From Acidobacteriaceae bacterium (GTDB taxonomy: Bacteria; Acidobacteriota; Terriglobia; Terriglobales; Acidobacteriaceae), in contig JAJPKO010000065.1 in assembly GCA_021323655.1 (NCBI GenBank), positions 124,001-188,000 of the forward strand: 64,000 bases of DNA, written 5' to 3'. Within the stretch, counting starts at the first letter, position 1; every line of letters starts with the position of its first letter. The position numbers were made by a program, and so were the translations under genes. Positions 1-64,000 of this stretch are shown here, one piece after another. The notes under the pieces were generated by a model, which was not told the origin of the DNA, did no database searches, and saw only the letters and a list, made by a program, of their open reading frames with translations.

Positions 1-372
1 CCTGGCCATATTGCAATTGCGGAAGGCAAAACAAAAGTAAGGCCGCTGTCCGTCTACCATGGAAAAACAGGCCTCGGGCTCTCGGTGGAAATGAGCGTAA
101 AGCATGGTCCGGTCACGCTGCTTTCCATTGTGGAGGACCGCGCGCATGGCTTTAAGCTACTCGTCGCACAAGCCGAATCTGTTCCCGGCAGCATCCTGGA
201 AATCGGGAACACCAACAGCCGCTACCGCTTTCCTATCGGAGCCAGGGCCTTCATCACTCAATGGAACGGCCACGGCCCTGCACACCATTGCGCTGTGGGA
301 ACAGGCCATGTCGCGCACAAACTGGAAAAACTGGCGAGACTACTCGGCCTCGAATTTCATCGAGTGTGTTGA
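1..372 (+). CDS. Sugar isomerase, C-terminal fragment (L-arabinose/L-fucose isomerase superfamily)
   Basis: The reading frame is open from base 1 and ends at TGA 370-372, so only the last 123 residues of a gene that begins upstream are present. The segment has the C-terminal architecture of ketol isomerases of the L-arabinose/L-fucose isomerase superfamily: a beta-rich part with LEIGNTNSRYRF, then WNGHGPAHHCAVGTGH, whose paired histidines resemble the metal-binding histidine near the end of AraA, and a final helix. Family members interconvert aldoses and ketoses in the cytosol using a divalent metal. The exact sugar cannot be read from this piece. It converges with the transhydrogenase genes, leaving 28 bp between the two stop codons. 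Confidence 0.72.
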   Translation, partial: PGHIAIAEGKTKVRPLSVYHGKTGLGLSVEMSVKHGPVTLLSIVEDRAHGFKLLVAQAESVPGSILEIGNTNSRYRFPIGARAFITQWNGHGPAHHCAVGTGHVAHKLEKLARLLGLEFHRVC

Positions 373-400
373 CGCAAGGGACCAGGGGCACGTCATTTGC

Positions 401-1795
401 TCAGACTCCCGCCGCGACTGCATTCAACTCCTTGATAAGGCTTCCTACAAACGCCTTGGCATCTCCAAATAGCATCAGGGTCTTGTCAAGGTAATATAGG
501 TCGTTATCAATTCCCGCAAAGCCAGGACTCATGCTGCGCTTAATCACCATGACCGTTCGCGCCTCATAGGCGTTCAGAATTGGCATTCCGGATATAGGGC
601 TGCCCTTGGTAAACCGGGCCGCAGGATTCACGACATCGTTAGCTCCAATCACCAGTGCGACATCGGTGCGCGAAAATTCCGGATTGATTTCATCCATCTC
701 AATCAAGCGGTCGTAGGGCACATCGGCCTCCGCAAGCAGAACGTTCATATGTCCCGGCATGCGTCCCGCCACAGGATGAATGGCGAAACTCACTTCCACA
801 CCGCGTTTGGTCAGAATATCATGCAGTTCACGCAATTTATGCTGCGCCTGCGCAACAGCCATTCCATAGCCAGGGATAATCACCACCTTGCGCGCCGCAT
901 CCAGAATCTGTGCTGCTTCTTCTGCAGATGCAGAGCGGATAGGCCTTGCTTCGGTCTTCGTCACCGTGGTCTGGACAGTACCGAATGCGCCAAACAGAAC
1001 GTTTGTAAATGATCGGTTCATGGCACGGCACATAATCACTGAAAGGATGAACCCGGACGAACCATCCAGCGCGCCAGCAACAATCAGCATCTTGCTGTTC
1101 AGCACAAAGCCCAGCAGCGCAGCCGAAAATCCGGCGTAAGAATTCAGCAAAGAGATGACGGTCGGCATGTCCGCTCCGCCAATCGGTGTCACCAGCATCA
1201 CGCCAAAAATCAGGGCCACAATTACCATCGCTACAAACAAGGTCGTTTGCTGCGGATGTACAACCAAGGCAACAGCCAGAATCAGCGCCGCCGCAAGCAC
1301 CGAAAGGCTGACAATATTCTGGTACTTATAAACAATAGGCCGCTGCGGCAGTATCTCCTGCAACTTGCCTGCTGCGATGAGGCTTCCGGTAAATGTAAGC
1401 GAACCGATGATGACCTCAAGCGCAATCTCGCCCATTCCAAAGCGTGTCAGATGGTCCAGCCCCTCGTAATACTCAGCGATGCCAATCATCGCGGCAGACA
1501 AAGCGCCAAAAGCGTGGCTCAGCGCAGTCCGCTGCGGCACAGCGGTGATCTTCACCATACCGAGGGGAATGCCAATACCTGCGCCGATAATCAACGAGAT
1601 GATGATCCACTTATAGGCAATCACTTCGGGATTGCAGAGCGTGGCGACAACAGCCAGTCCGGCCGCGATTTCTCCAGCCAGAACGCCTCTTCGTGCGCTG
1701 ACAGGCGAGCTGAGCCACTTGAGCGCCAGAATAAACAGCACAATCGCGGCAATGTAGGCGAAATGAATATACTGCTCCAGGGCCACTGCGTTCAT
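401..1795 (-). CDS. pntB: NAD(P) transhydrogenase subunit beta
   Basis: This 464-residue inner-membrane protein is the beta subunit of the proton-translocating transhydrogenase, which drives hydride transfer from NADH to NADP+ with the proton gradient. The N-terminal ~270 residues are a series of hydrophobic helices. The C-terminal ~180 residues form the NADP(H)-binding domain III, recognised by GYGMAVAQAQ, HPVAGRMPGHMNVLLAEA, GANDVVNPAA and the KRSM/GFAGIDN segment. Length matches the family. Its ATG (1793-1795) overlaps the stop of the preceding subunit gene in an ATGA arrangement, so the subunits are translationally coupled in one operon. Confidence 0.97.
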   Translation of the reverse strand: MNAVALEQYIHFAYIAAIVLFILALKWLSSPVSARRGVLAGEIAAGLAVVATLCNPEVIAYKWIIISLIIGAGIGIPLGMVKITAVPQRTALSHAFGALSAAMIGIAEYYEGLDHLTRFGMGEIALEVIIGSLTFTGSLIAAGKLQEILPQRPIVYKYQNIVSLSVLAAALILAVALVVHPQQTTLFVAMVIVALIFGVMLVTPIGGADMPTVISLLNSYAGFSAALLGFVLNSKMLIVAGALDGSSGFILSVIMCRAMNRSFTNVLFGAFGTVQTTVTKTEARPIRSASAEEAAQILDAARKVVIIPGYGMAVAQAQHKLRELHDILTKRGVEVSFAIHPVAGRMPGHMNVLLAEADVPYDRLIEMDEINPEFSRTDVALVIGANDVVNPAARFTKGSPISGMPILNAYEARTVMVIKRSMSPGFAGIDNDLYYLDKTLMLFGDAKAFVGSLIKELNAVAAGV

Positions 1796-2088
1796 GGTCT
1801 TTTCGCTCCGCCAGACTTGAACATCCGCACCATGCGGTCGGTGATAAGGAACCCGCCGACCATGTTGCTGAACGATGCTGCAATGGCAATAGCACCGAGC
1901 GTTGTAGTCAGCGGTGTCCCCTGCCGCCCCGTGATGATGATGGCCGCAACCACCACGATAGCATCCAAAGCGTTCGTCAATGACATCAGCGGCGTATGCA
2001 GCAGAGGTGATACACGCTTAATCAACTCAAACCCGACAAATCCCGCCAGGACAAAGACATAAAGATTTGAAATAAAGTCTGCAGGCAT
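1792..2088 (-). CDS. pntAB: NAD(P) transhydrogenase subunit alpha, membrane part (part 2)
   Basis: A 98-residue hydrophobic protein corresponding to the membrane domain found at the C-terminus of one-piece PntA proteins such as that of E. coli. Hydrophobic helices are visible around FVLAGFVGFELIKRV, AIVVVAAIIITG and AIAIAASFSNMVGGFLI. It forms part of the proton channel with PntB. It lies between the genes for the soluble alpha part and PntB and overlaps pntB by 4 bp. The three-gene arrangement is the split form known from several bacteria, so this is a complete subunit and not a truncation. Confidence 0.93.
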   Translation of the reverse strand: MPADFISNLYVFVLAGFVGFELIKRVSPLLHTPLMSLTNALDAIVVVAAIIITGRQGTPLTTTLGAIAIAASFSNMVGGFLITDRMVRMFKSGGAKRP

Positions 2089-2106
2089 TCGTTTCTCCTG
2101 AAGTTC

Positions 2107-3273
2107 CTATGCGCGCGTTCCTGAAGACGCAAGCTCCGCAACGCGCTGGTTGACGATGCGTCCTTCATGGGTCACCAGCGCCTCGCGAATGATCTCGTCT
2201 TCCAGATTCAGCATTATCTTTCCGTCACTCATCAGCAGCTTTGCCACAGCGGCCACATTGGCTGAAAACATCTGGCTTGCATGGTTGGGAACACTGGAAG
2301 GCAAATTCACTGGTCCGACAATCGTTACGTCATGATGCACAACAGTTTCCCCAACCCTTGTAAGCTCACAATTGCCGCCGCGCTCGGCAGCAATGTCTAC
2401 AATCACTGAGCCGGGCTGCATTGAAGAAACCATCTCAGACGTAATCAGGACGGGGGCTTTACGCCCCGGAACAGCGGCCGTAGTAATCACAACGTCCTGT
2501 TCGCGCAGCACTTCGGTTAGTTGTTCGCGCTGCTTGCGGTAAAAGTCTTCTCCGAGTGCCTTGGCATAGCCGCCCTTGTCTTCTGCGGCCTCGGCTTCCA
2601 CAGCCAGCACAACAAACTTCGCCCCCACGCTTTCGACTTGCTCTTTCACTGCTGCGCGCACGTCATAGGCACTGACCACTGCACCAAGGCGCCGGGCTGT
2701 CGCAATGGCCTGTAACCCGGCAACACCTGCACCCAGCACAAACACCTTCGCAGGCGTAATCGTTCCCGCAGCGGTCATGAGCAGAGGGAATATTTTGGGT
2801 AATTGCGTTGCAGCCAGCATAACAGCACGATATCCCGCGATCGTTGCCATCGAAGACAGTGCATCCATGCTCTGTGCCCGCGTAATGCGCGGAATTAATT
2901 CAAGCGCCAGCAGAGAAACCCCAGCTGATGCCAAATCAGAGCACTCCTGCACCGCCGTCAGTGGCTCAGCGAATCCAATGAGCACCTGCCCCGGACGAAA
3001 GTGCTTCAGATCTGCACGCCCGGCTTCAGGATTCGCGCCCAGGCAGCGCACCTGGGCGATAATGTCCGCCTGCTGAAACACATCTTCGCGGCTGGCGATG
3101 CGAGCGCCGCGCGCCACATATAATTCGTCCGGGAATCCCGCAGCGGCCCCGGCAGATTGTTCAAGAACGACCTCAAGTCCGGCCTTTTTCAGCACCTCGC
3201 ATTGGCGGGGTACAAGCGCAACACGCCGTTCCTGAGGATAGGTTTCATGCAGAATCCCAAGGGTTCCAGGCAA
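2107..3273 (-). CDS. pntAA: NAD(P) transhydrogenase subunit alpha, soluble NAD-binding part (part 1)
   Basis: Soluble NAD(H)-binding component of the transhydrogenase. The N-terminus reads LGILHETYPQERRVALVP, typical of the alanine dehydrogenase/PntA fold, and the dinucleotide-binding Rossmann loop is VFVLGAGVAGLQAIATARRLG. I place the start at TTG 3273 because AGGAG (3284-3288) lies 10 nt upstream and this gives a normal 388-residue length. The frame stays open to an ATG at 3348, but that adds 25 residues with no family resemblance. CTG at 3279 is only 4 nt from the same AGGAG. It is the first gene of the three-gene transhydrogenase operon. Confidence 0.93.
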   Translation of the reverse strand: MPGTLGILHETYPQERRVALVPRQCEVLKKAGLEVVLEQSAGAAAGFPDELYVARGARIASREDVFQQADIIAQVRCLGANPEAGRADLKHFRPGQVLIGFAEPLTAVQECSDLASAGVSLLALELIPRITRAQSMDALSSMATIAGYRAVMLAATQLPKIFPLLMTAAGTITPAKVFVLGAGVAGLQAIATARRLGAVVSAYDVRAAVKEQVESVGAKFVVLAVEAEAAEDKGGYAKALGEDFYRKQREQLTEVLREQDVVITTAAVPGRKAPVLITSEMVSSMQPGSVIVDIAAERGGNCELTRVGETVVHHDVTIVGPVNLPSSVPNHASQMFSANVAAVAKLLMSDGKIMLNLEDEIIREALVTHEGRIVNQRVAELASSGTRA

Positions 3274-3485
3274 TTTCAGAACTCTCCTTTGGGGAGCCAA
3301 GGTATTCAATTTATTTATGCTTTGGCAAGGGTAAAAAGCTGCGGGCATAAGAAAAATGTTTATATAACACGAATCTATGTAATTTGGGTGAATAGAGGAC
3401 CTTCAGCAATAGCTGCCCGTCTGTCCCTCGGAGGGCCGATATCATTCACGGAGTATTAAGGTTAAAAAATTTAGTTTTATAAGTG

Positions 3486-4787
3486 ATGGGTTTGTATTTC
3501 AAAATGAGAGTTATTTGCTTTATGGCGGCCGCATGGCTGATTTCCTGCTCAGCCGTTTTTGCCCAGCAGACCGTCACCATTACCCTCGACGAGGCCATTC
3601 ACCGCGCAGAAGCCAATGAGCCAATCTTTGCTGCCAGCGTGGCCGACAGCAAAGTCGCAGCGCTGGATCGCTCCATCGCCCGCGCCGCCCTTCTGCCCAA
3701 TGCGGTGTACCACAACCAATATCTGTACACACAGGGCACCGGCACCACAACGCCGCGCTTTATCGCCAATAACGCCGTCCATGAATACATAAGCCAGGGC
3801 GTAGTGAATGAAACCGTAGGCCTGGCAGGAGTAGCAGAAGTCAAGCGTGCCGATGCAGCTGCCGCTTTTGCCGCAGCTCAGCTTGAAGTCACACGACGCG
3901 GATTGGTGGCCACCGTCGTCAATTTGTACTACAGTCTCCTGGCCGCAGATCAGAAGCAGGCCGTGGCCACTCGAGCAGCCGACGAGGCTGATTCCTTCGT
4001 GGATCTCACCCGGAAACGCGAAAATGCGCGAGAGGCGGCCCATGCAGATGTCATCAAGGCCCAACTGGAGCAGCAGCAGCGCCATCGTGATCTGGAAGAT
4101 GCCCGGGTGGCCGCGGAAAGGGCCCGCCTCGAACTGGGCGTCCTGCTCTTTCCTGATCCCAGGACCCCATACACGGTCGAAAACATCGCAGTTCGCACGG
4201 ACCTGCCAACACGCGCCGAAGTGCAGTCAGCAGCTTCGGCCAATAATCCTGACATCAGGAGTGCATTCGCTGCATTGCAGCAAAGCAGCGCAGAAGTACT
4301 GGCAGCACGCGCTGCCTATCTGCCTGATCTTAGACTGAATGTCACGTACGGTATTGATGCGCCACAATTCGCCACGCGCGGCCCCGACGGAATCCACAAT
4401 CTCGGCTATTCGGCCGCAGTAACGCTCGATATCCCCGTATGGGACTGGCTCTCCACACAGCACAAAGTCAGGCAAAGCGAAATCCGTCGCGATGCGGCGC
4501 GCGTAGCGCTCACTGCAGCCCAGCGCAGGCTCATTGCAGAACTCGATGAGTTCTATTCCGAGGCAGTGGCCGCACGCAACCAGCTTGCGTCGCTCGATCA
4601 AAGCGTGCAAACCGCAACAGATAGCCTGCGACTTACCAAGCTGCGCTATACAGATGGTGAGGCCACCGTGCTCGAAGTGGTAGATGCACAGAATGCGCTC
4701 ACTCTGGCGGAAATTGCGCGCGAAGACGGCCGGGTGCGATATGAACTGGCGCTCGCAAACTTGCAGACATTGACGGGAAAACTTTAA
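3486..4787 (+). CDS. TolC-family outer membrane efflux protein
   Basis: A 433-residue outer-membrane channel of the TolC/OEP family. A signal peptide is visible (hydrophobic to about residue 25, with SCSAVFA before QQ), followed by TITLDEAIHRAEANEP, the usual start of the first OEP repeat. Two alanine- and glutamine-rich helical hairpins follow, at roughly residues 40-215 and 230-430, the second with LRLTKLRYTDGEATVLEVVDAQ, typical of the family. The start is uncertain: GTG 3483, ATG 3486 and ATG 3504 are in frame and none has a clear Shine-Dalgarno site. It is the first gene of a three-gene efflux operon, 2 bp before the adaptor gene. Confidence 0.93.
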   Translation: MGLYFKMRVICFMAAAWLISCSAVFAQQTVTITLDEAIHRAEANEPIFAASVADSKVAALDRSIARAALLPNAVYHNQYLYTQGTGTTTPRFIANNAVHEYISQGVVNETVGLAGVAEVKRADAAAAFAAAQLEVTRRGLVATVVNLYYSLLAADQKQAVATRAADEADSFVDLTRKRENAREAAHADVIKAQLEQQQRHRDLEDARVAAERARLELGVLLFPDPRTPYTVENIAVRTDLPTRAEVQSAASANNPDIRSAFAALQQSSAEVLAARAAYLPDLRLNVTYGIDAPQFATRGPDGIHNLGYSAAVTLDIPVWDWLSTQHKVRQSEIRRDAARVALTAAQRRLIAELDEFYSEAVAARNQLASLDQSVQTATDSLRLTKLRYTDGEATVLEVVDAQNALTLAEIAREDGRVRYELALANLQTLTGKL

Positions 4788-4789
4788 GA

Positions 4790-6043
4790 ATGTGGAACGT
4801 TATAAGCAAAAGCATATCTTGTCTGGGATTGATAATGGCCCTCATCCTGACTGGCTGCGGCAAAAAAGAAGCCGCGCCTGAAGTACAGGTCGAAGTGCAG
4901 GCACAACATCCTGAAGTGGGCCCAATCTCAGCCCATATTACCGCCGATGCCGTACTCGCACCGCTGGCCCAGGCAGCCATTGCGCCAAAAATCAGCGCTC
5001 CGGTCAAGAAGTTCTATGTCCAACGTGGATCGCATGTAAAAGCAGGTCAATTACTCGCCGTTCTTGAAAACCGCGACCTTGAAGCCGCTGTAGTAGACAA
5101 TCAGGGCAGCTACACCGCCGCACAAGCTGCCTACGCCACAGCGACAAAGGCCCAGGTCCCGGAGGATTACCAAAAGGCACAGCTCGATCTTGCACAAGCC
5201 AGGGCAAATCTTGATCTGAACCAGAGCATTGTCAAGGCGCGCCAGGAGCTCTTTGCCGAAGGGGCCATTCCCGGCCGCGATCTGGACACCGCCCAGGCCG
5301 CCCTGGTGCAGGCTCAGGCCGCCTATGATTCCGCAAAGAAGCACCTTGATTCCATGCAGGCCGTAAGCCGCGAAGCGGCATTAAAAGCCGCACAGGGGCA
5401 ACTGGAGTCAGCGAAAGGAAAGTACCTCGGCGCAGAGGCGCAGGCCAGCTATTCAGAGATTCGCAGCCCTATAAACGGCGTCGTGACCGATCGACCGCTC
5501 TTTGCCGGAGAAACAGCCGCAGCCGGAGCACCACTGCTTACCGTCATGGACACTTCAGCGCTGCTTGCTAAAGTACATATTTCCCAGGTGTTGGCTCAGC
5601 AGCTCAAAGTAGGTGACCCTGCCACGGTGACAGTTCCAGGCGTCAGGGATCCAGTCTCCGCAAAAGTCTCTCTCGTCAGCCCCGCCCTCGACCCGGGAAG
5701 CACCACCATCGAAATCTGGATACGGATTGAGAACAAAAGTGGCGCGCTGAAGGTCGGCACTCCGGTTCATGTCGCCATACAGACGAAGACTGTGCCCAAC
5801 GCAATCAAGGTCCCGCTAAGCGCGTTGCTGAATGCGCAGGACAGCAAAGCATCCGTGATGGTGGCAGGAGCAGACGGTGTGGCCCACAAAAAACAAGTTA
5901 AGACGGGCATACGTGACAGCGACAACGTGCAGATCGCCAGCGGAATTTCACCCGCAGATATGGTGATCACCGAAGGCGCGTACGGTCTGGATGACGGAAC
6001 AAAGGTAAAGATCACAGCACCCAAAAGCGGAGATGAGCAGTGA
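4790..6043 (+). CDS. RND efflux periplasmic adaptor (membrane fusion) lipoprotein
   Basis: A 417-residue adaptor that would bridge the inner-membrane RND pump and the TolC channel. The N-terminus is a lipoprotein signal with lipobox ILTGC (Cys23). Next come a biotinyl-lipoyl-like half-motif (VKKFYVQRGSHVKAGQLLAVLE), a long Ala/Gln-rich alpha-hairpin at about residues 95-215, the second half-motif (SPINGVVTDRPLFAGETAAAG) and beta-barrel/membrane-proximal domains. It starts just after the TolC stop and overlaps the permease start in a GTGA junction, so the three products should be made together. Confidence 0.94.
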   Translation: MWNVISKSISCLGLIMALILTGCGKKEAAPEVQVEVQAQHPEVGPISAHITADAVLAPLAQAAIAPKISAPVKKFYVQRGSHVKAGQLLAVLENRDLEAAVVDNQGSYTAAQAAYATATKAQVPEDYQKAQLDLAQARANLDLNQSIVKARQELFAEGAIPGRDLDTAQAALVQAQAAYDSAKKHLDSMQAVSREAALKAAQGQLESAKGKYLGAEAQASYSEIRSPINGVVTDRPLFAGETAAAGAPLLTVMDTSALLAKVHISQVLAQQLKVGDPATVTVPGVRDPVSAKVSLVSPALDPGSTTIEIWIRIENKSGALKVGTPVHVAIQTKTVPNAIKVPLSALLNAQDSKASVMVAGADGVAHKKQVKTGIRDSDNVQIASGISPADMVITEGAYGLDDGTKVKITAPKSGDEQ

Positions 6044-9000
6044 TTACCAGCCCTCCCATTCTCCAGCCTGAAACGCGGGACTTCTGGCTCTCGCGCACGG
6101 TGCGTACGGTCTTCTTTTTCGCCATCGTGCTCACCGTAGCAGGCGTGTATCTGGCTTTTCAGGTGCCGATTTCCGTCTTTCCTGAAACGAATTTTCCTCG
6201 CATCGTGATAGGCGTCGACAACGGTGTCATGCCCGTCGAGCAGATGCAGGTCACCATCACTAAGCCGATCGAAGATGCGGTGAACAGCGTTCCCGGCCTG
6301 GAAACAGTGCGCTCAACCTCCAGTCGCGGCTCAGCTGAGGTCAGCCTCTTCTTCAACTGGAACGTGGATATGTTCCAAACGCTTCAACTTGTAGATGCCG
6401 CATTGGCAAAAGTCGAACAGACCCTTCCGCCTACCGCGCGCATCACCACAAACCGGCTCACCTTTGCAACGTTTCCCATCCTCGGCTATAGCCTCACTGC
6501 AGACACGCTTTCACAAACACAGCTCTGGGAACTCGCTACATATGAACTCAAGCCTCCTCTCAATCGCGTGGCAGGAGTAAGCACCGTCACAGTCCAGGGC
6601 GGCAAAGTCCCTGAATTCCATGTCGTTCCTGATCTCGCTCGGTTGCAGTCGGCTGGCGTCACCATCACCGATCTCGTCAATGCCATCCAGTCATCGAACA
6701 TCATTGATTCTCCTGGTCTCTACGAAGAAAACCATCAGCTGATCCTTGGCACGGTTGGCGCTCAGGTCCACAACGCTGCAGAGTTAAGCCAGCTTGTCAT
6801 CAAGACCACTCCCGGAGGTGCCCCCGTCCGCGTAGCTGATGTGGCCCAGGTACAGCCGGCGACCATGCCCGTCTACACTGTCGTAACAGCAAATGGAAAG
6901 CCCGCCGTGTTGCTGAATATCGCGCGTCAGCCATCCAGCAACACCGTGGCTGTCGCAAATGGTGTTGCCGCTGAAATTCAGCAGCTTCGGACAAAACTCC
7001 CACCTGGCGTAAAGCTGGAACCGTTCTACGACCAGTCAGAACTGGTGCGCGAAAGCATCGGTAGTGTGCGCGATGCAATCCTCATCGGCCTGTTGCTTGC
7101 CTGTATCATCCTGTTTCTGTTTCTGCGCGATTGGACATCATCCCTCATCGCCGGGCTGGTCATTCCTGTAACTGTTGCAATCACAATTGTCTTCCTTTGG
7201 CTCATTGGTGAAAGCTTCAACCTGATGACGCTGGGCGGACTCGCCGCCGCGATCGGCCTTGTCATTGATGATGCCATTGTCGTTGTTGAAAACATCGTCC
7301 TGCACCGCGACTCCGGAGAATCGCGCACTGAAGCCGTACGCAAAGCCTTCGCAGAAATAACCAAGCCACTAATTGGCTCGACTATTACGCCTGTCGTTGT
7401 CTTCCTGCCACTGATCGCTGTTTCCGGCGTCACCGGAAGCTTCTTCCGCGCTCTCGCCGTCACTATGACCGCGGCGCTATTGACCTCGCTGATGCTGGCA
7501 CTCACCTGGACCCCGGGCCTCGGACTTGCCCTCCTGCGCGAACGGCATGAGACAAAACACACCGGGCCTGGACGGCTCCTTTGCCGCATCATGGATTGGC
7601 ATAGCGGCACACTGGAATGGTCTTTGGCAAAGCCCCTGCTGCTCACCGCAGGATGCGCAATTCTGGTTCTCGGCACTTTTTTCGCTTACCGTTCTCTCGG
7701 CTCAGACATGCTCCCGGAAATGGACGAAGGTGGCTTCATCCTCGACTACATCATGCCCGCAGGTAGTTCTTTGTCGGAAACAAACCGCGTGCTCAATCAT
7801 GTCGAGCGCATTTTAATGTCTACTCCTGAAGTAGAAAGCATCTCCCGCCGCACCGGTTTGCAGATGGGCTTGGCCGCAGTCACAGAAGCAAACACCGGAG
7901 ACATCACCGTTAAGCTCAAAAAAGACCGCGACCGCGGCATTGATGAGGTCATGGACGATGTTCGCCAGAAGATCAAGACCACTGAGCCTGAGCTAGACGT
8001 CGAATTCACCCAGGTCCTCCAGGACATGATCGGCGACCTCTCAAATGCCCCCGAGCCAATCCAGATCAAAATTTTTGCCAACGACCAGAATTTACTCAAC
8101 CAGCTCGGCGAGCGCATTGGCGACACCATCAGTAAGATCCCGGGAGTGGTAGACGTTAAAAATGGAGTCGAAAATACCATCAGCGGCCCAGCCACGAACT
8201 TCCAGGTGGACTCCATCGTCGCCGCGCGACTCGGCTTTACCCCCCAGGAAGTTTCTCAGGATGCAACCAGTATCCTCGATGGAATCCCGACCACAAACCC
8301 GCTGATAGCCAACAACCGGCCCTATACCATTCGCGTGCGCCTGGACGACGCATCGCGTGCTTCGCTTGAATCCATTGAGAACACGGTCTTTAACAGCAGC
8401 ACTGGCCGCACAGCAACACTCGGCTCTCTGGCGCAGATCCAGCAATTGCCTCCGCAAAACGAGATTCGCAGAGAAAATCTTCAGCAAATGATTGTGGTTA
8501 CCGGCCGACTGGAGGGTTCCGACCTGGGCACCGCAATGGCACAAGTGCAGCACGCCGTTGCCGGCCTTCATCTGCCGCCCAATGTTCGCATCACATATGG
8601 TGGCACTTATGAGGAGCAGCAGAAGTCCTTCCATGACCTCATGCGCGTGCTGTTGCTCGCCCTCGCGCTGGTTTTTGGTGTCCTGTTGACGGAATTCCGC
8701 AACTTCGCTGCACCCCTTGCGATCCTGTCCTCCTCCGTCCTCTCCATCTCCGGTGTTATTATCGCTCTGCTCATCACTGGAACCACCTTCAACGTCGCGT
8801 CCTTTATGGGACTCATTATGGTCATCGGCATTGTTGCCAAGAACGGAATCCTTCTGCTCGACGCGGATGAAAAGTTCCGCGCTAAAGGAGCATCTGCGCG
8901 CGAAGCCATGGTACATGCGGCGCAGCGCAGACTACGCCCCATTCTGATGACTGCCATCGCAGCAGTATGCGGAATGTTTCCGCTGGCCTTTGCCATTGGC

Positions 9001-9132
9001 TCCGGCTCGCAGATGCTTCAGCCTCTGGCAATCGCCGTGATTGGAGGCCTGTGCATCTCGATGGTGTTGAGCCTGGTTGTCACGCCGGTGGTGTACTACT
9101 TCCTTACGCGGACCAGAGAAGAGCATGCCTGA
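6040..9132 (+). CDS. RND-family efflux permease (AcrB-like inner-membrane pump)
   Basis: A 1030-residue RND pump, the usual full length. It has the duplicated arrangement of a transmembrane segment, large periplasmic domain and five or six helices. The proton-relay residues of drug-type RND pumps are present: two aspartates in GLVIDDAIVVVENI (about D410-D411) and a lysine in GIVAKNGILLLD (about K934). The central MLPEMDEGGFILDYIMPAG segment is also seen in many broad RND clades, so the substrate (drug, solvent or metal) cannot be fixed. It starts with GTG overlapping the adaptor stop. A two-component system converges from the other side. Confidence 0.95.
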   Translation: MITSPPILQPETRDFWLSRTVRTVFFFAIVLTVAGVYLAFQVPISVFPETNFPRIVIGVDNGVMPVEQMQVTITKPIEDAVNSVPGLETVRSTSSRGSAEVSLFFNWNVDMFQTLQLVDAALAKVEQTLPPTARITTNRLTFATFPILGYSLTADTLSQTQLWELATYELKPPLNRVAGVSTVTVQGGKVPEFHVVPDLARLQSAGVTITDLVNAIQSSNIIDSPGLYEENHQLILGTVGAQVHNAAELSQLVIKTTPGGAPVRVADVAQVQPATMPVYTVVTANGKPAVLLNIARQPSSNTVAVANGVAAEIQQLRTKLPPGVKLEPFYDQSELVRESIGSVRDAILIGLLLACIILFLFLRDWTSSLIAGLVIPVTVAITIVFLWLIGESFNLMTLGGLAAAIGLVIDDAIVVVENIVLHRDSGESRTEAVRKAFAEITKPLIGSTITPVVVFLPLIAVSGVTGSFFRALAVTMTAALLTSLMLALTWTPGLGLALLRERHETKHTGPGRLLCRIMDWHSGTLEWSLAKPLLLTAGCAILVLGTFFAYRSLGSDMLPEMDEGGFILDYIMPAGSSLSETNRVLNHVERILMSTPEVESISRRTGLQMGLAAVTEANTGDITVKLKKDRDRGIDEVMDDVRQKIKTTEPELDVEFTQVLQDMIGDLSNAPEPIQIKIFANDQNLLNQLGERIGDTISKIPGVVDVKNGVENTISGPATNFQVDSIVAARLGFTPQEVSQDATSILDGIPTTNPLIANNRPYTIRVRLDDASRASLESIENTVFNSSTGRTATLGSLAQIQQLPPQNEIRRENLQQMIVVTGRLEGSDLGTAMAQVQHAVAGLHLPPNVRITYGGTYEEQQKSFHDLMRVLLLALALVFGVLLTEFRNFAAPLAILSSSVLSISGVIIALLITGTTFNVASFMGLIMVIGIVAKNGILLLDADEKFRAKGASAREAMVHAAQRRLRPILMTAIAAVCGMFPLAFAIGSGSQMLQPLAIAVIGGLCISMVLSLVVTPVVYYFLTRTREEHA

Positions 9133-9150
9133 TAACAAGTGCGGAATTTC

Positions 9151-9167
9151 GGTCTGCTCGTAAGACC
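9151..9167. terminator. Weak hairpin between convergent operons
   Basis: GGTCT and AGACC pair around a 7-nt loop in the 39-bp gap between the RND permease stop and the histidine kinase stop. There is no real T-run on either strand, so it could serve as a weak bidirectional terminator or be incidental. Confidence 0.3.
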
Positions 9168-9171
9168 AGAT

Positions 9172-10590
9172 TCATCCAGGGTTCCGCATCGAAACAGCCA
9201 TCGGCAGTTGAACCGTCACCGTTGTCCCTGTGCCAGGCTCGCTCTCAATCAAGATTGCCCCACCGGCCGCGTCCACGATTGCCTTACAGATCGAAAGCCC
9301 AAGTCCCGTGCCTCCAGTATTACGGTTGCGCGATGGGTCGCCGCGATAAAACGGCTCGAAAACATGTGGAAGTGCCTCCGGTGGAATGCCGTCCCCTTGA
9401 TCAGAAATCTGTACCTCAGCATGTCCGTTTTCCGACCGCCCGCGGATCGTCACAGTCGTGCCTGCCGCACTGTGCTGTAGGGCATTCAGCAGCAGATTCG
9501 AGAAAAGTAAACTACATTCCTGCTTAGCCACGCGCGCCGCCAAAGTGTCGGATACCGACCGCTCAACACGAATGCCACGAAGGCCAGCGATAGGCTGAAG
9601 CTGTTCCTGTACCTCACAAATCGTCTGGCTCACATCGGTCGTTGCAGAAGTATGCTTCTCCACAGAAGCTTCGACACGTGCCAGGGTAAGCATTCTGCCA
9701 ACAATCTCTTCCATCCGCTCACAGTCGGCCTCACAGCGTGCAAGTCCTGCCTGGTATTCCTCCGCACTGCGCGGCTTCATGCCGAGTAGCTGAAGTGAAG
9801 ACTTCACAACTGCAACCCCCGTCTTCAGTTCGTGCCCGGAATCGCTGATGAAACGCCTCTGCTGCCTGAAAGAGTGTTCCAACCGCTGCAATGCTGCCTC
9901 CAGTGCCTGCACCAGCGGAAAAAGCTCTCTGGTGGCCTTTGCCCGCTCAGATGGCGTGAATTTCCACGAATTGACAGACACACTGGAGGCCTCTGCAGCC
10001 AGTTCATGCAGCGGCGCAAGTCCACGATTCAGCAACCACGCCATCACAGTTCCGGTAATTGCAAGCAACGCTAGGCTCGAGATGGCGTAAAACTGCACCG
10101 TATCAATCACCGCATGCCACACATGCTTCGTAGGCGATCCGTAAATAACTGTGACGTGATGAAGAACTCCGCCACTCGATTCATTTGGGTCTACACTTCG
10201 GAGTCCATGCAGAATCAGCGCCCGGTAGTCTCTGCCGTGAATCGCGAGGGAGAACATGCTGTCGCTCCGTGATGACAGCATCTGCTCCGAGGCGCCATCC
10301 CAGTTTGAGGATCGTCCCAGCACGCGGCCTTTTTCATCGCGCACCTCGTAAATGTCCTCAGGCGGCACGCTCAGGTCCTTCTGGTCCAGCATCACGTTGT
10401 CCGCGGCATCATCAGCGTCCTGCACAGAACCTAACAGCGAATCAGCCCGTCCATGCAACATCACGTCAAATGCGCGAAAGTGGCTGTGCCGTTCATAAAA
10501 CCAGGCCATTCCTGTTACGCATAGTGTAGAAACCAGTTCCACCAGCAAAACTGTTGTGATCAATCTCCGGGTAATCGAATAGGGCTTCAT
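9172..10590 (-). CDS. Sensor histidine kinase (two-component system)
   Basis: A 472-residue membrane kinase. It has a transmembrane helix near residues 11-30, a ~130-residue extracytoplasmic sensor, a second helix around 165-187, a HAMP-like linker, and a dimerisation/phosphoacceptor helix with FISDSGHELKTGV (phosphorylated His about 253). The ATP-binding domain has an N-box (LFSNLLLNALQHS), G1 (DQGDGIPPEA), an F-box region (FEPFYRGD) and G2 (GGTGLGLSI). Its start overlaps the response-regulator stop by 4 bp, so the pair is co-expressed. It converges on the RND efflux operon, making regulation of that pump plausible but unproven. Confidence 0.94.
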   Translation of the reverse strand: MKPYSITRRLITTVLLVELVSTLCVTGMAWFYERHSHFRAFDVMLHGRADSLLGSVQDADDAADNVMLDQKDLSVPPEDIYEVRDEKGRVLGRSSNWDGASEQMLSSRSDSMFSLAIHGRDYRALILHGLRSVDPNESSGGVLHHVTVIYGSPTKHVWHAVIDTVQFYAISSLALLAITGTVMAWLLNRGLAPLHELAAEASSVSVNSWKFTPSERAKATRELFPLVQALEAALQRLEHSFRQQRRFISDSGHELKTGVAVVKSSLQLLGMKPRSAEEYQAGLARCEADCERMEEIVGRMLTLARVEASVEKHTSATTDVSQTICEVQEQLQPIAGLRGIRVERSVSDTLAARVAKQECSLLFSNLLLNALQHSAAGTTVTIRGRSENGHAEVQISDQGDGIPPEALPHVFEPFYRGDPSRNRNTGGTGLGLSICKAIVDAAGGAILIESEPGTGTTVTVQLPMAVSMRNPG

Positions 10591-11261
10591 GCTATGGCGA
10601 GACGGTAACCGCGGCCACGTAACGTCTCAATGCTCGGCTGGCGCAAATCAGCATCGAGCTTCTTCCGAAGGTTTGAGACATGGGCCTCAATCACGTTGGA
10701 ATGGTGCTCCCAGTTATAGTCGTAGAGGTGCTCCAGCAATTCACGCTTTGAAACCACGACTCGAGGCCGGTGAATAAGGTATTCAAGAATGCGGTATTCC
10801 ATCGGAGACAGGTCTATAATCCGCCCTGCGCGCCGCACAGATTGCTCCAACGTGTTCACCTCGATGTCTCCAACCGTAAATACAGGATGTGCAGCTCCTT
10901 TGCCCCGCCGCACAAGCGCCTTGGCACGCGCAAGCAACTCTCCTAAATCAAAAGGCTTGCTCAGGTAATCGTCCGCACCGGCATCCAGCAAATCAATCAC
11001 AGATCGTTTTTCATCTCGCGCCGTAAGCACCAGCACGGGGCTGTTGCTGTTCGACGCCCGCAGTTTCTTCAAAAGGGAAAGTCCGTCGAGCTTCGGCAGC
11101 ATCAGGTCCAGAATGACAAGGTCATAGCACGTGTCTTTCGCCATGTACAGCCCGACTTCGCCATCTTCGGCAATGTCAACAGCAAAGCCAGGCCCATCGC
11201 GCAAAGCTGTGGCTACATTTTCCGCGATCCGCTTTTCGTCTTCCACCAGAAGTACGCGCAT
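10587..11261 (-). CDS. OmpR/PhoB-family response regulator
   Basis: A 224-residue regulator with an N-terminal receiver domain: acidic pocket in VEDEKR, phospho-acceptor Asp52 in VILDLMLPKLDG, and conserved Lys102 in LSKPFD. It is followed by a winged-helix DNA-binding domain (about 125-224) ending in VIEAHVSNLRKKLDAD and ETLRGRGYRLA, the standard OmpR recognition region. It overlaps the downstream kinase gene by 4 bp. Its start is 42 bp from the divergent phosphoribosyltransferase gene, so the two share a very short promoter region. Confidence 0.96.
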   Translation of the reverse strand: MRVLLVEDEKRIAENVATALRDGPGFAVDIAEDGEVGLYMAKDTCYDLVILDLMLPKLDGLSLLKKLRASNSNSPVLVLTARDEKRSVIDLLDAGADDYLSKPFDLGELLARAKALVRRGKGAAHPVFTVGDIEVNTLEQSVRRAGRIIDLSPMEYRILEYLIHRPRVVVSKRELLEHLYDYNWEHHSNVIEAHVSNLRKKLDADLRQPSIETLRGRGYRLAIA

Positions 11262-11303
11262 TGCATTCCAGTCTGCCTCTTCTTAGATTAAGAGGGACTG
11301 AAG

Positions 11304-11981
11304 ATGCCGTCGAGTGCGTTTTCGCGCATCCTAAACCACGTGGAACCATTTCAGAATAGACGCGATGCAGGGCGACGCCTCGCCGAACGCCTGCGCCAGT
11401 ATGCTAATAGAGACGATGTTCTGGTCGCCGGCCTGCTTCGCGGAGGCGTACCGGTCGCCTCCGAAATTGCGCAAAAATTGAATGCCCCTTTGGACGTTCT
11501 GCTGGTGCGGAAACTAGGCGCTCCCGGCCAGCCGGAACTCGCGTTGGGCGCAATTGCTAGTGGCGGAATCCGTGTCCTCGATCATGACCTGATAAGGCAC
11601 ATGGCGTTGACTGAACAACAGGTGGCGGAAATCATCTCGAGAGAAGAAGCAGAGCTGCACCGGCGCGAACATCTCTATGCGGACCTTCGCCCGCAGATCA
11701 CAATACGGGACAAAATCGTGATAGCCGTGGACGATGGCGTAGCAACCGGGGCCAGCATGATGGCCGCAATCTCTGTCCTGCACGCAGCAGGGGCGAAAAA
11801 GGTCGTTGTCGCTGTGCCCGTTGCTCCGCCTCATGCCATACGTGATTTATCATTAGTGGCTCACGAGGTCGTATTCATCAAAACAGCGGATTATTTCCCG
11901 GCAGTAGGCTTCTTCTATCAGGACTTCTCCCAGACCACCGACGAAGAAGTCCGCGAGATTCTCAGGCGGCAGTTGTCGTAA
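11304..11981 (+). CDS. Phosphoribosyltransferase-domain protein
   Basis: A 225-residue protein with the type I phosphoribosyltransferase fold. The PRPP-binding loop VIAVDDGVATGAS lies at about residues 139-151, and LLRGGVPVASEIAQ and VLLVRKLGAPGQPELALGA near the N-terminus match the subgroup often annotated simply as phosphoribosyltransferase. That subgroup is not an assigned nucleobase salvage enzyme, and the substrate cannot be read from the sequence. It is divergent from the response regulator, stands alone, and runs toward polA. A purine-rich AGAGGG lies about 11 nt before the ATG. Confidence 0.85.
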   Translation: MPSSAFSRILNHVEPFQNRRDAGRRLAERLRQYANRDDVLVAGLLRGGVPVASEIAQKLNAPLDVLLVRKLGAPGQPELALGAIASGGIRVLDHDLIRHMALTEQQVAEIISREEAELHRREHLYADLRPQITIRDKIVIAVDDGVATGASMMAAISVLHAAGAKKVVVAVPVAPPHAIRDLSLVAHEVVFIKTADYFPAVGFFYQDFSQTTDEEVREILRRQLS

Positions 11982-12052
11982 CTTCAAGCGCTGCCATGCA
12001 ACCCAACAACCACGAGCACAATGGACGGAATATCCATCTTTAAATCATGCAG

Positions 12053-14812
12053 CTATTTCAAATCCCGCCAGTTTGCCCCAGCACCGCACTCGGCAACAAT
12101 CGGCACCTTCATTTCAATCACATGCTCCATCTCATGCTTCACGAGCGCTAGCACCTCATCAGTTTCAACCTCGGGCACATCGAACAGAAGCTCGTCATGC
12201 ACTTGAAGTGTCATGACTGTCTTCAGCTTCCGTTCAGCCAGTTTGCGATCAATGCGAATCATTGCCAACTTGATCAGATCAGCTGCCGTACCCTGCAAAG
12301 GAGTATTGATGGCAGTACGTTCCGCAAAACCGCGCAGATTGGCGTTGCGGCTCTGAATGTCCGGGATGGGCCGCACTCGCCCAAACAACGTGCGAACGCG
12401 CTGCTCACGGCGTACCTCTTCAAGCATTCGATCAATGTAAGACCGCACACCCTGATAGCGCGCAAAGTATGTTTCGATATAGAGCCGCGCTTCGTGCTGA
12501 TCAATCCCAAGCTGTTGCGCCAGTCCAAACGGCGAAATGCCATAAACAATCCCGAAGTTCACCGCCTTGGCCCGATTGCGTATTTCCTTCGTCATTTTGT
12601 CCGCGGGGACACCAAACACTTCAGACGCTGTCAGGGTATGAATGTCCTCACCTGTCTGATATGCCTTTACCAGCAGCGGATCTTCAGAGAAGTGCGCCAT
12701 CAGCCGCAATTCAATTTGCGAATAATCCGCTGAGAGCAACACGTGCCCAGGCGACGCAATAAACGCCGCGCGAATCTCTCGCCCCAGCTCTGTTTTAATT
12801 GGAATGTTCTGCAGATTTGGATTGGTAGAGGAAAGCCTCCCCGTGGCCGTGCCCACCTGATTGAACGTGGTATGCACTCGCCCTTCGCTGTCGGCCAGCA
12901 GCGGCAAAGTGTCCACATAGTTGGACTTCAGCTTTGCAAGCTGGCGATACTCCAGCACTAGTCGCGGGACCTCATTGTGCTCGGCCAACTCCTCCAGCAC
13001 ATCCTGTGCCGTAGAGACCACCTTCCCTTTGCCATACTTCAGCGGCTTCGGCAGCCCCATCTTGTTAAAAAGCACATCCCCAAGTTGCTTCGGAGAATTG
13101 ATGTTGAACCGATGACCCGACCGCTGATAAATCTCTTCGCCTACTCGGTGGATCTCCACCGACAGGCGCTCGCCCAGTTCTCTTAATACCCCGGAGTCAA
13201 TCCGCACTCCGGCCTTTTCCATGCGTAACAAAATGGGGGCAAGCGGAAGATCAATCGTCTTGTAGACCTCCCCCGTCTGCAACGCATTAACTTCTTCTCG
13301 CAGCACTGGTGTAAGCGCCTGAACAGTGTGCGCAGCTTCCGTGAGTTGCTTTTCTCCTGATTCTTGCAGTGGATGATTGCTGAAGCGCGCCGCAATGTCA
13401 CTCAGCCGGTGCGACATATGCGTTGGATTCACCAGATATGAATAGAGCATCAGGTCGTCCTGCGCACCGCGCAGTGTAACACCATGTGTCTCTAGAGCGC
13501 GCATCGCCCCCTTCAAATCATGCACTCTCTTGATGACCATCGCATCTTCCAGTAGTGCCTTCACTGTATCCAATGGAACCAGCAGAGCACGGCCCGCTTT
13601 TGCACTCACTGCGATAAAGCATTCCTCTTTCCCAGGCGAAGAACATTCTGCCTGCCCTGCAATGTCCAGCAGGGACATCGTCTTTAACTCCGGCTCACGC
13701 TCTACCGCCGATTCCGCTTCCTGTTCGCTTGTCTGCTCCGCAATGGCCGCAATTTCCGACTCTGGCAGCGCCAGCGCAAACCCATTCTGGCGCGCCTTCG
13801 CAATAAACTCGTCGATCTGCTCTGGAGTGGGCTGCAGCACATGCTCTACCTCTTTGTCCGGTACCGTCGGAGCAAGCTCTTTCAGCAGCGTCGTAAATTC
13901 CAGCTCGCTGAAAAGCTGCCGGCATGCATTTACGTCCGGGGCCTGCGTGCGCATCTCATCCAGATTTAATTCCAGCGGCACTTCGCAATGGATCGTCACC
14001 AGCTCTTTGCTCAGCAGGATCGTCTCGCGATTGTTTTCAAGTGACTCGCGATACGTCTTGCGCTTTACTTCTGCCGCGCGTTCCAGGGCTGCTTCAAGGC
14101 TTCCAAATTGTTGAATCAGTTCAACCGAACCTTTGTCGCCAATTCCAGGAGCGCCGGGAATATTGTCAATCGTGTCGCCGCGCAACGCCATCACGTCAAT
14201 CACTTTTTCCGGAGGCACGCCCAGAGTCTCTTCCACCTTCGCGCGATCGAGTATCAAATTGTCCTTGACCGGATTCAGCACCTTCACCCGGTCATTCACA
14301 AGCTGAAGCATGTCCTTGTCATTCGAAACGATATAGACCGGATGACCTTCCTTCGCTGCCTTATGGGCCAGTGTGCCAATCACATCATCTGCTTCAAATC
14401 CCTCAGCCAGCAAAATGGGAATGTGAAACGCCTCCAGCGACCGCCGGATGTACGGCAACTGCTGCAAAAGATCCGGGGGCATTTCTGTGCGGTTGGCCTT
14501 GTACCCTGCATAGTCCACTTCATCAAAGCTCTGCGTTTTGATGTTGAACTTGCGAATGGTACCCATGGCCTTTGCGCGCTCATCCCGAAACACTGGCGTG
14601 CTCGGGTCAAAAATCGCAGCAAGATACTCCGGCTGAAAATCCCGCCGCAGCTTATTGATCATATTTACAAAGACATAGGTCGCCGCTGTCGGTACTCCCG
14701 TGCGGGTGGACATAGGTCTCTGCCGCTGCATCGCGTGATACGCGCGGAAAATGAAGGACATGGAATCGAGCAGGAAGACCGGAGCTTTGGTTGCAGTCGC
14801 AGATGGCATCAC
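12053..14812 (-). CDS. polA: DNA polymerase I with degenerate 3'-5' exonuclease domain
   Basis: A 919-residue Pol I for Okazaki-fragment maturation and repair. The N-terminal 5'-nuclease is intact (VFLLDSMSFIFRAYHAM; EADDVIGTLA; GDTIDNIPGAPGIGDKGSVE at about 200-230). The polymerase domain is intact: DYSQIELRLMAHFSEDP (motif A), RNRAKAVNFGIVYGISPFGL (O-helix) and LQVHDELLFDVP (motif C). The middle domain, about residues 330-530, lacks the proofreading metal ligands. Where E. coli has the Asp-x-Glu motif this protein has LALPESE; the second motif Asp is missing in VHDLKGAMRALE; and the third motif reads EAAHTVQAL. It is thus probably proofreading-negative, as in Taq-type enzymes. The start is the first ATG (14812), with a second ATG directly after. 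Confidence 0.97.
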   Translation of the reverse strand: MMPSATATKAPVFLLDSMSFIFRAYHAMQRQRPMSTRTGVPTAATYVFVNMINKLRRDFQPEYLAAIFDPSTPVFRDERAKAMGTIRKFNIKTQSFDEVDYAGYKANRTEMPPDLLQQLPYIRRSLEAFHIPILLAEGFEADDVIGTLAHKAAKEGHPVYIVSNDKDMLQLVNDRVKVLNPVKDNLILDRAKVEETLGVPPEKVIDVMALRGDTIDNIPGAPGIGDKGSVELIQQFGSLEAALERAAEVKRKTYRESLENNRETILLSKELVTIHCEVPLELNLDEMRTQAPDVNACRQLFSELEFTTLLKELAPTVPDKEVEHVLQPTPEQIDEFIAKARQNGFALALPESEIAAIAEQTSEQEAESAVEREPELKTMSLLDIAGQAECSSPGKEECFIAVSAKAGRALLVPLDTVKALLEDAMVIKRVHDLKGAMRALETHGVTLRGAQDDLMLYSYLVNPTHMSHRLSDIAARFSNHPLQESGEKQLTEAAHTVQALTPVLREEVNALQTGEVYKTIDLPLAPILLRMEKAGVRIDSGVLRELGERLSVEIHRVGEEIYQRSGHRFNINSPKQLGDVLFNKMGLPKPLKYGKGKVVSTAQDVLEELAEHNEVPRLVLEYRQLAKLKSNYVDTLPLLADSEGRVHTTFNQVGTATGRLSSTNPNLQNIPIKTELGREIRAAFIASPGHVLLSADYSQIELRLMAHFSEDPLLVKAYQTGEDIHTLTASEVFGVPADKMTKEIRNRAKAVNFGIVYGISPFGLAQQLGIDQHEARLYIETYFARYQGVRSYIDRMLEEVRREQRVRTLFGRVRPIPDIQSRNANLRGFAERTAINTPLQGTAADLIKLAMIRIDRKLAERKLKTVMTLQVHDELLFDVPEVETDEVLALVKHEMEHVIEMKVPIVAECGAGANWRDLK

Positions 14813-15133
14813 GGTTGAGTCTACCGCTTCTTCCTGCTCTCAGAAACCGGACGAACAATTACTGCCTCGCCCGCAGAGCTAACACAGCAGCATACATATT
14901 CTTCAGCGGCGTCTTTCAGCAAAGATTTTCAGGAAATGCGGCCTGCCAGCAATCCAGCGCGTCTCTTCCAGCTTTTGCTGCGCAAAGCTCAGCCACTGTT
15001 TCAGCTTTCCCGGCAGCCCCTTCTCGACGCTCACATCGCTGCGGGACAGTGCCGATTTCCTATCGGCCTCGTTTAACAAGACCCCAAGGACCTTGCACCT
15101 GCACATCTTGAGTCTACACTGTGCGCCACGCCA
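14813..15133. other. 321-bp gap between ribE and polA
   Basis: This stretch should contain the polA promoter on the minus strand, but I see no convincing -35/-10 pair. It also contains the short open frame described separately at 14903-15106. Confidence 0.4.
14903..15106 (-). CDS. Hypothetical small protein directly after ribE (uncertain)
   Basis: A 67-codon frame starting at ATG 15106 with no clear Shine-Dalgarno site. I do not recognise the product. It is basic and helical-looking (KGLPGKLKQWLSFAQQKLEE; IAGRPHFLKIFAERRR). Third codon positions are G/C-rich as in neighbouring genes, which favours a real or recently real coding segment. The frame is the same as ribE and stays open from the ribE TGA onward, so it could be a separate small gene, a remnant of a longer ribE reading frame, or chance. 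Confidence 0.3.
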   Translation of the reverse strand: MCRCKVLGVLLNEADRKSALSRSDVSVEKGLPGKLKQWLSFAQQKLEETRWIAGRPHFLKIFAERRR

Positions 15134-15799
15134 TCAATAGCCGTTCGCAATCAGATACTCAAGTGTGAGCTCAAATTCTGCTTCCTTTTTCTGCTGGCGC
15201 TGCTCAAAAAACCTGAGCATCACATCGGCTTCCAGATTCACCGGCACCCCCGGCGAAAGCGTATACAGATTGGTGTGCGCATACGTATGTGGAATGATGG
15301 CAATGGTCACCGTTTTGCCATCAAACTTCGCGACCGTCAGGCTAATGCCCTCAATCGCAATGGAGCCTTTTTCAATCACATAGCGGGCCACGTTTTCTGG
15401 AACAGAAACCCGCAGCCACCAGTCAGTCGTCGCCACATCAGCTTCAGCCGCAACGGGCTCCAGAGACAGGACGGTCCCCGTCGCATCCACATGCCCCTGC
15501 ACCACATGTCCGCCCAACGGAGTGCCCGCCGGCGTGGGTAGCTCAAGATTCACTACAGCACCTGCTTTGAGCTGTGCAAGCGAAGTGCGGGCCACGGTCT
15601 CCGCCGCAAGGTCCGCATGGAACAGCGGAGGTTCTACAGAAATATCCAGCGCCGTCAGGCATACACCGCTTACAGCTACTGAATCGCCCGTGCGCAGGCG
15701 CTCCGCAATCCCCGGCGCTGAGATGGCAATGCGCTTTGTGCCCGCGCGGTCTTCTACACTCAGAATCGTTCCTGTCGTTTCAATCAGCCCGGTAAACAT
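15134..15799 (-). CDS. ribE: Riboflavin synthase, alpha chain
   Basis: A 221-residue enzyme that dismutates two 6,7-dimethyl-8-ribityllumazine molecules to riboflavin. The start MFTGLIETTGTI is the canonical N-terminus, and the protein has two lumazine-binding repeats (about 1-97 and 98-200). Characteristic segments are SVAVSGVCLT, GGHVVQGHVDATG and GSIAIEGISLTV, plus a C-terminal trimerisation helix ending LEYLIANGY. An upstream in-frame codon at 15817 is less likely because it lies further inside ribD. The gene overlaps the end of ribD by 16 bp, so both riboflavin genes are in one transcript. Confidence 0.96.
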   Translation of the reverse strand: MFTGLIETTGTILSVEDRAGTKRIAISAPGIAERLRTGDSVAVSGVCLTALDISVEPPLFHADLAAETVARTSLAQLKAGAVVNLELPTPAGTPLGGHVVQGHVDATGTVLSLEPVAAEADVATTDWWLRVSVPENVARYVIEKGSIAIEGISLTVAKFDGKTVTIAIIPHTYAHTNLYTLSPGVPVNLEADVMLRFFEQRQQKKEAEFELTLEYLIANGY

Positions 15800-16926
15800 A
15801 GCTGCTCCTGGTGCCACGGGTTTTGAAGATATGCTTCAAATCGAAAATCGCTTTCTATCGCTTTCCACGTGATGCGCTGCAGTGCTTCCCGGATTCGCAC
15901 ATTCTCTATAAATATAGGCACTCCTTCGTCGCCGATAACAACAGGAGCATAGAAAAGGCTGAGCTTATCCACAGCATTGTCATGGATCGCAGCGCTGTTC
16001 AGGTGTGCCCCGCCTTCCAGCAGCAAGTTTAGGATGCGCATCTGCCCCAATCGCTCAAGCACAGCGCTAAGAGAAACACGCCCGTTTTTCTCTGCAACCC
16101 GCTCCACTCGAACACCGCTGTCTTCAAGCACATGCTGTTTTTCATCAGAAGCTGCGTCTGTACAAAACACCAGCAAGTCCTCTTTCGCCGTCTCTACAAG
16201 TTTTGAGAAGGTCGGCAGCCGCAAGGTGGAATCCAGCACCACACGCTGCAATGGCCGGCGCCGCGGCAAACCACTTCTGTCCGTAAGCAGAGGATCATCC
16301 GCCAGCACAGTTCCAACGCCAGTCATGATCGCATCTGAAGCGTGCCGCATCTGCTGAACAACAGCACGCGAAGCCTCACTCGTAATGTAGTAAGGCTTCC
16401 TTGCTCCTACACTTCCCGGCGCAGGCGCAATCCGCCCATCCAGTGAAACTCCGGCCTTGAGCGTGACAAATGGCAGCCCGGTGCGAATGTGCTTCGCAAA
16501 ACCATCATTCATCGCACGCGCGTCATCACACAGCACACCAACATCTACTGAAATTCCCGCTGCACGCAGTTTTTCAATTCCCTGTCCGTTGACCGCAGGA
16601 TTCGGATCGCCCGTCGCAACCACAACGCGTGCAACACCTGCACGAATCAGAGCGTCTGCGCATGGCCCTGTGCGCCCCTGATGCGGGCAAGGCTCCAGGG
16701 TGACGTAAGCAGTCGCTCCCCGCGCCTTCTCAGCAGCCTGTTTCAATGCCACAATTTCGGCGTGGTCCAGCTCGTCATAGATATGAAAACCCTCGCCAGC
16801 AACGGTTCCGTCGCGTTGCACCAGAACACATCCAACAGCAGGATTGGGTGACGACACTCCAACCGATTGCTGCGCCAGATCCAGCGCGCGCCTCATCCAG
16901 CAAATGTCTTCCTGCATCGAGATCAC
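15784..16926 (-). CDS. ribD: Bifunctional riboflavin deaminase/reductase
   Basis: A 380-residue bifunctional enzyme for two early riboflavin steps. The N-terminal zinc deaminase domain has the cytidine-deaminase-type motifs LDHAEIVAL and LEPCPHQGRTGPCADALI. The C-terminal NADPH reductase domain (about 150-375) has FVTLKAGVSLDGRIA, TGVGTVLADDPLLTDR and LNLLLEGGAHLN. Translation can start at GTG 16926, which overlaps the ftsY stop as GTGA, or at ATG 16917; neither has a strong ribosome site. It lies between ftsY and ribE in one operon. Confidence 0.96.
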   Translation of the reverse strand: MISMQEDICWMRRALDLAQQSVGVSSPNPAVGCVLVQRDGTVAGEGFHIYDELDHAEIVALKQAAEKARGATAYVTLEPCPHQGRTGPCADALIRAGVARVVVATGDPNPAVNGQGIEKLRAAGISVDVGVLCDDARAMNDGFAKHIRTGLPFVTLKAGVSLDGRIAPAPGSVGARKPYYITSEASRAVVQQMRHASDAIMTGVGTVLADDPLLTDRSGLPRRRPLQRVVLDSTLRLPTFSKLVETAKEDLLVFCTDAASDEKQHVLEDSGVRVERVAEKNGRVSLSAVLERLGQMRILNLLLEGGAHLNSAAIHDNAVDKLSLFYAPVVIGDEGVPIFIENVRIREALQRITWKAIESDFRFEAYLQNPWHQEQLCLPG

Positions 16927-17888
16927 ACGCCAAGCAGCGAATCCACAAACGCGCCGCTGTCAAACGGAAGAATGTCTTCCAGCTTTTCGCCCACGCCTAC
17001 ATAGCGCACCGGCAGCTTCAGCTCACGCGCAATCGCAACCGCAATGCCGCCTTTTGCTGTGCCGTCCAGCTTCGTAAGCACAATGCCCGTTACACCAGCC
17101 GACTCGGTAAACAGCCGTGCCTGCTGCAAACCGTTCTGGCCAGTTGTCGCATCCATTACCAACAGCACCTCATGCGGAGCATCCGGAATAATGCGCTGCG
17201 TAGTACGCCGCATTTTGTCCAGCTCTGACATCAGACCGCCCTTGGTATGCAGGCGGCCTGCCGTATCCACAATCAGTACATCATTGGCACGGGCCTTCGC
17301 CGCCTGCAGCGAGTCGAACAGCACTGCCGAGGGGTCGCCTCCCTGACGGCCTTTGACCATCTCTACCCCACTACGCTGGCTCCAGACCTCGAGTTGTTCG
17401 ATCGCCGCAGCGCGGAAGGTGTCCGCCGCACACAGCAGCACAGTCTTCCCCTGCCTGCGATAATACGCAGCCAGCTTACCGCTTGTTGTGGTTTTGCCGG
17501 TGGCGTTCACGCCCACCATCATAATCACCGCCGGAGGAGATGGCACAAAAGGAGCAGGCCGTTGCTGCTCATCCAGAATGCCTCTGATCTGCTCTTTAAG
17601 CAGGGACTTCAACTCTGCGCCGTCGCGAATCTGCTGGCGCTTGGCGCGCTCGCGCAGGTTCTCAAGAATTTCATTCGTGGTGGTCACGCCAAGATCGGAA
17701 GCCAGCAGGCTCATCTCCAAATCTTCCAGTGCCGACTCGTCTACCTCGCGCGTCATTGCCATGACGCTTTCAATCCGCTCGCTCAGGCTTTCGCGCGTGC
17801 GCGTGACTGCCTGCTTCATGCGGTCGAATATACTTTTCTTTTCGGGTTCTTCAGCCTCTTTCAGGCTGCCAAAGAGTGTTTGAATCAT
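16923..17888 (-). CDS. ftsY: Signal recognition particle receptor FtsY
   Basis: A 321-residue SRP-receptor GTPase that docks ribosome-SRP complexes at the inner membrane. It has a short acidic N-terminus (no long E. coli-type A domain), a helical N domain (about 20-110) and the G domain with GVNATGKT (126-133), DTFRAAAIEQL, DTAGR and LTKLDGTAKGG. The family C-terminus YVGVGEKLEDILPFD is present. Its stop overlaps the ribD start, placing it first in the ftsY-ribD-ribE run. Confidence 0.97.
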   Translation of the reverse strand: MIQTLFGSLKEAEEPEKKSIFDRMKQAVTRTRESLSERIESVMAMTREVDESALEDLEMSLLASDLGVTTTNEILENLRERAKRQQIRDGAELKSLLKEQIRGILDEQQRPAPFVPSPPAVIMMVGVNATGKTTTSGKLAAYYRRQGKTVLLCAADTFRAAAIEQLEVWSQRSGVEMVKGRQGGDPSAVLFDSLQAAKARANDVLIVDTAGRLHTKGGLMSELDKMRRTTQRIIPDAPHEVLLVMDATTGQNGLQQARLFTESAGVTGIVLTKLDGTAKGGIAVAIARELKLPVRYVGVGEKLEDILPFDSGAFVDSLLGV

Positions 17889-17981
17889 GGAATATACCGC
17901 TCAATTCAAGTGTAGCAATCCCATCCTTGTATTTTGCGCATTTCTCAGCCGTCATCCTTGTTTCTGTGCATTTTGTGATGA

Positions 17982-18016
17982 GCCATCCTGAGCAAAGGGA
18001 GCGAAGTCAAAGGACC
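17982..18016. repeat. REP-like element
   Basis: GCCATCCTGAGCAAAGGGAG followed by CGAAGTC resembles the widespread intergenic motif CATYCTGAGCGAAGCGAAG. A related copy occurs in this window at 44238-44268. It overlaps the end of the damaged gene at 18007-18716. Confidence 0.5.
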
Positions 18017-18716
18017 CGCATCGCAAAGCGATGCGATTTGTTGCTGCGCGGCAAATCGGCATCATTCGAGTGGACCAACACCCAATTGTTCTTATTGCCG
18101 GCAAATGTCGTGCCCGTGTCCAGCGCTCCGATATCGCTGGCCTTAATGCTGATCGGAGTATCGTCCTGTTCAAAGTGGTTCTGGGCAAATTCGCTGAGCG
18201 GCACGTTCTGGTTAACGAACAAGCCGTTGCCCTTGGCATACTGGACCGTGGAGTGGTCCATCGCCAGCCGCGCACCAACGCCTACCTCGACAGCGCCGCT
18301 CTCAGGGTCTGCATCCGAATTCGCATCGGACACTGTGACCCAGCTCAAACAGTTCTCGGACTGTTCGTCCGGAACTGAACTCCATACCAGAAACCGGGAA
18401 CTTGGTTTCCCTTCGCGCGAAATACAATCGGCTTCTCCTGTGTCCCGACGGCGTTGAGCGAGCCGCCTTCGTCCACGGAAAAGGTCGAAATCTCAGCAAA
18501 ATAGACGGTAACGCCTGGCTCGACGGTAACCGGAGCCTTGATGGTGAGGTACTGGTGGACGTCATAGCAGCCCTCATGCAGCGTGAGCGGCTGTTGCACC
18601 TGAGATTCCGTTAGAACATGACACGGTGGAGGTGTTTTCACCTGTGCCTGTGCGGAAAACGACAGCATCACAGAAGGGAGAAAAGCGATCAGCATTCGGT
18701 ACCTTTCAGTGAACAT
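18007..18716 (-). pseudogene. Secreted right-handed beta-helix-like protein, frameshifted
   Basis: Two adjacent minus-strand frames make one protein. The first (18716 to 18345) has a signal peptide (LIAFLPSVMLSFSAQAQ) and beta-helix-like rungs (YLTIKAPVTVEPGVTVYF; KPIVFRAKG), and stops after WYGVQFRTNS. The second (to 18007) resumes with LSWVTVSDANSDADPESGAV, the expected next rung, and ends RFAMRVL. One missing base near 18350-18370 would restore a single frame of about 236 codons. The product resembles exported parallel beta-helix proteins of unknown role. It could be a true inactivation or a sequence error. Its last codons run into a REP-like element. Confidence 0.6.
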
Positions 18717-18755
18717 ACTTCTGCAAGAATATCGAAGCTTGATGAACCCCCAATG

Positions 18756-19859
18756 TCACCAGCCGCGATAATAAAACCTTGGCCCATAATAGTACGGATA
18801 CGGGTAGTAGTACGGGTAAGGATAAGGCACAGCAACATACACCGGACGGCGCACCAGTCTTGGCCGGCGCGGAACCGGCGCCGAAGCTGCCAGACGCTGC
18901 GCTTCCTGATACGAAACAGGCGTGACCGTCACCGGGTTTGCCAGATGGAAGTCCAGCAATGCTTCTGGCGGAATCACCACCTGCGGGCCTTTCGTGGCTG
19001 CCGACGCTGCCAGCCCTGTCGTTCCGCCCGCAACGGCGCCAATGGCCGCTCCCGGACCACCACCTGCAATTGCGCCAATGACTGCGCCGAGCATGGCCCC
19101 GCCAGATGCATTGCCCGCTGAGTATCCGGCCTTGTTTGGAGCATCGGCCTTCCACGCATCGGTCATCAGCGGATATGCCTGACCGCCAAGCTGAAGCTGC
19201 GTAATCTGCAATTGCAATCCGGATTTTCCGGCCAGCTCACCAGACTTCTTCACGTTTACGACCTGCCCGGTCACCACAGCACCGCGCGGAATCGCCAGCA
19301 CATTGCCGGAATAAATATCATTGGCTACCGTCGCCTGAAACATCGAACCAATCTGCAATCTGCGTGCATCCAGTGGTTCACTGGTGCGTACGGTCAGGAG
19401 CGTTCCTGCCGGAATCGTAACCGGACTCGAGCTCTGCTGTCCTGGAGAATAGCTTCTACTGTTTTCGGCCTGGTCCGGCTGCGATACGCCCTGGTTGTAT
19501 GGCGGAGGCGGTGGCACCTGCTCTTGCTGCTGCTGCTCAGCCGCAGGAGAAGCGCTGCCGACAACGAGATTGTTCGCAACCGAACGCACGCCGTTCAGTT
19601 TGGACACAAGCTCTTCAGCCAGTTGCTTCGACGCCTGATCGCGCACAGTCCCGGAAATCGTCACATCGCCATCAATGGTGGCGACGGTGATGTTCTGCCC
19701 CTGAAGCTGAGGAGAGTTGGCCAGCGCACGCGACACATCCGACTGAATATCAGCGTCAGACCGGGCCGCCTGCGCCTGTGCCGCCGGAACAGAAAAAGGC
19801 GCGCTGGACGCACCAAAACCAAAGACCAGAGCGAAAGCCCAAACCTGTAACTTCTTCAT
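18756..19859 (-). CDS. Exported BON-domain protein with glycine zipper and Tyr/Pro-rich tail
   Basis: A 367-residue exported protein starting MKKLQVWAFALVFGFG, with a signal peptide ending near AQAQA. About residues 34-90 form a BON domain (DADIQSDVSRALANSPQLQG; GDVTISGTVRDQ), a fold associated with envelope binding. A low-complexity Gln/Pro stretch follows, then a beta-domain (TIPAGTLLTVRTSEPLDARR), a glycine-zipper-like membrane segment (GAVIGAIAGGGPGAAIGAVA), and a C-terminus rich in Tyr and Pro (YPYPYYYPYPYYYGPRFYY). I prefer ATG 19859 over an upstream in-frame codon because the signal peptide begins there. The function is unknown; an envelope-stabilising role is an inference. Confidence 0.8.
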   Translation of the reverse strand: MKKLQVWAFALVFGFGASSAPFSVPAAQAQAARSDADIQSDVSRALANSPQLQGQNITVATIDGDVTISGTVRDQASKQLAEELVSKLNGVRSVANNLVVGSASPAAEQQQQEQVPPPPPYNQGVSQPDQAENSRSYSPGQQSSSPVTIPAGTLLTVRTSEPLDARRLQIGSMFQATVANDIYSGNVLAIPRGAVVTGQVVNVKKSGELAGKSGLQLQITQLQLGGQAYPLMTDAWKADAPNKAGYSAGNASGGAMLGAVIGAIAGGGPGAAIGAVAGGTTGLAASAATKGPQVVIPPEALLDFHLANPVTVTPVSYQEAQRLAASAPVPRRPRLVRRPVYVAVPYPYPYYYPYPYYYGPRFYYRGW

Positions 19860-20322
19860 CGCAACAACCTTAACCGACGCTGAGCATCGTTGCTTTCTTC
19901 TGGATAGACGTATGCCCATTTCCGCGTCATTGGTAAAAACACATTGGAGAAGAAAAAGTTACGGAGAAGCAGCTCGTATGGCTACTCGTGAATGTGTCTC
20001 TCAGGCATCATTTTCTGATGCGAAATGCGTGAACGGTAGGGGAGATACCTGACACTTTAGACCGGATAGATACCTGACACTTCCCTTTTCAGGAAGGTTT
20101 TGTTTTTTGCGGCAGCAGCAGTGCCTCTTCAGCCCTGCCAGCTTACCTGTTTTTCAGCTGCGACAGTGGCAGATGAGCGAATGCGCTCTCCCTACAGCAC
20201 AGATATCGCGCTTCTTCCAGCGGAAGTGCCCGTGGCTCTTTGACCGTCAGTACCCGCATCGAGTCTTCTGGCTCGGGTACATGCCAGGGGGATACTCCCG
20301 CAATCAAGAGCTGATGTCTGGA
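19860..20322. other. 463-bp gap with a 25-bp-period direct repeat
   Basis: No convincing gene lies between the BON-protein start and the pgi stop. The plus-strand frame beginning at 20107 continues antisense through pgi and looks like a shadow. The notable content is the direct repeat at 20044-20082. Confidence 0.5.
20044..20082. repeat. Tandem direct repeat, 14-bp unit with 25-bp period
   Basis: GATACCTGACACTT occurs at 20044-20057 and again at 20069-20082. The second copy is followed by a short CTTCC...GGAAG hairpin and a T-rich stretch. It may be an operator-like repeat or a relic of a mobile-element end; nothing here decides which. Confidence 0.55.
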
Positions 20323-21957
20323 TCAGCCCTTCAGCTTCCTGTAACGAGAAATCAGCGTGCTGGTCGAGCTGTCGTGCTTCCCATCCGCCTTGCCTTCGAG
20401 CTCCGAGATGATGTTCTTTGCCAGCACCTTGCCCAGCTCCACGCCCCACTGGTCAAACGAGTTGATCTGCCAGATCACACCCTGCGTAAAGACGCTGTGC
20501 TCATACAGAGCCACAAGCTTGCCCAGTGCCTCAGGCGTAAGCTTTTCCAGCAGAAGGGTGTTCGACGGCCGATTGCCTTCAAAAACGCGGTGCGGCACCA
20601 ACCAGTCCGGAGTGATCTCGGCCCTCACCTGCTCAGGAGTCTTGCCAAAAGCAAGCGCCTCGCTTTGGGCAAAAACATTTGCCATCAGCAGGTCATGGTG
20701 GTTCCCCAGCGGATTCAGCGGTTTCGCAAACCCGATAAAATCGCACGGAATCAGGTGGGTTCCTTGATGAATAAGCTGATAAAACGAGTGCTGGCCGTTG
20801 GTGCCTGGCTCACCCCAGAAAATCGGGCCCGTTTGATAATTCACCCGCGCGCCGCTCAGTGTAACCGACTTGCCATTGCTTTCCATGGTGAGTTGCTGCA
20901 GGTATGCAGGAAAGCGCTTCAGGTATTGGTCATACGGCAGGACGGCCACCGTCTCCGCGCCGAAGAAATCTGCATACCACACCGTAAGCAGTCCCATCAG
21001 CACGGGCAGGTTCTTCTCAAACGGAGCATTTCGGAAATGCTCATCCATCTCATGGAATCCCGCAAGCAGTGCCTTGAAGTTCTCCGGTCCGATGGCAATC
21101 ATCGTCGAAAGACCAATGGCCGAATCCATCGAATAGCGCCCACCGACCCAGTCCCAGAAGCCGAACATATTGGCCGTATCAATACCAAATTTCGAGACCT
21201 CAGCAGCATTCGTCGAGACCGCGACAAAGTGCTTTGCCACCGCCTTCTCATCGCCCAGCTTCTTCAGCGCCCACTCGCGCGCAGTCTGGGCGTTGGTCAT
21301 GGTTTCAAGCGTGGTAAATGTCTTTGACGAGATGATGAAGAGCGTCTCTTCCGGATCAAGATCAATCGTTGCTTCAGCAAAGTCCGTCCCATCTACATTC
21401 GAGACAAAACGGAAGACCATATCACGCTGGCTGTAATGGCGCAGCGCTTCGTAAGCCATCACCGGGCCCAGGTCAGAACCGCCAATGCCAACATTGATGA
21501 CGTTCCTGATCCGTTTGCCGGTAAAACCCTTCCAATCACCGCTTCGCACACGGTCAGCAAAGGCTGACATGCGGTCCAGGACCTGATGCACTTCAGGCAC
21601 AACATTCTTTCCATCTACATTGATCACAGCATCTTTCGGGGCGCGCAGGGCCGTGTGCAAAACGGCGCGGTTTTCCGTGACATTGATCTTGTCTCCCCGG
21701 AACATGGAATCAATGTGCTCGCGCAGCCCACTCTCTTCGGCCAGTTGAATCAAAAGCCGAAGTGTTTCCTCCGTAATCCGGTTCTTTGAATAGTCGAGAT
21801 AGATACCAATCGCTTCCTGAGAGAAGCGCTCGCCGCGTTTGGGGTCGCCCGCAAAGAGCTTGCGCAGGTGCACATGCTGCATTTGCTGGTAATGCGTTTC
21901 GAGGGCTTGCCATGCAGTGAGCTGCGTCAGCGAGACAGACCTGGTTTCCATAGCCAT
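20323..21957 (-). CDS. pgi: Glucose-6-phosphate isomerase
   Basis: A 544-residue cytosolic enzyme interconverting glucose-6-P and fructose-6-P. Family signatures are [42 protein letters not shown] (sugar isomerase folds), [12 protein letters not shown] and the C-terminal [10 protein letters not shown]. The start ATG 21957 follows GAGG with a 6-nt spacer. It lies 34 bp downstream of the phosphohexomutase and is last in a manA-manC-mutase-pgi run, which supplies and drains the fructose-6-P used for GDP-mannose. Confidence 0.97.
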
Positions 21958-21991
21958 CGTATTCCTCTTCTCTCTGCGACTTGTTCCTGGT

Positions 21992-23428
21992 TTATTTCAA
22001 ACTGGTCAGCGCAAATTCACGCGCCGCTTCAAGCACCTTGTTCACCGATTCCTTCGAGCACGACTCAGAATAAATCCGAAGCAGCGGCTCTGTCCCGGAC
22101 GCGCGTAACAGCAGCCACGTTTCCGCAGCATTCGATTTCGCGTCCGCTTCCGGGTTCTTCAAAAAGAATTTGATGCCGTCCAGCGTCTCCACGCGTTCCA
22201 CAGGCATACCGGCAAACTCTTTCACTCCCGCCCGGGCCTTTGCGATCGTTGCATTTTTCAGGTCATCGTGAATGTGCAGATCTATGCGTCCATACTGGTG
22301 CTCGCCATACGTATCTTGCAGCCGGGCAACAAGCTGTCCGAGCGTGCGCCCTTCTTCCGCCATCACATTGGCCAGCAGCAGTGCATTCAGCAGACCATCG
22401 CGCTCCGGCAGGTGCCGCTTAATGCCGATTCCACCAGATTCCTCGCCACCAATCAGGATGTCTTTCTCCAGCATCAGATCGCAGACATACTTAAAACCAA
22501 TGCCATGCTCATGCAGAGTGCGTCCATAGCGCGCGCAGATGCGGTCCAGCATCTTGGTTGTGTTAAAGGCGCGGGTCACATCACCGGGCCACTTCTTGCG
22601 TTCGAGCAGCCATTGCAGGATGACAGCAAAAATCTTGTGCGGATCCACAAAATTTCCGTTCTCATCCACAGCGCCAATGCGGTCCGCATCCCCATCCGTG
22701 GCAAACCCGGCATGGCACTTATACTGAACGGTCGTTTCCTGCAATGCGCGAATATGCGGCTCTATCGGCTCCGGATTGATTCCAGGAAACAGCGGGTCAT
22801 GCTGCGCGCGAATTTCTACAAAATCCACGCCAATCTTCGTAAAGATACCCGCCAGCACTCCGCGCCCTGCACCGTACATACAGTCCACCGCAAACTTCAG
22901 GCCGGACTTGCTGATGAGATCCAGATCAGCAAATTTCGAGATGGCCTCAATGTAGGGCGTCTGGAAATCCACCGTCTCAATCTTTGCCGGAACGGCGGCC
23001 CGCGGCAGCGGCTTCCCCAAATGGCCTTCAATCTCCGAGATAATTGAGGGCTTGCCCGAGCCACCATAGTAGGCCTTGTATTTCACTCCATTCCATTGGT
23101 ACGGATTATGGCTCGACGTAATCATCACGCCACCGGCGGCACAGTGCGCACGCACTCCGTATGAAAGCGCTGGTGTCGGCGTAATCCGGTCTGCAAGCTT
23201 CACATGTATGCCAGCAGAAGCGAGCACCTCAGCCATCGCCTGCGCAAAGGCCTGCGATCCGAACCGTGTATCGTATCCAATGCAAACACCCTCGCCCGGG
23301 TCCTTCTTCGACAAGATGTAATGCCCAGTGGCCGCCGCAGCAAGCCTGACATTTTCAAAGGTAAAATCGTAGGCAATAACTCCACGCCAGCCATCTGTGC
23401 CAAATTTAATAACGTTTGTATTTCCCAT
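21992..23428 (-). CDS. Phosphoglucomutase/phosphomannomutase family protein
   Basis: A 478-residue alpha-D-phosphohexomutase. The N-terminal FGTDGWRG, the phosphoserine loop TSSHNP (Ser106 by alignment of the motif), the metal loop [14 protein letters not shown], the sugar loop GGEESGGIG and the C-terminal phosphate-binding [12 protein letters not shown] are all present. Such enzymes shift phosphate between C1 and C6. Given its position next to manC and manA, it probably makes mannose-1-P, though glucose-1-P formation is also possible. Confidence 0.95.
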
Positions 23429-23461
23429 ATCGATTGTCTAAGTCCCGAACAGTTTTGCCTC

Positions 23462-24577
23462 TCAGATCAACTCTTTCTTTCCATCCGCCGCCAACTGCTT
23501 CACCACTTTTCCCACGTCCTGCGAATGGTCGCGGCTCGCAATCAGAATCGCATCATCGGTCTCTACCACCACCAGATCTTTCACGCCCACAAGCGCCACA
23601 AATTTCTTCGGACTGTACACGTAGTTCCCATGCGCGTCCAGCGGCAGACTGCCAGCGCTTTCAGCAACGTTCTCGTGCTGGTCTACAAACTGCGCTTGCG
23701 CAAGCTGATGCTCATAAAGCGCCGCCCATGAGCCTAAATCGTTCCAGCCAAAATTCGCGCGCAGGCAATACAGACTGGAATGGTGCTCACCCTTTGCCGA
23801 GCGCGGTTCCAGCACAGCATAGTCCACGCTGATGTTTTCGCACTTCGGGTAAAGTTCTTCAAAGGTTTTACGAAATCCTGCCGTGCCGTATGCAGCGGCT
23901 ATCTGCTCAAGATACGGCGCCGTCTCCGGAAGATGCTCACGTACCGCGTTGGCCAGCGTGCGCGCACTCCACACAAAAATACCGCTGTTCCAGTGGTAAT
24001 TCCCCGCCGCAACAAACTCCTCGGCCTTTTCCTGGTTCGGCTTTTCTGTAAACCGGCGCACGCGCAGAGAGCCATCCCCTAGGGCTTCGCCAGTTTCAAT
24101 GTAGCCATAGCCAGTTTCAGCCCGGGTGGGCGTAACACCGAGCACAACCATGTTGTCGCCTGCTGCTGCAATTTTCGTCGCGTGCTCCAGCACAGCAAGA
24201 AACGCAGCCTCATCCCCAATCACGTGGTCCGCCGGAAAGATACCCAGCACGGCGTCAGGATTTTCCCTCTCCACCAGAAATGCGGACAGTCCTGCCGCAG
24301 GCGCAGTGTTGCGTGCCGCCGGTTCGCAGACCACGTGCTCCTGCGGCACCAGATCGAGCTGCTCACAAATCGCCGGTGAAAGTAGGTCATTCGTAATAAC
24401 CCAGAAGTCCTCGCGTTTAGCCAGAGGCAGCAGCCGGTCCACTGTGCGCTGAATCATAGTGCGTTCGCCATCCAGAGCGAGCACCTGCTTGGCACGCGCC
24501 TTGCGGCTCCGGGGCCAGAAGCGCGTACCGCTTCCGCCCGCCAGAATAATGGGCCTGAAATCAATTGACTTGGGCAT
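23462..24577 (-). CDS. manC: Mannose-1-phosphate guanylyltransferase
   Basis: A 371-residue nucleotidyltransferase forming GDP-mannose from mannose-1-P and GTP. It has the pyrophosphorylase loop ILAGGSGTRFWPRSR (about 11-25), EPAARNTAPAAGLSAF, FPADHVIGDE and RRFTEKPNQEKAEE, followed by NSGIFVWSA and NFGWNDLGSW, all characteristic of this family. It is the short single-domain form without the fused ManA-like isomerase domain; manA is the separate neighbouring gene, 21 bp upstream. Confidence 0.95.
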   Translation of the reverse strand: MPKSIDFRPIILAGGSGTRFWPRSRKARAKQVLALDGERTMIQRTVDRLLPLAKREDFWVITNDLLSPAICEQLDLVPQEHVVCEPAARNTAPAAGLSAFLVERENPDAVLGIFPADHVIGDEAAFLAVLEHATKIAAAGDNMVVLGVTPTRAETGYGYIETGEALGDGSLRVRRFTEKPNQEKAEEFVAAGNYHWNSGIFVWSARTLANAVREHLPETAPYLEQIAAAYGTAGFRKTFEELYPKCENISVDYAVLEPRSAKGEHHSSLYCLRANFGWNDLGSWAALYEHQLAQAQFVDQHENVAESAGSLPLDAHGNYVYSPKKFVALVGVKDLVVVETDDAILIASRDHSQDVGKVVKQLAADGKKELI

Positions 24578-24598
24578 GTTTCTCCGTATGTAAGAGGT

Positions 24599-25537
24599 TC
24601 AGACAGATTGTGGCAGAATACGCATCACTTCAGCTGGGCCATGAGACTTCACCGACCACTCCTTCGCGTCCGCCGGAATCACAGCAAGCTGACAGCGCTC
24701 CACAGCAAACGGTTCGAAGCCATCTCCTTCGATGGTCAAACTGCCTTGCGCCACAAACAGCATCTGCACGACATTAGCGGCCGCGTTCTCGCCTGACGGA
24801 AGCTGCTGCGACCACTTCTCCAAGCGAAAGTATTTTTGATCAATCAGCACAGAATGAGCATTCACGCTCTTCGGGAGTATCTTCCCTGCCTGCGTCTTCA
24901 ACCGCATCGCCTCAAAGGACTTGTCCAGGTGCAGCTCGCGCAGGCGCCCATAATCATACATGCGATAGGTCAGGTCGCTCGTCTGCTGCGTTTCAAGCAG
25001 CACAGCCCCCGGCCAGATCGCGTGTACTGTTCCCGCGTCTACAAAAATCATGTCGCCCTTCTGAACAGGCACAAGATTCAGCAGCTCTTCCAGGCGCGAT
25101 TCCTCAATCGCCTTTTGCACCTGCTCCGGAGTCGCTCCCTGCTTGATCCCCAGCGCCACTTGCGCGCCCGGTTCGGCATCAAGCGCATACCAGCATTCGG
25201 TCTTCCCGCGCGGCTCGCCATAACGCTGCGCCATGGCATCATCCGGATGCACCTGCACGCTCAGCTTTTCCTTCGGAAAAAGCACTTTAATCAGCAGCGG
25301 AAACTCTTCGCCGCCGTGTCCCTGGCCCAGCAACGCTTCACCGAACGCAGCCGTAATGTCTTTTAGCGACCGGCCCTTCAGCGGACCAGTGTCTGCTGCG
25401 CACATCTCTCCGGTCAGCCAGACTTCGCCAATCGGCTCGCCTTCAGTTTTGTAATCAAACCATGGTGAAAGGTCGTGGAACCCCCAGATGCGGGTCCGAA
25501 AATAAGGAGCAAGTCTGAATGGATGTAAGGCTTGCAT
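24599..25537 (-). CDS. manA: Mannose-6-phosphate isomerase, class I
   Basis: A 312-residue zinc cupin isomerase converting fructose-6-P to mannose-6-P. Metal ligands are visible: Gln95 and His97 in LSVQVHPDD, Glu114 in GKTECWYALD and His172 in DAGTVHAIWPG. The length fits the compact bacterial form. Together with the neighbouring manC and phosphohexomutase it gives a complete route to GDP-mannose, a donor for exopolysaccharide, O-antigen and GDP-fucose synthesis. Confidence 0.94.
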   Translation of the reverse strand: MQALHPFRLAPYFRTRIWGFHDLSPWFDYKTEGEPIGEVWLTGEMCAADTGPLKGRSLKDITAAFGEALLGQGHGGEEFPLLIKVLFPKEKLSVQVHPDDAMAQRYGEPRGKTECWYALDAEPGAQVALGIKQGATPEQVQKAIEESRLEELLNLVPVQKGDMIFVDAGTVHAIWPGAVLLETQQTSDLTYRMYDYGRLRELHLDKSFEAMRLKTQAGKILPKSVNAHSVLIDQKYFRLEKWSQQLPSGENAAANVVQMLFVAQGSLTIEGDGFEPFAVERCQLAVIPADAKEWSVKSHGPAEVMRILPQSV

Positions 25538-25585
25538 GTATTTTCAGTATGCCTGAAAACCTCACGCGACACATCCTGCCTGCTC

Positions 25586-26338
25586 TCACCGCCCATCGCG
25601 TAGTCGCGTTGCCAGCCGGTCTGGCAGCCCGGCACGAACAATCCGCATCTGCGCAAGCCTCACGTCGTATGGCACACGATAAAACCCTACCGTCCGCCGG
25701 GCGTCATCATACAGAGCAAATGCTGGACGCCAGTCCCCGTCCCGGGGCTGCCCCACTGAACCTGGATTCAACAAATACCGCACGCCATCGCGAAGCTGAA
25801 TCTCATACTCTTCCGCCTCATGATGCGTGGCATAGTCCGGCACCAGCTTGAACCACTCTTCTCCATTGGTGGCGAACCCGCCCTGCAGATGCGTATGCCC
25901 AAAGAAGTTGATCCGCGTCTGTACTTTTGCAAGCGGCTGCCACGCATCGCGCATAGACAAAATGTATGCATCCTCATCCAGAGGAGAACCATGCGTGCAC
26001 GCCACATGCAGCCCGTCCGGCATCATCGGTCCCGTCGCCAGCTGGCGCAGCCACGCAATATGTTCAGCCGATAAAACGCATTGTGTCCATCGGGCCGCGC
26101 GTCCGGCAATCGGATTAAAATCATCAATCCCGGGAAGCCCGCTGCAAACGCGGTCGTGATTTCCCCGCACAAACATACTGCCCAGCGCGCGCACACGATC
26201 TATCACTTCATTCGGACTCGCGCCATACCCAACCACATCTCCCAGGTTCCACACCACATCATGCGCCGGAGCCGCCGCCAGCACTGCTTCCAGGGCTTCA
26301 AGATTGGCGTGAATATCGGAAAGGATCAGCGCACGCAT
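25586..26338 (-). CDS. Metallophosphoesterase family protein
   Basis: A 250-residue calcineurin-like phosphoesterase with the five metal motifs: SDIHANLEAL, GDVVGYG, RGNHD, a later His (CTHGSPLDE) and GHTHLQGGF. This group often acts as a phosphodiesterase or phosphatase of unknown substrate. The start is ATG 26338; an upstream in-frame TTG at 26347 is possible. It lies between the ABC ATPase gene (26 bp) and manA (48 bp), probably on the same transcript, but no functional link to mannose metabolism is evident. Confidence 0.9.
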   Translation of the reverse strand: MRALILSDIHANLEALEAVLAAAPAHDVVWNLGDVVGYGASPNEVIDRVRALGSMFVRGNHDRVCSGLPGIDDFNPIAGRAARWTQCVLSAEHIAWLRQLATGPMMPDGLHVACTHGSPLDEDAYILSMRDAWQPLAKVQTRINFFGHTHLQGGFATNGEEWFKLVPDYATHHEAEEYEIQLRDGVRYLLNPGSVGQPRDGDWRPAFALYDDARRTVGFYRVPYDVRLAQMRIVRAGLPDRLATRLRDGR

Positions 26339-26363
26339 GGTTCCCAATCTAATATAGATGCCT

Positions 26364-27248
26364 TCAACCGCGGACCCAGTGTCCCGGTGAGTATTCGCGC
26401 AGCATGCCTGAGACCGGCACGCCCGCCGCCAGCGTGGTCAGCGGCCGGAACAAATCCGTTTGCAGCGTAGGCACCGCGCCCAGCAGGCTTCTCGTATACG
26501 CATGTTGCGGAGAGAGAAAGATCGCCGTCTTCGGACCTTCTTCCAGCAGAACGCCGTTCCGCATGACCGCCACGCGGTCCGCTACCTGCGAAACCACAGC
26601 CAGATCATGCGAGATAAAAAGCATCGAAAGCCCATAGCGCTTCTGCAAACTTCCCAGAAGCTCCAGTGTCTGGGCCTGCACCGTTACATCCAGTGCCGTG
26701 GTGGGTTCATCGGCAATCAGCAGGCGCGGACGGTTCACAATCGCCATGGCAATCAGGATGCGCTGGCGCTGGCCGCCGGAAAACTGGTGCGGATAGTCCC
26801 GCAAGCGGCGCTCCGGTTCCGGCAACGCCACCGCATGCATGGCCTCAATGACCGCCTCCCGCACATCTTTGCGGCTCCGCTCGGGATAATGTGCCCGGAC
26901 CGCCTCAGCAATCTGCTCGCCTACAGGCATCACCGGATTGAGCGCAGTCATCGGCTCCTGAAAGATCATGCAGATGTCACGCCCACGCAGCCGTCGCATT
27001 TCCTCATTCGAAAGCGCCAGCAGATCGCGGCCATCAAAACGAACCGTGCCCTGCACCTTCGCTGAAGCATCCAGCAGCCGCAGAACAGCCAGTGCCGTGA
27101 CCGATTTTCCCGATCCCGATTCGCCCACGAGTCCCAGAACTTCTCCGGAACCAATCCTGAGCGTTAGCCGGTCTACCACCGGACGCGAATTCCATGCATG
27201 GAATGAGATGGAAAGCTGGTCGAGTTCAAGCAACACACCCACAAACAC
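26364..27248 (-). CDS. Oligopeptide/dipeptide-type ABC transporter ATP-binding protein, lone
   Basis: A cytosolic ABC ATPase of the DppD/OppD class. Walker A is GESGSGKS, the Q-loop [14 protein letters not shown], the signature SGGQRQR, Walker [19 protein letters not shown] and the H-loop FISHD. The C-terminus ends with the [14 protein letters not shown] segment typical of this class, but the Cys-containing terminal motif is not obvious. The frame extends to 27353; resemblance begins near [12 protein letters not shown], so I place the start near 27240-27250 (position approximate, GTG/TTG codons). No permease, binding protein or partner ATPase is nearby. Confidence 0.88.
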
Positions 27249-27504
27249 ATCATAAGTGGAATCGCGCACCGCGCCTCGAATAGATCCGGGATTCGACTGG
27301 AAAACCACACCGCAGTTGGGCCAGCAGAAAAAATCATGGGTGTCCAGCGGCAACGTTCACCCTGTTTGACCGAATGCGGCGCAAGCGCAATGACGCATTC
27401 TACGACGTGACCAGGAAATCCGGACCAATCTCCGCGAAAGATTGGATACCAACCCAAGGTTGCAATCTTTCCATTTGCACCAAACTTGATACACTGGCCT
27501 TATC

Positions 27505-28179
27505 GTGGTTGAGCTGGTTCCCTCCATACTTTCGGCTGATTTTGCCCGCCTTGCCGACGAGGTCGCAGCGGCAGAGCGCGGCGGCGGCAGCGTCATCCAT
27601 GTGGATGTGATGGATGGTCACTTCGTTCCCAACATCACGCTCGGGCCTCCGGTGGTCAAGTCGCTTCGCAAAGCCACAAATTTGCCGCTTGACTGCCACT
27701 TGATGATCGAAAATCCAGACGAGTACATCCCGGCATTTGCTGACGCCGGAGCAGACTGGATCAGCGTCCATTACGAAGCCTGCCGGCATCTACACCGTAC
27801 ACTGGAGCTGATCGCCCAGCACGGAATGCAGCCAGCCGTCGTCATCAATCCGGCAACAGAAGTTTCCGTGCTTCGGCCGGTTCTCGGCATGGTGCATCAC
27901 GTCCTGGTCATGAGCGTAAATCCCGGCTTCGGCGGGCAGAAGTTTATCCCCTATTCTCTGGCCAAGCTACGCCAGCTGCGTGGGCTTCGCCAGGAACTGG
28001 GCCTGAGTTATAGGATTGAAATAGATGGCGGCGTGGCTCACGATACAATTCCCGCCATCGTCGAAAATGGAGGCGAGCTGCTTGTGGCCGGAAATGCCGT
28101 TTTCGGGAATGGCAAAGCCGAGCAGAATGCCCGCGCACTGCTTGAACTCGCTCGAAGGGCCGCGGAAATCGCTGTTTAG
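27505..28179 (+). CDS. rpe: Ribulose-phosphate 3-epimerase
   Basis: A 224-residue TIM-barrel epimerase linking ribulose-5-P and xylulose-5-P in the pentose phosphate pathway. Signatures are PSILSADFARLADEV, VIHVDVMDGHFVPNIT (metal His/Asp), LDCHLMIENPD, VMSVNPGFGGQKF and IEIDGGV. The start is GTG 27505. It begins a plus-strand run, 13 bp before the BamD-like gene, and is divergent from the ABC ATPase gene. Confidence 0.96.
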   Translation: MVELVPSILSADFARLADEVAAAERGGGSVIHVDVMDGHFVPNITLGPPVVKSLRKATNLPLDCHLMIENPDEYIPAFADAGADWISVHYEACRHLHRTLELIAQHGMQPAVVINPATEVSVLRPVLGMVHHVLVMSVNPGFGGQKFIPYSLAKLRQLRGLRQELGLSYRIEIDGGVAHDTIPAIVENGGELLVAGNAVFGNGKAEQNARALLELARRAAEIAV

Positions 28180-28192
28180 GATCTGAGGTGTT

Positions 28193-29782
28193 ATGAAACG
28201 CGTCGTTGCACAAATGTCCGCTGTTTGCCTGTGCCTGGCATTGGTACCCGCATCGCATGGACTGAGCAAGAAAAAGAAGAAGCATACGGACCTGGGCCAG
28301 AATCCCCTGGCCAATGTGAATTCCAAGCAGCCGGACAAAGAACTTTTTGACAAAGCGATGAAGGCCCTCAAAAAGGGCAAGTATGACGTCGCTCGCCTCG
28401 ACCTGCAGACGCTCCTGAACACCTATCCTGACACCGAATACGCCATGCGGGCCAAACTCGCCATCGGCGACACCTGGTACAAGGAAGGCGGATCCGCTGC
28501 ACTGACGCAGGCCGAACAGGAATACAAGGACTTCATCACCTTCTTCCCCAACACGCCTGAGGCTGCAGAAGCGCAGATGAAAGTCGGCGACATTTATTTC
28601 CAGCAGATGGAAAAACCGGACCGCGATCCACAAAACGCCATGCACGCTGAGCAGGAATACCGCACCATGCTCCAGCAGTTCCCTGACTCTCCGCTGGTGC
28701 CACGCGCCAAGCAGCGCCTCCGCGAAGTACAGGAAGTCCTGGCACAGCGCCAGTTTGAGATTGGGCAGTTCTATGCTTCACGCGAGAACTGGACCGCCTC
28801 CATCGCGCGATTACAGACCGTAGCTGACTCCTATCCCCTCTTCAGCAAAAGCGACCAGACGCTGATTACCCTGGGTGATGCTTACGTCACGCAGGCGCAG
28901 ATGACCCAGCGGCTCAACCTTCCCCCTAAAGTGAAGGAAGAGCTGGTACAGGCCTACAATGATCGTGCTGCCGCCGCTTATGACCGCGTGGTTACACGGT
29001 ATGCCATGGCGCCGCATGTGGAGGACGCAAAGGACCGCCTGATTGCCATGGGCCGGCCTGTCCCTGAACCCACTCAGGCGGAACTGGCCGAGAGCGAAGC
29101 CGAAGAAGGCAGCCGCACCAACATCCATCTGAAAGACCGCGCGATTCTGCTGGTCAAACCCGGTCCATCCACGGTGCGCGCAGCACGCGTAGGCGAACCA
29201 ACGCTGGCCGACCCGCAGCAGACCACCGCTCCGCAGGTACGGGAAGCGACTGTGGCCATGTTCAACGCAGCGGCGAAAGGCCAGCCGATTCCCGCCCCCG
29301 CGCAGGGTGCAAATGCGGCTCCATCGCTGCCCGCAAATTCAGGAACCGCGCCTGCGGCTGGTGCCTCCAGCGGTGCAGCCGTCGAGATGGAAGCCATCCC
29401 ATCGGGAACGAGCAGTGGAAACTCCACCAGTGTCGAAGTCATCAATCCGAACGGAAATTCCAGCGCAGGAACACCGAATACCGCGGCCCCTGCTGCCGGA
29501 ACCGGGAACGAAGCTGCTCCGACTAATGGCGCTGCTCCGGCCAACTCCGGCGCTGATTACGGCCTGAAGCCAGTCGGCCCGTCGAATGCGAATGCTCCAC
29601 TTCCTCCGGTGGACAAGCCTGCTGCCGCTCCTGAGCAGATCAACGATGTGAACCCGGCCGAACAGTCCAAAGCGCAGGTAAAGACCGGAACCAAGGGCAA
29701 AAAGAATGTCCCGGTGGACACCGGGAAAGAGTCTTCTACTAAGAAAAAGAAGAAGGGCCTAGGCAAGCTGAACCCGTTCTGA
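28193..29782 (+). CDS. bamD: BamD-like outer-membrane assembly protein with long C-terminal tail
   Basis: A 529-residue exported protein. After a signal-like N-terminus (SAVCLCLALVPASHG) come TPR-type repeats at about residues 50-290: KELFDKAMKALKKGKYDVAR, LLNTYPDTEYAMRAKLAIGD and FFPNTPEAAEAQMKVGD, which match the BamD/YfiO fold. BamD is normally a lipoprotein of the beta-barrel assembly machine, but no clean lipobox Cys is seen here. Residues from about 320 on are an Ala/Pro/Asn/Ser-rich tail ending in Lys-rich GKESSTKKKKKGLGK. The start has a GAGGTG site. It is probably co-transcribed with rpe and followed by a strong terminator. Confidence 0.82.
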   Translation: MKRVVAQMSAVCLCLALVPASHGLSKKKKKHTDLGQNPLANVNSKQPDKELFDKAMKALKKGKYDVARLDLQTLLNTYPDTEYAMRAKLAIGDTWYKEGGSAALTQAEQEYKDFITFFPNTPEAAEAQMKVGDIYFQQMEKPDRDPQNAMHAEQEYRTMLQQFPDSPLVPRAKQRLREVQEVLAQRQFEIGQFYASRENWTASIARLQTVADSYPLFSKSDQTLITLGDAYVTQAQMTQRLNLPPKVKEELVQAYNDRAAAAYDRVVTRYAMAPHVEDAKDRLIAMGRPVPEPTQAELAESEAEEGSRTNIHLKDRAILLVKPGPSTVRAARVGEPTLADPQQTTAPQVREATVAMFNAAAKGQPIPAPAQGANAAPSLPANSGTAPAAGASSGAAVEMEAIPSGTSSGNSTSVEVINPNGNSSAGTPNTAAPAAGTGNEAAPTNGAAPANSGADYGLKPVGPSNANAPLPPVDKPAAAPEQINDVNPAEQSKAQVKTGTKGKKNVPVDTGKESSTKKKKKGLGKLNPF

Positions 29783-29802
29783 ACTCCGGCAAGTACAGCA
29801 GC

Positions 29803-29834
29803 AAAGGCCGCCCACTCCGGCGGCCTTTGTTATT
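29803..29834 (+). terminator. Rho-independent terminator after bamD
   Basis: A perfect 10-bp stem AAAGGCCGCC/GGCGGCCTTT with loop CACTCC lies 20 nt after the bamD stop, followed by GTTATT. It should end the rpe-bamD transcript and separate it from valS. Confidence 0.9.
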
Positions 29835-29877
29835 CCAACACAATGCTTTATCGTGAAAGATTAGGTTAACTCTCAAA

Positions 29878-32625
29878 ATGTCTCACGATCTGTCAAAAGC
29901 CTACGATCCCACTGCCATTGAAGACCGCTGGGCCGAGTATTGGGTGCGCGAGCGCCTCTTTAAAACGCCATCGCCTAAGGGCATTCCCGCCCGTGCACCG
30001 TTTACCATCCTGCTGCCTCCGCCCAACGTCACCGGGCGCCTGCACATGGGCCACATGCTCAACCAGACGGAGATGGACATCCTCACCCGCTGGCATCGCA
30101 TGCTGGGCGACACGACGCTCTGGCTTCCCGGCACCGATCACGCTGGTATTGCCACGCAAATGATGGTCGAGCGCCAGCTCGCCTCCGAAGGAAAGACGCG
30201 CCAGCAGCTTGGCCGTGAAGCCTTCGTCGAGCGCGTCTGGCAATGGAAACAGCACTACGGGGGTGCAATTCTCGACCAGATGAAGCGCCTGGGCGCCAGC
30301 GTGGACTGGTCGCGCGAATACTTCACCATGGACGACAACCTGTCCATCGCCGTGAAGGAAGCCTTCGTCCGCCTCTACGAACAGGGGCTTATCTATCGCG
30401 GAGCGTACATCGTCAACTGGTGCCCGCGCTGCCAGACAGCCATCAGCGACCTTGAAGTAGTACATGAAGAACAGAAGGGTAAGCTATGGGAAATACGGTA
30501 TCCAGTGGCGGAAGCGCCGGGCCAGTTCCTGACCATTGCCACTACCCGTCCGGAGACCATGCTGGGCGACGTGGCCGTGGCTGTCCACCCAAACGACGAG
30601 CGCTACCAGCACCTGCACGGCAAGCATCTTCGTCTTCCGCTGATCGGGCGCAAGATTCCGGTCATCACCGATGAATGGGTCAGCCCCGAGTTCGGCACCG
30701 GAGCGGTGAAGATCACACCCGCGCATGACCCGAATGATTTCGCCATCGGGCAGCGCCACGGATTGCCTTTCATCAACGTGATGGATGACACAGCCCACAT
30801 CACCGCCGAGGGCGGCGCCTACTCGGGACTGGACCGATACGAAGCGCGCAAACGGATCCTGGCTGATCTTGAAGCGCAAGGACTTCTGGGCGCCGCCAAA
30901 GACCATACCAATGCAGTGGGCAAATGCGACCGCTGCAAAACGATTGTGGAACCGCGCCTCTCGACACAATGGTTTATCAAGGTTCAGCCGCTCGCTGACA
31001 AGGCCATTGCCGCCGTCGAGCAAGGCCATGTCCGGTTCACGCCGGAACAGTACGCCAAAACTTATTTCGAATGGATGCGCAACATTCATGACTGGTGCAT
31101 TTCACGCCAGCTGTGGTGGGGACACCGCATTCCCGCATGGCACTGCCGTACCTGCCAGCAGATCACCGTGGCGCGCGAGACACCGGCCATGTGCGCCCAT
31201 TGCGGCAGCACGGGATTGCAGCAGGAAACCGACGTTCTCGACACATGGTTTTCCTCCGGCCTGCTCCCCTGCTCTGTCTTTGGATGGCCGAATCCTGCGC
31301 ATGACCTCGACGTCTTCTATCCCACGCAGTTGCTCGTAACGGGATTTGACATTCTTTTCTTCTGGGTGGCCCGCATGATCATGCTCGGCTGCCACTTCAT
31401 GCTCGACGTGCCCATGCCCGACGGCTCACAGCGCGAGCTGAAGGACGCCGTGCCCTTCCGCGAGGTCTACATCCACGCACTCGTGCGTGATGCCGAGCGC
31501 CAGAAGATGTCCAAGACCAAAGGCAACGTCATTGATCCCATCGAGATCGCCGGCAAGTACGGGACCGATGCGGTACGCTTCACGCTCGCCTCCATGGCCT
31601 CTCCCGGTACCGATATCGCCTTCAGCGAAGCCCGAACAGAAGGCTATCGCGCCTTCGCCAACAAGATATGGAACGCCGCGCGCTTCATCTTCATGAACGT
31701 GGACAAGGCCGCGGAAGCCGGGATTCGCATTCACCCGAACGAATTGCCAACCGGATTGCAGGTTTCTGCGAGCGCACCTATCGAAGCCCGCTGGATTACT
31801 TCCCAGTTGAGCGCCACAGCTGAGGAAGTCAACAAAGCGCTGGCAAACTATCGCTTCGATGACGCCGCGCGGCTTGTCTACGGCTTCTTCTGGGGCGACT
31901 ACTGCGACTGGTATCTGGAAATCGTAAAACTGAGACTGGACTTCAGCGATCCCGCAAGCCAGCAAATCAGCAAACCGGCCCTGACAACGTTGCTTGCTGT
32001 CTTTGAAGCATCCCTGCGCCTGCTCTCACCGTTCATGCCCTTCCTGACAGAGGAGCTCTGGCATGCGCTATACGATGGCAAGCCTCCCGCAAAGTCCGTC
32101 GCTTTGAGCAGCTATCCTCAGGCAAACATAGCAACGTACCAATCGGGCCTTCTGAAAGACATGGCCATCCTGCAGGACCTTATCGTGACCACCCGCGCCC
32201 TGCGCAAAGACCTGGACGTACCCGAGCGTGAACTCGTGGCCATCGAACTCTCTGCATCCGAAGATGTCCAGAGGCTCGCAGCATCCAACCGCGACATCAT
32301 TGAAAAACTTGCGCGCGTCTCCTCCATCGCTTTTCCGTCAGAGTGGAAACTCGGCCCAGCCAATACCCGCAAAACGGTAAACTTCACGTTGGGCACGCCC
32401 TATGAAAAGCAGATAGACGTGGCCGCCGAGCGCGAGCGCCTACAGAAAAAGCTCGAACAATACGAAAAAGTGTTGGTCAACGCAAAACGCCAGTTGGATA
32501 ATGAAGCGTTTCTGGCCAAGGCCCCGGAAAAGGTCGTTTCCGGCCTGAAAAAGCAGGCCGAAGAAGCTGCTATGCTGCGGCGGGAAACACTCGACGCACT
32601 CGAAAAACTGGAGCAGTTTGCGTGA
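29878..32625 (+). CDS. valS: Valyl-tRNA synthetase
   Basis: A 915-residue class I aminoacyl-tRNA synthetase. The HIGH motif is HMGH (about 56-59, in PPNVTGRLHMGHML) and the KMSKS motif is KMSKT (about 543-547). It has the large CP1 editing domain (TTRPETMLGDVAVAVHP; DVLDTWFSSGL), zinc-like Cys pairs (CPRCQTA; CRTCQQ...CAHC), an anticodon-binding helical domain, and the C-terminal coiled coil typical of ValRS (AAERERLQKKLEQYEKVL). The start ATG 29878 has no strong ribosome site. It overlaps nadC at its 3' end. Confidence 0.97.
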   Translation: MSHDLSKAYDPTAIEDRWAEYWVRERLFKTPSPKGIPARAPFTILLPPPNVTGRLHMGHMLNQTEMDILTRWHRMLGDTTLWLPGTDHAGIATQMMVERQLASEGKTRQQLGREAFVERVWQWKQHYGGAILDQMKRLGASVDWSREYFTMDDNLSIAVKEAFVRLYEQGLIYRGAYIVNWCPRCQTAISDLEVVHEEQKGKLWEIRYPVAEAPGQFLTIATTRPETMLGDVAVAVHPNDERYQHLHGKHLRLPLIGRKIPVITDEWVSPEFGTGAVKITPAHDPNDFAIGQRHGLPFINVMDDTAHITAEGGAYSGLDRYEARKRILADLEAQGLLGAAKDHTNAVGKCDRCKTIVEPRLSTQWFIKVQPLADKAIAAVEQGHVRFTPEQYAKTYFEWMRNIHDWCISRQLWWGHRIPAWHCRTCQQITVARETPAMCAHCGSTGLQQETDVLDTWFSSGLLPCSVFGWPNPAHDLDVFYPTQLLVTGFDILFFWVARMIMLGCHFMLDVPMPDGSQRELKDAVPFREVYIHALVRDAERQKMSKTKGNVIDPIEIAGKYGTDAVRFTLASMASPGTDIAFSEARTEGYRAFANKIWNAARFIFMNVDKAAEAGIRIHPNELPTGLQVSASAPIEARWITSQLSATAEEVNKALANYRFDDAARLVYGFFWGDYCDWYLEIVKLRLDFSDPASQQISKPALTTLLAVFEASLRLLSPFMPFLTEELWHALYDGKPPAKSVALSSYPQANIATYQSGLLKDMAILQDLIVTTRALRKDLDVPERELVAIELSASEDVQRLAASNRDIIEKLARVSSIAFPSEWKLGPANTRKTVNFTLGTPYEKQIDVAAERERLQKKLEQYEKVLVNAKRQLDNEAFLAKAPEKVVSGLKKQAEEAAMLRRETLDALEKLEQFA

Positions 32626-33509
32626 TGGACTGGAAAAGCAGACGCATTGAAGCAATTCTTGAGCAGGCCCTGGTGGAAGACAAGGCCACACATGATGTCA
32701 CCACCGCAGTTACAATTGAGCCGTCGCTTCGTGCCTCAGCCACCATCATCGCCAGGCAGGACTGCGTCGTCGCAGGGCTGGGCTGTATCTCCCGTTTCCT
32801 TGAAATTTTTTCTCGCCTCGATAGAAGAGACCACGGTCGCTTCGAGGTCATTCATCATCCGGAAATCTTCGATGGCGTTCGTGTCACCAAAGGCCACGCT
32901 CTGGCCGTCATCCGTCATCAGGCCAGCGTCATCCTTTCCTGCGAGCGCGTCATCCTGAACCTGATGCAGCGCATGAGCGGCATCGCCACGCTGACGCGCC
33001 AGTATGTGGACGCGATTGCCGGGACCAGCGCCCGCATTCTCGACACGCGCAAGACCGTTCCCGGTATGCGCCTTCTCGACAAATACGCAGTCCGTTGCGG
33101 CGGAGGACAGAACCATCGCCTCGATCTTTCCGACGGCATTCTCATTAAGAACAACCACATCTCGCTCGGCGGCGGCATTGAAAAGGTCCTGAGGCGCGCG
33201 CATGAACTGCGCCAGCCCGGCCAAACGATTGACGTCGAGGTCCGTACCTTTGACGAGCTGAAGATCGCGCTCGACAATGGCGCTGAGTCCCTGCTGCTCG
33301 ACAATATGACTCCTGACGAAGTGAAGAAGGCCGTCGGAATCGTCCGCAAGCGCGGCCTCAAAATCCCCATCGAAGCTTCCGGCGGCATGAATCTCGAAAC
33401 CGTCCGCAAATACGCGGTTACGGGCGTGGACTACATTTCAGTCGGTGCTCTCACTCACTCCGCCATTGCTGTGGACCTGAGCATGAAGATTACCGCTGAA
33501 ATTTACTAG
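32625..33509 (+). CDS. nadC: Nicotinate-nucleotide pyrophosphorylase (carboxylating)
   Basis: A 294-residue quinolinate phosphoribosyltransferase, which makes nicotinate mononucleotide from quinolinate and PRPP in de novo NAD synthesis. Signatures are LVEDKATHDVTT, RMSGIATLTRQYV, ILDTRKTVPGMRLLDKYAV, GGGQNHRLDLSDGILIKNNH, EVRTFDELKIALDNG and EASGGMNLETV. ATG 32625 overlaps the valS TGA, and a GTG lies directly before it at 32622. Coupling with valS is positional; the enzymes have no obvious shared function. Confidence 0.97.
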   Translation: MDWKSRRIEAILEQALVEDKATHDVTTAVTIEPSLRASATIIARQDCVVAGLGCISRFLEIFSRLDRRDHGRFEVIHHPEIFDGVRVTKGHALAVIRHQASVILSCERVILNLMQRMSGIATLTRQYVDAIAGTSARILDTRKTVPGMRLLDKYAVRCGGGQNHRLDLSDGILIKNNHISLGGGIEKVLRRAHELRQPGQTIDVEVRTFDELKIALDNGAESLLLDNMTPDEVKKAVGIVRKRGLKIPIEASGGMNLETVRKYAVTGVDYISVGALTHSAIAVDLSMKITAEIY

Positions 33510-33567
33510 TTTGTCGTCAGCATCCTACAAATAGGGCTTCGGCCATAATTTCCGGCCCAGGCTGATA

Positions 33568-33585
33568 GAAAATGTGTTAATTTTC
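33568..33585. promoter_or_regulatory. Small inverted repeat upstream of pdaD
   Basis: GAAAAT-GTGTTA-ATTTTC is a 6-bp perfect inverted repeat located 38-55 bp before the TTG start of the arginine decarboxylase gene. It could be a regulator site, but no factor can be named. Confidence 0.3.
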
Positions 33586-33622
33586 ATCCGGCAAGAGTAA
33601 ATCCTCGCAGGAGGTCGCGGAA

Positions 33623-34180
33623 TTGGGCAAAAGCATGGTTCCGAAGCGCCTTTTCTTTACAAAAGGCGTAGGCAAACACAAGGAACGCCTCACCTCATTT
33701 GAGCTGGCATTGCGCGATGCTGGCATCGCAGCGCAGAACCTTGTCCGGGTGTCATCCATCTTCCCGCCGCAGGCAAAGCTCATTCCCCGCAAAGAAGGGC
33801 TGAAATATCTGTATCCCGGCGAAGTGGTCTTTGCCGTAGTAGCGGAAAACTCAACCCGCGAACCGCACCGCCTCATCGCATCAAGCATCGGCGTCGCGAT
33901 TCCCTCAGACCGTAACACGTACGGTTACTTAAGCGAGCACCACAGCTTTGGGGAGACCGAGGAGCAGGCCGGCGAGTACGCCGAGGAGTTGGCCGCAGAA
34001 ATGCTCGCCACCACACTCAACCTCGAATTCGACCCCGACAAGAGCTGGGACGAGAAGAAGGAAATCTATCGCATCTCCAACAAAATTGTCCGCACCGCCA
34101 ATGTGACGCAATCCGCAATTGGTGACAAGCATGGGCGCTGGACAACGACCATAGCTGCGGCAATCCTCATCTTTGAATAG
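33623..34180 (+). CDS. pdaD: Pyruvoyl-dependent arginine decarboxylase
   Basis: A 185-residue proenzyme that decarboxylates arginine to agmatine using a self-generated pyruvoyl group instead of PLP. The cleavage context VRVSSIFPP is present, with processing expected between Ser44 and Ser45 by family homology. Other family features are [48 protein letters not shown] and the C-terminal [15 protein letters not shown]. The start is TTG 33623, supported by AGGAGG at 33609-33614 with an 8-nt spacer; ATG 33635 is a weaker choice. It precedes the two agmatine-to-putrescine genes. Confidence 0.95.
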
Positions 34181-34198
34181 AATAGAAGCAGGAAGAGA

Positions 34199-34228
34199 GG
34201 CGCAGGTGATACGTGCCTGCGCCTTTTC
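34199..34228 (+). terminator. Intrinsic terminator or attenuator between pdaD and aguB
   Basis: An 8-bp perfect stem GGCGCAGG/CCTGCGCC with a 9-nt loop is followed by TTTTCTCT, starting 19 nt after the pdaD stop. It would end or reduce transcription before the amidase gene, so the downstream genes may have their own promoter or receive read-through only. Confidence 0.8.
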
Positions 34229-34273
34229 TCTGTCCTGCAACAAAGCTGCTGTATACGTTTTTAGAGAACCCAA

Positions 34274-35197
34274 ATGCCATCCACTTTGAACTACAAAATC
34301 GGACTCGTGCAGATGTCCTGCTCGCCGGACCCGGACGCGAACCTCGACAAAGCTGTGGAGCGCGTCCGCGAAGCCGCCCGCATGGGCGCAAATGTCGTCT
34401 GCTTGCCTGAGCTTTTCCGCGCCCAGTATTTCTGTCAGCGCGAGGACCATGATCTCTTCGATCTGGCCGAACCCATTCCCGGCCCCAGCACCGAACGGCT
34501 TGGCACCGTTGCTCGCGAGGAGAAAGTTATCATTGTTGCTTCCCTCTTTGAGCGCCGCGCGCCGGGACTGTACCACAATACCGCGGTCATTCTGCAAAAA
34601 GATGGAAGCATCGGCGGCCTGTACCGCAAGATGCACATCCCCGACGATCCGCTCTATTACGAAAAGTTCTACTTCACTCCCGGCGATCTCGGCTTTAAAG
34701 CGTTCGATACAGCGGTAGGCAAAATCGGCACGCTCGTCTGCTGGGACCAGTGGTACCCGGAAGGCGCACGCATTACCGCTCTTCAGGGCGCAAACGTGCT
34801 CTTCTATCCCACAGCCATCGGCTGGCATCCTTCAGAGAAAGGGCAGTTCGGCACAGCGCAGTATGAAGCCTGGCAGACCATCCAGCGCGCCCATGCCATT
34901 GCGAACGGCGTGTACGTCGGGGCGGTCAACCGCGTTGGTCACGAGCAGGGCGACGTGCGCGGAAACCGCGTCGAAGGCCCGGGACTGGAGTTCTGGGGTG
35001 GGTCGTTTATCGCCGATCCCTTCGGTCGCATCATCGCCAAGGCCTCGCACGACAAAGAGGAAATTCTGATTGGCGAAATTGACGTTCACGCCATGGAAGA
35101 TGTGCGCCGCAACTGGCCTTTCCTGCGCGACCGCCGCATTGATGCCTACTCGCCCATCGTGCACCGCTTTCTCGATAACTCCGGACTGGAAAAATAA
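34274..35197 (+). CDS. aguB: N-carbamoylputrescine amidase (nitrilase superfamily)
   Basis: A 307-residue carbon-nitrogen hydrolase releasing putrescine, ammonia and CO2 from N-carbamoylputrescine. The Glu-Lys-Cys catalytic triad is visible: Glu46 in CLPELF, Lys119 in YRKMHIPDD and Cys156 in LVCWDQWYPEGAR. LYYEKFYFTPGDLGFKAFDT and FYPTAIGWHP match the carbamoylputrescine amidase subgroup. It is followed 23 bp later by agmatine deiminase, which makes its substrate, so the assignment is supported by context. Confidence 0.94.
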   Translation: MPSTLNYKIGLVQMSCSPDPDANLDKAVERVREAARMGANVVCLPELFRAQYFCQREDHDLFDLAEPIPGPSTERLGTVAREEKVIIVASLFERRAPGLYHNTAVILQKDGSIGGLYRKMHIPDDPLYYEKFYFTPGDLGFKAFDTAVGKIGTLVCWDQWYPEGARITALQGANVLFYPTAIGWHPSEKGQFGTAQYEAWQTIQRAHAIANGVYVGAVNRVGHEQGDVRGNRVEGPGLEFWGGSFIADPFGRIIAKASHDKEEILIGEIDVHAMEDVRRNWPFLRDRRIDAYSPIVHRFLDNSGLEK

Positions 35198-35220
35198 ACG
35201 CAGCAAGCGCCGTACCTCTT

Positions 35221-36318
35221 ATGACGCAAACAGGGACTCCACGCGAACACGGATACCGCATGCCCGCCGAATGGGCAGAACACGCTGCCACATGGATTGC
35301 ATGGCCGCACAACGCCGAAGACTGGCCAGGAAAATTTCAGGCCATTCCGTGGGTCTATGCCGACATTGTGCGCCATCTCTCGCGCGTGGAAGACGTACAC
35401 ATCCTCGTCAATGATGCAGCGGCGGAAAAGCGTGCTCGCAATGTCCTCACGCGCTCCGGTGCCAACCTCGCACGGACCCATTTCCATCCGTGGCCTACCA
35501 ATCGCGTATGGATGCGTGATTCAGGCCCTATCTTCATCAGGAACGCCGAAGGCCAGCTCGCCATTACCAACTGGAAGTTCAATGCCTGGGCCAAGTACGA
35601 CAACTGGCAGCTGGACAACCAGGTTCCTGACCATGTTGCGAAGCAACTCCATCTGCCGCAGTGGACGCCCATGATCGGCAACCATCGCGTCGTGCTGGAA
35701 GGCGGCTCCATTGACGTTAATGGAGCGGGCACGCTCATCACCACGAAAGAGTGCCTGTTGAGCGAAGTCCAGCAGCGCAATCCCGGCATCAGCCGTGAGC
35801 AACTGGAGAAGGTCTTCCACGATTACCTGGGAATAGACCAGGTCATCTGGCTCAACCGTGGCATCGCCGGAGACGACACGCACGGTCACGTGGACGACAT
35901 CACCCGCTTCGTGAACGCAGACACTATCGTCACCGTCGTTGAGCACAACCGCGATGACGAAAACCATTTGCCGCTCGCGGAAAATCTTGACTGCCTGAAG
36001 TCGGCGCGCAATCTCGATGGCAAGCCTTTCCACGTTGTCGAGCTGCCCATGCCTGCGCCCGTCATTTTTGATGGCCAGCGGCTTCCGGCAAGCTATGGCA
36101 ACTTCTACATCGCCAACCGGCTGGTCCTGGTTCCCACATTCAATGATCCCAATGACCGCAAGGCCCTGGGCATTCTCGCAGAGCTTTTCCCTGACCGTGA
36201 AATCATTGGCATTCATTGCGGAGACTTCATCTGGGGACTGGGCGCTCTGCACTGCATGACCCAACAGCAACCATTGCATGGTGCAGCCGCGCCTTCGGCG
36301 CCATCCTCGGCAGAATGA
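35221..36318 (+). CDS. aguA: Agmatine deiminase
   Basis: A 365-residue member of the guanidine-modifying superfamily that converts agmatine to N-carbamoylputrescine and ammonia. Characteristic segments are RMPAEWAEHAATWIAWPHN, VWMRDSGP, NWKFNAWA, LEGGSIDVNG, DDTHGHVDD (catalytic His) and the nucleophile Cys345 in GLGALHCMTQQQP. Length is typical. With pdaD and aguB it completes the arginine-agmatine-carbamoylputrescine-putrescine route. Confidence 0.96.
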   Translation: MTQTGTPREHGYRMPAEWAEHAATWIAWPHNAEDWPGKFQAIPWVYADIVRHLSRVEDVHILVNDAAAEKRARNVLTRSGANLARTHFHPWPTNRVWMRDSGPIFIRNAEGQLAITNWKFNAWAKYDNWQLDNQVPDHVAKQLHLPQWTPMIGNHRVVLEGGSIDVNGAGTLITTKECLLSEVQQRNPGISREQLEKVFHDYLGIDQVIWLNRGIAGDDTHGHVDDITRFVNADTIVTVVEHNRDDENHLPLAENLDCLKSARNLDGKPFHVVELPMPAPVIFDGQRLPASYGNFYIANRLVLVPTFNDPNDRKALGILAELFPDREIIGIHCGDFIWGLGALHCMTQQQPLHGAAAPSAPSSAE

Positions 36319-36331
36319 CAGGTGTCACATT

Positions 36332-36349
36332 CAAGCCGGTTTTGGCTTG
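36332..36349. other. Hairpin after aguA
   Basis: CAAGCC-GGTTTT-GGCTTG forms a 6-bp stem 13 nt after the aguA stop but lacks a downstream T-run, so it is only a possible transcript 3' end. Confidence 0.4.
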
Positions 36350-36396
36350 AGTGGGGCAGTTACCCTCCACAGCAGCGTGTGCTACGCTCTGGGTGA

Positions 36397-37083
36397 GTGC
36401 ATCCAGAAGTTCTGCAACTGTTCCATGAGGAGTACCGGGCCCTTCGTCCGCGCGCTCCCATTCCTCCTATTCATCTGCGCTTCTACCGCTTTGCCGGCCT
36501 GAATACGACCATCCGCCTGCGGGAAGGCCACCTGAAGGTCCATCTGTCTGACCTGCTCGAAGGCGCTCCGGAGCCAGTGCTGCGGGCCATTGCGCATATC
36601 CTGCTGGCCAAGCTCTACCGCAAGCCGATAAACCCGGTGCACGCTACGCGCTACCGGCGCTATGCCTCAAGCGAGCATGTCATGCGCCAGACCGAACGCA
36701 TCCGCCAGATGCGCGGGCGCAAGAAAATCTCTACCGCCAAAGGCGAATACTACGACCTTGAAGAGGTGTTTGAATCGCTCAATCAGCGCTTCTTTCACGG
36801 GCTGATGGGCCGCCCCGTGCTGACATGGAGCGAGCACAAAGCCAAGCGGCTGCTCGGTCATTATGATGCAGCGCACAACACGATCATGGTCAGCCGCGTC
36901 TTTGACCGGAAGAATACACCGCGTTACGCCATCGAATACCTGATGTACCACGAGATGCTGCACCTGAAGTATCCGGTCAAGGTGCGCGGCGGAAGGCGCT
37001 GCGTGCATCCTCGCGAGTTTCAGATGGAGGAGCGGCTTTTCCCTCAACTCGAAGAGGCAAAGGCCTACCTGAAGCGGTTGTGA
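36397..37083 (+). CDS. SprT-like zinc metallopeptidase-domain protein
   Basis: A 228-residue protein with the zinc motif HEMLH (His185, Glu186, His189) in YLMYHEMLHLKYP and a plausible third ligand His204 in CVHPREF. The mid-region FFHGLMGRPVLTWSEHKAKRLLGHYD matches SprT-like/YgjP-type predicted metallopeptidases. No signal peptide is seen, so it should be cytosolic. The start is GTG 36397 with a weak, very close purine stretch (GGGTGA). The role is unknown; SprT-family relatives act on DNA-protein crosslinks or are uncharacterised. Confidence 0.75.
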   Translation: MHPEVLQLFHEEYRALRPRAPIPPIHLRFYRFAGLNTTIRLREGHLKVHLSDLLEGAPEPVLRAIAHILLAKLYRKPINPVHATRYRRYASSEHVMRQTERIRQMRGRKKISTAKGEYYDLEEVFESLNQRFFHGLMGRPVLTWSEHKAKRLLGHYDAAHNTIMVSRVFDRKNTPRYAIEYLMYHEMLHLKYPVKVRGGRRCVHPREFQMEERLFPQLEEAKAYLKRL

Positions 37084-37183
37084 CCCCCAATGTTGGGTTA
37101 AGTGTCCGTACCTCTTCACTGTTTTCACAGCACCGCATCCTGCTGATCCCAGGTCTCGTTGAGACTCGTGGGCACCCGGCCAT

Positions 37184-37217
37184 AAAAAAGGGCATGACCT
37201 TTATAGAGGTCACACCC
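37184..37217 (-). terminator. Intrinsic terminator of gltB
   Basis: Read on the minus strand, GGGTGTGACCT and AGGTCATGCCC form an 11-bp stem with two internal mismatches and a 6-nt loop, followed by TTTTTT. It starts 41 nt after the gltB stop. The plus-strand reading has only a weak T-tract. Confidence 0.85.
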
Positions 37218-37257
37218 TTCATTTCCAGAAAACAGTCGTGCCGAATGGGGCTGACGC

Positions 37258-40200
37258 TTACAGTTTCGGCGTCAGGCGGATGAAGCGCCCGCTGTAGCGG
37301 TCCCAGTCTGAGAGCAGACGCTTGGCGCGGGTACTCCCCGTCTTTTCAGCGTGCAGCGTAATCAGGTCGCGAATGCTCTGCTGCGCTTCTGCTGAAAGAG
37401 CGTCGTAAGACTCGGGCAGCAGGAAATCGTTGTGGTAACGCTCGTCCTTGAGGAAAGTCCCGTCCTCATCAAAGACCCAGGCCAGCCCACCCGTCATGCC
37501 GGCGCCGAAATTGATTCCGGTGCTGCCCAGAATGACGGCGACGCCTCCGGTCATGTACTCGCAGCCGTGGTCGCCCACGCCTTCCACGATGGCCAGAGCG
37601 CCGGAGTTGCGGACGGCGAAGCGCTCGCCTGCGCGTCCGGCAGCAAAGAGCTTGCCGCTGGTTGCGCCGTAAAGCGCGACGTTGCCCAGAATGACGTGAC
37701 GCTCGCTTTCAAGCGCGGCACGGCCCTGTCCGCGAAGGATAATTTCTCCGCCGCAGAGTCCCTTGCCCACAAAGTCATTGGCCACCCCATCAAGGGTAAG
37801 CGTCATACCGGAAACAGCGAAGGCCCCGAAGGACTGCCCAGCTACTCCTTTAAGACGGAAGGCCACAGGTGCCTTTGGTTCGACGCCGTAGTCCTGAAGC
37901 AGGGCCAGCTCACCCGCGATGCGCGCACCGAGGGTGCGGTTTTCATTGGTGATGGTGGCTTCGACCTCAAAGGGCTTGCCTTCCTTGTAGGCAGCGACGG
38001 CCGGAGCGACCCAGGCGTCGTCAATTTCCGGATGCTCCTGCGGGCGCAGATTGCGCTTGCCTTGCCACGAACGCGGTGAATCGTTGACCGGAGCGGCCAG
38101 CAGCGGCTTCAGGTCAAGGCCGCCATCGTAACGCACCTGTTCAAGCAGGTCCGTGCGGCCGATCGCCGCTTCGAGCGAGGGCAGGCCCAGCTTCGCCAGC
38201 CAGAACTGAATGTCGCGGGCCAGTTCCTCAAAGAACTTGACCAGGTTTTCAGCCCGTCCGCGGAACTTCGCGCGCAGGTCAGGGCGCTGCGTGGCGATCC
38301 CCGTCGGGCAGGTGTTCAGATGGCATTGGCGGGCCATATCGCAACCGAGCGCGACGAGTACCGCGGTGCCAAAGGCGTATTCATCCGCGCCAAGCATTGC
38401 AGCGTAGAGAACATCTTTTGCCGTGCGGAGGCCGCCGTCGGTACGCAGGCGAACCCGTCCGCGCAGACCGTTCCGGATCAGGATCTGCTGCGCTTCAGCC
38501 AGACCAAGCTCCCACGGATTACCCGCATACTTGATGCTCGAAAGCGGTGAAGCTCCCGTGCCTCCGTTGTGTCCCGCAATGACGATGTAATCGGCATAGG
38601 CCTTGGCCACGCCAGCTGCGACGGTGCCTACTCCGAGTTCGGAGACCAGCTTGACGCCGATCGCCGCATTCGGATTGACCCTGCGCAAATCGTGAATGAG
38701 CTGCGCAAGGTCTTCAATCGAATAAATGTCGTGGTGCGGCGTCGGACTGATGAGCTGGATGCCGGGCTGCGCGTGGCGCAGACGCGCAATCAGCTCCGTG
38801 ACTTTGTGTCCCGGAAGCTGGCCGCCTTCGCCTGGTTTCGATCCCTGGGCGATCTTGATCTCAATCTCCTCAGCATTCATCAGGTATTCCGCCGTGACGC
38901 CGAAGCGCGCCGAGGCTACCTGCTTGATCTTGTTGTTGAGCAGCGGCGCAGGGTAGTTCACGCCAGTGAGAGTGATTTCGCCCTTGGGGTCATAAACCGC
39001 GCGGTCTTCCCCACCCTCGCCCGTATTCGATCGTCCGCCAAGCATGTTCATCGCAGCGGTGATGGTCTGGTGCGCCTCCGGGCTGAGCGAGCCGAGCGAC
39101 ATGGCACTGGCAATAAAGCGCTTGTAGTAGTTCGACGAAGGCTCCACCTGGTCAAAGCCAAGCGGGGCCGCGGCGGGCTTGATTTCCAGCAGGTCGCGCA
39201 GCACCGACGGCTCTTTTTCGACCGCAATGCTGGCAAAGGCGCTCCAGGCCTGTCCTGCTTCCGCAACGGGAACAGATGCTCCGCGTGCAGTGCCTACCAC
39301 GGTTTGCAGCAGGCGCACGGTCTGCGGCTGCCAGCCATGCGGCTCAGCCTTGTCGGCCTTGCGAAAGCGGATCCAACCGTAATCAGGCAGGTCTTTCACC
39401 GCCGTGGTGGTGATACCCGTGGTGGTGATACCTTCGCCATTGGCCGCATCACCATTCTCGTTAAAGCTGGCAGTCCAGAGGTCGCGCACCTGGCTCTCCA
39501 GCGCAGTAAAGCCAATGCCGCCCAACGGAGCAGGTGTTCCGAAGAAGCACTTGTCCACCACTTCCTGGCTGAGGCCGAGTGAGTCAAAGAGGTGCGCTCC
39601 ACGGTAGCTGTCCACCACCGAGATGCCCATCTTGGACATGATCTTGGCCAGGCCCAGATCAAAGGCGTGCAGCAGGTTCTCTTCGCCTTTTTCCGGATTG
39701 GCAGCGCGCGCCGTTTCCAGCGCCAGCCACGGGCACACCGCACCTGCTCCCATGCCGAGCAGCACAGCGCCATGATGCAGATCACGGCAGTCGCCGGCTT
39801 CCACGGCGAGACCAACACGGGTACGCTCGCCTGCGCGAATCAGCGCGTGATGCACCGCGCCCGTCGCCAGCGCCATGGGAACCGGAATCGCATTCTGACT
39901 ACATGTGCGGTCCGTCAGCAGAAGGATGGCCGCACCTCCGCGGACCAGATCAATGGCCTTGGCACAGAGATCGTCAAGCGCAGTCAGCAGGTTGCACGCG
40001 GGATTGAAAACACAATCGAGCACAGCAAGTGGAAGCTCATCCGTCAGGCCATGCTGGCGCGTGCGCAATGCTTCCATCTGCCCCAGTGACAGGAATGGTG
40101 AAGACAGTGAGAGTCCGGGCAGCGGCGCTTTCTTGTTGAGAAGATCAGGCCACGGGCCGAGACGCGTGTGCAACTGCACCACACAGGCCTCGCGCAGCGA

Positions 40201-41718
40201 ATCAATCGGCGGATTGGTGACCTGCGCAAAGCGCTGCCGGAAATAGGCATAGACCGGACGCGGCGTGCGCGCCAGCGGCGCCAGCGGCGTGTCATCGCCC
40301 ATGGACCAGACTGCGTCCTTGCCGTCATTGGCCATCGGCTGCAGGATCATCTTCACGTCTTCGCGCGTATATCCAAAGCCAAGCTGCAGGCGCAGCACTT
40401 CTGCTGAATCAAGCGCCGCGACCGGCGTGTTCGGGTCGAGCGTCGTCTCTTCAAGCAGGTTCTCGTATTGCGGTGCTGCGTTGTCGAAGATCTGCAGAAG
40501 CTCATCATTCTCATAGAGCTTCTGCTTTTCTATATCGGCGACGATCATCTCGCCGGGCCCCAGGCGCCCGCTATGGACGACCTTCTCCGGATCGAGGTCT
40601 ACCAGACCGGCCTCGGAACCAACGACAACGATGTCATCTGTCACGAAGAAGCGGCAGGGGCGCAGACCATTGCGGTCCAGCGCTGCGCCGATAAATCGTC
40701 CATCGGTAAAGGAAATCGCAGCCGGGCCATCCCACGGCTCCAGCACATCTTCATTGTAGGCAAAAAATGCCGAGTTGCCTTTTTCCTGCGCGGGCGGCAG
40801 CAGCAGACGCACAGATTCCGCAATGGTGCGGCCATTGTTCGCCAGCAGTTCCAGCATTTCATCGAGGCTGGTCGAGTCAGAACCGTCCGGGCTGATGAGC
40901 GGCTTCAGCTCATCGGGAAGCAGCGGCGCGCGCGCATCCAGACGGGCGCGGTTTCCCCATACCGTATTGATTTCGCCATTGTGCGCCAGCATGCGGAACG
41001 GCTGCGCGCGGTCCCACGAAGGAGCAACGTTGGTTGCATAGCGCTGATGAAAAAGCGCGAAGTGCGTAACGAAACGCGGGTCCTTAAGGTCAGGAAAAAA
41101 CTCAGGCAACAGGCGTCCGGCGCACATGCTCTTGTAAATCATCGTGGTGGACGAGAGCGAGCACACATATCCGGGCGCGCCGCTGCGCTCAAACTGCTTG
41201 CGCGCAAGATAGAGGCGGCGATTGAGATGCTCTGCGTTGTCCGAGGTAATCAGCACTTGCCGGATGACAGGCATGGTAGAGAGGGCAATTTCTCCCAGGA
41301 CTTCCGGACGGGTGGGTACATCACGCCAAACCAGCACGCGACAACCCTGTGCCGCCAGCGCCTGCTCCAGTTCGGTGTGGTCTTCTGCCACGTCGGGCGG
41401 AAAGAAGACCACGCCCACCGCCAGAGGCGCGTCGTCAGCCAGCGCAATGCTACAGGACGCGAGCAGAAATTCGCGCGGAACGCCGGTACAGATACCGATG
41501 CCGTCGCTCGACTTGCCATCCGCAGCCACTGCACCGCGATGGGCGAGCCGGGAGAGCGCAATCAGCGCCTTGTCCAGAATGTCATACGAGGGGCTGTTCT
41601 TGAGCGTGGCAATAAAACCCACTCCGCAGGATTCATGCTCAAAACGCGGATCTACAAGGGAAGAGACACCATTGCGTCCCGCCGGTACCGGCGAACAAGA
41701 GAATTTTATGTGGCCCAT
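37258..41718 (-). CDS. gltB: Glutamate synthase large subunit
   Basis: A 1486-residue GOGAT large subunit transferring the amide of glutamine to 2-oxoglutarate. The N-terminal class II glutaminase has its nucleophile Cys31 in HESCGVGF after a propeptide. The central and FMN-binding synthase domains contain RSNTGEGGEDRAVY, IKQVASARFGVTAEYL, IKIAQGSKPGEGGQLPG and LRTDGGLRTAKDV. The 3Fe-4S cluster is CDMARQCHLNTC. The C-terminal beta-helix domain (GGVAVILGSTGINFGAGMTG) is complete. The small subunit gene gltD is not in the window. It is divergent from the arg operon, with about 175 bp between the two coding starts. Confidence 0.98.
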   Translation of the reverse strand: MGHIKFSCSPVPAGRNGVSSLVDPRFEHESCGVGFIATLKNSPSYDILDKALIALSRLAHRGAVAADGKSSDGIGICTGVPREFLLASCSIALADDAPLAVGVVFFPPDVAEDHTELEQALAAQGCRVLVWRDVPTRPEVLGEIALSTMPVIRQVLITSDNAEHLNRRLYLARKQFERSGAPGYVCSLSSTTMIYKSMCAGRLLPEFFPDLKDPRFVTHFALFHQRYATNVAPSWDRAQPFRMLAHNGEINTVWGNRARLDARAPLLPDELKPLISPDGSDSTSLDEMLELLANNGRTIAESVRLLLPPAQEKGNSAFFAYNEDVLEPWDGPAAISFTDGRFIGAALDRNGLRPCRFFVTDDIVVVGSEAGLVDLDPEKVVHSGRLGPGEMIVADIEKQKLYENDELLQIFDNAAPQYENLLEETTLDPNTPVAALDSAEVLRLQLGFGYTREDVKMILQPMANDGKDAVWSMGDDTPLAPLARTPRPVYAYFRQRFAQVTNPPIDSLREACVVQLHTRLGPWPDLLNKKAPLPGLSLSSPFLSLGQMEALRTRQHGLTDELPLAVLDCVFNPACNLLTALDDLCAKAIDLVRGGAAILLLTDRTCSQNAIPVPMALATGAVHHALIRAGERTRVGLAVEAGDCRDLHHGAVLLGMGAGAVCPWLALETARAANPEKGEENLLHAFDLGLAKIMSKMGISVVDSYRGAHLFDSLGLSQEVVDKCFFGTPAPLGGIGFTALESQVRDLWTASFNENGDAANGEGITTTGITTTAVKDLPDYGWIRFRKADKAEPHGWQPQTVRLLQTVVGTARGASVPVAEAGQAWSAFASIAVEKEPSVLRDLLEIKPAAAPLGFDQVEPSSNYYKRFIASAMSLGSLSPEAHQTITAAMNMLGGRSNTGEGGEDRAVYDPKGEITLTGVNYPAPLLNNKIKQVASARFGVTAEYLMNAEEIEIKIAQGSKPGEGGQLPGHKVTELIARLRHAQPGIQLISPTPHHDIYSIEDLAQLIHDLRRVNPNAAIGVKLVSELGVGTVAAGVAKAYADYIVIAGHNGGTGASPLSSIKYAGNPWELGLAEAQQILIRNGLRGRVRLRTDGGLRTAKDVLYAAMLGADEYAFGTAVLVALGCDMARQCHLNTCPTGIATQRPDLRAKFRGRAENLVKFFEELARDIQFWLAKLGLPSLEAAIGRTDLLEQVRYDGGLDLKPLLAAPVNDSPRSWQGKRNLRPQEHPEIDDAWVAPAVAAYKEGKPFEVEATITNENRTLGARIAGELALLQDYGVEPKAPVAFRLKGVAGQSFGAFAVSGMTLTLDGVANDFVGKGLCGGEIILRGQGRAALESERHVILGNVALYGATSGKLFAAGRAGERFAVRNSGALAIVEGVGDHGCEYMTGGVAVILGSTGINFGAGMTGGLAWVFDEDGTFLKDERYHNDFLLPESYDALSAEAQQSIRDLITLHAEKTGSTRAKRLLSDWDRYSGRFIRLTPKL

Positions 41719-41848
41719 AGCTAACTATACTTCGCTTTCTGCTGGCAGGCAGTAAAAAAATTAACGGAAATTCAACGAAAGCGCGCTTGACTCGTGCATG
41801 CATCGCTTTTGTTTATGCGCGCAAGAAAAAACTTTTATCAGAAATATA

Positions 41849-41877
41849 TTGACAAAAGCGCACTGCATATTTATACA
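41849..41877 (+). promoter_or_regulatory. Sigma-70-type promoter of the arginine operon
   Basis: TTGACA (41849-41854) and TATACA (41872-41877) are separated by 17 bp, a near-consensus housekeeping promoter. Transcription would begin near 41884. The -10 element lies inside the first ARG-box-like palindrome. Confidence 0.85.
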
Positions 41878-41900
41878 ATTGATTTGTATTTTTATGCAAG
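41862..41900. promoter_or_regulatory. Pair of ARG-box-like operators
   Basis: Two near-palindromes, TGCAT-ATTT-ATACA (41864-41877) and TGTAT-TTTT-ATGCA (41885-41898), fit the ArgR half-site layout of 5+4+5 (consensus TGAAT-WWWW-ATTCA). Their centres are 21 bp apart, leaving 3 bp between 18-bp boxes, the same spacing as the paired ARG boxes of E. coli. The first covers the -10 element and the second the transcription start, so ArgR binding should block the operon. Confidence 0.75.
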
Positions 41901-42400
41901 ATGGAGGCGCGCGGCATACCGGCCGCGTTTTTTCAGTTTTGAGTAAGACGGAAAGACATAACGCAATCCGCGATCTGGTGGCCACCACGGCCATCTCCAA
42001 CCAGGAGGAGCTGCGCCGCAAGCTCATTCGCCGCGGCTTCGATGTGACGCAGGCGACCGTCTCGCGCGACATCCACGAGCTGCACCTGTACAAGGGGCCC
42101 AGCGGCTACGCGCTTCCCAGCGGAAATGGCAACGGGCACCTCCGTGAAGAAGAGGACAGCGGTTTGCCTGCCGTTCATGAAGTTCTGCGAAGCTTTGGAC
42201 TGAAGGTTAAGCAGGCGCAGAACCAGCTCGTCCTGATCACGGCCAGTGGCGGCGCGCAGCCTGTGGCGCTGGCCATTGATCATGAAGATTGGAAGGAAGT
42301 CGTCGGAACACTGGCCGGCGATGACACGGTCCTGATTATTTGCCCGGACCAGAAGAGTGCGTCGAAGCTGAAGGCGCGCCTGGAAGAGATGATTGGATGA
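41894..42400 (+). CDS. argR: Arginine repressor
   Basis: A regulator with an N-terminal winged helix (SKTERHNAIRDLV; SNQEELRRKLIRRGFDVTQATVSRDIHEL) and a C-terminal hexamerisation/arginine-binding domain (LVLITASGGAQPVALAIDHE; VVGTLAGDDTVLIICPD). The start is unclear. ATG 41894 lies inside the second operator and only ~10 nt after the predicted transcript start, and the frame is open upstream. TTG 41939 would give the usual N-terminus (SKTERHNAI) but has no Shine-Dalgarno site. It is the first gene of the arg operon and overlaps argC by 4 bp, which implies autoregulation together with the operator pair. Confidence 0.93.
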   Translation: MQDGGARHTGRVFSVLSKTERHNAIRDLVATTAISNQEELRRKLIRRGFDVTQATVSRDIHELHLYKGPSGYALPSGNGNGHLREEEDSGLPAVHEVLRSFGLKVKQAQNQLVLITASGGAQPVALAIDHEDWKEVVGTLAGDDTVLIICPDQKSASKLKARLEEMIG

Positions 42401-43449
42401 CGAAGAAGATACAAACCGCAGTGATGGGAGTTTCCGGATACGCCGGAGCGGAGCTGGCGCGCATTCTGCTGCATCATCCGCAGCTCAGGGGCGTGCCGCC
42501 TGTTTTCCTCGGGCGCGCCGAGGCTGCGCAGCCGCTGACCGAACTGCATCCTCAACTGATGGACAATAACGGCTCCCACGCGCTGAAGGTCGAGCCATTC
42601 TCGTGGGAGCTGCTGAAAGAGCGCAGCGTGGATGTTTTGTTTCTTGCGACTCCGCATGAACAGTCGCGGGAGTGGGCGCCACAGGCGCTTGAGCACGGCA
42701 TCCGCGTCGTGGACCTGAGCGGTGCGTGGCGGCTTGCCCATGCAGAAAACCGCGCTGTGTATAAATTTGCGGATGAAGGCTCGGCAGTCGCTGTCCAGAC
42801 GCAGACCAAAGCTGTCTATGGAATGCCCGAGCTATATCGCGCGGAGATCAAAGACGCGGACCTGGTCGCCAATCCCGGATGCTACTCAACTTCGGTCATT
42901 CTTCCGCTCAGGCCGCTCGTAGCCAAGGGCTGGATTGACCTTGACCGTGGCATCGTAAGCGATTCGAAGTCCGGCGTCTCCGGAGCCGGCAAGGTCCCCA
43001 CCGCGAAGACACATTTTATGCATGCGGCAGACAATCTTTCTGCGTATGGCGTCTTCGGGCACCGGCACACGGGCGAACTGCTCGAACAGCTTGATCTGAA
43101 GCCAGAGCAGATCACCTTCACGCCGCATCTGCTGCCGATTCCGCGTGGCATTCTCTCGACCATTTACGTTGCCTTCAAAGAGAAGAAGACACCCGAGCAG
43201 GTCGAATCTTGCTTCCGCGAATTCTATAAAGACAGTCCGCTGGTGCGGCTCTTCCCTGCTGGCCATCTGCCGCAGATTCAGTATTCGGTGCGCACCAATT
43301 TCTGCGACATAGGATTTCAACTCGCCGTCGATGGGCGACGATGCGTCATCGTCTCCTGCCTTGACAACCTGCTGAAAGGCGCTGCCGGACAAGCGGTGCA
43401 AAACCTGAATGTAATGTATGGATGGGATGAAGCGGAGGGGTTGATATGA
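42397..43449 (+). CDS. argC: N-acetyl-gamma-glutamyl-phosphate reductase
   Basis: A 350-residue NADPH-dependent reductase making N-acetylglutamate semialdehyde. The Rossmann start is AVMGVSGYAGAELARIL, and the catalytic Cys162 is in VANPGCYSTSVILPL. SDSKSGVSGAGKVPT and FTPHLLPIPRGILSTIYV are family hallmarks. ATG 42397 overlaps the argR stop (ATGA), and the gene's own stop overlaps the argB start in the same way, so argR, argC and argB are tightly coupled. Confidence 0.97.
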   Translation: MTKKIQTAVMGVSGYAGAELARILLHHPQLRGVPPVFLGRAEAAQPLTELHPQLMDNNGSHALKVEPFSWELLKERSVDVLFLATPHEQSREWAPQALEHGIRVVDLSGAWRLAHAENRAVYKFADEGSAVAVQTQTKAVYGMPELYRAEIKDADLVANPGCYSTSVILPLRPLVAKGWIDLDRGIVSDSKSGVSGAGKVPTAKTHFMHAADNLSAYGVFGHRHTGELLEQLDLKPEQITFTPHLLPIPRGILSTIYVAFKEKKTPEQVESCFREFYKDSPLVRLFPAGHLPQIQYSVRTNFCDIGFQLAVDGRRCVIVSCLDNLLKGAAGQAVQNLNVMYGWDEAEGLI

Positions 43450-44228
43450 AGTTCGTAATCAAACTCGGCGGAGCGACCCTTGAAAATCCTGACCTGCGCG
43501 AAAGCTGCGCCAAAGCCATCGCCGAACTGGTGAAGGACGGCAGTCAGGTAGTTTTGGTGCACGGCGGAGGCGTGCAGCTGACGCGTACCCTCAAGCAGCT
43601 TGGCAAGCAGAGCGAATTTATCGCTGGACTGCGCGTGACCGATGCCGAAACGCGCGACACGGCGCTGATGGTTCTGAGCGGCCAGGTGAATAAATCTCTC
43701 GTCGCCGCCCTGGGCAAGCATGGACAATCGGCCGTCGGTCTCTGCGGCGGCGATGGCCTCGTCTTCCGCGCACGCAAAAAACGCACGGCGCCGGACCTCG
43801 GCTTTGTGGGCGAGATTGTTGCCTCGGACCCGCGCTGGATTGAGGCCATCTGGAAGATGGGCGCTGTGCCTGTGATTTCAAGCATCGCCCTCGGCTTCGA
43901 TGGCGAATACTACAACGTGAACGCCGATGAAATGGCCGCGGCCTGCGCTGCTGCCTGTAAGGCCGATGCGCTCGTCTTTCTCACCGACGTTCCCGGCGTA
44001 AAAGATGCGAACGGCGAAGTAATGCGCTGGCTCTCCATTGACCAGATTGCGAAGCTGGCCAAAGACGCAGTCATCAGCGGCGGAATGCTGCCAAAGCTCA
44101 GCGCCTGCCGCGAAGCTCTGCTTCAAGGCGTCAAGCGCGTGCGCATTCTGCCCGCCGAGGCCGCCGGCGTTCTGCCCGACTTGTGCAGCACACGCATTAC
44201 GCACGGAACAGAAGTTATGGTGGCGTAA
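43446..44228 (+). CDS. argB: Acetylglutamate kinase
   Basis: A 260-residue amino-acid kinase phosphorylating N-acetylglutamate. It has KLGGATLENPD near the N-terminus, the substrate loop VLVHGGGVQLT, YNVNADEMAAACAAACKADALVFLTDVPGV and a C-terminal GGMLPKLSACREAL. Its short length and lack of an N-terminal helix extension suggest the E. coli-like form. That form is generally not arginine-inhibited, which would leave control to ArgR and the synthase; this last step is inference. Confidence 0.96.
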   Translation: MKFVIKLGGATLENPDLRESCAKAIAELVKDGSQVVLVHGGGVQLTRTLKQLGKQSEFIAGLRVTDAETRDTALMVLSGQVNKSLVAALGKHGQSAVGLCGGDGLVFRARKKRTAPDLGFVGEIVASDPRWIEAIWKMGAVPVISSIALGFDGEYYNVNADEMAAACAAACKADALVFLTDVPGVKDANGEVMRWLSIDQIAKLAKDAVISGGMLPKLSACREALLQGVKRVRILPAEAAGVLPDLCSTRITHGTEVMVA

Positions 44229-44237
44229 AGGATATAC

Positions 44238-44268
44238 GTCATTCTGGGCGAAGCGAAGAATCTTCACG
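44238..44268. repeat. REP-like element in the argB-argD gap
   Basis: GTCATTCTGGGCGAAGCGAA followed by GAATCTTCACG is a clear copy of the CATTCTGAGCGAAGCGAAGAAT intergenic family. It occupies much of the only long gap (156 bp) inside the arg operon and might affect transcript stability there. Confidence 0.65.
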
Positions 44269-44384
44269 TTCCTCAATTCGGTAGTCATCGCAGAGGTTCT
44301 TCGTCACTTCACCCCTGGAAGAAATTGAATAACCGCAAGATGGGCATAGGCCCTGACTTATAAGCTTTTGGAGATTTCTCAACG

Positions 44385-45644
44385 ATGAAACTCGATTCCA
44401 TTCGCGCGGCAGAGGCAAAACTGCTGCTCAATACCTACGAGCGCAGTCCCCTTCTCTTCGTTCGCGGAGAAGGCGTTCATCTCATAGATGAGAACGGCGA
44501 CCGCTACCTTGATCTTTTGAGCGGCATCGGCGTCAATGCGCTCGGCTACGGTCACCCGGCAGTAGTGGACACGATTGCGGAACAAAGCAAAAAACTCGTC
44601 CATATTTCAAACCTGTTCTTTCACGAAGGACAGGCCGAACTTGCCCTTCGCCTGACGGAAAAAAGCGGAATGGACCGCGCCTTCTTCTGCAACAGCGGAA
44701 CAGAGGCGATGGAGGCCGCGCTGAAACTGGCGCGCGCACATGCCGGGAAAAAGCGCTGCGAAGGCAAGGCGCTGGGCACCAAAATCCTGGCCCTCGAACA
44801 CAGCTTCCACGGACGCACCATGGGCTCCGTTGCCGCCACGCACAAGGAAAAATACCGTGAGCCGTTTGCTCCGGTCATGCCGGGCGTGGAGTTTGTCCGT
44901 TTCGATGATGTCACAGACCTGAAAGCTAAATTCTCCAATGAAGTCTGCGCCATCCTGCTTGAAGCCATTCAGGGTGAGGGCGGCATCCGCCCCGTCTCGC
45001 AGCAGTTCATCCAGGCTGCGCGCGAGCTCACGCAATCCACCGGAGCATTGCTCATCGTGGATGAAATCCAGGCCGGACTTGCTCGCACCGGAAAATGGTT
45101 TGCCTACCAGCATTACCGCATTCAGCCGGACGTGATCACCATCGCCAAGCCGCTCGCTGGAGGACTGCCACTGGGCGCGATGCTCTGCAGGGAAGAGGCC
45201 GCGCAGGCCATTCATCCCGGCATGCACGGCACCACCTTTGGCGGAGGCCCGCTGGCTTGCGCTGTCGCCATTGCCGTAATAGACGCAATTGAGAAAGAGC
45301 ACCTGCTCGACCACATCAACAAAGTAGGCAGCCACTTCCGCCAGCAGCTCGAATCGTTGAAGCAGAAGCACAGTGCCATCACCGCTGTGCGCGGACTCGG
45401 CCTGATGCTGGCCATCGAAATTGACTCCGCAGACCTGGCAAAGACCGCTCTCGGAGAGATGACAAAGCGCCGCATTCTCATCAATCGAACCAGCGAGACG
45501 GTGCTGCGTTTCCTGCCGCCTTACGTCATTCAGAAGCAGCACGTAGATGAAGCCATTGCCGCTCTCGACGAAACCTTTACCGAGCACAGCCCTGCCTATG
45601 CCGGCGAGCACGCTCATACCCAGGGAGGAACCAAAATTGGCTAG
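44385..45644 (+). CDS. argD: Acetylornithine aminotransferase
   Basis: A 419-residue class III PLP aminotransferase converting N-acetylglutamate semialdehyde to N-acetylornithine. The PLP-contact Asp226 is in LLIVDEIQAGLARTG, and the Schiff-base Lys255 is in DVITIAKPLAGGLPLGAML. FFCNSGTEAMEAALKLAR and LEHSFHGRTMGS are present. A GGAG site precedes ATG 44385. It is the first gene after the REP-containing gap and overlaps the argF start by 8 bp. Confidence 0.95.
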   Translation: MKLDSIRAAEAKLLLNTYERSPLLFVRGEGVHLIDENGDRYLDLLSGIGVNALGYGHPAVVDTIAEQSKKLVHISNLFFHEGQAELALRLTEKSGMDRAFFCNSGTEAMEAALKLARAHAGKKRCEGKALGTKILALEHSFHGRTMGSVAATHKEKYREPFAPVMPGVEFVRFDDVTDLKAKFSNEVCAILLEAIQGEGGIRPVSQQFIQAARELTQSTGALLIVDEIQAGLARTGKWFAYQHYRIQPDVITIAKPLAGGLPLGAMLCREEAAQAIHPGMHGTTFGGGPLACAVAIAVIDAIEKEHLLDHINKVGSHFRQQLESLKQKHSAITAVRGLGLMLAIEIDSADLAKTALGEMTKRRILINRTSETVLRFLPPYVIQKQHVDEAIAALDETFTEHSPAYAGEHAHTQGGTKIG

Positions 45645-46632
45645 CAAAACACTCGCAGTTCTTGAACCGGAAGCTGGTCTGGAGGCGGCGCTTGCAGGGC
45701 GCGACCTCTGCTCCATCTCTGACCTGACGCCGCAGGAAGTCTCTGCCATTCTGGACCTTGCGCACGACGTAAAAGCACACCCCTCCAGCTATCGCCATGC
45801 GCTCGACGCAAAGCAGATGGTCATGTTCTTTGAGAAGTCGTCTCTGCGCACGCGCCTCACCTTTGAGACGGCCATCAACACGACGGGCGGCAATGCCATC
45901 TTTGTAGACCAGACACAATCGCCGCTCGGCGAGCGCGAGTCGCTGGCCGATATGTCGCGCAATCTCGAGCGTTGGGTCTCGGTCATTGTTCTGCGCACGT
46001 ATGCACATGAGACCATCACGGAAATGGCCCAGTACGCCAGCGTTCCGGTCATCAATGCACTGAGCGACCTCGAGCATCCATGCCAGGCGCTGGCCGATTT
46101 CATGACGCTCCAGGAACGCTTCGGAAACCTGAAGGGGCTCAAATTTACTTATGTCGGAGACGGCAACAACGTCTGCCATTCGCTCCTGCTGACCGCGGCG
46201 CAGCTAGGCGCGCACTGCACCATCGGTACGCCAAAGAACTACGCGCCAAAGGCCGACATCGTTGCACAGGCCCGCGCCATTGCCAACGTGACCGGCAGCG
46301 ACATCACCATCATCAACGACCCGATCGCCGCAGTCTCCGGGGCCGACGCCGTTTACACCGACGTCTGCACTAGCATGGGCTTTGAGCATGAAGCCACCAA
46401 GCGCGCACCCATCTTCAAGCCGTATCAGGTGAATGAAACCCTGATGTCACACGCCGCTTCGCACGCTATCTTTATGCACTGTCTGCCCGCGCACCGCAAT
46501 GCTGAGGTTACCGACGCTGTACTCGACGGCCCGCAGTCGGTGGTCTTCGACCAGGCCGAGAACCGGATGCACGCGCAGAAGGCACTGCTGCTCTTATTGC
46601 TGGGTGCGGGAAAGAAGGCTGTGAAGAAGTGA
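45637..46632 (+). CDS. argF: Ornithine carbamoyltransferase
   Basis: A 331-residue enzyme forming citrulline from ornithine and carbamoyl phosphate. The carbamoyl-phosphate loop SLRTR (69-73, a variant of STRTR) lies in MFFEKSSLRTRLTFE. HPCQALADFMT and FMHCLPAHR (ornithine site) support ornithine rather than aspartate or acetylornithine as the acceptor. The start is TTG 45637, with GGAGG (45624-45628) 8 nt upstream; longer in-frame starts lie well inside argD. It overlaps argD by 8 bp. Confidence 0.95.
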   Translation: MASKTLAVLEPEAGLEAALAGRDLCSISDLTPQEVSAILDLAHDVKAHPSSYRHALDAKQMVMFFEKSSLRTRLTFETAINTTGGNAIFVDQTQSPLGERESLADMSRNLERWVSVIVLRTYAHETITEMAQYASVPVINALSDLEHPCQALADFMTLQERFGNLKGLKFTYVGDGNNVCHSLLLTAAQLGAHCTIGTPKNYAPKADIVAQARAIANVTGSDITIINDPIAAVSGADAVYTDVCTSMGFEHEATKRAPIFKPYQVNETLMSHAASHAIFMHCLPAHRNAEVTDAVLDGPQSVVFDQAENRMHAQKALLLLLLGAGKKAVKK

Positions 46633-46641
46633 CGTCGCCCT

Positions 46642-46665
46642 CCCACGTCTCTTCAGGATGTGGGG
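46642..46665. repeat. Palindromic CCCAC/GTGGG repeat
   Basis: CCCACGTCTCTTCAGGATGT followed by GGGG forms an imperfect hairpin in the argF-argG gap. It is related to the cleaner palindrome at 61143-61165, suggesting a dispersed repeat family. Confidence 0.5.
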
Positions 46666-46680
46666 CACCTCGAAACATAA

Positions 46681-49503
<2,823 letters not shown>

Positions 49504-49517
<14 letters not shown>

Positions 49518-50025
49518 GGCGCGCCTTCAGGATGCAACCAATATCTTCGAGCTGGTCAACAGTCTCTCCGGCGACGGCACGCTTCTGCGCCGCGCCTTTG
49601 CGGAAATCTGCGAGAACGTGCGCGACTTCACCGTGGCCGAAAGCGACTCCGGAATCTTCCTGGGCTGCGGCGCGCTCCATCTCTACGGGCCGCATCTGGC
49701 CGAGGTACGCTCCATCGTCGTCCGACCAGAAGCCAAAGGCCAGGGCGCGGGCGCAAATATCCTGAATGCGCTGCTTGAAGAAGCAGAAGACCACGGTGTG
49801 GGATGCGTCTGCCTCTTCACGCGCATTCCTGATTTCTTTTTCAAGTATGGATTTCGCGTGGTGGAAGACCGCGCCGCGCTTCCTGACAAAATCTTCAAAG
49901 ATTGCCAGAACTGCCCGCGTCTTTACCGTTGCGATGAAGTGGCCATGGCCCGTGGGCAGGTGCCGAAGGTCTCAATTCTGGGCCCAAGAGTGGAAGCGGA
50001 ACAACTGGTGCGTCTGGCCGGATAG
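49504..50025 (+). CDS. argA: Short N-acetylglutamate synthase (GNAT family)
   Basis: A 173-residue GNAT acetyltransferase. Acetyl-CoA motif A is VRSIVVRPEAKGQGAGANIL, followed by FTRIPDFFFKYGFRVVEDRA, as in amino-acid acetyltransferases of the stand-alone NAGS type. Three cysteines (about 134, 137 and 143) form CxxCx5C in KDCQNCPRLYRCDEVAM, a feature of this subgroup. It lacks the kinase-like domain of classical ArgA. In some bacteria an equivalent domain is fused to the C-terminus of ArgH; here it is separate but overlaps argH by 14 bp. It would supply the first committed intermediate, N-acetylglutamate. Confidence 0.85.
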
Positions 50026-50030
50026 CCGCG

Positions 50031-50516
50031 CTACGAGCAGATTTCCATCTTGTACTTCTCTGCCAGCGCCAGCAAACGATGCAGCGTGTCCGGCTCGTCT
50101 TCCCTGTCTTTGTCGTCTCGCTTGCCCGGCTTCCCCACTTCGGCCAGCAGCTCTTCAAAGCCGCCGGGAGAAAACACCACCAGCAATCTGCCCGGAATCG
50201 CGCCCACGTTTTTGTAGGTGTGCGGCGTCCCCTTCGGAATGCGGACAAAGTCTCCGTCCGCCAAATCCAGAATCTTGCCGCCAAGAATGACGGAGAATGC
50301 TCCTTCAATCACGTAGAAGCACTCATCCTCTCCGTGGTGAATGTGCGGGGGCGGCCCATTTCCCGGGAACGACTCAATCTCCACGATCGAGTAGGCCCCG
50401 CCCGTCTGTTCAGGCAAGGTTTTGATCGCGTAAAAATCGCCCATGAGCCAGAAAGAGCGGCCCTGTCCTGTTTCGAGGACATGAGAGGATGGGTCGGCAA
50501 TGAGGTTACTGCTCAT
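50031..50516 (-). CDS. Cupin-domain protein
   Basis: A 161-residue single cupin with both metal motifs: PPPHIHHGEDECFYVIEG (two His and Glu) and DFVRIPKGTPHTYKN (His). It resembles small quercetinase-like or uncharacterised cupins; no substrate can be assigned. It converges with the arg operon, with only 5 bp between stops, and lies downstream of the ABC/MacA pair on the same strand with its own start region. Confidence 0.88.
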   Translation of the reverse strand: MSSNLIADPSSHVLETGQGRSFWLMGDFYAIKTLPEQTGGAYSIVEIESFPGNGPPPHIHHGEDECFYVIEGAFSVILGGKILDLADGDFVRIPKGTPHTYKNVGAIPGRLLVVFSPGGFEELLAEVGKPGKRDDKDREDEPDTLHRLLALAEKYKMEICS

Positions 50517-50584
50517 GGTAAAGTGCTGACCGATTGTAGCCGGATTTCACCGGACATGTGCAATGAAAATCTGTAGAGCGCGGA

Positions 50585-51385
<801 letters not shown>

Positions 51386-51405
51386 CCGAAAATACTCCTG
51401 CTTGC

Positions 51406-52800
51406 TTATGTGGCCGAGTCGTTTGTGTCTTTGCTTGTGTTCACCGGGGTCGTATCACGCTTTACCAGCGCCCCGTCCTTCAGCGTGCGCAGGGTCCGGA
51501 ACGTACCTGTAACGATCTCGTCGCCATCCTTCAGGCCGCTGGTGACTTCGATGTCGGTGGCGCCTGTAATGCCTGTGGTGATCGGCACAAAATGCACCCG
51601 CAGCTTGCCCCTCTTGTCCGGGCGGATGACAAAGACGCCCTGCTGCTTCTGCGCGTCCTGCGATGCGCCGTCTGTGGATGCGGAGGTCTGCTCCACATGC
51701 GGCTTATTATTCTTTTGATTCTCAGGCGCGCGCAAAGTAAGCGCCTGGATCGGAATCGAGAGCGCATTTTCCCGCCGCGCTGTAATGATCTTTGCCGTCG
51801 CGGAGAGTCCAGGCTTCAACTCATCAGAGGTTTGGTCCAGCGTGACCACCACCTTGAAGTCCTTCGCCTCTTCCGTTCCGGTGGTGGACTGGCTGGTCGC
51901 CAACCCCGTCGAGCGCAAAAGCGCCTGGTTGCCTACTTCCGTCACATGGCCCTTAAAGACCTTGCCCGGCAGCGCATCCACCGTTACGTCCGCTTGCTGC
52001 CCCAGCGCTACATTCACTATGTCCGTTTCGTCTACCTTCACTTCCGCCGTAATCACGGACATATCGGCCAGGGTCATCAGGGTTGAACCTTCGGCGTTCT
52101 GGATACCAACAACCACCGTCTCGCCCTCGCGGACCGGAAGGTTCGTTACCAGCGCATCAAACGGCGCAACGCTGACGGTCTTGTTCAGAGCGTCTTCGTT
52201 GTAGCGCAGCGTGGCCACCTGGTTGGCCAGGTGCCCGCGTGCGGACTCGGTCTGGGCCTTGGCCTGCGCCAGCGAAGCCTGTGCCTGGGCCAGGGTCGCT
52301 ACGTCCGTGTCAAAGGCGGCCTTTTTGGCGTCATAGTCGGCCTTTGAGACCAGCTTGTCCGCATACAGAGCCTGATACCGCTGCCAATCCAGCCGCTTCT
52401 GCTCAAGGTCGGCCTTGGCGTGCTCCACATTGGCTTCGGCAGTCTTTTCCGCGGCAATGTAGGAGGCGATATCAGTCTTCGCGGCGGTAATGGCGGCCTT
52501 CTGGGCTTCCACATTGGCCTCCGGTTGCACGCTTTCCACCGTCGCCAGAACCTGGCCCTTCTTTACGTGGTCGCCTTCTTTTACGTAAAGATGGGTGATG
52601 CGTCCAAAGGCGGTAGCGCCAATGTTGACGTAGGTCTTCGGCTTAATCTGCCCGGTGCCGCTTACTACGGCCACCAGGTTCCCGCGCACTACCTTGCCGG
52701 TAAGGACTTTGGTGTATCCGGACTGCGCCCGGACCACGGTCAAAGCGACGATCCCCACAACAGCCACAATCACAGCAGCAATAATTACGATTTTCTTCAA
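51406..52800 (-). CDS. MacA/HlyD-type periplasmic adaptor
   Basis: A 464-residue adaptor anchored by one N-terminal helix ([20 protein letters not shown]). It has a lipoyl-like half ([20 protein letters not shown]), a long coiled alpha-hairpin (about 95-210, Ala/Glu/Lys-rich), the second half ([19 protein letters not shown]) and a beta-barrel ([20 protein letters not shown]). A ~40-residue Gln/Asn/Ser-rich insertion lies near residues 355-395. It is the first gene of a two-gene unit with the MacB-type ATPase, likely coupling export across the periplasm. Confidence 0.93.
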
Positions 52801-53067
52801 GCAGGTTTCTTCCTGTATCTTGCGGTGTCTGCCTCAGAAATACGCAAACCATGCCTCCCCGGTTCCAGGGAAACGTATATTTCCGGCGCCGCAAAACTCT
52901 CTTCCCTCAGGTGGCATCCATGATAACAGGTACGTATCTTGTTTTAGCTTCCTGAAATACATCTCTCCCGTCTAAAAAGCAGTATCGCTGCCCGCCCGGA
53001 ATTGCTTGTATTCTGTCTTTACAAATCCGTAAAATAAAAGGGCGGTAGAGGGGTAACCAGTATCAGT

Positions 53068-54843
53068 ATGTGGAAGGGCCGTTTTCCTGTAATTTTCGCG
53101 ATCTCTCTTGGAGTCATCGCGACTTCATTGGCGCAACAGACGCAAAGCACTTCTCAAATCCAGAACACCCCGGACAATCAGCCGCAACTGAAGCAGCGCA
53201 GCACCACTCCGGATGCCAGCGATGCCGCATCCGACGACTCGCAGCAGGATCCGCTCAAACGCCAACTCTCCGACAAACAGCGCTTTAAACAGCAAAAAGA
53301 GCTGAAGCAGGAGCTCAAAGGCCCTTACAGAAAGTGGGTGGACGAGGACGTCCGCTGGATCATCACCGACCAGGAACTCAAGGCATTCAAAAGCCTCAGC
53401 AACGACGAAGAGCGCGACGCCTTCATCGAACAGTTCTGGCAGCGCCGCAATCCTAACCCCGATTCCCCTGAGAACGAGTACCGCGAAGAGCACTACCGCC
53501 GCATCGAGTACGCAAACGAGCACTTCGCCGCCGGAAAGCCCGGCTGGAAAACCGACCGCGGCATGATCTACATCAAGTACGGCAAGCCTGACTCGATTGA
53601 CTCGCACCCCAGCGGCGGAACCTATGACCGCCCGATTGAAGAAGGCGGCGGTACCACCTCGACCTTCCCCTTTGAAGTCTGGCACTACCGCTACCTCGAA
53701 GGCATCGGCGAAAACATTGACATTGAGTTTGTAGACACCTGCATGTGCGGTGACTATCACATGACCATTGACCGCTCAGAGAAGGACGCGCTGCTGCACG
53801 TCCCCGGCGCCGGCCTCACCATGTATGAGCAGATGGGTATGGCCAAGCAGGCGGACCGCTTCAAGGGTGGCCTCGAAGCGCTCGGCAACGGCCCGATGTC
53901 CAGCATGCAGCAAAGCAAGCAGTTTGACCGTCTCGAGCAGTACGCCAAATTGCAGGCACCTCCGGTCATCAAGTTCAAAGACCTTCAGCTTGAATCGTTC
54001 ATGTCGAACCACAAGCTGATGACCGGCCCATACTTCCCCTTCGATGTGCGCACGGACTTTGTCAAAGTGACCGACGACACCGTCCTGGTGCCCATCACGC
54101 TTCAGATCAAGAACCGCGACATCACCTTTAACACCAAGGATGGCGTCGCCACCGGTGAAGTCCACATCATCGGCCGCGTCTCCACCATTACCGACCGCAT
54201 CGTGCAGAGCTTCGAGGACACGGTCGAGGTACAGGAGCCAGCCGAGCTGCTCACCAAGGCGCTCGACTACAAGCGGCTTTACTGGAAGGCGCTTCCGCTC
54301 CGCCCCGGTCGCTACCGCATTGACATAGGAATTAAGGACGTAAACAACCCCGACCACCTCGGTATCTTTGCCCAGGCCATCAACGTTCCGCGCTATGACG
54401 ACGACAAGCTGGCTTCGTCTTCGCTGATTCTGGCCGACCGCATGGAGCTGGTGCCGTCCAAGGAAATCGGCGCAGGCAACTTCGTCATCGGCAATACGAA
54501 ACTCTTGCCAGCGGTCACCGCTAATCCTACAATTCCCGTAACCTTCCAGCGGTCGCAAAAGCTGAATTTCTGGATGCAGGTGTACAACCTGGGGATTGAC
54601 GAAAAGAGCAAGCAGAACAACGCGACGGTCCAATACCAAATCATTGATCTTGCGTCTAATAAGTCAATCCTGGACATGCAGGAGGACTCAAAGAAGCTGG
54701 GCGCAAATTCCGATCAGTTGACTCTGGAACACAGCGTCCCCCTTGCCAACCTGCAACCCGGGAAGTATGAATTAAAGATCAAGGTCAACGACAGCATCTC
54801 CAACCAGGAGATTGCCCAGTCGGCGAGCTTTACAGTGCAGTAA
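53068..54843 (+). CDS. GWxTD-domain exported protein
   Basis: A 591-residue protein with a signal peptide (FPVIFAISLGVIATSLAQQ), a low-complexity Gln/Asp-rich linker to about residue 75, and the GWxTD domain. WVDEDVRWIITDQELKAFKS and EQFWQRRNPNPDSPENEYRE precede the motif itself, GWKTDRGMIYIKYGKPD (159-175). The C-terminal part is beta-rich (TIPVTFQRSQKLNFWMQVYN; QPGKYELKIKV). GWxTD proteins are exported proteins of unknown function that are frequent in Acidobacteria. The next gene on the strand is a barrel-like envelope protein. Confidence 0.92.
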   Translation: MWKGRFPVIFAISLGVIATSLAQQTQSTSQIQNTPDNQPQLKQRSTTPDASDAASDDSQQDPLKRQLSDKQRFKQQKELKQELKGPYRKWVDEDVRWIITDQELKAFKSLSNDEERDAFIEQFWQRRNPNPDSPENEYREEHYRRIEYANEHFAAGKPGWKTDRGMIYIKYGKPDSIDSHPSGGTYDRPIEEGGGTTSTFPFEVWHYRYLEGIGENIDIEFVDTCMCGDYHMTIDRSEKDALLHVPGAGLTMYEQMGMAKQADRFKGGLEALGNGPMSSMQQSKQFDRLEQYAKLQAPPVIKFKDLQLESFMSNHKLMTGPYFPFDVRTDFVKVTDDTVLVPITLQIKNRDITFNTKDGVATGEVHIIGRVSTITDRIVQSFEDTVEVQEPAELLTKALDYKRLYWKALPLRPGRYRIDIGIKDVNNPDHLGIFAQAINVPRYDDDKLASSSLILADRMELVPSKEIGAGNFVIGNTKLLPAVTANPTIPVTFQRSQKLNFWMQVYNLGIDEKSKQNNATVQYQIIDLASNKSILDMQEDSKKLGANSDQLTLEHSVPLANLQPGKYELKIKVNDSISNQEIAQSASFTVQ

Positions 54844-55018
54844 GTGCAGTAGAGGTAGAAAGACCAGGACAAAACGGCCGCAAGAGCCGCGCGTCCTCAA
54901 ACGAAATACAGCGATTTTGGGGCACGGCCAGGAGTACGGACGGGCCGCCTGCCGTCCTTCGGAGGAGTGGTTTTCCGGAGAGCGTCAGCCGGTTCTGAAG
55001 ACGACAAAATCGGTGACA

Positions 55019-56722
55019 ATGATAGTTCCCAAACTGCGAATCAAGATCGGCCCAGTGCTTGCATTGTTCATGACCATGCTCGTGCTGCCGGTATACGCGG
55101 AAGGCCCGGCCACCGTGTCAGGCGTGGTTCGTGATGCCAGGGGAACACCGCAGGTCGGAGCGCTGGTCGAACTTCTCGGGCCCAATCTCTCAGTCCTCGC
55201 CCAGACCTTTACTGATGAGCACGGCCGCTATTCCATCCCCGAAGTCCGCCCCGGTACCTACAACGTCAAAGCCACCGGCTCGCTCTTTCTGCCTACGCTG
55301 CGCGAAAACCTTCGCGTCCTCGCCAACTCCCGTATCGTTGTCAACCTTACCCTGAACACCCTCTACGAGGCCTTCCGCTGGCTCCCTGCGCAGCCGCGCC
55401 AGGCCAGCGAACCGCAGGACGACTGGACCTGGACCCTGCGCCTCTCCGCCAACCGCCCGCTCCTTCGCCTTCTCGAAAACGGTCCGCTCGTGGTTGTCTC
55501 TGACGGTGACGGCTCTGCGCCTTCGCTTAAGGCACGCGTCGTGCTCCGCGGCGGCTCCAATCAGTTTGGAGACGGCGGCGTCCACAACGACTTTGAGGTC
55601 GAGCACTCCAACGGCGACGGCCAGTCCGTGCTTCTGCGCGCCGACCTCAGCCAGCCCGACAACACCACCGCTCTCACCTCCGTCAACGCCTCGCTAGGCT
55701 ACGCCCGCGACCTCGGCGCCGGGCGCACCTTCCGCTCTGTCGTCTCCTATCAGGACCGCCCCGCAATTCAGGGCGGCATTCAGGACCAGGGCATGCAGGC
55801 CGTCGTCCTTCGCACCGCTGAAACCATGGAACTGATGGAGGGCCTCTCCGCCGAATTCGGCAGCGAACTTCAGGCCGTCCACCTCGGGCAGAGCCAGTTC
55901 GCCAGCCACCCCTTCGGCGGCATCACCCTGCACTCTGAGAACAACGAGCTCTCGTATCACGTCGCCACCGCTCCGGGCGCCCAGCGCGCCAACGAAATTG
56001 ACCGCGAGAACACCCTCGCTCCCGCTCTTGCAGAAAGAGATGGCAAACTGCTTCTTGAGCACGGTCTGCACCAGGAGCTCTCCTTCGCGCACCGCGATGG
56101 CAACACCAGCATGCGCATGACCGTCTTCCACGACCAGATCAACAACCCGGCCATCAATGGTGGAGGCGTCCTTTCCGCCGCTGACTGGAACAGCGGCAAC
56201 CTGCTCTACGACCCCAACACCGACCTGCTCAAAGTGGCCGGACAGAACTACTCATCCAACGGCGTTCTCGCCGAAATGAACAGCCAGATGAACGACGACC
56301 TCTGGCTCAGCCTCGCATTTGCGCTTGGCAACTCGCTCGCCATGGACGCCGTCTCCGGTCCGGTTTCTCTCGAAGACGGCATCACCAATCTGCGCCCGCG
56401 CAACGCCGAGATGTTCTCCGCCAGCATGACCGGCAAGATGCGCCGCACCGGAACGCAGTGGCGCGCTTCCTATCGCTGGCAGCCCATGGACACGGTCACC
56501 GTCGTCGCCCCGTTCGGTTCCTCGCTCCCTTCGCCCTATCTCAGCCTCTACGTTCGCCAGCCCATCCACTGCCGCGCTCTTCCTTATCGCATGGAAGCCC
56601 TGATTGACGTCCGCAATCTTCTCGCCCAGGGCTATCGTCCCTTCGTCACAAAAGACGGCAGCACCATGTACTTCGCCCAGGCCGAGCGCAGCCTTCAGGG
56701 CGGTCTCGCCTTCAACTTCTGA
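55019..56722 (+). CDS. Carboxypeptidase-regulatory-like domain protein, barrel-like C-terminus
   Basis: A 567-residue exported protein. The signal peptide (IGPVLALFMTMLVLPVYAEG) is followed by a carboxypeptidase regulatory-like beta-sandwich (ATVSGVVRDARGTPQVGALV; GRYSIPEVRPGTYNVKATG), about residues 31-105. The remaining ~450 residues alternate like outer-membrane beta-strands but show no TonB plug. ATG 55019 is chosen because the signal peptide begins there; the open frame reaches back to 54812 without family resemblance. The function is unknown. It follows the GWxTD gene by 175 bp, so co-expression is possible. Confidence 0.72.
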   Translation: MIVPKLRIKIGPVLALFMTMLVLPVYAEGPATVSGVVRDARGTPQVGALVELLGPNLSVLAQTFTDEHGRYSIPEVRPGTYNVKATGSLFLPTLRENLRVLANSRIVVNLTLNTLYEAFRWLPAQPRQASEPQDDWTWTLRLSANRPLLRLLENGPLVVVSDGDGSAPSLKARVVLRGGSNQFGDGGVHNDFEVEHSNGDGQSVLLRADLSQPDNTTALTSVNASLGYARDLGAGRTFRSVVSYQDRPAIQGGIQDQGMQAVVLRTAETMELMEGLSAEFGSELQAVHLGQSQFASHPFGGITLHSENNELSYHVATAPGAQRANEIDRENTLAPALAERDGKLLLEHGLHQELSFAHRDGNTSMRMTVFHDQINNPAINGGGVLSAADWNSGNLLYDPNTDLLKVAGQNYSSNGVLAEMNSQMNDDLWLSLAFALGNSLAMDAVSGPVSLEDGITNLRPRNAEMFSASMTGKMRRTGTQWRASYRWQPMDTVTVVAPFGSSLPSPYLSLYVRQPIHCRALPYRMEALIDVRNLLAQGYRPFVTKDGSTMYFAQAERSLQGGLAFNF

Positions 56723-56791
56723 TCTGCCTTAGTTGGTTGTGTCGCAGCTGGGCTTGTTTTGAGAGGGCTCGACCTGGGTCTGTTTGGAAGG

Positions 56792-56811
56792 GGTACGGCT
56801 TCAGCCGTGCC
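56792..56811. repeat. GGTACGGCT/AGCCGTGCC palindrome
   Basis: GGTACGGCTTCAGCCGTGCC is a compact hairpin with one G-T pair in the gap before the tRNA gene. It resembles dispersed GGCACGGCTGAAGCCGTGCC-type repeats known from acidobacterial genomes. Confidence 0.6.
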
Positions 56812-56992
56812 GATGAAAATGAAAAACAAGGCGCTTAAAGCCCCCGAGGGAATTTGGGAAATTCAAACTAAGCCGCCTTTTTCGCGGCCTCGTTTCACTA
56901 TTTTCCTGTGTTATATTTTTCATAGAGCGTTCGCCACCGAACGCTTTCCGCAAAAAAGAAATCCATCCGGTTTTCTTCCCGCCACGCAAAGT

Positions 56993-57068
56993 GGACGCGT
57001 AGCTCAACTGGCAGAGCATTCGACTCTTAATCGACAGGTTGTAGGTTCGATTCCTACCGCGTCCACCA
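56993..57068 (+). tRNA. tRNA-Lys (anticodon CTT)
   Basis: A 76-nt cloverleaf: acceptor GGACGCG/CGCGTCC, D-arm GCTC/GAGC, anticodon loop CTCTTAA with anticodon CTT for lysine AAG codons, T-arm GTAGG-TTCGATT-CCTAC, and an encoded CCA end. The top base pair of the anticodon stem (27-43) is a T-C mismatch; the rest pairs well. Confidence 0.95.
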
Positions 57069-57077
57069 AACGATTCG

Positions 57078-58556
57078 CTACTTCCCCGGAAGCGGCACCA
57101 TCCGGTAAAGCACAAGATCATCCCTGTCCGGATCATCAAACGCGCGAAAATGCGCCACCTCTTTCAGCGAATATTGCGTGTTGATGTCCGCCACGGACCC
57201 AGGATCCAGTTCGTTCCACGCCGCGTACCAGCCCGGCCTGTAAACGCGAATGCGCGTAGGCAGATCATACGTCCCAAAGTCATCACAAATCGAAGGCAGA
57301 TGCGTTATGAGCGTAATGTCTGCTCCGCTGATCGAGAGCAGCAGGCGGTTCCCACTCGAATGCTCATCAATGTAGCGCGTAAGATTCTCCGCCGCATTTA
57401 CAAACGTATATTCCGGATGGAGCGCAAACCCAGCCATCATGCGCACGTTCAGGGCCAGCCCGGCCAGAACCACCGCCAGCGCCGCAGCACCGGCATACCG
57501 CCACCGTTCCCAAAGCGCCACGAGCCCCAGGCACACCACAAAGACCAGCGGAAACGCAATCACCTGGTAATACCGCGGCTGCATGTTGTTGTGGTAGCCA
57601 ATAAAGAACACATACCCGGCAATGGCCAGCAGCGATGCAGCAAACAGCGGATTACGCCACAGCCCGCGCAACACTTGCAGAGACAACACCACTATCAGCA
57701 CCGCCAGAACAGCCAGCGGCTTGCTGATCCACAGCGCACCATGCGCGGCATGCCAGTAGGCGGTCAGCCATCCTCCCAGCGTCACCGGCTGCGGCATCTG
57801 GTTAACGGCAAAAAGATAGTAGTAGTCATTCAGATAGCGCGGATGCACGACCAGAAAGTAATACGCGCTCCATGAAACCACCGTTGCACCCACAGTCACT
57901 GCGGCATATTTCACAAATACGCGAATGCGGTACTCCGTAATGTGCCACAGCAGAAACACCGCCGCAGGCAGCAGAAAAATCCCTGTCGTCTTGGTCAGAA
58001 TGGCCAGTGTCAGGCATAATCCCGACAAAATAAGCAACGCATACCGCGGTCCCGCCCCCGCCCGAGGCGCTCGCAAAATCAGCAGCCACGCCAGCAGTGT
58101 CCAGAAGATCAGCATCGGCTCCAGCAGCGCCAGTCGGCTGAACGAATACAGAAAGGCATTGCCCGCCAGCAGCGTCAACGCCAGCAGCGCCACCCAGCTC
58201 TTCTGCCCCAGCGTGCGAAGCAGCGCCCAGCTCAGCAGCAGATTGGCCGCAAACACCGCCAGCGCCAGCACCCGCGCCGCCACAATGCTGACCCCGGTAA
58301 AGTGGAAGAGCACTCCTTCAAAAATCGGCCACACCGGCACCGCCGCCGCCGGGTTAAAGTCGCCCGGAACACGCCATGACCCGGTCAGAATGTACCGGAC
58401 AGCCGCGCTCCCATACCACCCCTCGTCCGTGTACTTGGAGTAGTCCATCCACGGAGAAAAATTCGGGAAATCCGCACGCAGATGAAGCAGATGGACGGCA
58501 TACAGCGCGCACAGCACAGCCCCCCATAAAAACATAAGGATGCGTACCCGGCTCAT
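57078..58556 (-). CDS. Glycosyltransferase family 39-like membrane protein
   Basis: A 492-residue polytopic protein of the GT-C/PMT-ArnT superfamily that uses lipid-linked sugars. The acidic catalytic-type motif YTDEGWYGSAAVRYILTG lies in the first periplasmic loop (Asp-Glu about 43-45). Roughly ten hydrophobic helices follow, and a soluble C-terminal part begins near residue 400. The acceptor (protein, lipid A or other) is unknown. Its start overlaps the SDR gene's stop by 4 bp, so the two are co-expressed; the 3' end lies 9 bp from the tRNA on the other strand. Confidence 0.88.
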   Translation of the reverse strand: MSRVRILMFLWGAVLCALYAVHLLHLRADFPNFSPWMDYSKYTDEGWYGSAAVRYILTGSWRVPGDFNPAAAVPVWPIFEGVLFHFTGVSIVAARVLALAVFAANLLLSWALLRTLGQKSWVALLALTLLAGNAFLYSFSRLALLEPMLIFWTLLAWLLILRAPRAGAGPRYALLILSGLCLTLAILTKTTGIFLLPAAVFLLWHITEYRIRVFVKYAAVTVGATVVSWSAYYFLVVHPRYLNDYYYLFAVNQMPQPVTLGGWLTAYWHAAHGALWISKPLAVLAVLIVVLSLQVLRGLWRNPLFAASLLAIAGYVFFIGYHNNMQPRYYQVIAFPLVFVVCLGLVALWERWRYAGAAALAVVLAGLALNVRMMAGFALHPEYTFVNAAENLTRYIDEHSSGNRLLLSISGADITLITHLPSICDDFGTYDLPTRIRVYRPGWYAAWNELDPGSVADINTQYSLKEVAHFRAFDDPDRDDLVLYRMVPLPGK

Positions 58557-59278
58557 AATCCCAGTCCGCCATCCACACTCAAAATCTGCCCGGTAATAAA
58601 GTGCGGTCCGGTGGCAAAAAACATCACCGCCGCCGCCACATCTTCCTGCGTTCCGTTGCGCTTCATCGGTGTCTTCTGGGCAAAGTGCTCGTAGTCTTCT
58701 GCCACTTCTCCATTCACAATCATTCCTGGCGCAACGCAGTTCACGCTGATCTCCGGCGCAAAGGCCTTTGACATCGTCTGCGTCAGCATGTGCAGCGCCG
58801 CCTTCGACGTGCAGTAGTGCCCATGCGTAGGCCAGGGGTGCAGCCCACCCAGCGAACCAATGTTGATGATCCTCCCCCGGGCGGCCTTCAGGTGCGGATA
58901 CGCCGCCTTCGCCATCAGGAACGGTCCCCGCGTGTTGGTCTCAAACATCGCGTCCCATTGCTCCAGCGAAATCTCCTCCAGCTTCGCCGTCTCAAACAAC
59001 CCGGCATTGTTCACCAGCAGATCCAGCCGTCCAAATTCCTTCACAACTGCCGCAACCGCCGCTTCTACATCCACTGCATTCCGCACATCACAGCGCACTG
59101 CCTGCGCGCGGACGCCAGCCGCCTGCAAATCGTCCACCGTTTGCTGCGCCTCTTTTTCTGAGCCGCGATAGGTAATAGTAACGTCCGCACCGGCCCTCGC
59201 CAGCGTCAGCGCCAGCGCCCGCCCGATGCGCCTGGCTGCGCCCGTGACCAGCGCGGTCTTTCCCTGTAAACTGTTCAT
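58553..59278 (-). CDS. Short-chain dehydrogenase/reductase
   Basis: A 241-residue SDR with NADP(H)-type start GKTALVTGAARRIGRALALT, NNAG motif (LLVNNAGLF), catalytic Ser in INIGSLGGLH, Tyr-x-x-x-Lys in HGHYCTSKAAL, and C-terminal ITGQILSVDGGLGL. TGAARRIG resembles FolM/pteridine-reductase-like or FabG-like members. ATG 59278 is preferred over an upstream frame because the fold starts there. No Shine-Dalgarno site is visible; TAAAAT lies shortly upstream, so a very short leader is possible. Confidence 0.92.
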   Translation of the reverse strand: MNSLQGKTALVTGAARRIGRALALTLARAGADVTITYRGSEKEAQQTVDDLQAAGVRAQAVRCDVRNAVDVEAAVAAVVKEFGRLDLLVNNAGLFETAKLEEISLEQWDAMFETNTRGPFLMAKAAYPHLKAARGRIINIGSLGGLHPWPTHGHYCTSKAALHMLTQTMSKAFAPEISVNCVAPGMIVNGEVAEDYEHFAQKTPMKRNGTQEDVAAAVMFFATGPHFITGQILSVDGGLGL

Positions 59279-59393
59279 ATAAACTGATTTTACCCGCCCG
59301 AAGCGAAACCCTCTTTCGGTGGAACACAGGAACAAACTGCAACATTTTGAGTGCAGCCAGCATCTTAGTTAGCAAATTCTTTGAGGCAGCCCC

Positions 59394-60089
59394 ATGCTTT
59401 CCCAACTTCCGCGCATTGTTCTTATGGCCATCGCCTTTTGGCCGCTCATGGAAAGCTGTTCTCATTCGGCCCACAACAATAATCCGCTTCAATCCAGCGC
59501 CCCGGTCCTGCAAAGCGATGACGTGCCGCATCTGCGCCGCGAGGGCAATCCCAATGCTCCATACCTGGTTGCTGCTGGAAATAAACCCCCGCAGTTAATG
59601 CGCCGCTCCGACGCGGACACCGCGAGCAACACCACATCAGCCGAACCCTGTGACGGCAAAAACCTCTCCGTGACCGAAATCGCTGCCGCCGTCAACGGCG
59701 ACTACCATGCCGTCAAGCTGGCCTTCTACAACCAGGGACTCACAGCCTGCAAGCTCGGCGGCTTCCCCACCGTTTCCCTGCTCGATAAAAACGGCAACCC
59801 GGTCTCCAGCGTCAGCGTGCAGAAGGTCACAGAGTCTACCGTCCGCGCAAAACTGGACGAAGGCTCCGTGCAGCAGGCATCTGCCGCCCCACAGGCACAC
59901 CTCGTCATTGCTCCACGCGCCGAAGCATGGTTCCAGATGGGCTGGACCACCGGCGACGGATGCCCCACCATCTCCCGCATCAGCGTCTCCGCCCCCGGAT
60001 CAACTGAGACCTTCACCATCAACCACCCCCTGGCGGTATGTGACGGTCGCGTCGAGATCACATCGCTCCACCCCGACAACGCAGATTAA
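59394..60089 (+). CDS. DUF4232-like exported protein
   Basis: A 231-residue protein with a hydrophobic N-terminus containing a possible lipoprotein Cys (LMESCSHS). The C-terminal ~150 residues resemble DUF4232: AVKLAFYNQGLTACKLGGFP, TVSLLDKNGNPV, a mid Cys (TTGDGCPTI) and a final Cys (LAVCDGRVEIT), which could form disulfides. TTGAGG precedes the ATG by 8 nt. The function is unknown. Confidence 0.8.
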   Translation: MLSQLPRIVLMAIAFWPLMESCSHSAHNNNPLQSSAPVLQSDDVPHLRREGNPNAPYLVAAGNKPPQLMRRSDADTASNTTSAEPCDGKNLSVTEIAAAVNGDYHAVKLAFYNQGLTACKLGGFPTVSLLDKNGNPVSSVSVQKVTESTVRAKLDEGSVQQASAAPQAHLVIAPRAEAWFQMGWTTGDGCPTISRISVSAPGSTETFTINHPLAVCDGRVEITSLHPDNAD

Positions 60090-60578
60090 AAAATAAGTCG
60101 TTCCAACAATCAATGTCCGGGAATTACCCCCGGAACTGTTATCCTGAATTTTAGGAGCAGGTCAATGCAAAGAGAAACACCCAATCTCCGGCCATCCTGG
60201 GTCTTCACAGTCCGCGCGAAGCGCGCTCCAGCAGGAATAGAATCACGTAAGTATTTATCTATCAATACTCTATAAACAGAGTAGAGGGGTCAAATCCCCG
60301 GGTTTCCCATACCTCGCGCAGCGAGAGGGTGGAAACCACAACCGCCAACCCTAAACAAATTGTCTTGCGAAGCAGGGCCCTTGCAGGATGCAACGAGCAG
60401 GAGCATCGGCCATGACCACGCAAAAATAGGCTAAAGCATTGAAGACAAAGCATCTCTGTACAGGGTATCTGCTCTAAGTTATAGAAAACAGACGATCTCC
60501 GCACAAAGCAGGGTAGAACCAGAACTCTTCCCCCTAAAGCCAATAGATAGAATACTTTACAGGAAAGCAGGGGGAGGA
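60090..60578. other. 489-bp intergenic region with several hairpins
   Basis: No convincing gene is present; the minus-strand frame at 60262-60582 has poor codon use. The region holds TCCGGG...CCCGGA (about 60117-60135), CGCGCGAAGCGCG near 60212, two overlapping AT-rich inverted repeats (60250-60282), and CCTCGCGCAGCGAG near 60313. Confidence 0.5.
60250..60282. repeat. Two overlapping AT-rich inverted repeats
   Basis: AGTATT/AATACT (60250-60269, 8-nt loop) and ACTCT/AGAGT (60267-60282, 6-nt loop) share the bases ACT, so the two hairpins are mutually exclusive. The segment is much more AT-rich than its surroundings. Confidence 0.45.
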
Positions 60579-61061
60579 TCAATGCGGCTGAGGTTGCGAC
60601 TGTCCCTCTTCCGGCTTCGGAGTCTGCACCTCGTCCTGCCCACCCACCTGAGAACCATCATGCTTCTCATAGATGGAATACTGACGGCCCGGCGGGTTCA
60701 GCTTCACATGGATCTCCTCCGTCGGCCCCTCCAGAACATAATCAGCCCCATAGGTTTGGTAGCCTTTCGCAATGACCTGGAGACGCACGGTGTCGCCAAT
60801 TGGAACCACGTCGAGTACGGCCTTGCCATCCTCATTGGTCTTTAACTCCATGTTGCCGTCGTCCTTGCCATTCTTGATCGGATGGAAGACAACGCCTGCA
60901 TTCTCTACCGGTTTTCCGTTCGGCCGGGTGACCGTCACGGTAATCTTGCAGGTCGGCGGTGGCGGCGTGTACTTGCGCCCGCGCTTTGCCTGCTGGGCAC
61001 TCAGGACAAGAGGAAGACATACGGAGAGGACAGCAACCCTACGAACAACTGCAAAGGCCAT
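60579..61061 (-). CDS. Small exported carboxypeptidase-regulatory-like protein
   Basis: A 160-residue protein with a signal peptide (RRVAVLSVCLPLVLSAQQA) and a single beta-sandwich resembling carboxypeptidase regulatory or PEGA-like domains (KITVTVTRPNGKPVENAGVV; KTNEDGKAVLDVVPIGDTVR; VIAKGYQTYGADYVL). The C-terminus is a Gln/Pro-rich tail. The function is unknown. It lies 130 bp downstream of the BtuB-like gene on the same strand. Confidence 0.78.
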   Translation of the reverse strand: MAFAVVRRVAVLSVCLPLVLSAQQAKRGRKYTPPPPTCKITVTVTRPNGKPVENAGVVFHPIKNGKDDGNMELKTNEDGKAVLDVVPIGDTVRLQVIAKGYQTYGADYVLEGPTEEIHVKLNPPGRQYSIYEKHDGSQVGGQDEVQTPKPEEGQSQPQPH

Positions 61062-61142
61062 GTCTCCGATTGTAAGGAACTGACATGCCCCCTGAGAAGA
61101 GTCGCCCCAGAAATTCTGAGGGAGATTAAGGATACCGGATGT

Positions 61143-61165
61143 CCCACATCTCGAAGAGATGTGGG
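61143..61165. repeat. CCCACATCTC/GAGATGTGGG palindrome
   Basis: A 10-bp perfect stem with loop GAA, followed on the plus strand by TTTT. It looks like a dispersed repeat, related to the copy at 46642-46665. On the minus strand, where the flanking genes are transcribed, it lacks a T-run, so it is not a standard terminator for them. Confidence 0.6.
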
Positions 61166-61191
61166 TTTTCGCCTGTCAATGCGGGATCGTT

Positions 61192-63654
61192 CTACTGCTT
61201 CAATTTTCCCAAAGCAAACCGCAGTCCGGTCCGGAAATTGAACGGCAGCGAAGGATACCCGATCGGCCCGATATGCTGATTGCTCAACACATTATCCACC
61301 TGGGCGTAGATGCCCATCCAGGGCGTGATCTGATACACGCCGCCAAAATCGAGCTTGGCATACCCGTAATCGAGATTACGGTTCGGCAGCAGCATAGAGT
61401 AGTCGCCGCTCACGCTGGTGTAGTTGTCAATAAAAGTGGAGTCGTCGCTGCGGCTCGAAAAAGCCCCATTCCCGATCAGCGTGTAGTGCTTGCCGGTATA
61501 AGTAGCAGAAATGAATCCGGTATGCGGAGGGCGCCGGAATGGTCTCGCTCCACGCAGCGGCGCATACTCCCCAATAGGAAGGTTCGGGAACAGTGGATTC
61601 ACCACTGGCTGCAATGCGCTCGACGTGAATGAGCGCTGCACCACTGCATCCAGATAGGTATATCCGCCGCGCAAAAAGATGTTCTTGCCGATGCCATATT
61701 GCATCTCGCTCTCGATTCCCTGCGCGCTGAATGCCTGCGAATTGAGCGTCGGCGAGACAAACGCAGCGTTATAGGCAGCGATGATCTGCTCCACCTCTGA
61801 TGGTGGAAGCTGCGGTAGAAGCTGATACAACGCGCTCAGCGGGACCGACTCGATCTGGTCGCCAAACTCGTTATGGAAGTAGGTCGCTCGGAAGAGCACA
61901 CGCTCGCTGAAAAGGCTCTGCTCCACACCGCCATCGTAGCTGCGCGAACGCTCGGCACCGATCGGACGCACGCCGAATTGTGCCGCTGCTCCCGGCCCTC
62001 CGTAAGTGTTCAGCACTTGGTAAAGCGAATCAAACTGGTCGGTAATCGTCGGCTCTTTCACGCCTTTGGCAAAGTTAAAGTTCAACTTGGTGCCATGGAA
62101 GACGCCTCCTCCGGGACGGACCACATAGTAGGACAGGCCGACGCGTGGCGTGCCCTCGGTCCCGTAAATCTGGTTCTTTTCAATGCCGCCGCCCAGCGAA
62201 TAGAAAAAGCGGTTCCGGATGTCTCCGCCAATCTGGAGCATGTAATCGTAATTGGTCCGCTCCAGCGTGTCGTTCAGGAAGCCGGGATAAAAGTCCTTTC
62301 CGCGCTCATCTTCAAAGCGGAATCCACCAACAAACATCATGTGCGGCGAAAACTGATAATCGGCCTGCGCGTACAGATTGTCGCGATTGGAAACCAGCTC
62401 CGTGGTGGAAGGATAATTGCCCGGATAATTGAGAATGGCCTGTCCGCCGACGGTATATCCATTCGCACCCTTGATCGTGACCGGAAGACCAACATAGGCA
62501 AACACGTCCGGATCGTAGATTCCAGCAGGCGACCATTGGGTGGACTCCTCGCGCTTGCGCGCTAGTCCATAGCGGACAACCCCATGCAAGCGGTCAGAGA
62601 AGCTATGATCTATGGCTCCAGTCGCGAAGATGTCCTGGTCCGATTGCTTTGCATCGTTGGCAATCTGGTAGAACTGGTATGCACCCGGCAGCCCGGTAGC
62701 GATATCTGCATTGCGAAATGTTCCGCGGATGGTTGTTGCCGAAGACCAGGCCCATCCTAGGTTCGCTGTCTCGACGATATTGTGATATTTGTCCTGCGGA
62801 ATGGAATTCTTGGTTTGAAGATCGCTGAAGCCACCATAGTAATCCAGCGCTCGATGCGTTCCGCCGAACTGCACCTCATTGCGATACGTACCGAAGTTTC
62901 CTGCATCTCCTTCGTACATCAACGAGGGAAACGGAGTAGAACCGCGTGGCGTGCTGAAGCCGATGGCTCCTGCCGCAGCATCCGAACCATAAAGCACGCT
63001 GTTCGGTCCGCGATAGGCCTCGGCCTTCTCTACTCCCGTTGAGGAGATGGTCGCAAGATCAAAGCGTCCGCCAATGTCCTCAATCGGCGAGCCATCAAAG
63101 AGAACCTTGTTCGCATCAGAGTTGCCGCCGCGAATGAAGATGCTGGTAACTCCGCCGCGCTGGCCCTCCTGAACAACGTTGGTTCCGGCCACCTGCCGCA
63201 GAATGTCAACCATGTCAGCGCGGTTCAGGAAGTCCGTCTTGCTCAGCCCGGTAATGGCCGCGCTCACCTGTCCCTGCGGCAGCGGAGTTCCCGTCGCCGT
63301 CACAACAACCGATTGCCGCACCCACTCCGGCTCAAGGACAATGTTCTGCTCAACCGCATCGAGCGAGCCGCCGTAGAAGCTGTTCGTCGCAAGCTGCCGG
63401 AAAGACTGGCCTCCGGCGAGCACGTAAAAACGCCCGCTGGACGAAGTAGAAAGATAATAGCTCCCGTCGCCCTGGGTCTTTCCGGCGACAATCACTTTTC
63501 CGTTCTGAACAAGCGCAACATCGGCATCGGCAATGCCTGCCCCCAGCGGATCGGTTACACGTCCGCGCACTACGACGGCCTGTAACGGTGTCGCAGCAAG
63601 CAACAGGCAAGCAGAAAGAAGGGTAAAGCGGCCACGCCGCAGAAGTTCGAGCAT
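61192..63654 (-). CDS. btuB: TonB-dependent receptor, probable vitamin B12 transporter
   Basis: An 820-residue outer-membrane receptor. After a signal peptide (LLSACLLLAATPLQAV) comes a carboxypeptidase-regulatory-like domain (VVRGRVTDPLGAGIADADV), a TonB-box-like VVVTATG and the plug (DILRQVAGTNVVQEGQRGGV; FIRGGNSDANKVLFDGSPIE). The 22-strand barrel ends FRTGLRFALGKLKQ. Length and fold match the family. The substrate assignment to cobalamin rests on the cobalamin riboswitch just upstream and on the BtuB-like plug. ATG 63654 has GGAGG 4 nt upstream. The extra N-terminal domain is common in acidobacterial and Bacteroidetes receptors. Confidence 0.88.
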   Translation of the reverse strand: MLELLRRGRFTLLSACLLLAATPLQAVVVRGRVTDPLGAGIADADVALVQNGKVIVAGKTQGDGSYYLSTSSSGRFYVLAGGQSFRQLATNSFYGGSLDAVEQNIVLEPEWVRQSVVVTATGTPLPQGQVSAAITGLSKTDFLNRADMVDILRQVAGTNVVQEGQRGGVTSIFIRGGNSDANKVLFDGSPIEDIGGRFDLATISSTGVEKAEAYRGPNSVLYGSDAAAGAIGFSTPRGSTPFPSLMYEGDAGNFGTYRNEVQFGGTHRALDYYGGFSDLQTKNSIPQDKYHNIVETANLGWAWSSATTIRGTFRNADIATGLPGAYQFYQIANDAKQSDQDIFATGAIDHSFSDRLHGVVRYGLARKREESTQWSPAGIYDPDVFAYVGLPVTIKGANGYTVGGQAILNYPGNYPSTTELVSNRDNLYAQADYQFSPHMMFVGGFRFEDERGKDFYPGFLNDTLERTNYDYMLQIGGDIRNRFFYSLGGGIEKNQIYGTEGTPRVGLSYYVVRPGGGVFHGTKLNFNFAKGVKEPTITDQFDSLYQVLNTYGGPGAAAQFGVRPIGAERSRSYDGGVEQSLFSERVLFRATYFHNEFGDQIESVPLSALYQLLPQLPPSEVEQIIAAYNAAFVSPTLNSQAFSAQGIESEMQYGIGKNIFLRGGYTYLDAVVQRSFTSSALQPVVNPLFPNLPIGEYAPLRGARPFRRPPHTGFISATYTGKHYTLIGNGAFSSRSDDSTFIDNYTSVSGDYSMLLPNRNLDYGYAKLDFGGVYQITPWMGIYAQVDNVLSNQHIGPIGYPSLPFNFRTGLRFALGKLKQ

Positions 63655-63663
63655 ATCTCCTCC

Positions 63664-63677
63664 GTTCCCCTCGGAAC
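63664..63677 (-). promoter_or_regulatory. Hairpin next to the btuB ribosome site
   Basis: GTTCC-GAGG-GGAAC on the minus strand ends directly before the CGGAGGAG ribosome site of btuB. It may be part of the riboswitch expression platform that controls translation. Confidence 0.45.
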
Positions 63678-63689
63678 TGGGTATTTGTA

Positions 63690-63882
63690 TGCTGAGGCCG
63701 GTCTCCTGACTCTGCGCGCCCTGCCTGCCGCCTTCCCGGATTTTCCAGTGGCTCGTGGCATGGCATCAGCTTGTGCTGCTTGCGCGCTTACAGTTGCGGG
63801 GCAGTGGCGGATTCCCACCGCCTTCCCGAACACCTCATGCATTGGGTGGTGTACGCAACAAGGACTTCCCTGCGCGTTTCTC
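63690..63882 (-). ncRNA. Cobalamin riboswitch
   Basis: Read on the minus strand, the leader contains the B12 box AGTCAGGAGACCGGCCTC (63694-63711) and the conserved core GGTGGGAATCCGCCACTGCC leading into CCGCAACTGTAAG (about 63787-63818), preceded by paired ACACC/GGTGT segments. These are the hallmarks of the adenosylcobalamin-binding aptamer. Outer boundaries are approximate. It should repress the BtuB-like gene when cobalamin is plentiful. Confidence 0.95.
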
Positions 63883-63905
63883 TTCCGTTCTGTACCGGAA
63901 ATACG

Positions 63906-63935
63906 ATTATTCGTGAGGAGGAAGGTCAAAGTCAA
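63906..63935 (-). promoter_or_regulatory. Promoter of the riboswitch-btuB transcript
   Basis: On the minus strand TTGACT (63930-63935) and AATAAT (63906-63911) are 18 bp apart, close to the sigma-70 consensus. Transcription would start near 63899, just ahead of the riboswitch. Confidence 0.6.
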
Positions 63936-64000
63936 AACCCTTGTTATCACAGCTGTAACGGACTATAGTGCTTGCACACTATCTTCCATGACATTCTTAG

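Follow-up and report, generated by a model that had tools for sequence, protein, structure and literature searches.

An ArgR site conserved in all bacterial lineages was reportedly claimed in the title of an article by Makarova, Mironov and Gelfand in 2001, and an ArgR operator in one more phylum is therefore unsurprising, although the earlier note on this DNA had pointed to direct autorepression in a distant phylum. In Escherichia coli, according to passages of PMC6640053, ArgR operators consist of two 18-bp boxes separated by 3 bp (centres 21 bp apart), to which the hexamer binds on one face of the helix. The boxes of biosynthetic operators are described in the same passages as lying upstream of the transcription start and partly overlapping the -10 and/or -35 elements, and ArgR itself as apparently unable to block elongating polymerase efficiently. 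The gltBDF operon of E. coli is bound and directly repressed by ArgR, as stated in a section of PMC1784095. With respect to attenuators, predictions have been made in phyla such as Acidobacteria, almost none of them with an associated function in the portion of PMC2965389 that deals with them. In the open literature searched, of whose matches at least part was viewed, no printed ArgR operator or consensus for Acidobacteria was found.

The arginine operon and its repressor gene

The window, i.e. the whole 64-kb stretch of Acidobacteriaceae DNA analyzed here, carries on one strand the gene order argR-argC-argB-argD-argF-argG-argH, followed by a gene for a GNAT acetyltransferase (Table 1). The genes from argR to argH are presumably transcribed together. 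The acetyltransferase gene overlaps the end of argH and seems to close the arginine run, while the true start of argF probably lies further inside the listed ORF.

Table 1. Features of the argR region, with positions counted from the first nucleotide of the window.
Feature	Position	Strand	Basis or remark
gltB, glutamate synthase large subunit	37258-41718	-	divergent from argR, start 146 bp from box 1
-35-to-box-2 stretch	41849-41898		TTGACA, 9 bp, TGCATATTTATACA, 7 bp, TGTATTTTTATGCA
-35 hexamer TTGACA	41849-41854	+	sequence; at least 5/6 match upstream of box 1 in orthologues
ARG box 1 core TGCATATTTATACA	41864-41877	.	sequence, matrix score, kept in orthologues
-10 hexamer TATACA	41872-41877	+	last six bases of box 1; 17-bp gap to -35
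Predicted transcription start	41884	+	7 nt past -10; by inference only
ARG box 2 core TGTATTTTTATGCA	41885-41898	.	sequence, matrix score, kept in orthologues
GGAGG, Shine-Dalgarno-like	41903-41907	+	just 5' of hairpin; can partly pair with U-tract
Leader hairpin CGCGGC-ATACCG-GCCGCG	41910-41927	+	hairpin scan, fold, recurrence in relatives
T6 run after hairpin, terminator-like	41928-41933	+	sequence
argR	41939-42400	+	probable TTG start; both ArgR domains, solved relatives
argC	42397-43449	+	TIGR01850 above cut-off
argB	43446-44228	+	TIGR00761 above cut-off
argD	44385-45644	+	TIGR00707 above cut-off
argF	45547-46632	+	TIGR00658 above cut-off, match from residue 52; ORF as listed
argG	46699-48060	+	PRK05370 above cut-off
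argH	48057-49517	+	TIGR00838 above cut-off
argA-like GNAT acetyltransferase	49504-50025	+	PRK07757 148.7 bits, just below cut-off 154; Pfam GNAT

The position of argR as first gene of the operon, put forward in the earlier note, was confirmed, since its product contains both ArgR domains above their gathering scores (the DNA-binding domain PF01316, 64.4 bits with a cut-off of 27; the C-terminal domain PF02863, 78.9 bits with a cut-off of 25) and a run of arg genes lies downstream. The equivalog cut-off of TIGR01529 was missed (120 bits vs. 130.45, the query being the 200-aa ORF from an upstream ATG); the name of the protein was therefore based on the two domains and on its relatives rather than on this model. 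Its best solved relatives were arginine repressors, with 1f9n and 1b4a closest, and a GT..GDDT stretch was common to ArgR and a solved arginine repressor/activator.

A pair of ARG boxes over the argR promoter

The two boxes, TGCATATTTATACA and TGTATTTTTATGCA, fit TGNATNNNNATNCA (TGNAT-N4-ATNCA) with no mismatch in either of them, and their centres, at 41870.5 and 41891.5, are separated by 21 bp, in agreement with the two 14-bp boxes at this distance that had been described from the letters alone. The accompanying term "half-site format" was not retained, since each 14-mer forms the core of a full ARG box of 18 bp, and "exactly 21 bp" is accurate for the window pair but not as a rule, given that 20 bp is at least as common among relatives. 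Internal symmetry amounted to five of seven pairs in box 1 and four of seven in box 2, and the 35-bp unit formed by both boxes is itself a dyad (13 of 17 pairs).

A genome scan for TGNAT-N4-ATNCA, one of the checks suggested in the earlier note, returned 70 exact boxes in the 4.59 Mb of the host genome, from which approximately 0.001 exact pairs per genome would be expected by chance at one fixed spacing. Based on a scoring matrix built from orthologous pairs, with the host genome left out, the window pair reached a score of 46.7 (range of the orthologous pairs, 25.7 to 55.4), while the second-best window pair without a shared box scored -4.8; when the window was shuffled letter by letter five times, no pair scored above 9.4. 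Any -10 region is AT-rich by nature and could on that account come to resemble ARG boxes by chance, yet this explanation is hardly credible in view of the small expected number of pairs at one spacing, the shuffle results and the conservation in relatives detailed below. Features of the operator class found at this locus were the fit of both boxes to the consensus, a centre spacing within 20-21 bp (close to two helical turns), a position upstream of arginine genes and overlap with the promoter. The two boxes would together constitute one predicted operator at which the hexameric arginine repressor, the product of the adjacent gene, would act, a reading to which we assign a probability of roughly 0.88. 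The pair is very likely an ArgR operator of ordinary arrangement mediating direct autorepression, the latter being suggested by its position ahead of argR and the arg genes.

Regarding the promoter, a consensus scan of positions 41600-42100 gave no sigma-70-type site. TATACA was missed because the rule of the scan accepts only T as the final -10 base, whereas this hexamer ends in A, and the promoter call therefore rests on the two hexamers and on their conservation. A -35-like hexamer (at least five of six matches) preceded box 1 by 8-40 bp in 50 of the 68 orthologous regions bearing a box pair, vs. 9.0 expected from shuffles, and was missing in 18. TATACA was found at the identical 17-bp spacing in 26 of these 68 regions and at a spacing of 18 in five more. 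The boxes had been said to cover the -10 element and the start: the -10 hexamer is inside box 1, and the predicted start (~41884) would fall between the boxes, at the box-2 end of the 7 bp that separate them, with the operator extending from about -20 to +15.

According to the mechanism proposed, arginine-loaded ArgR would occupy the two boxes from a single side of the helix. It would thereby lie across the -10 element and the start, from ~-20 to ~+15, and bar RNA polymerase from the promoter of argR-argC-argB-argD-argF-argG-argH; when arginine is scarce, ArgR would leave the operator. Taken together, the position of the boxes over the -10 element and the start and the apparently poor ability of E. 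coli ArgR to block elongating polymerase point to a block of initiation. From the letters of this locus and its orthologues we infer ArgR binding, its arginine dependence, the start site and the repression of the operon.

Conservation of the operator among relatives

Two sets of genomes were compared. The first comprised 70 of the 127 ArgR-positive genomes among 150 drawn, namely the more similar ones, with five in between omitted, and the second the 50 best-ranked new genomes of the 178 that passed 1e-50 among 398. Both sets favour genomes similar to the host, with closely related genomes each counted separately, and coverage of distant acidobacteria is therefore thin.

A box pair was found upstream of argR in 68 of the 70 family genomes of the first set, with centre spacings of 20 bp in 51, 21 bp in 16 and 22 bp in one. 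Summed mismatches per pair were 0 in 46 regions, 1 in 16, 2 in five and 3 in one, this last pair (by deduction that of L106, whose box 1 is exact) being included in the 68. Dinucleotide shuffles of the same regions (n = 2100) yielded no pair with at most one mismatch, two with at most two and eight with at most three. The regions that had no good, normally spaced pair were L139 and L149. In the second set, the pair was present upstream of argR in 48 of 50 genomes (49 by script, from which L216 was excluded by hand, its candidate having 3 mismatches and both halves unlike an ARG box); the two misses were L203 and L216. In L203, scored as a miss, two good ARG boxes were seen by eye upstream of argR, about 31 bp apart, or some three helical turns.

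Further layouts were observed with increasing distance from the host. In the less similar loci L142-L146, L148, L150 and L152-L154, box 2 abuts the argR start codon or extends into it, and the mRNA would be nearly leaderless. In distant acidobacteria (L038, L040, L081), ARG-box-like pairs are located about 100-120 bp ahead of argR, with another box-like site at the start codon, and the layouts of distant loci such as L028, L035 and L038 are unlike those of the family.

As for the gene start itself, ArgR homology began at the TTG in nine of the 70 first-set regions, the host included, and two codons later in many others. An in-frame upstream start at 41894 was considered and rejected, since the frame, though open in the host and a few distant loci, is closed in the nearest relatives listed (L086-L096).

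Other possible targets of ArgR

Among the matches listed in single-box searches of the host genome, no other two boxes had centres 20-21 bp apart. Neither the stretch taken for carA, a classical ArgR target, nor 12 box-like sites of the host genome had a second box at 20-21 bp, although one of these sites (C54) has a weak second match 19 bp away. Eight relatives were scanned for single boxes, with complete lists for five (G039, G047, G118, G070 and G035), and in all five the argR site was the only pair 20-21 bp apart with at most one mismatch to TGNATANTTATNCA per box. The ArgR system may be a one-operator local circuit at the level of the pairs listed, although targets with a single box, or at further places in the genome, may exist as well.

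Since gltB starts only 146 bp from the operator, on the other side, the pair could act on this gene too. Its E. coli counterpart is among the genes repressed upon ArgR binding (PMC1784095, same section), which lends some substance to the idea that the pair chiefly controls gltB and that argR autorepression is secondary. We nevertheless consider this very unlikely, as the boxes occupy the argR-side -10 element and box 2 reaches the argR start codon in some of the less similar relatives. A TATAGT was noted on the minus strand at 41724-41729, 5 nt before the gltB ATG, with a similar sequence seen by eye in some relatives, and the gltB mRNA may be nearly leaderless.

A recurrent hairpin in the argR leader

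Between box 2 and argR, a G+C-rich stem with a U-tract immediately 3' of it, as in intrinsic terminators, was detected at 41909-41933. The leader fold had a free energy of -18.6 kcal/mol (z = -2.57), with 5 of 200 shuffles equally good. When both sets were considered, hairpin plus T-run occurred in 46 of 103 leaders, vs. 6 of 894 control windows and 1 of 103 on the minus strand of the leaders. In the first set, for which the test was limited to leaders of at least 25 nt (n = 55), the strict criterion was satisfied by 25 leaders including that of the host, compared with 5 of 538 control windows, taken from the DNA ahead of box 1, and with 1 of 55 minus strands; a slightly laxer criterion also gave 25 of 55, with 2.7 expected from leader shuffles. 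The same strict criterion, unchanged, identified 21 of 48 leaders in the second set (L216 still included), 1 of 356 controls and 0 of 48 minus strands. A terminator serving the minus strand was discarded on the basis of these minus-strand counts (1 of 55 and 0 of 48).

The 46 hairpins had 46 distinct sequences, although a CGCGGC/GCCGCG core was common to the nearest relatives. Their stems start 0-23 nt past box 2 and end 8-102 nt ahead of the ArgR homology. The structure thus persists in spite of sequence change, and its position follows the operator and transcription start rather than the start of the gene; an intrinsic terminator is therefore favoured over a translation element. The hairpin and T-run look like a possible promoter-proximal intrinsic terminator and a candidate second control layer. 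In the corresponding two-layer scheme, the operator would act as described above and the predicted terminator at 41910-41933, about 45-50 nt past the start, would halt some of the transcripts that escape it, either constitutively or subject to relief by a ribosome or another factor on the leader.

This scheme is quite possible but falls short of probable, and the evidence on it is divided. The enrichment in leaders of both sets over control windows and minus strands and the constant place of 46 different hairpins at a variable gene distance speak for it, as does the stability of the leader fold. On the other hand, 57 of the 103 leaders failed the strict test, leaders shorter than 25 nt accompany 13 of 68 pairs in the first set and 1 of 49 in the second, box 2 is at the argR start codon in some loci, and the related genomes counted are not independent. 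A stricter scan of the 64-kb window returned ten hairpin plus T-run sites, six of them scored inside ORFs, the leader hairpin among these owing to the upstream argR start used in the ORF list. Besides the leader hairpin, three intergenic sites (one on the minus and two on the plus strand) were found; all three follow stop codons, in line with a terminator function, yet for both plus-strand sites the next ORF begins only about 50 nt further on.

No antiterminator or other means of relief was visible by eye in the leader, which has just some 25 nt 5' of the hairpin, and no conserved Arg-rich peptide was found to start at the ATG of box 2, the only starts considered; of the 46 hairpin loci, 32 have this ATG, and the frames it opens vary in length, phase and Arg content. 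For these starts, leader-peptide attenuation was therefore set aside. Both results weigh against two-layer control. A riboswitch or other known RNA was rejected, Rfam having given only two matches, both far below their gathering scores (L20_leader, 18.9 bits vs. 58.7; mir-4599, 15.7 vs. 100).

The hairpin might instead serve translation or mRNA stability, either by bringing GGAGG near the TTG across the stem, as a split ribosome site, or by protecting the 5' end of the mRNA. A GAGG- or AAGG-like stretch is located directly 5' of the stem, with the TTG about 10 nt 3' of it, in the host and at the same position in several nearest relatives, and no other Shine-Dalgarno-like sequence was seen by eye near the TTG. 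In the nearest relatives a split ribosome site, with GAGG and start codon parted by the same hairpin, is thus possible. As an account of the hairpin in general, however, a role in translation or stability is unlikely: elsewhere the hairpin stays at the operator with the gene start up to 102 nt away, GAGG was by eye not kept in many relatives, and the T-run would be superfluous for such a role. Protection of the 5' end is nevertheless compatible with these facts.

In six loci (L113, L190, L201, L206, L207 and L215), a shared similar stretch (around AAATTGAGCC...TTGACGACTTA) takes the place of the hairpin past box 2; it may be a second promoter or another element.

Significance and comparison with known systems

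The operator is ordinary and well supported, in a little-studied phylum, and the recurrent terminator-like leader is the less expected part. An ArgR operator and consensus for one acidobacterial family make arginine regulation there directly predictable and testable, while the hairpin, tied to the operator and not to the gene, represents a concrete candidate for a second control layer. The arrangement of the operator was to be expected, and the leader hairpin is the part worth an experiment. The predicted attenuators of the phylum are almost without known function, as far as the relevant portion of PMC2965389 goes. A bolder and rather doubtful proposal, offered tentatively, is that the arginine operon of Acidobacteriaceae has two switches stacked in about 70 bp, namely an ArgR operator over the start and, 0-23 nt behind it, a fast-evolving predicted terminator that would cut leaky transcripts at about 45-50 nt and might be relieved by ribosome binding to the leader, i.e. 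an operator-anchored attenuator with neither leader peptide nor ligand fold.

At the protein level, the host ArgR is closest among solved structures to 1f9n and 1b4a, which we take to be the Bacillus-type AhrC/ArgR repressors. With the ARG boxes that Makarova, Mironov and Gelfand reportedly described across lineages in 2001, the locus shares a conserved ArgR site before arg genes. The geometry of E. coli operators, to which the pair had been matched in the earlier note, was recovered in part. The box consensus, the presence of two boxes, the 21-bp centre spacing and the overlap with the promoter agree with the operators described in passages of PMC6640053, but the window boxes are placed further downstream (~-20 to +15) and many relatives have a spacing of 20 bp. 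Also unlike E. coli, argR leads the biosynthetic run, and a second 20-21-bp pair was absent among the matches listed. Compared with premature-terminator attenuators, as outlined in the portion of PMC2965389 cited above, the leader has in common a terminator-like hairpin and U-tract between the promoter and the first gene; it differs in that no alternative fold was seen and in that its hairpin is fixed to the ArgR operator.
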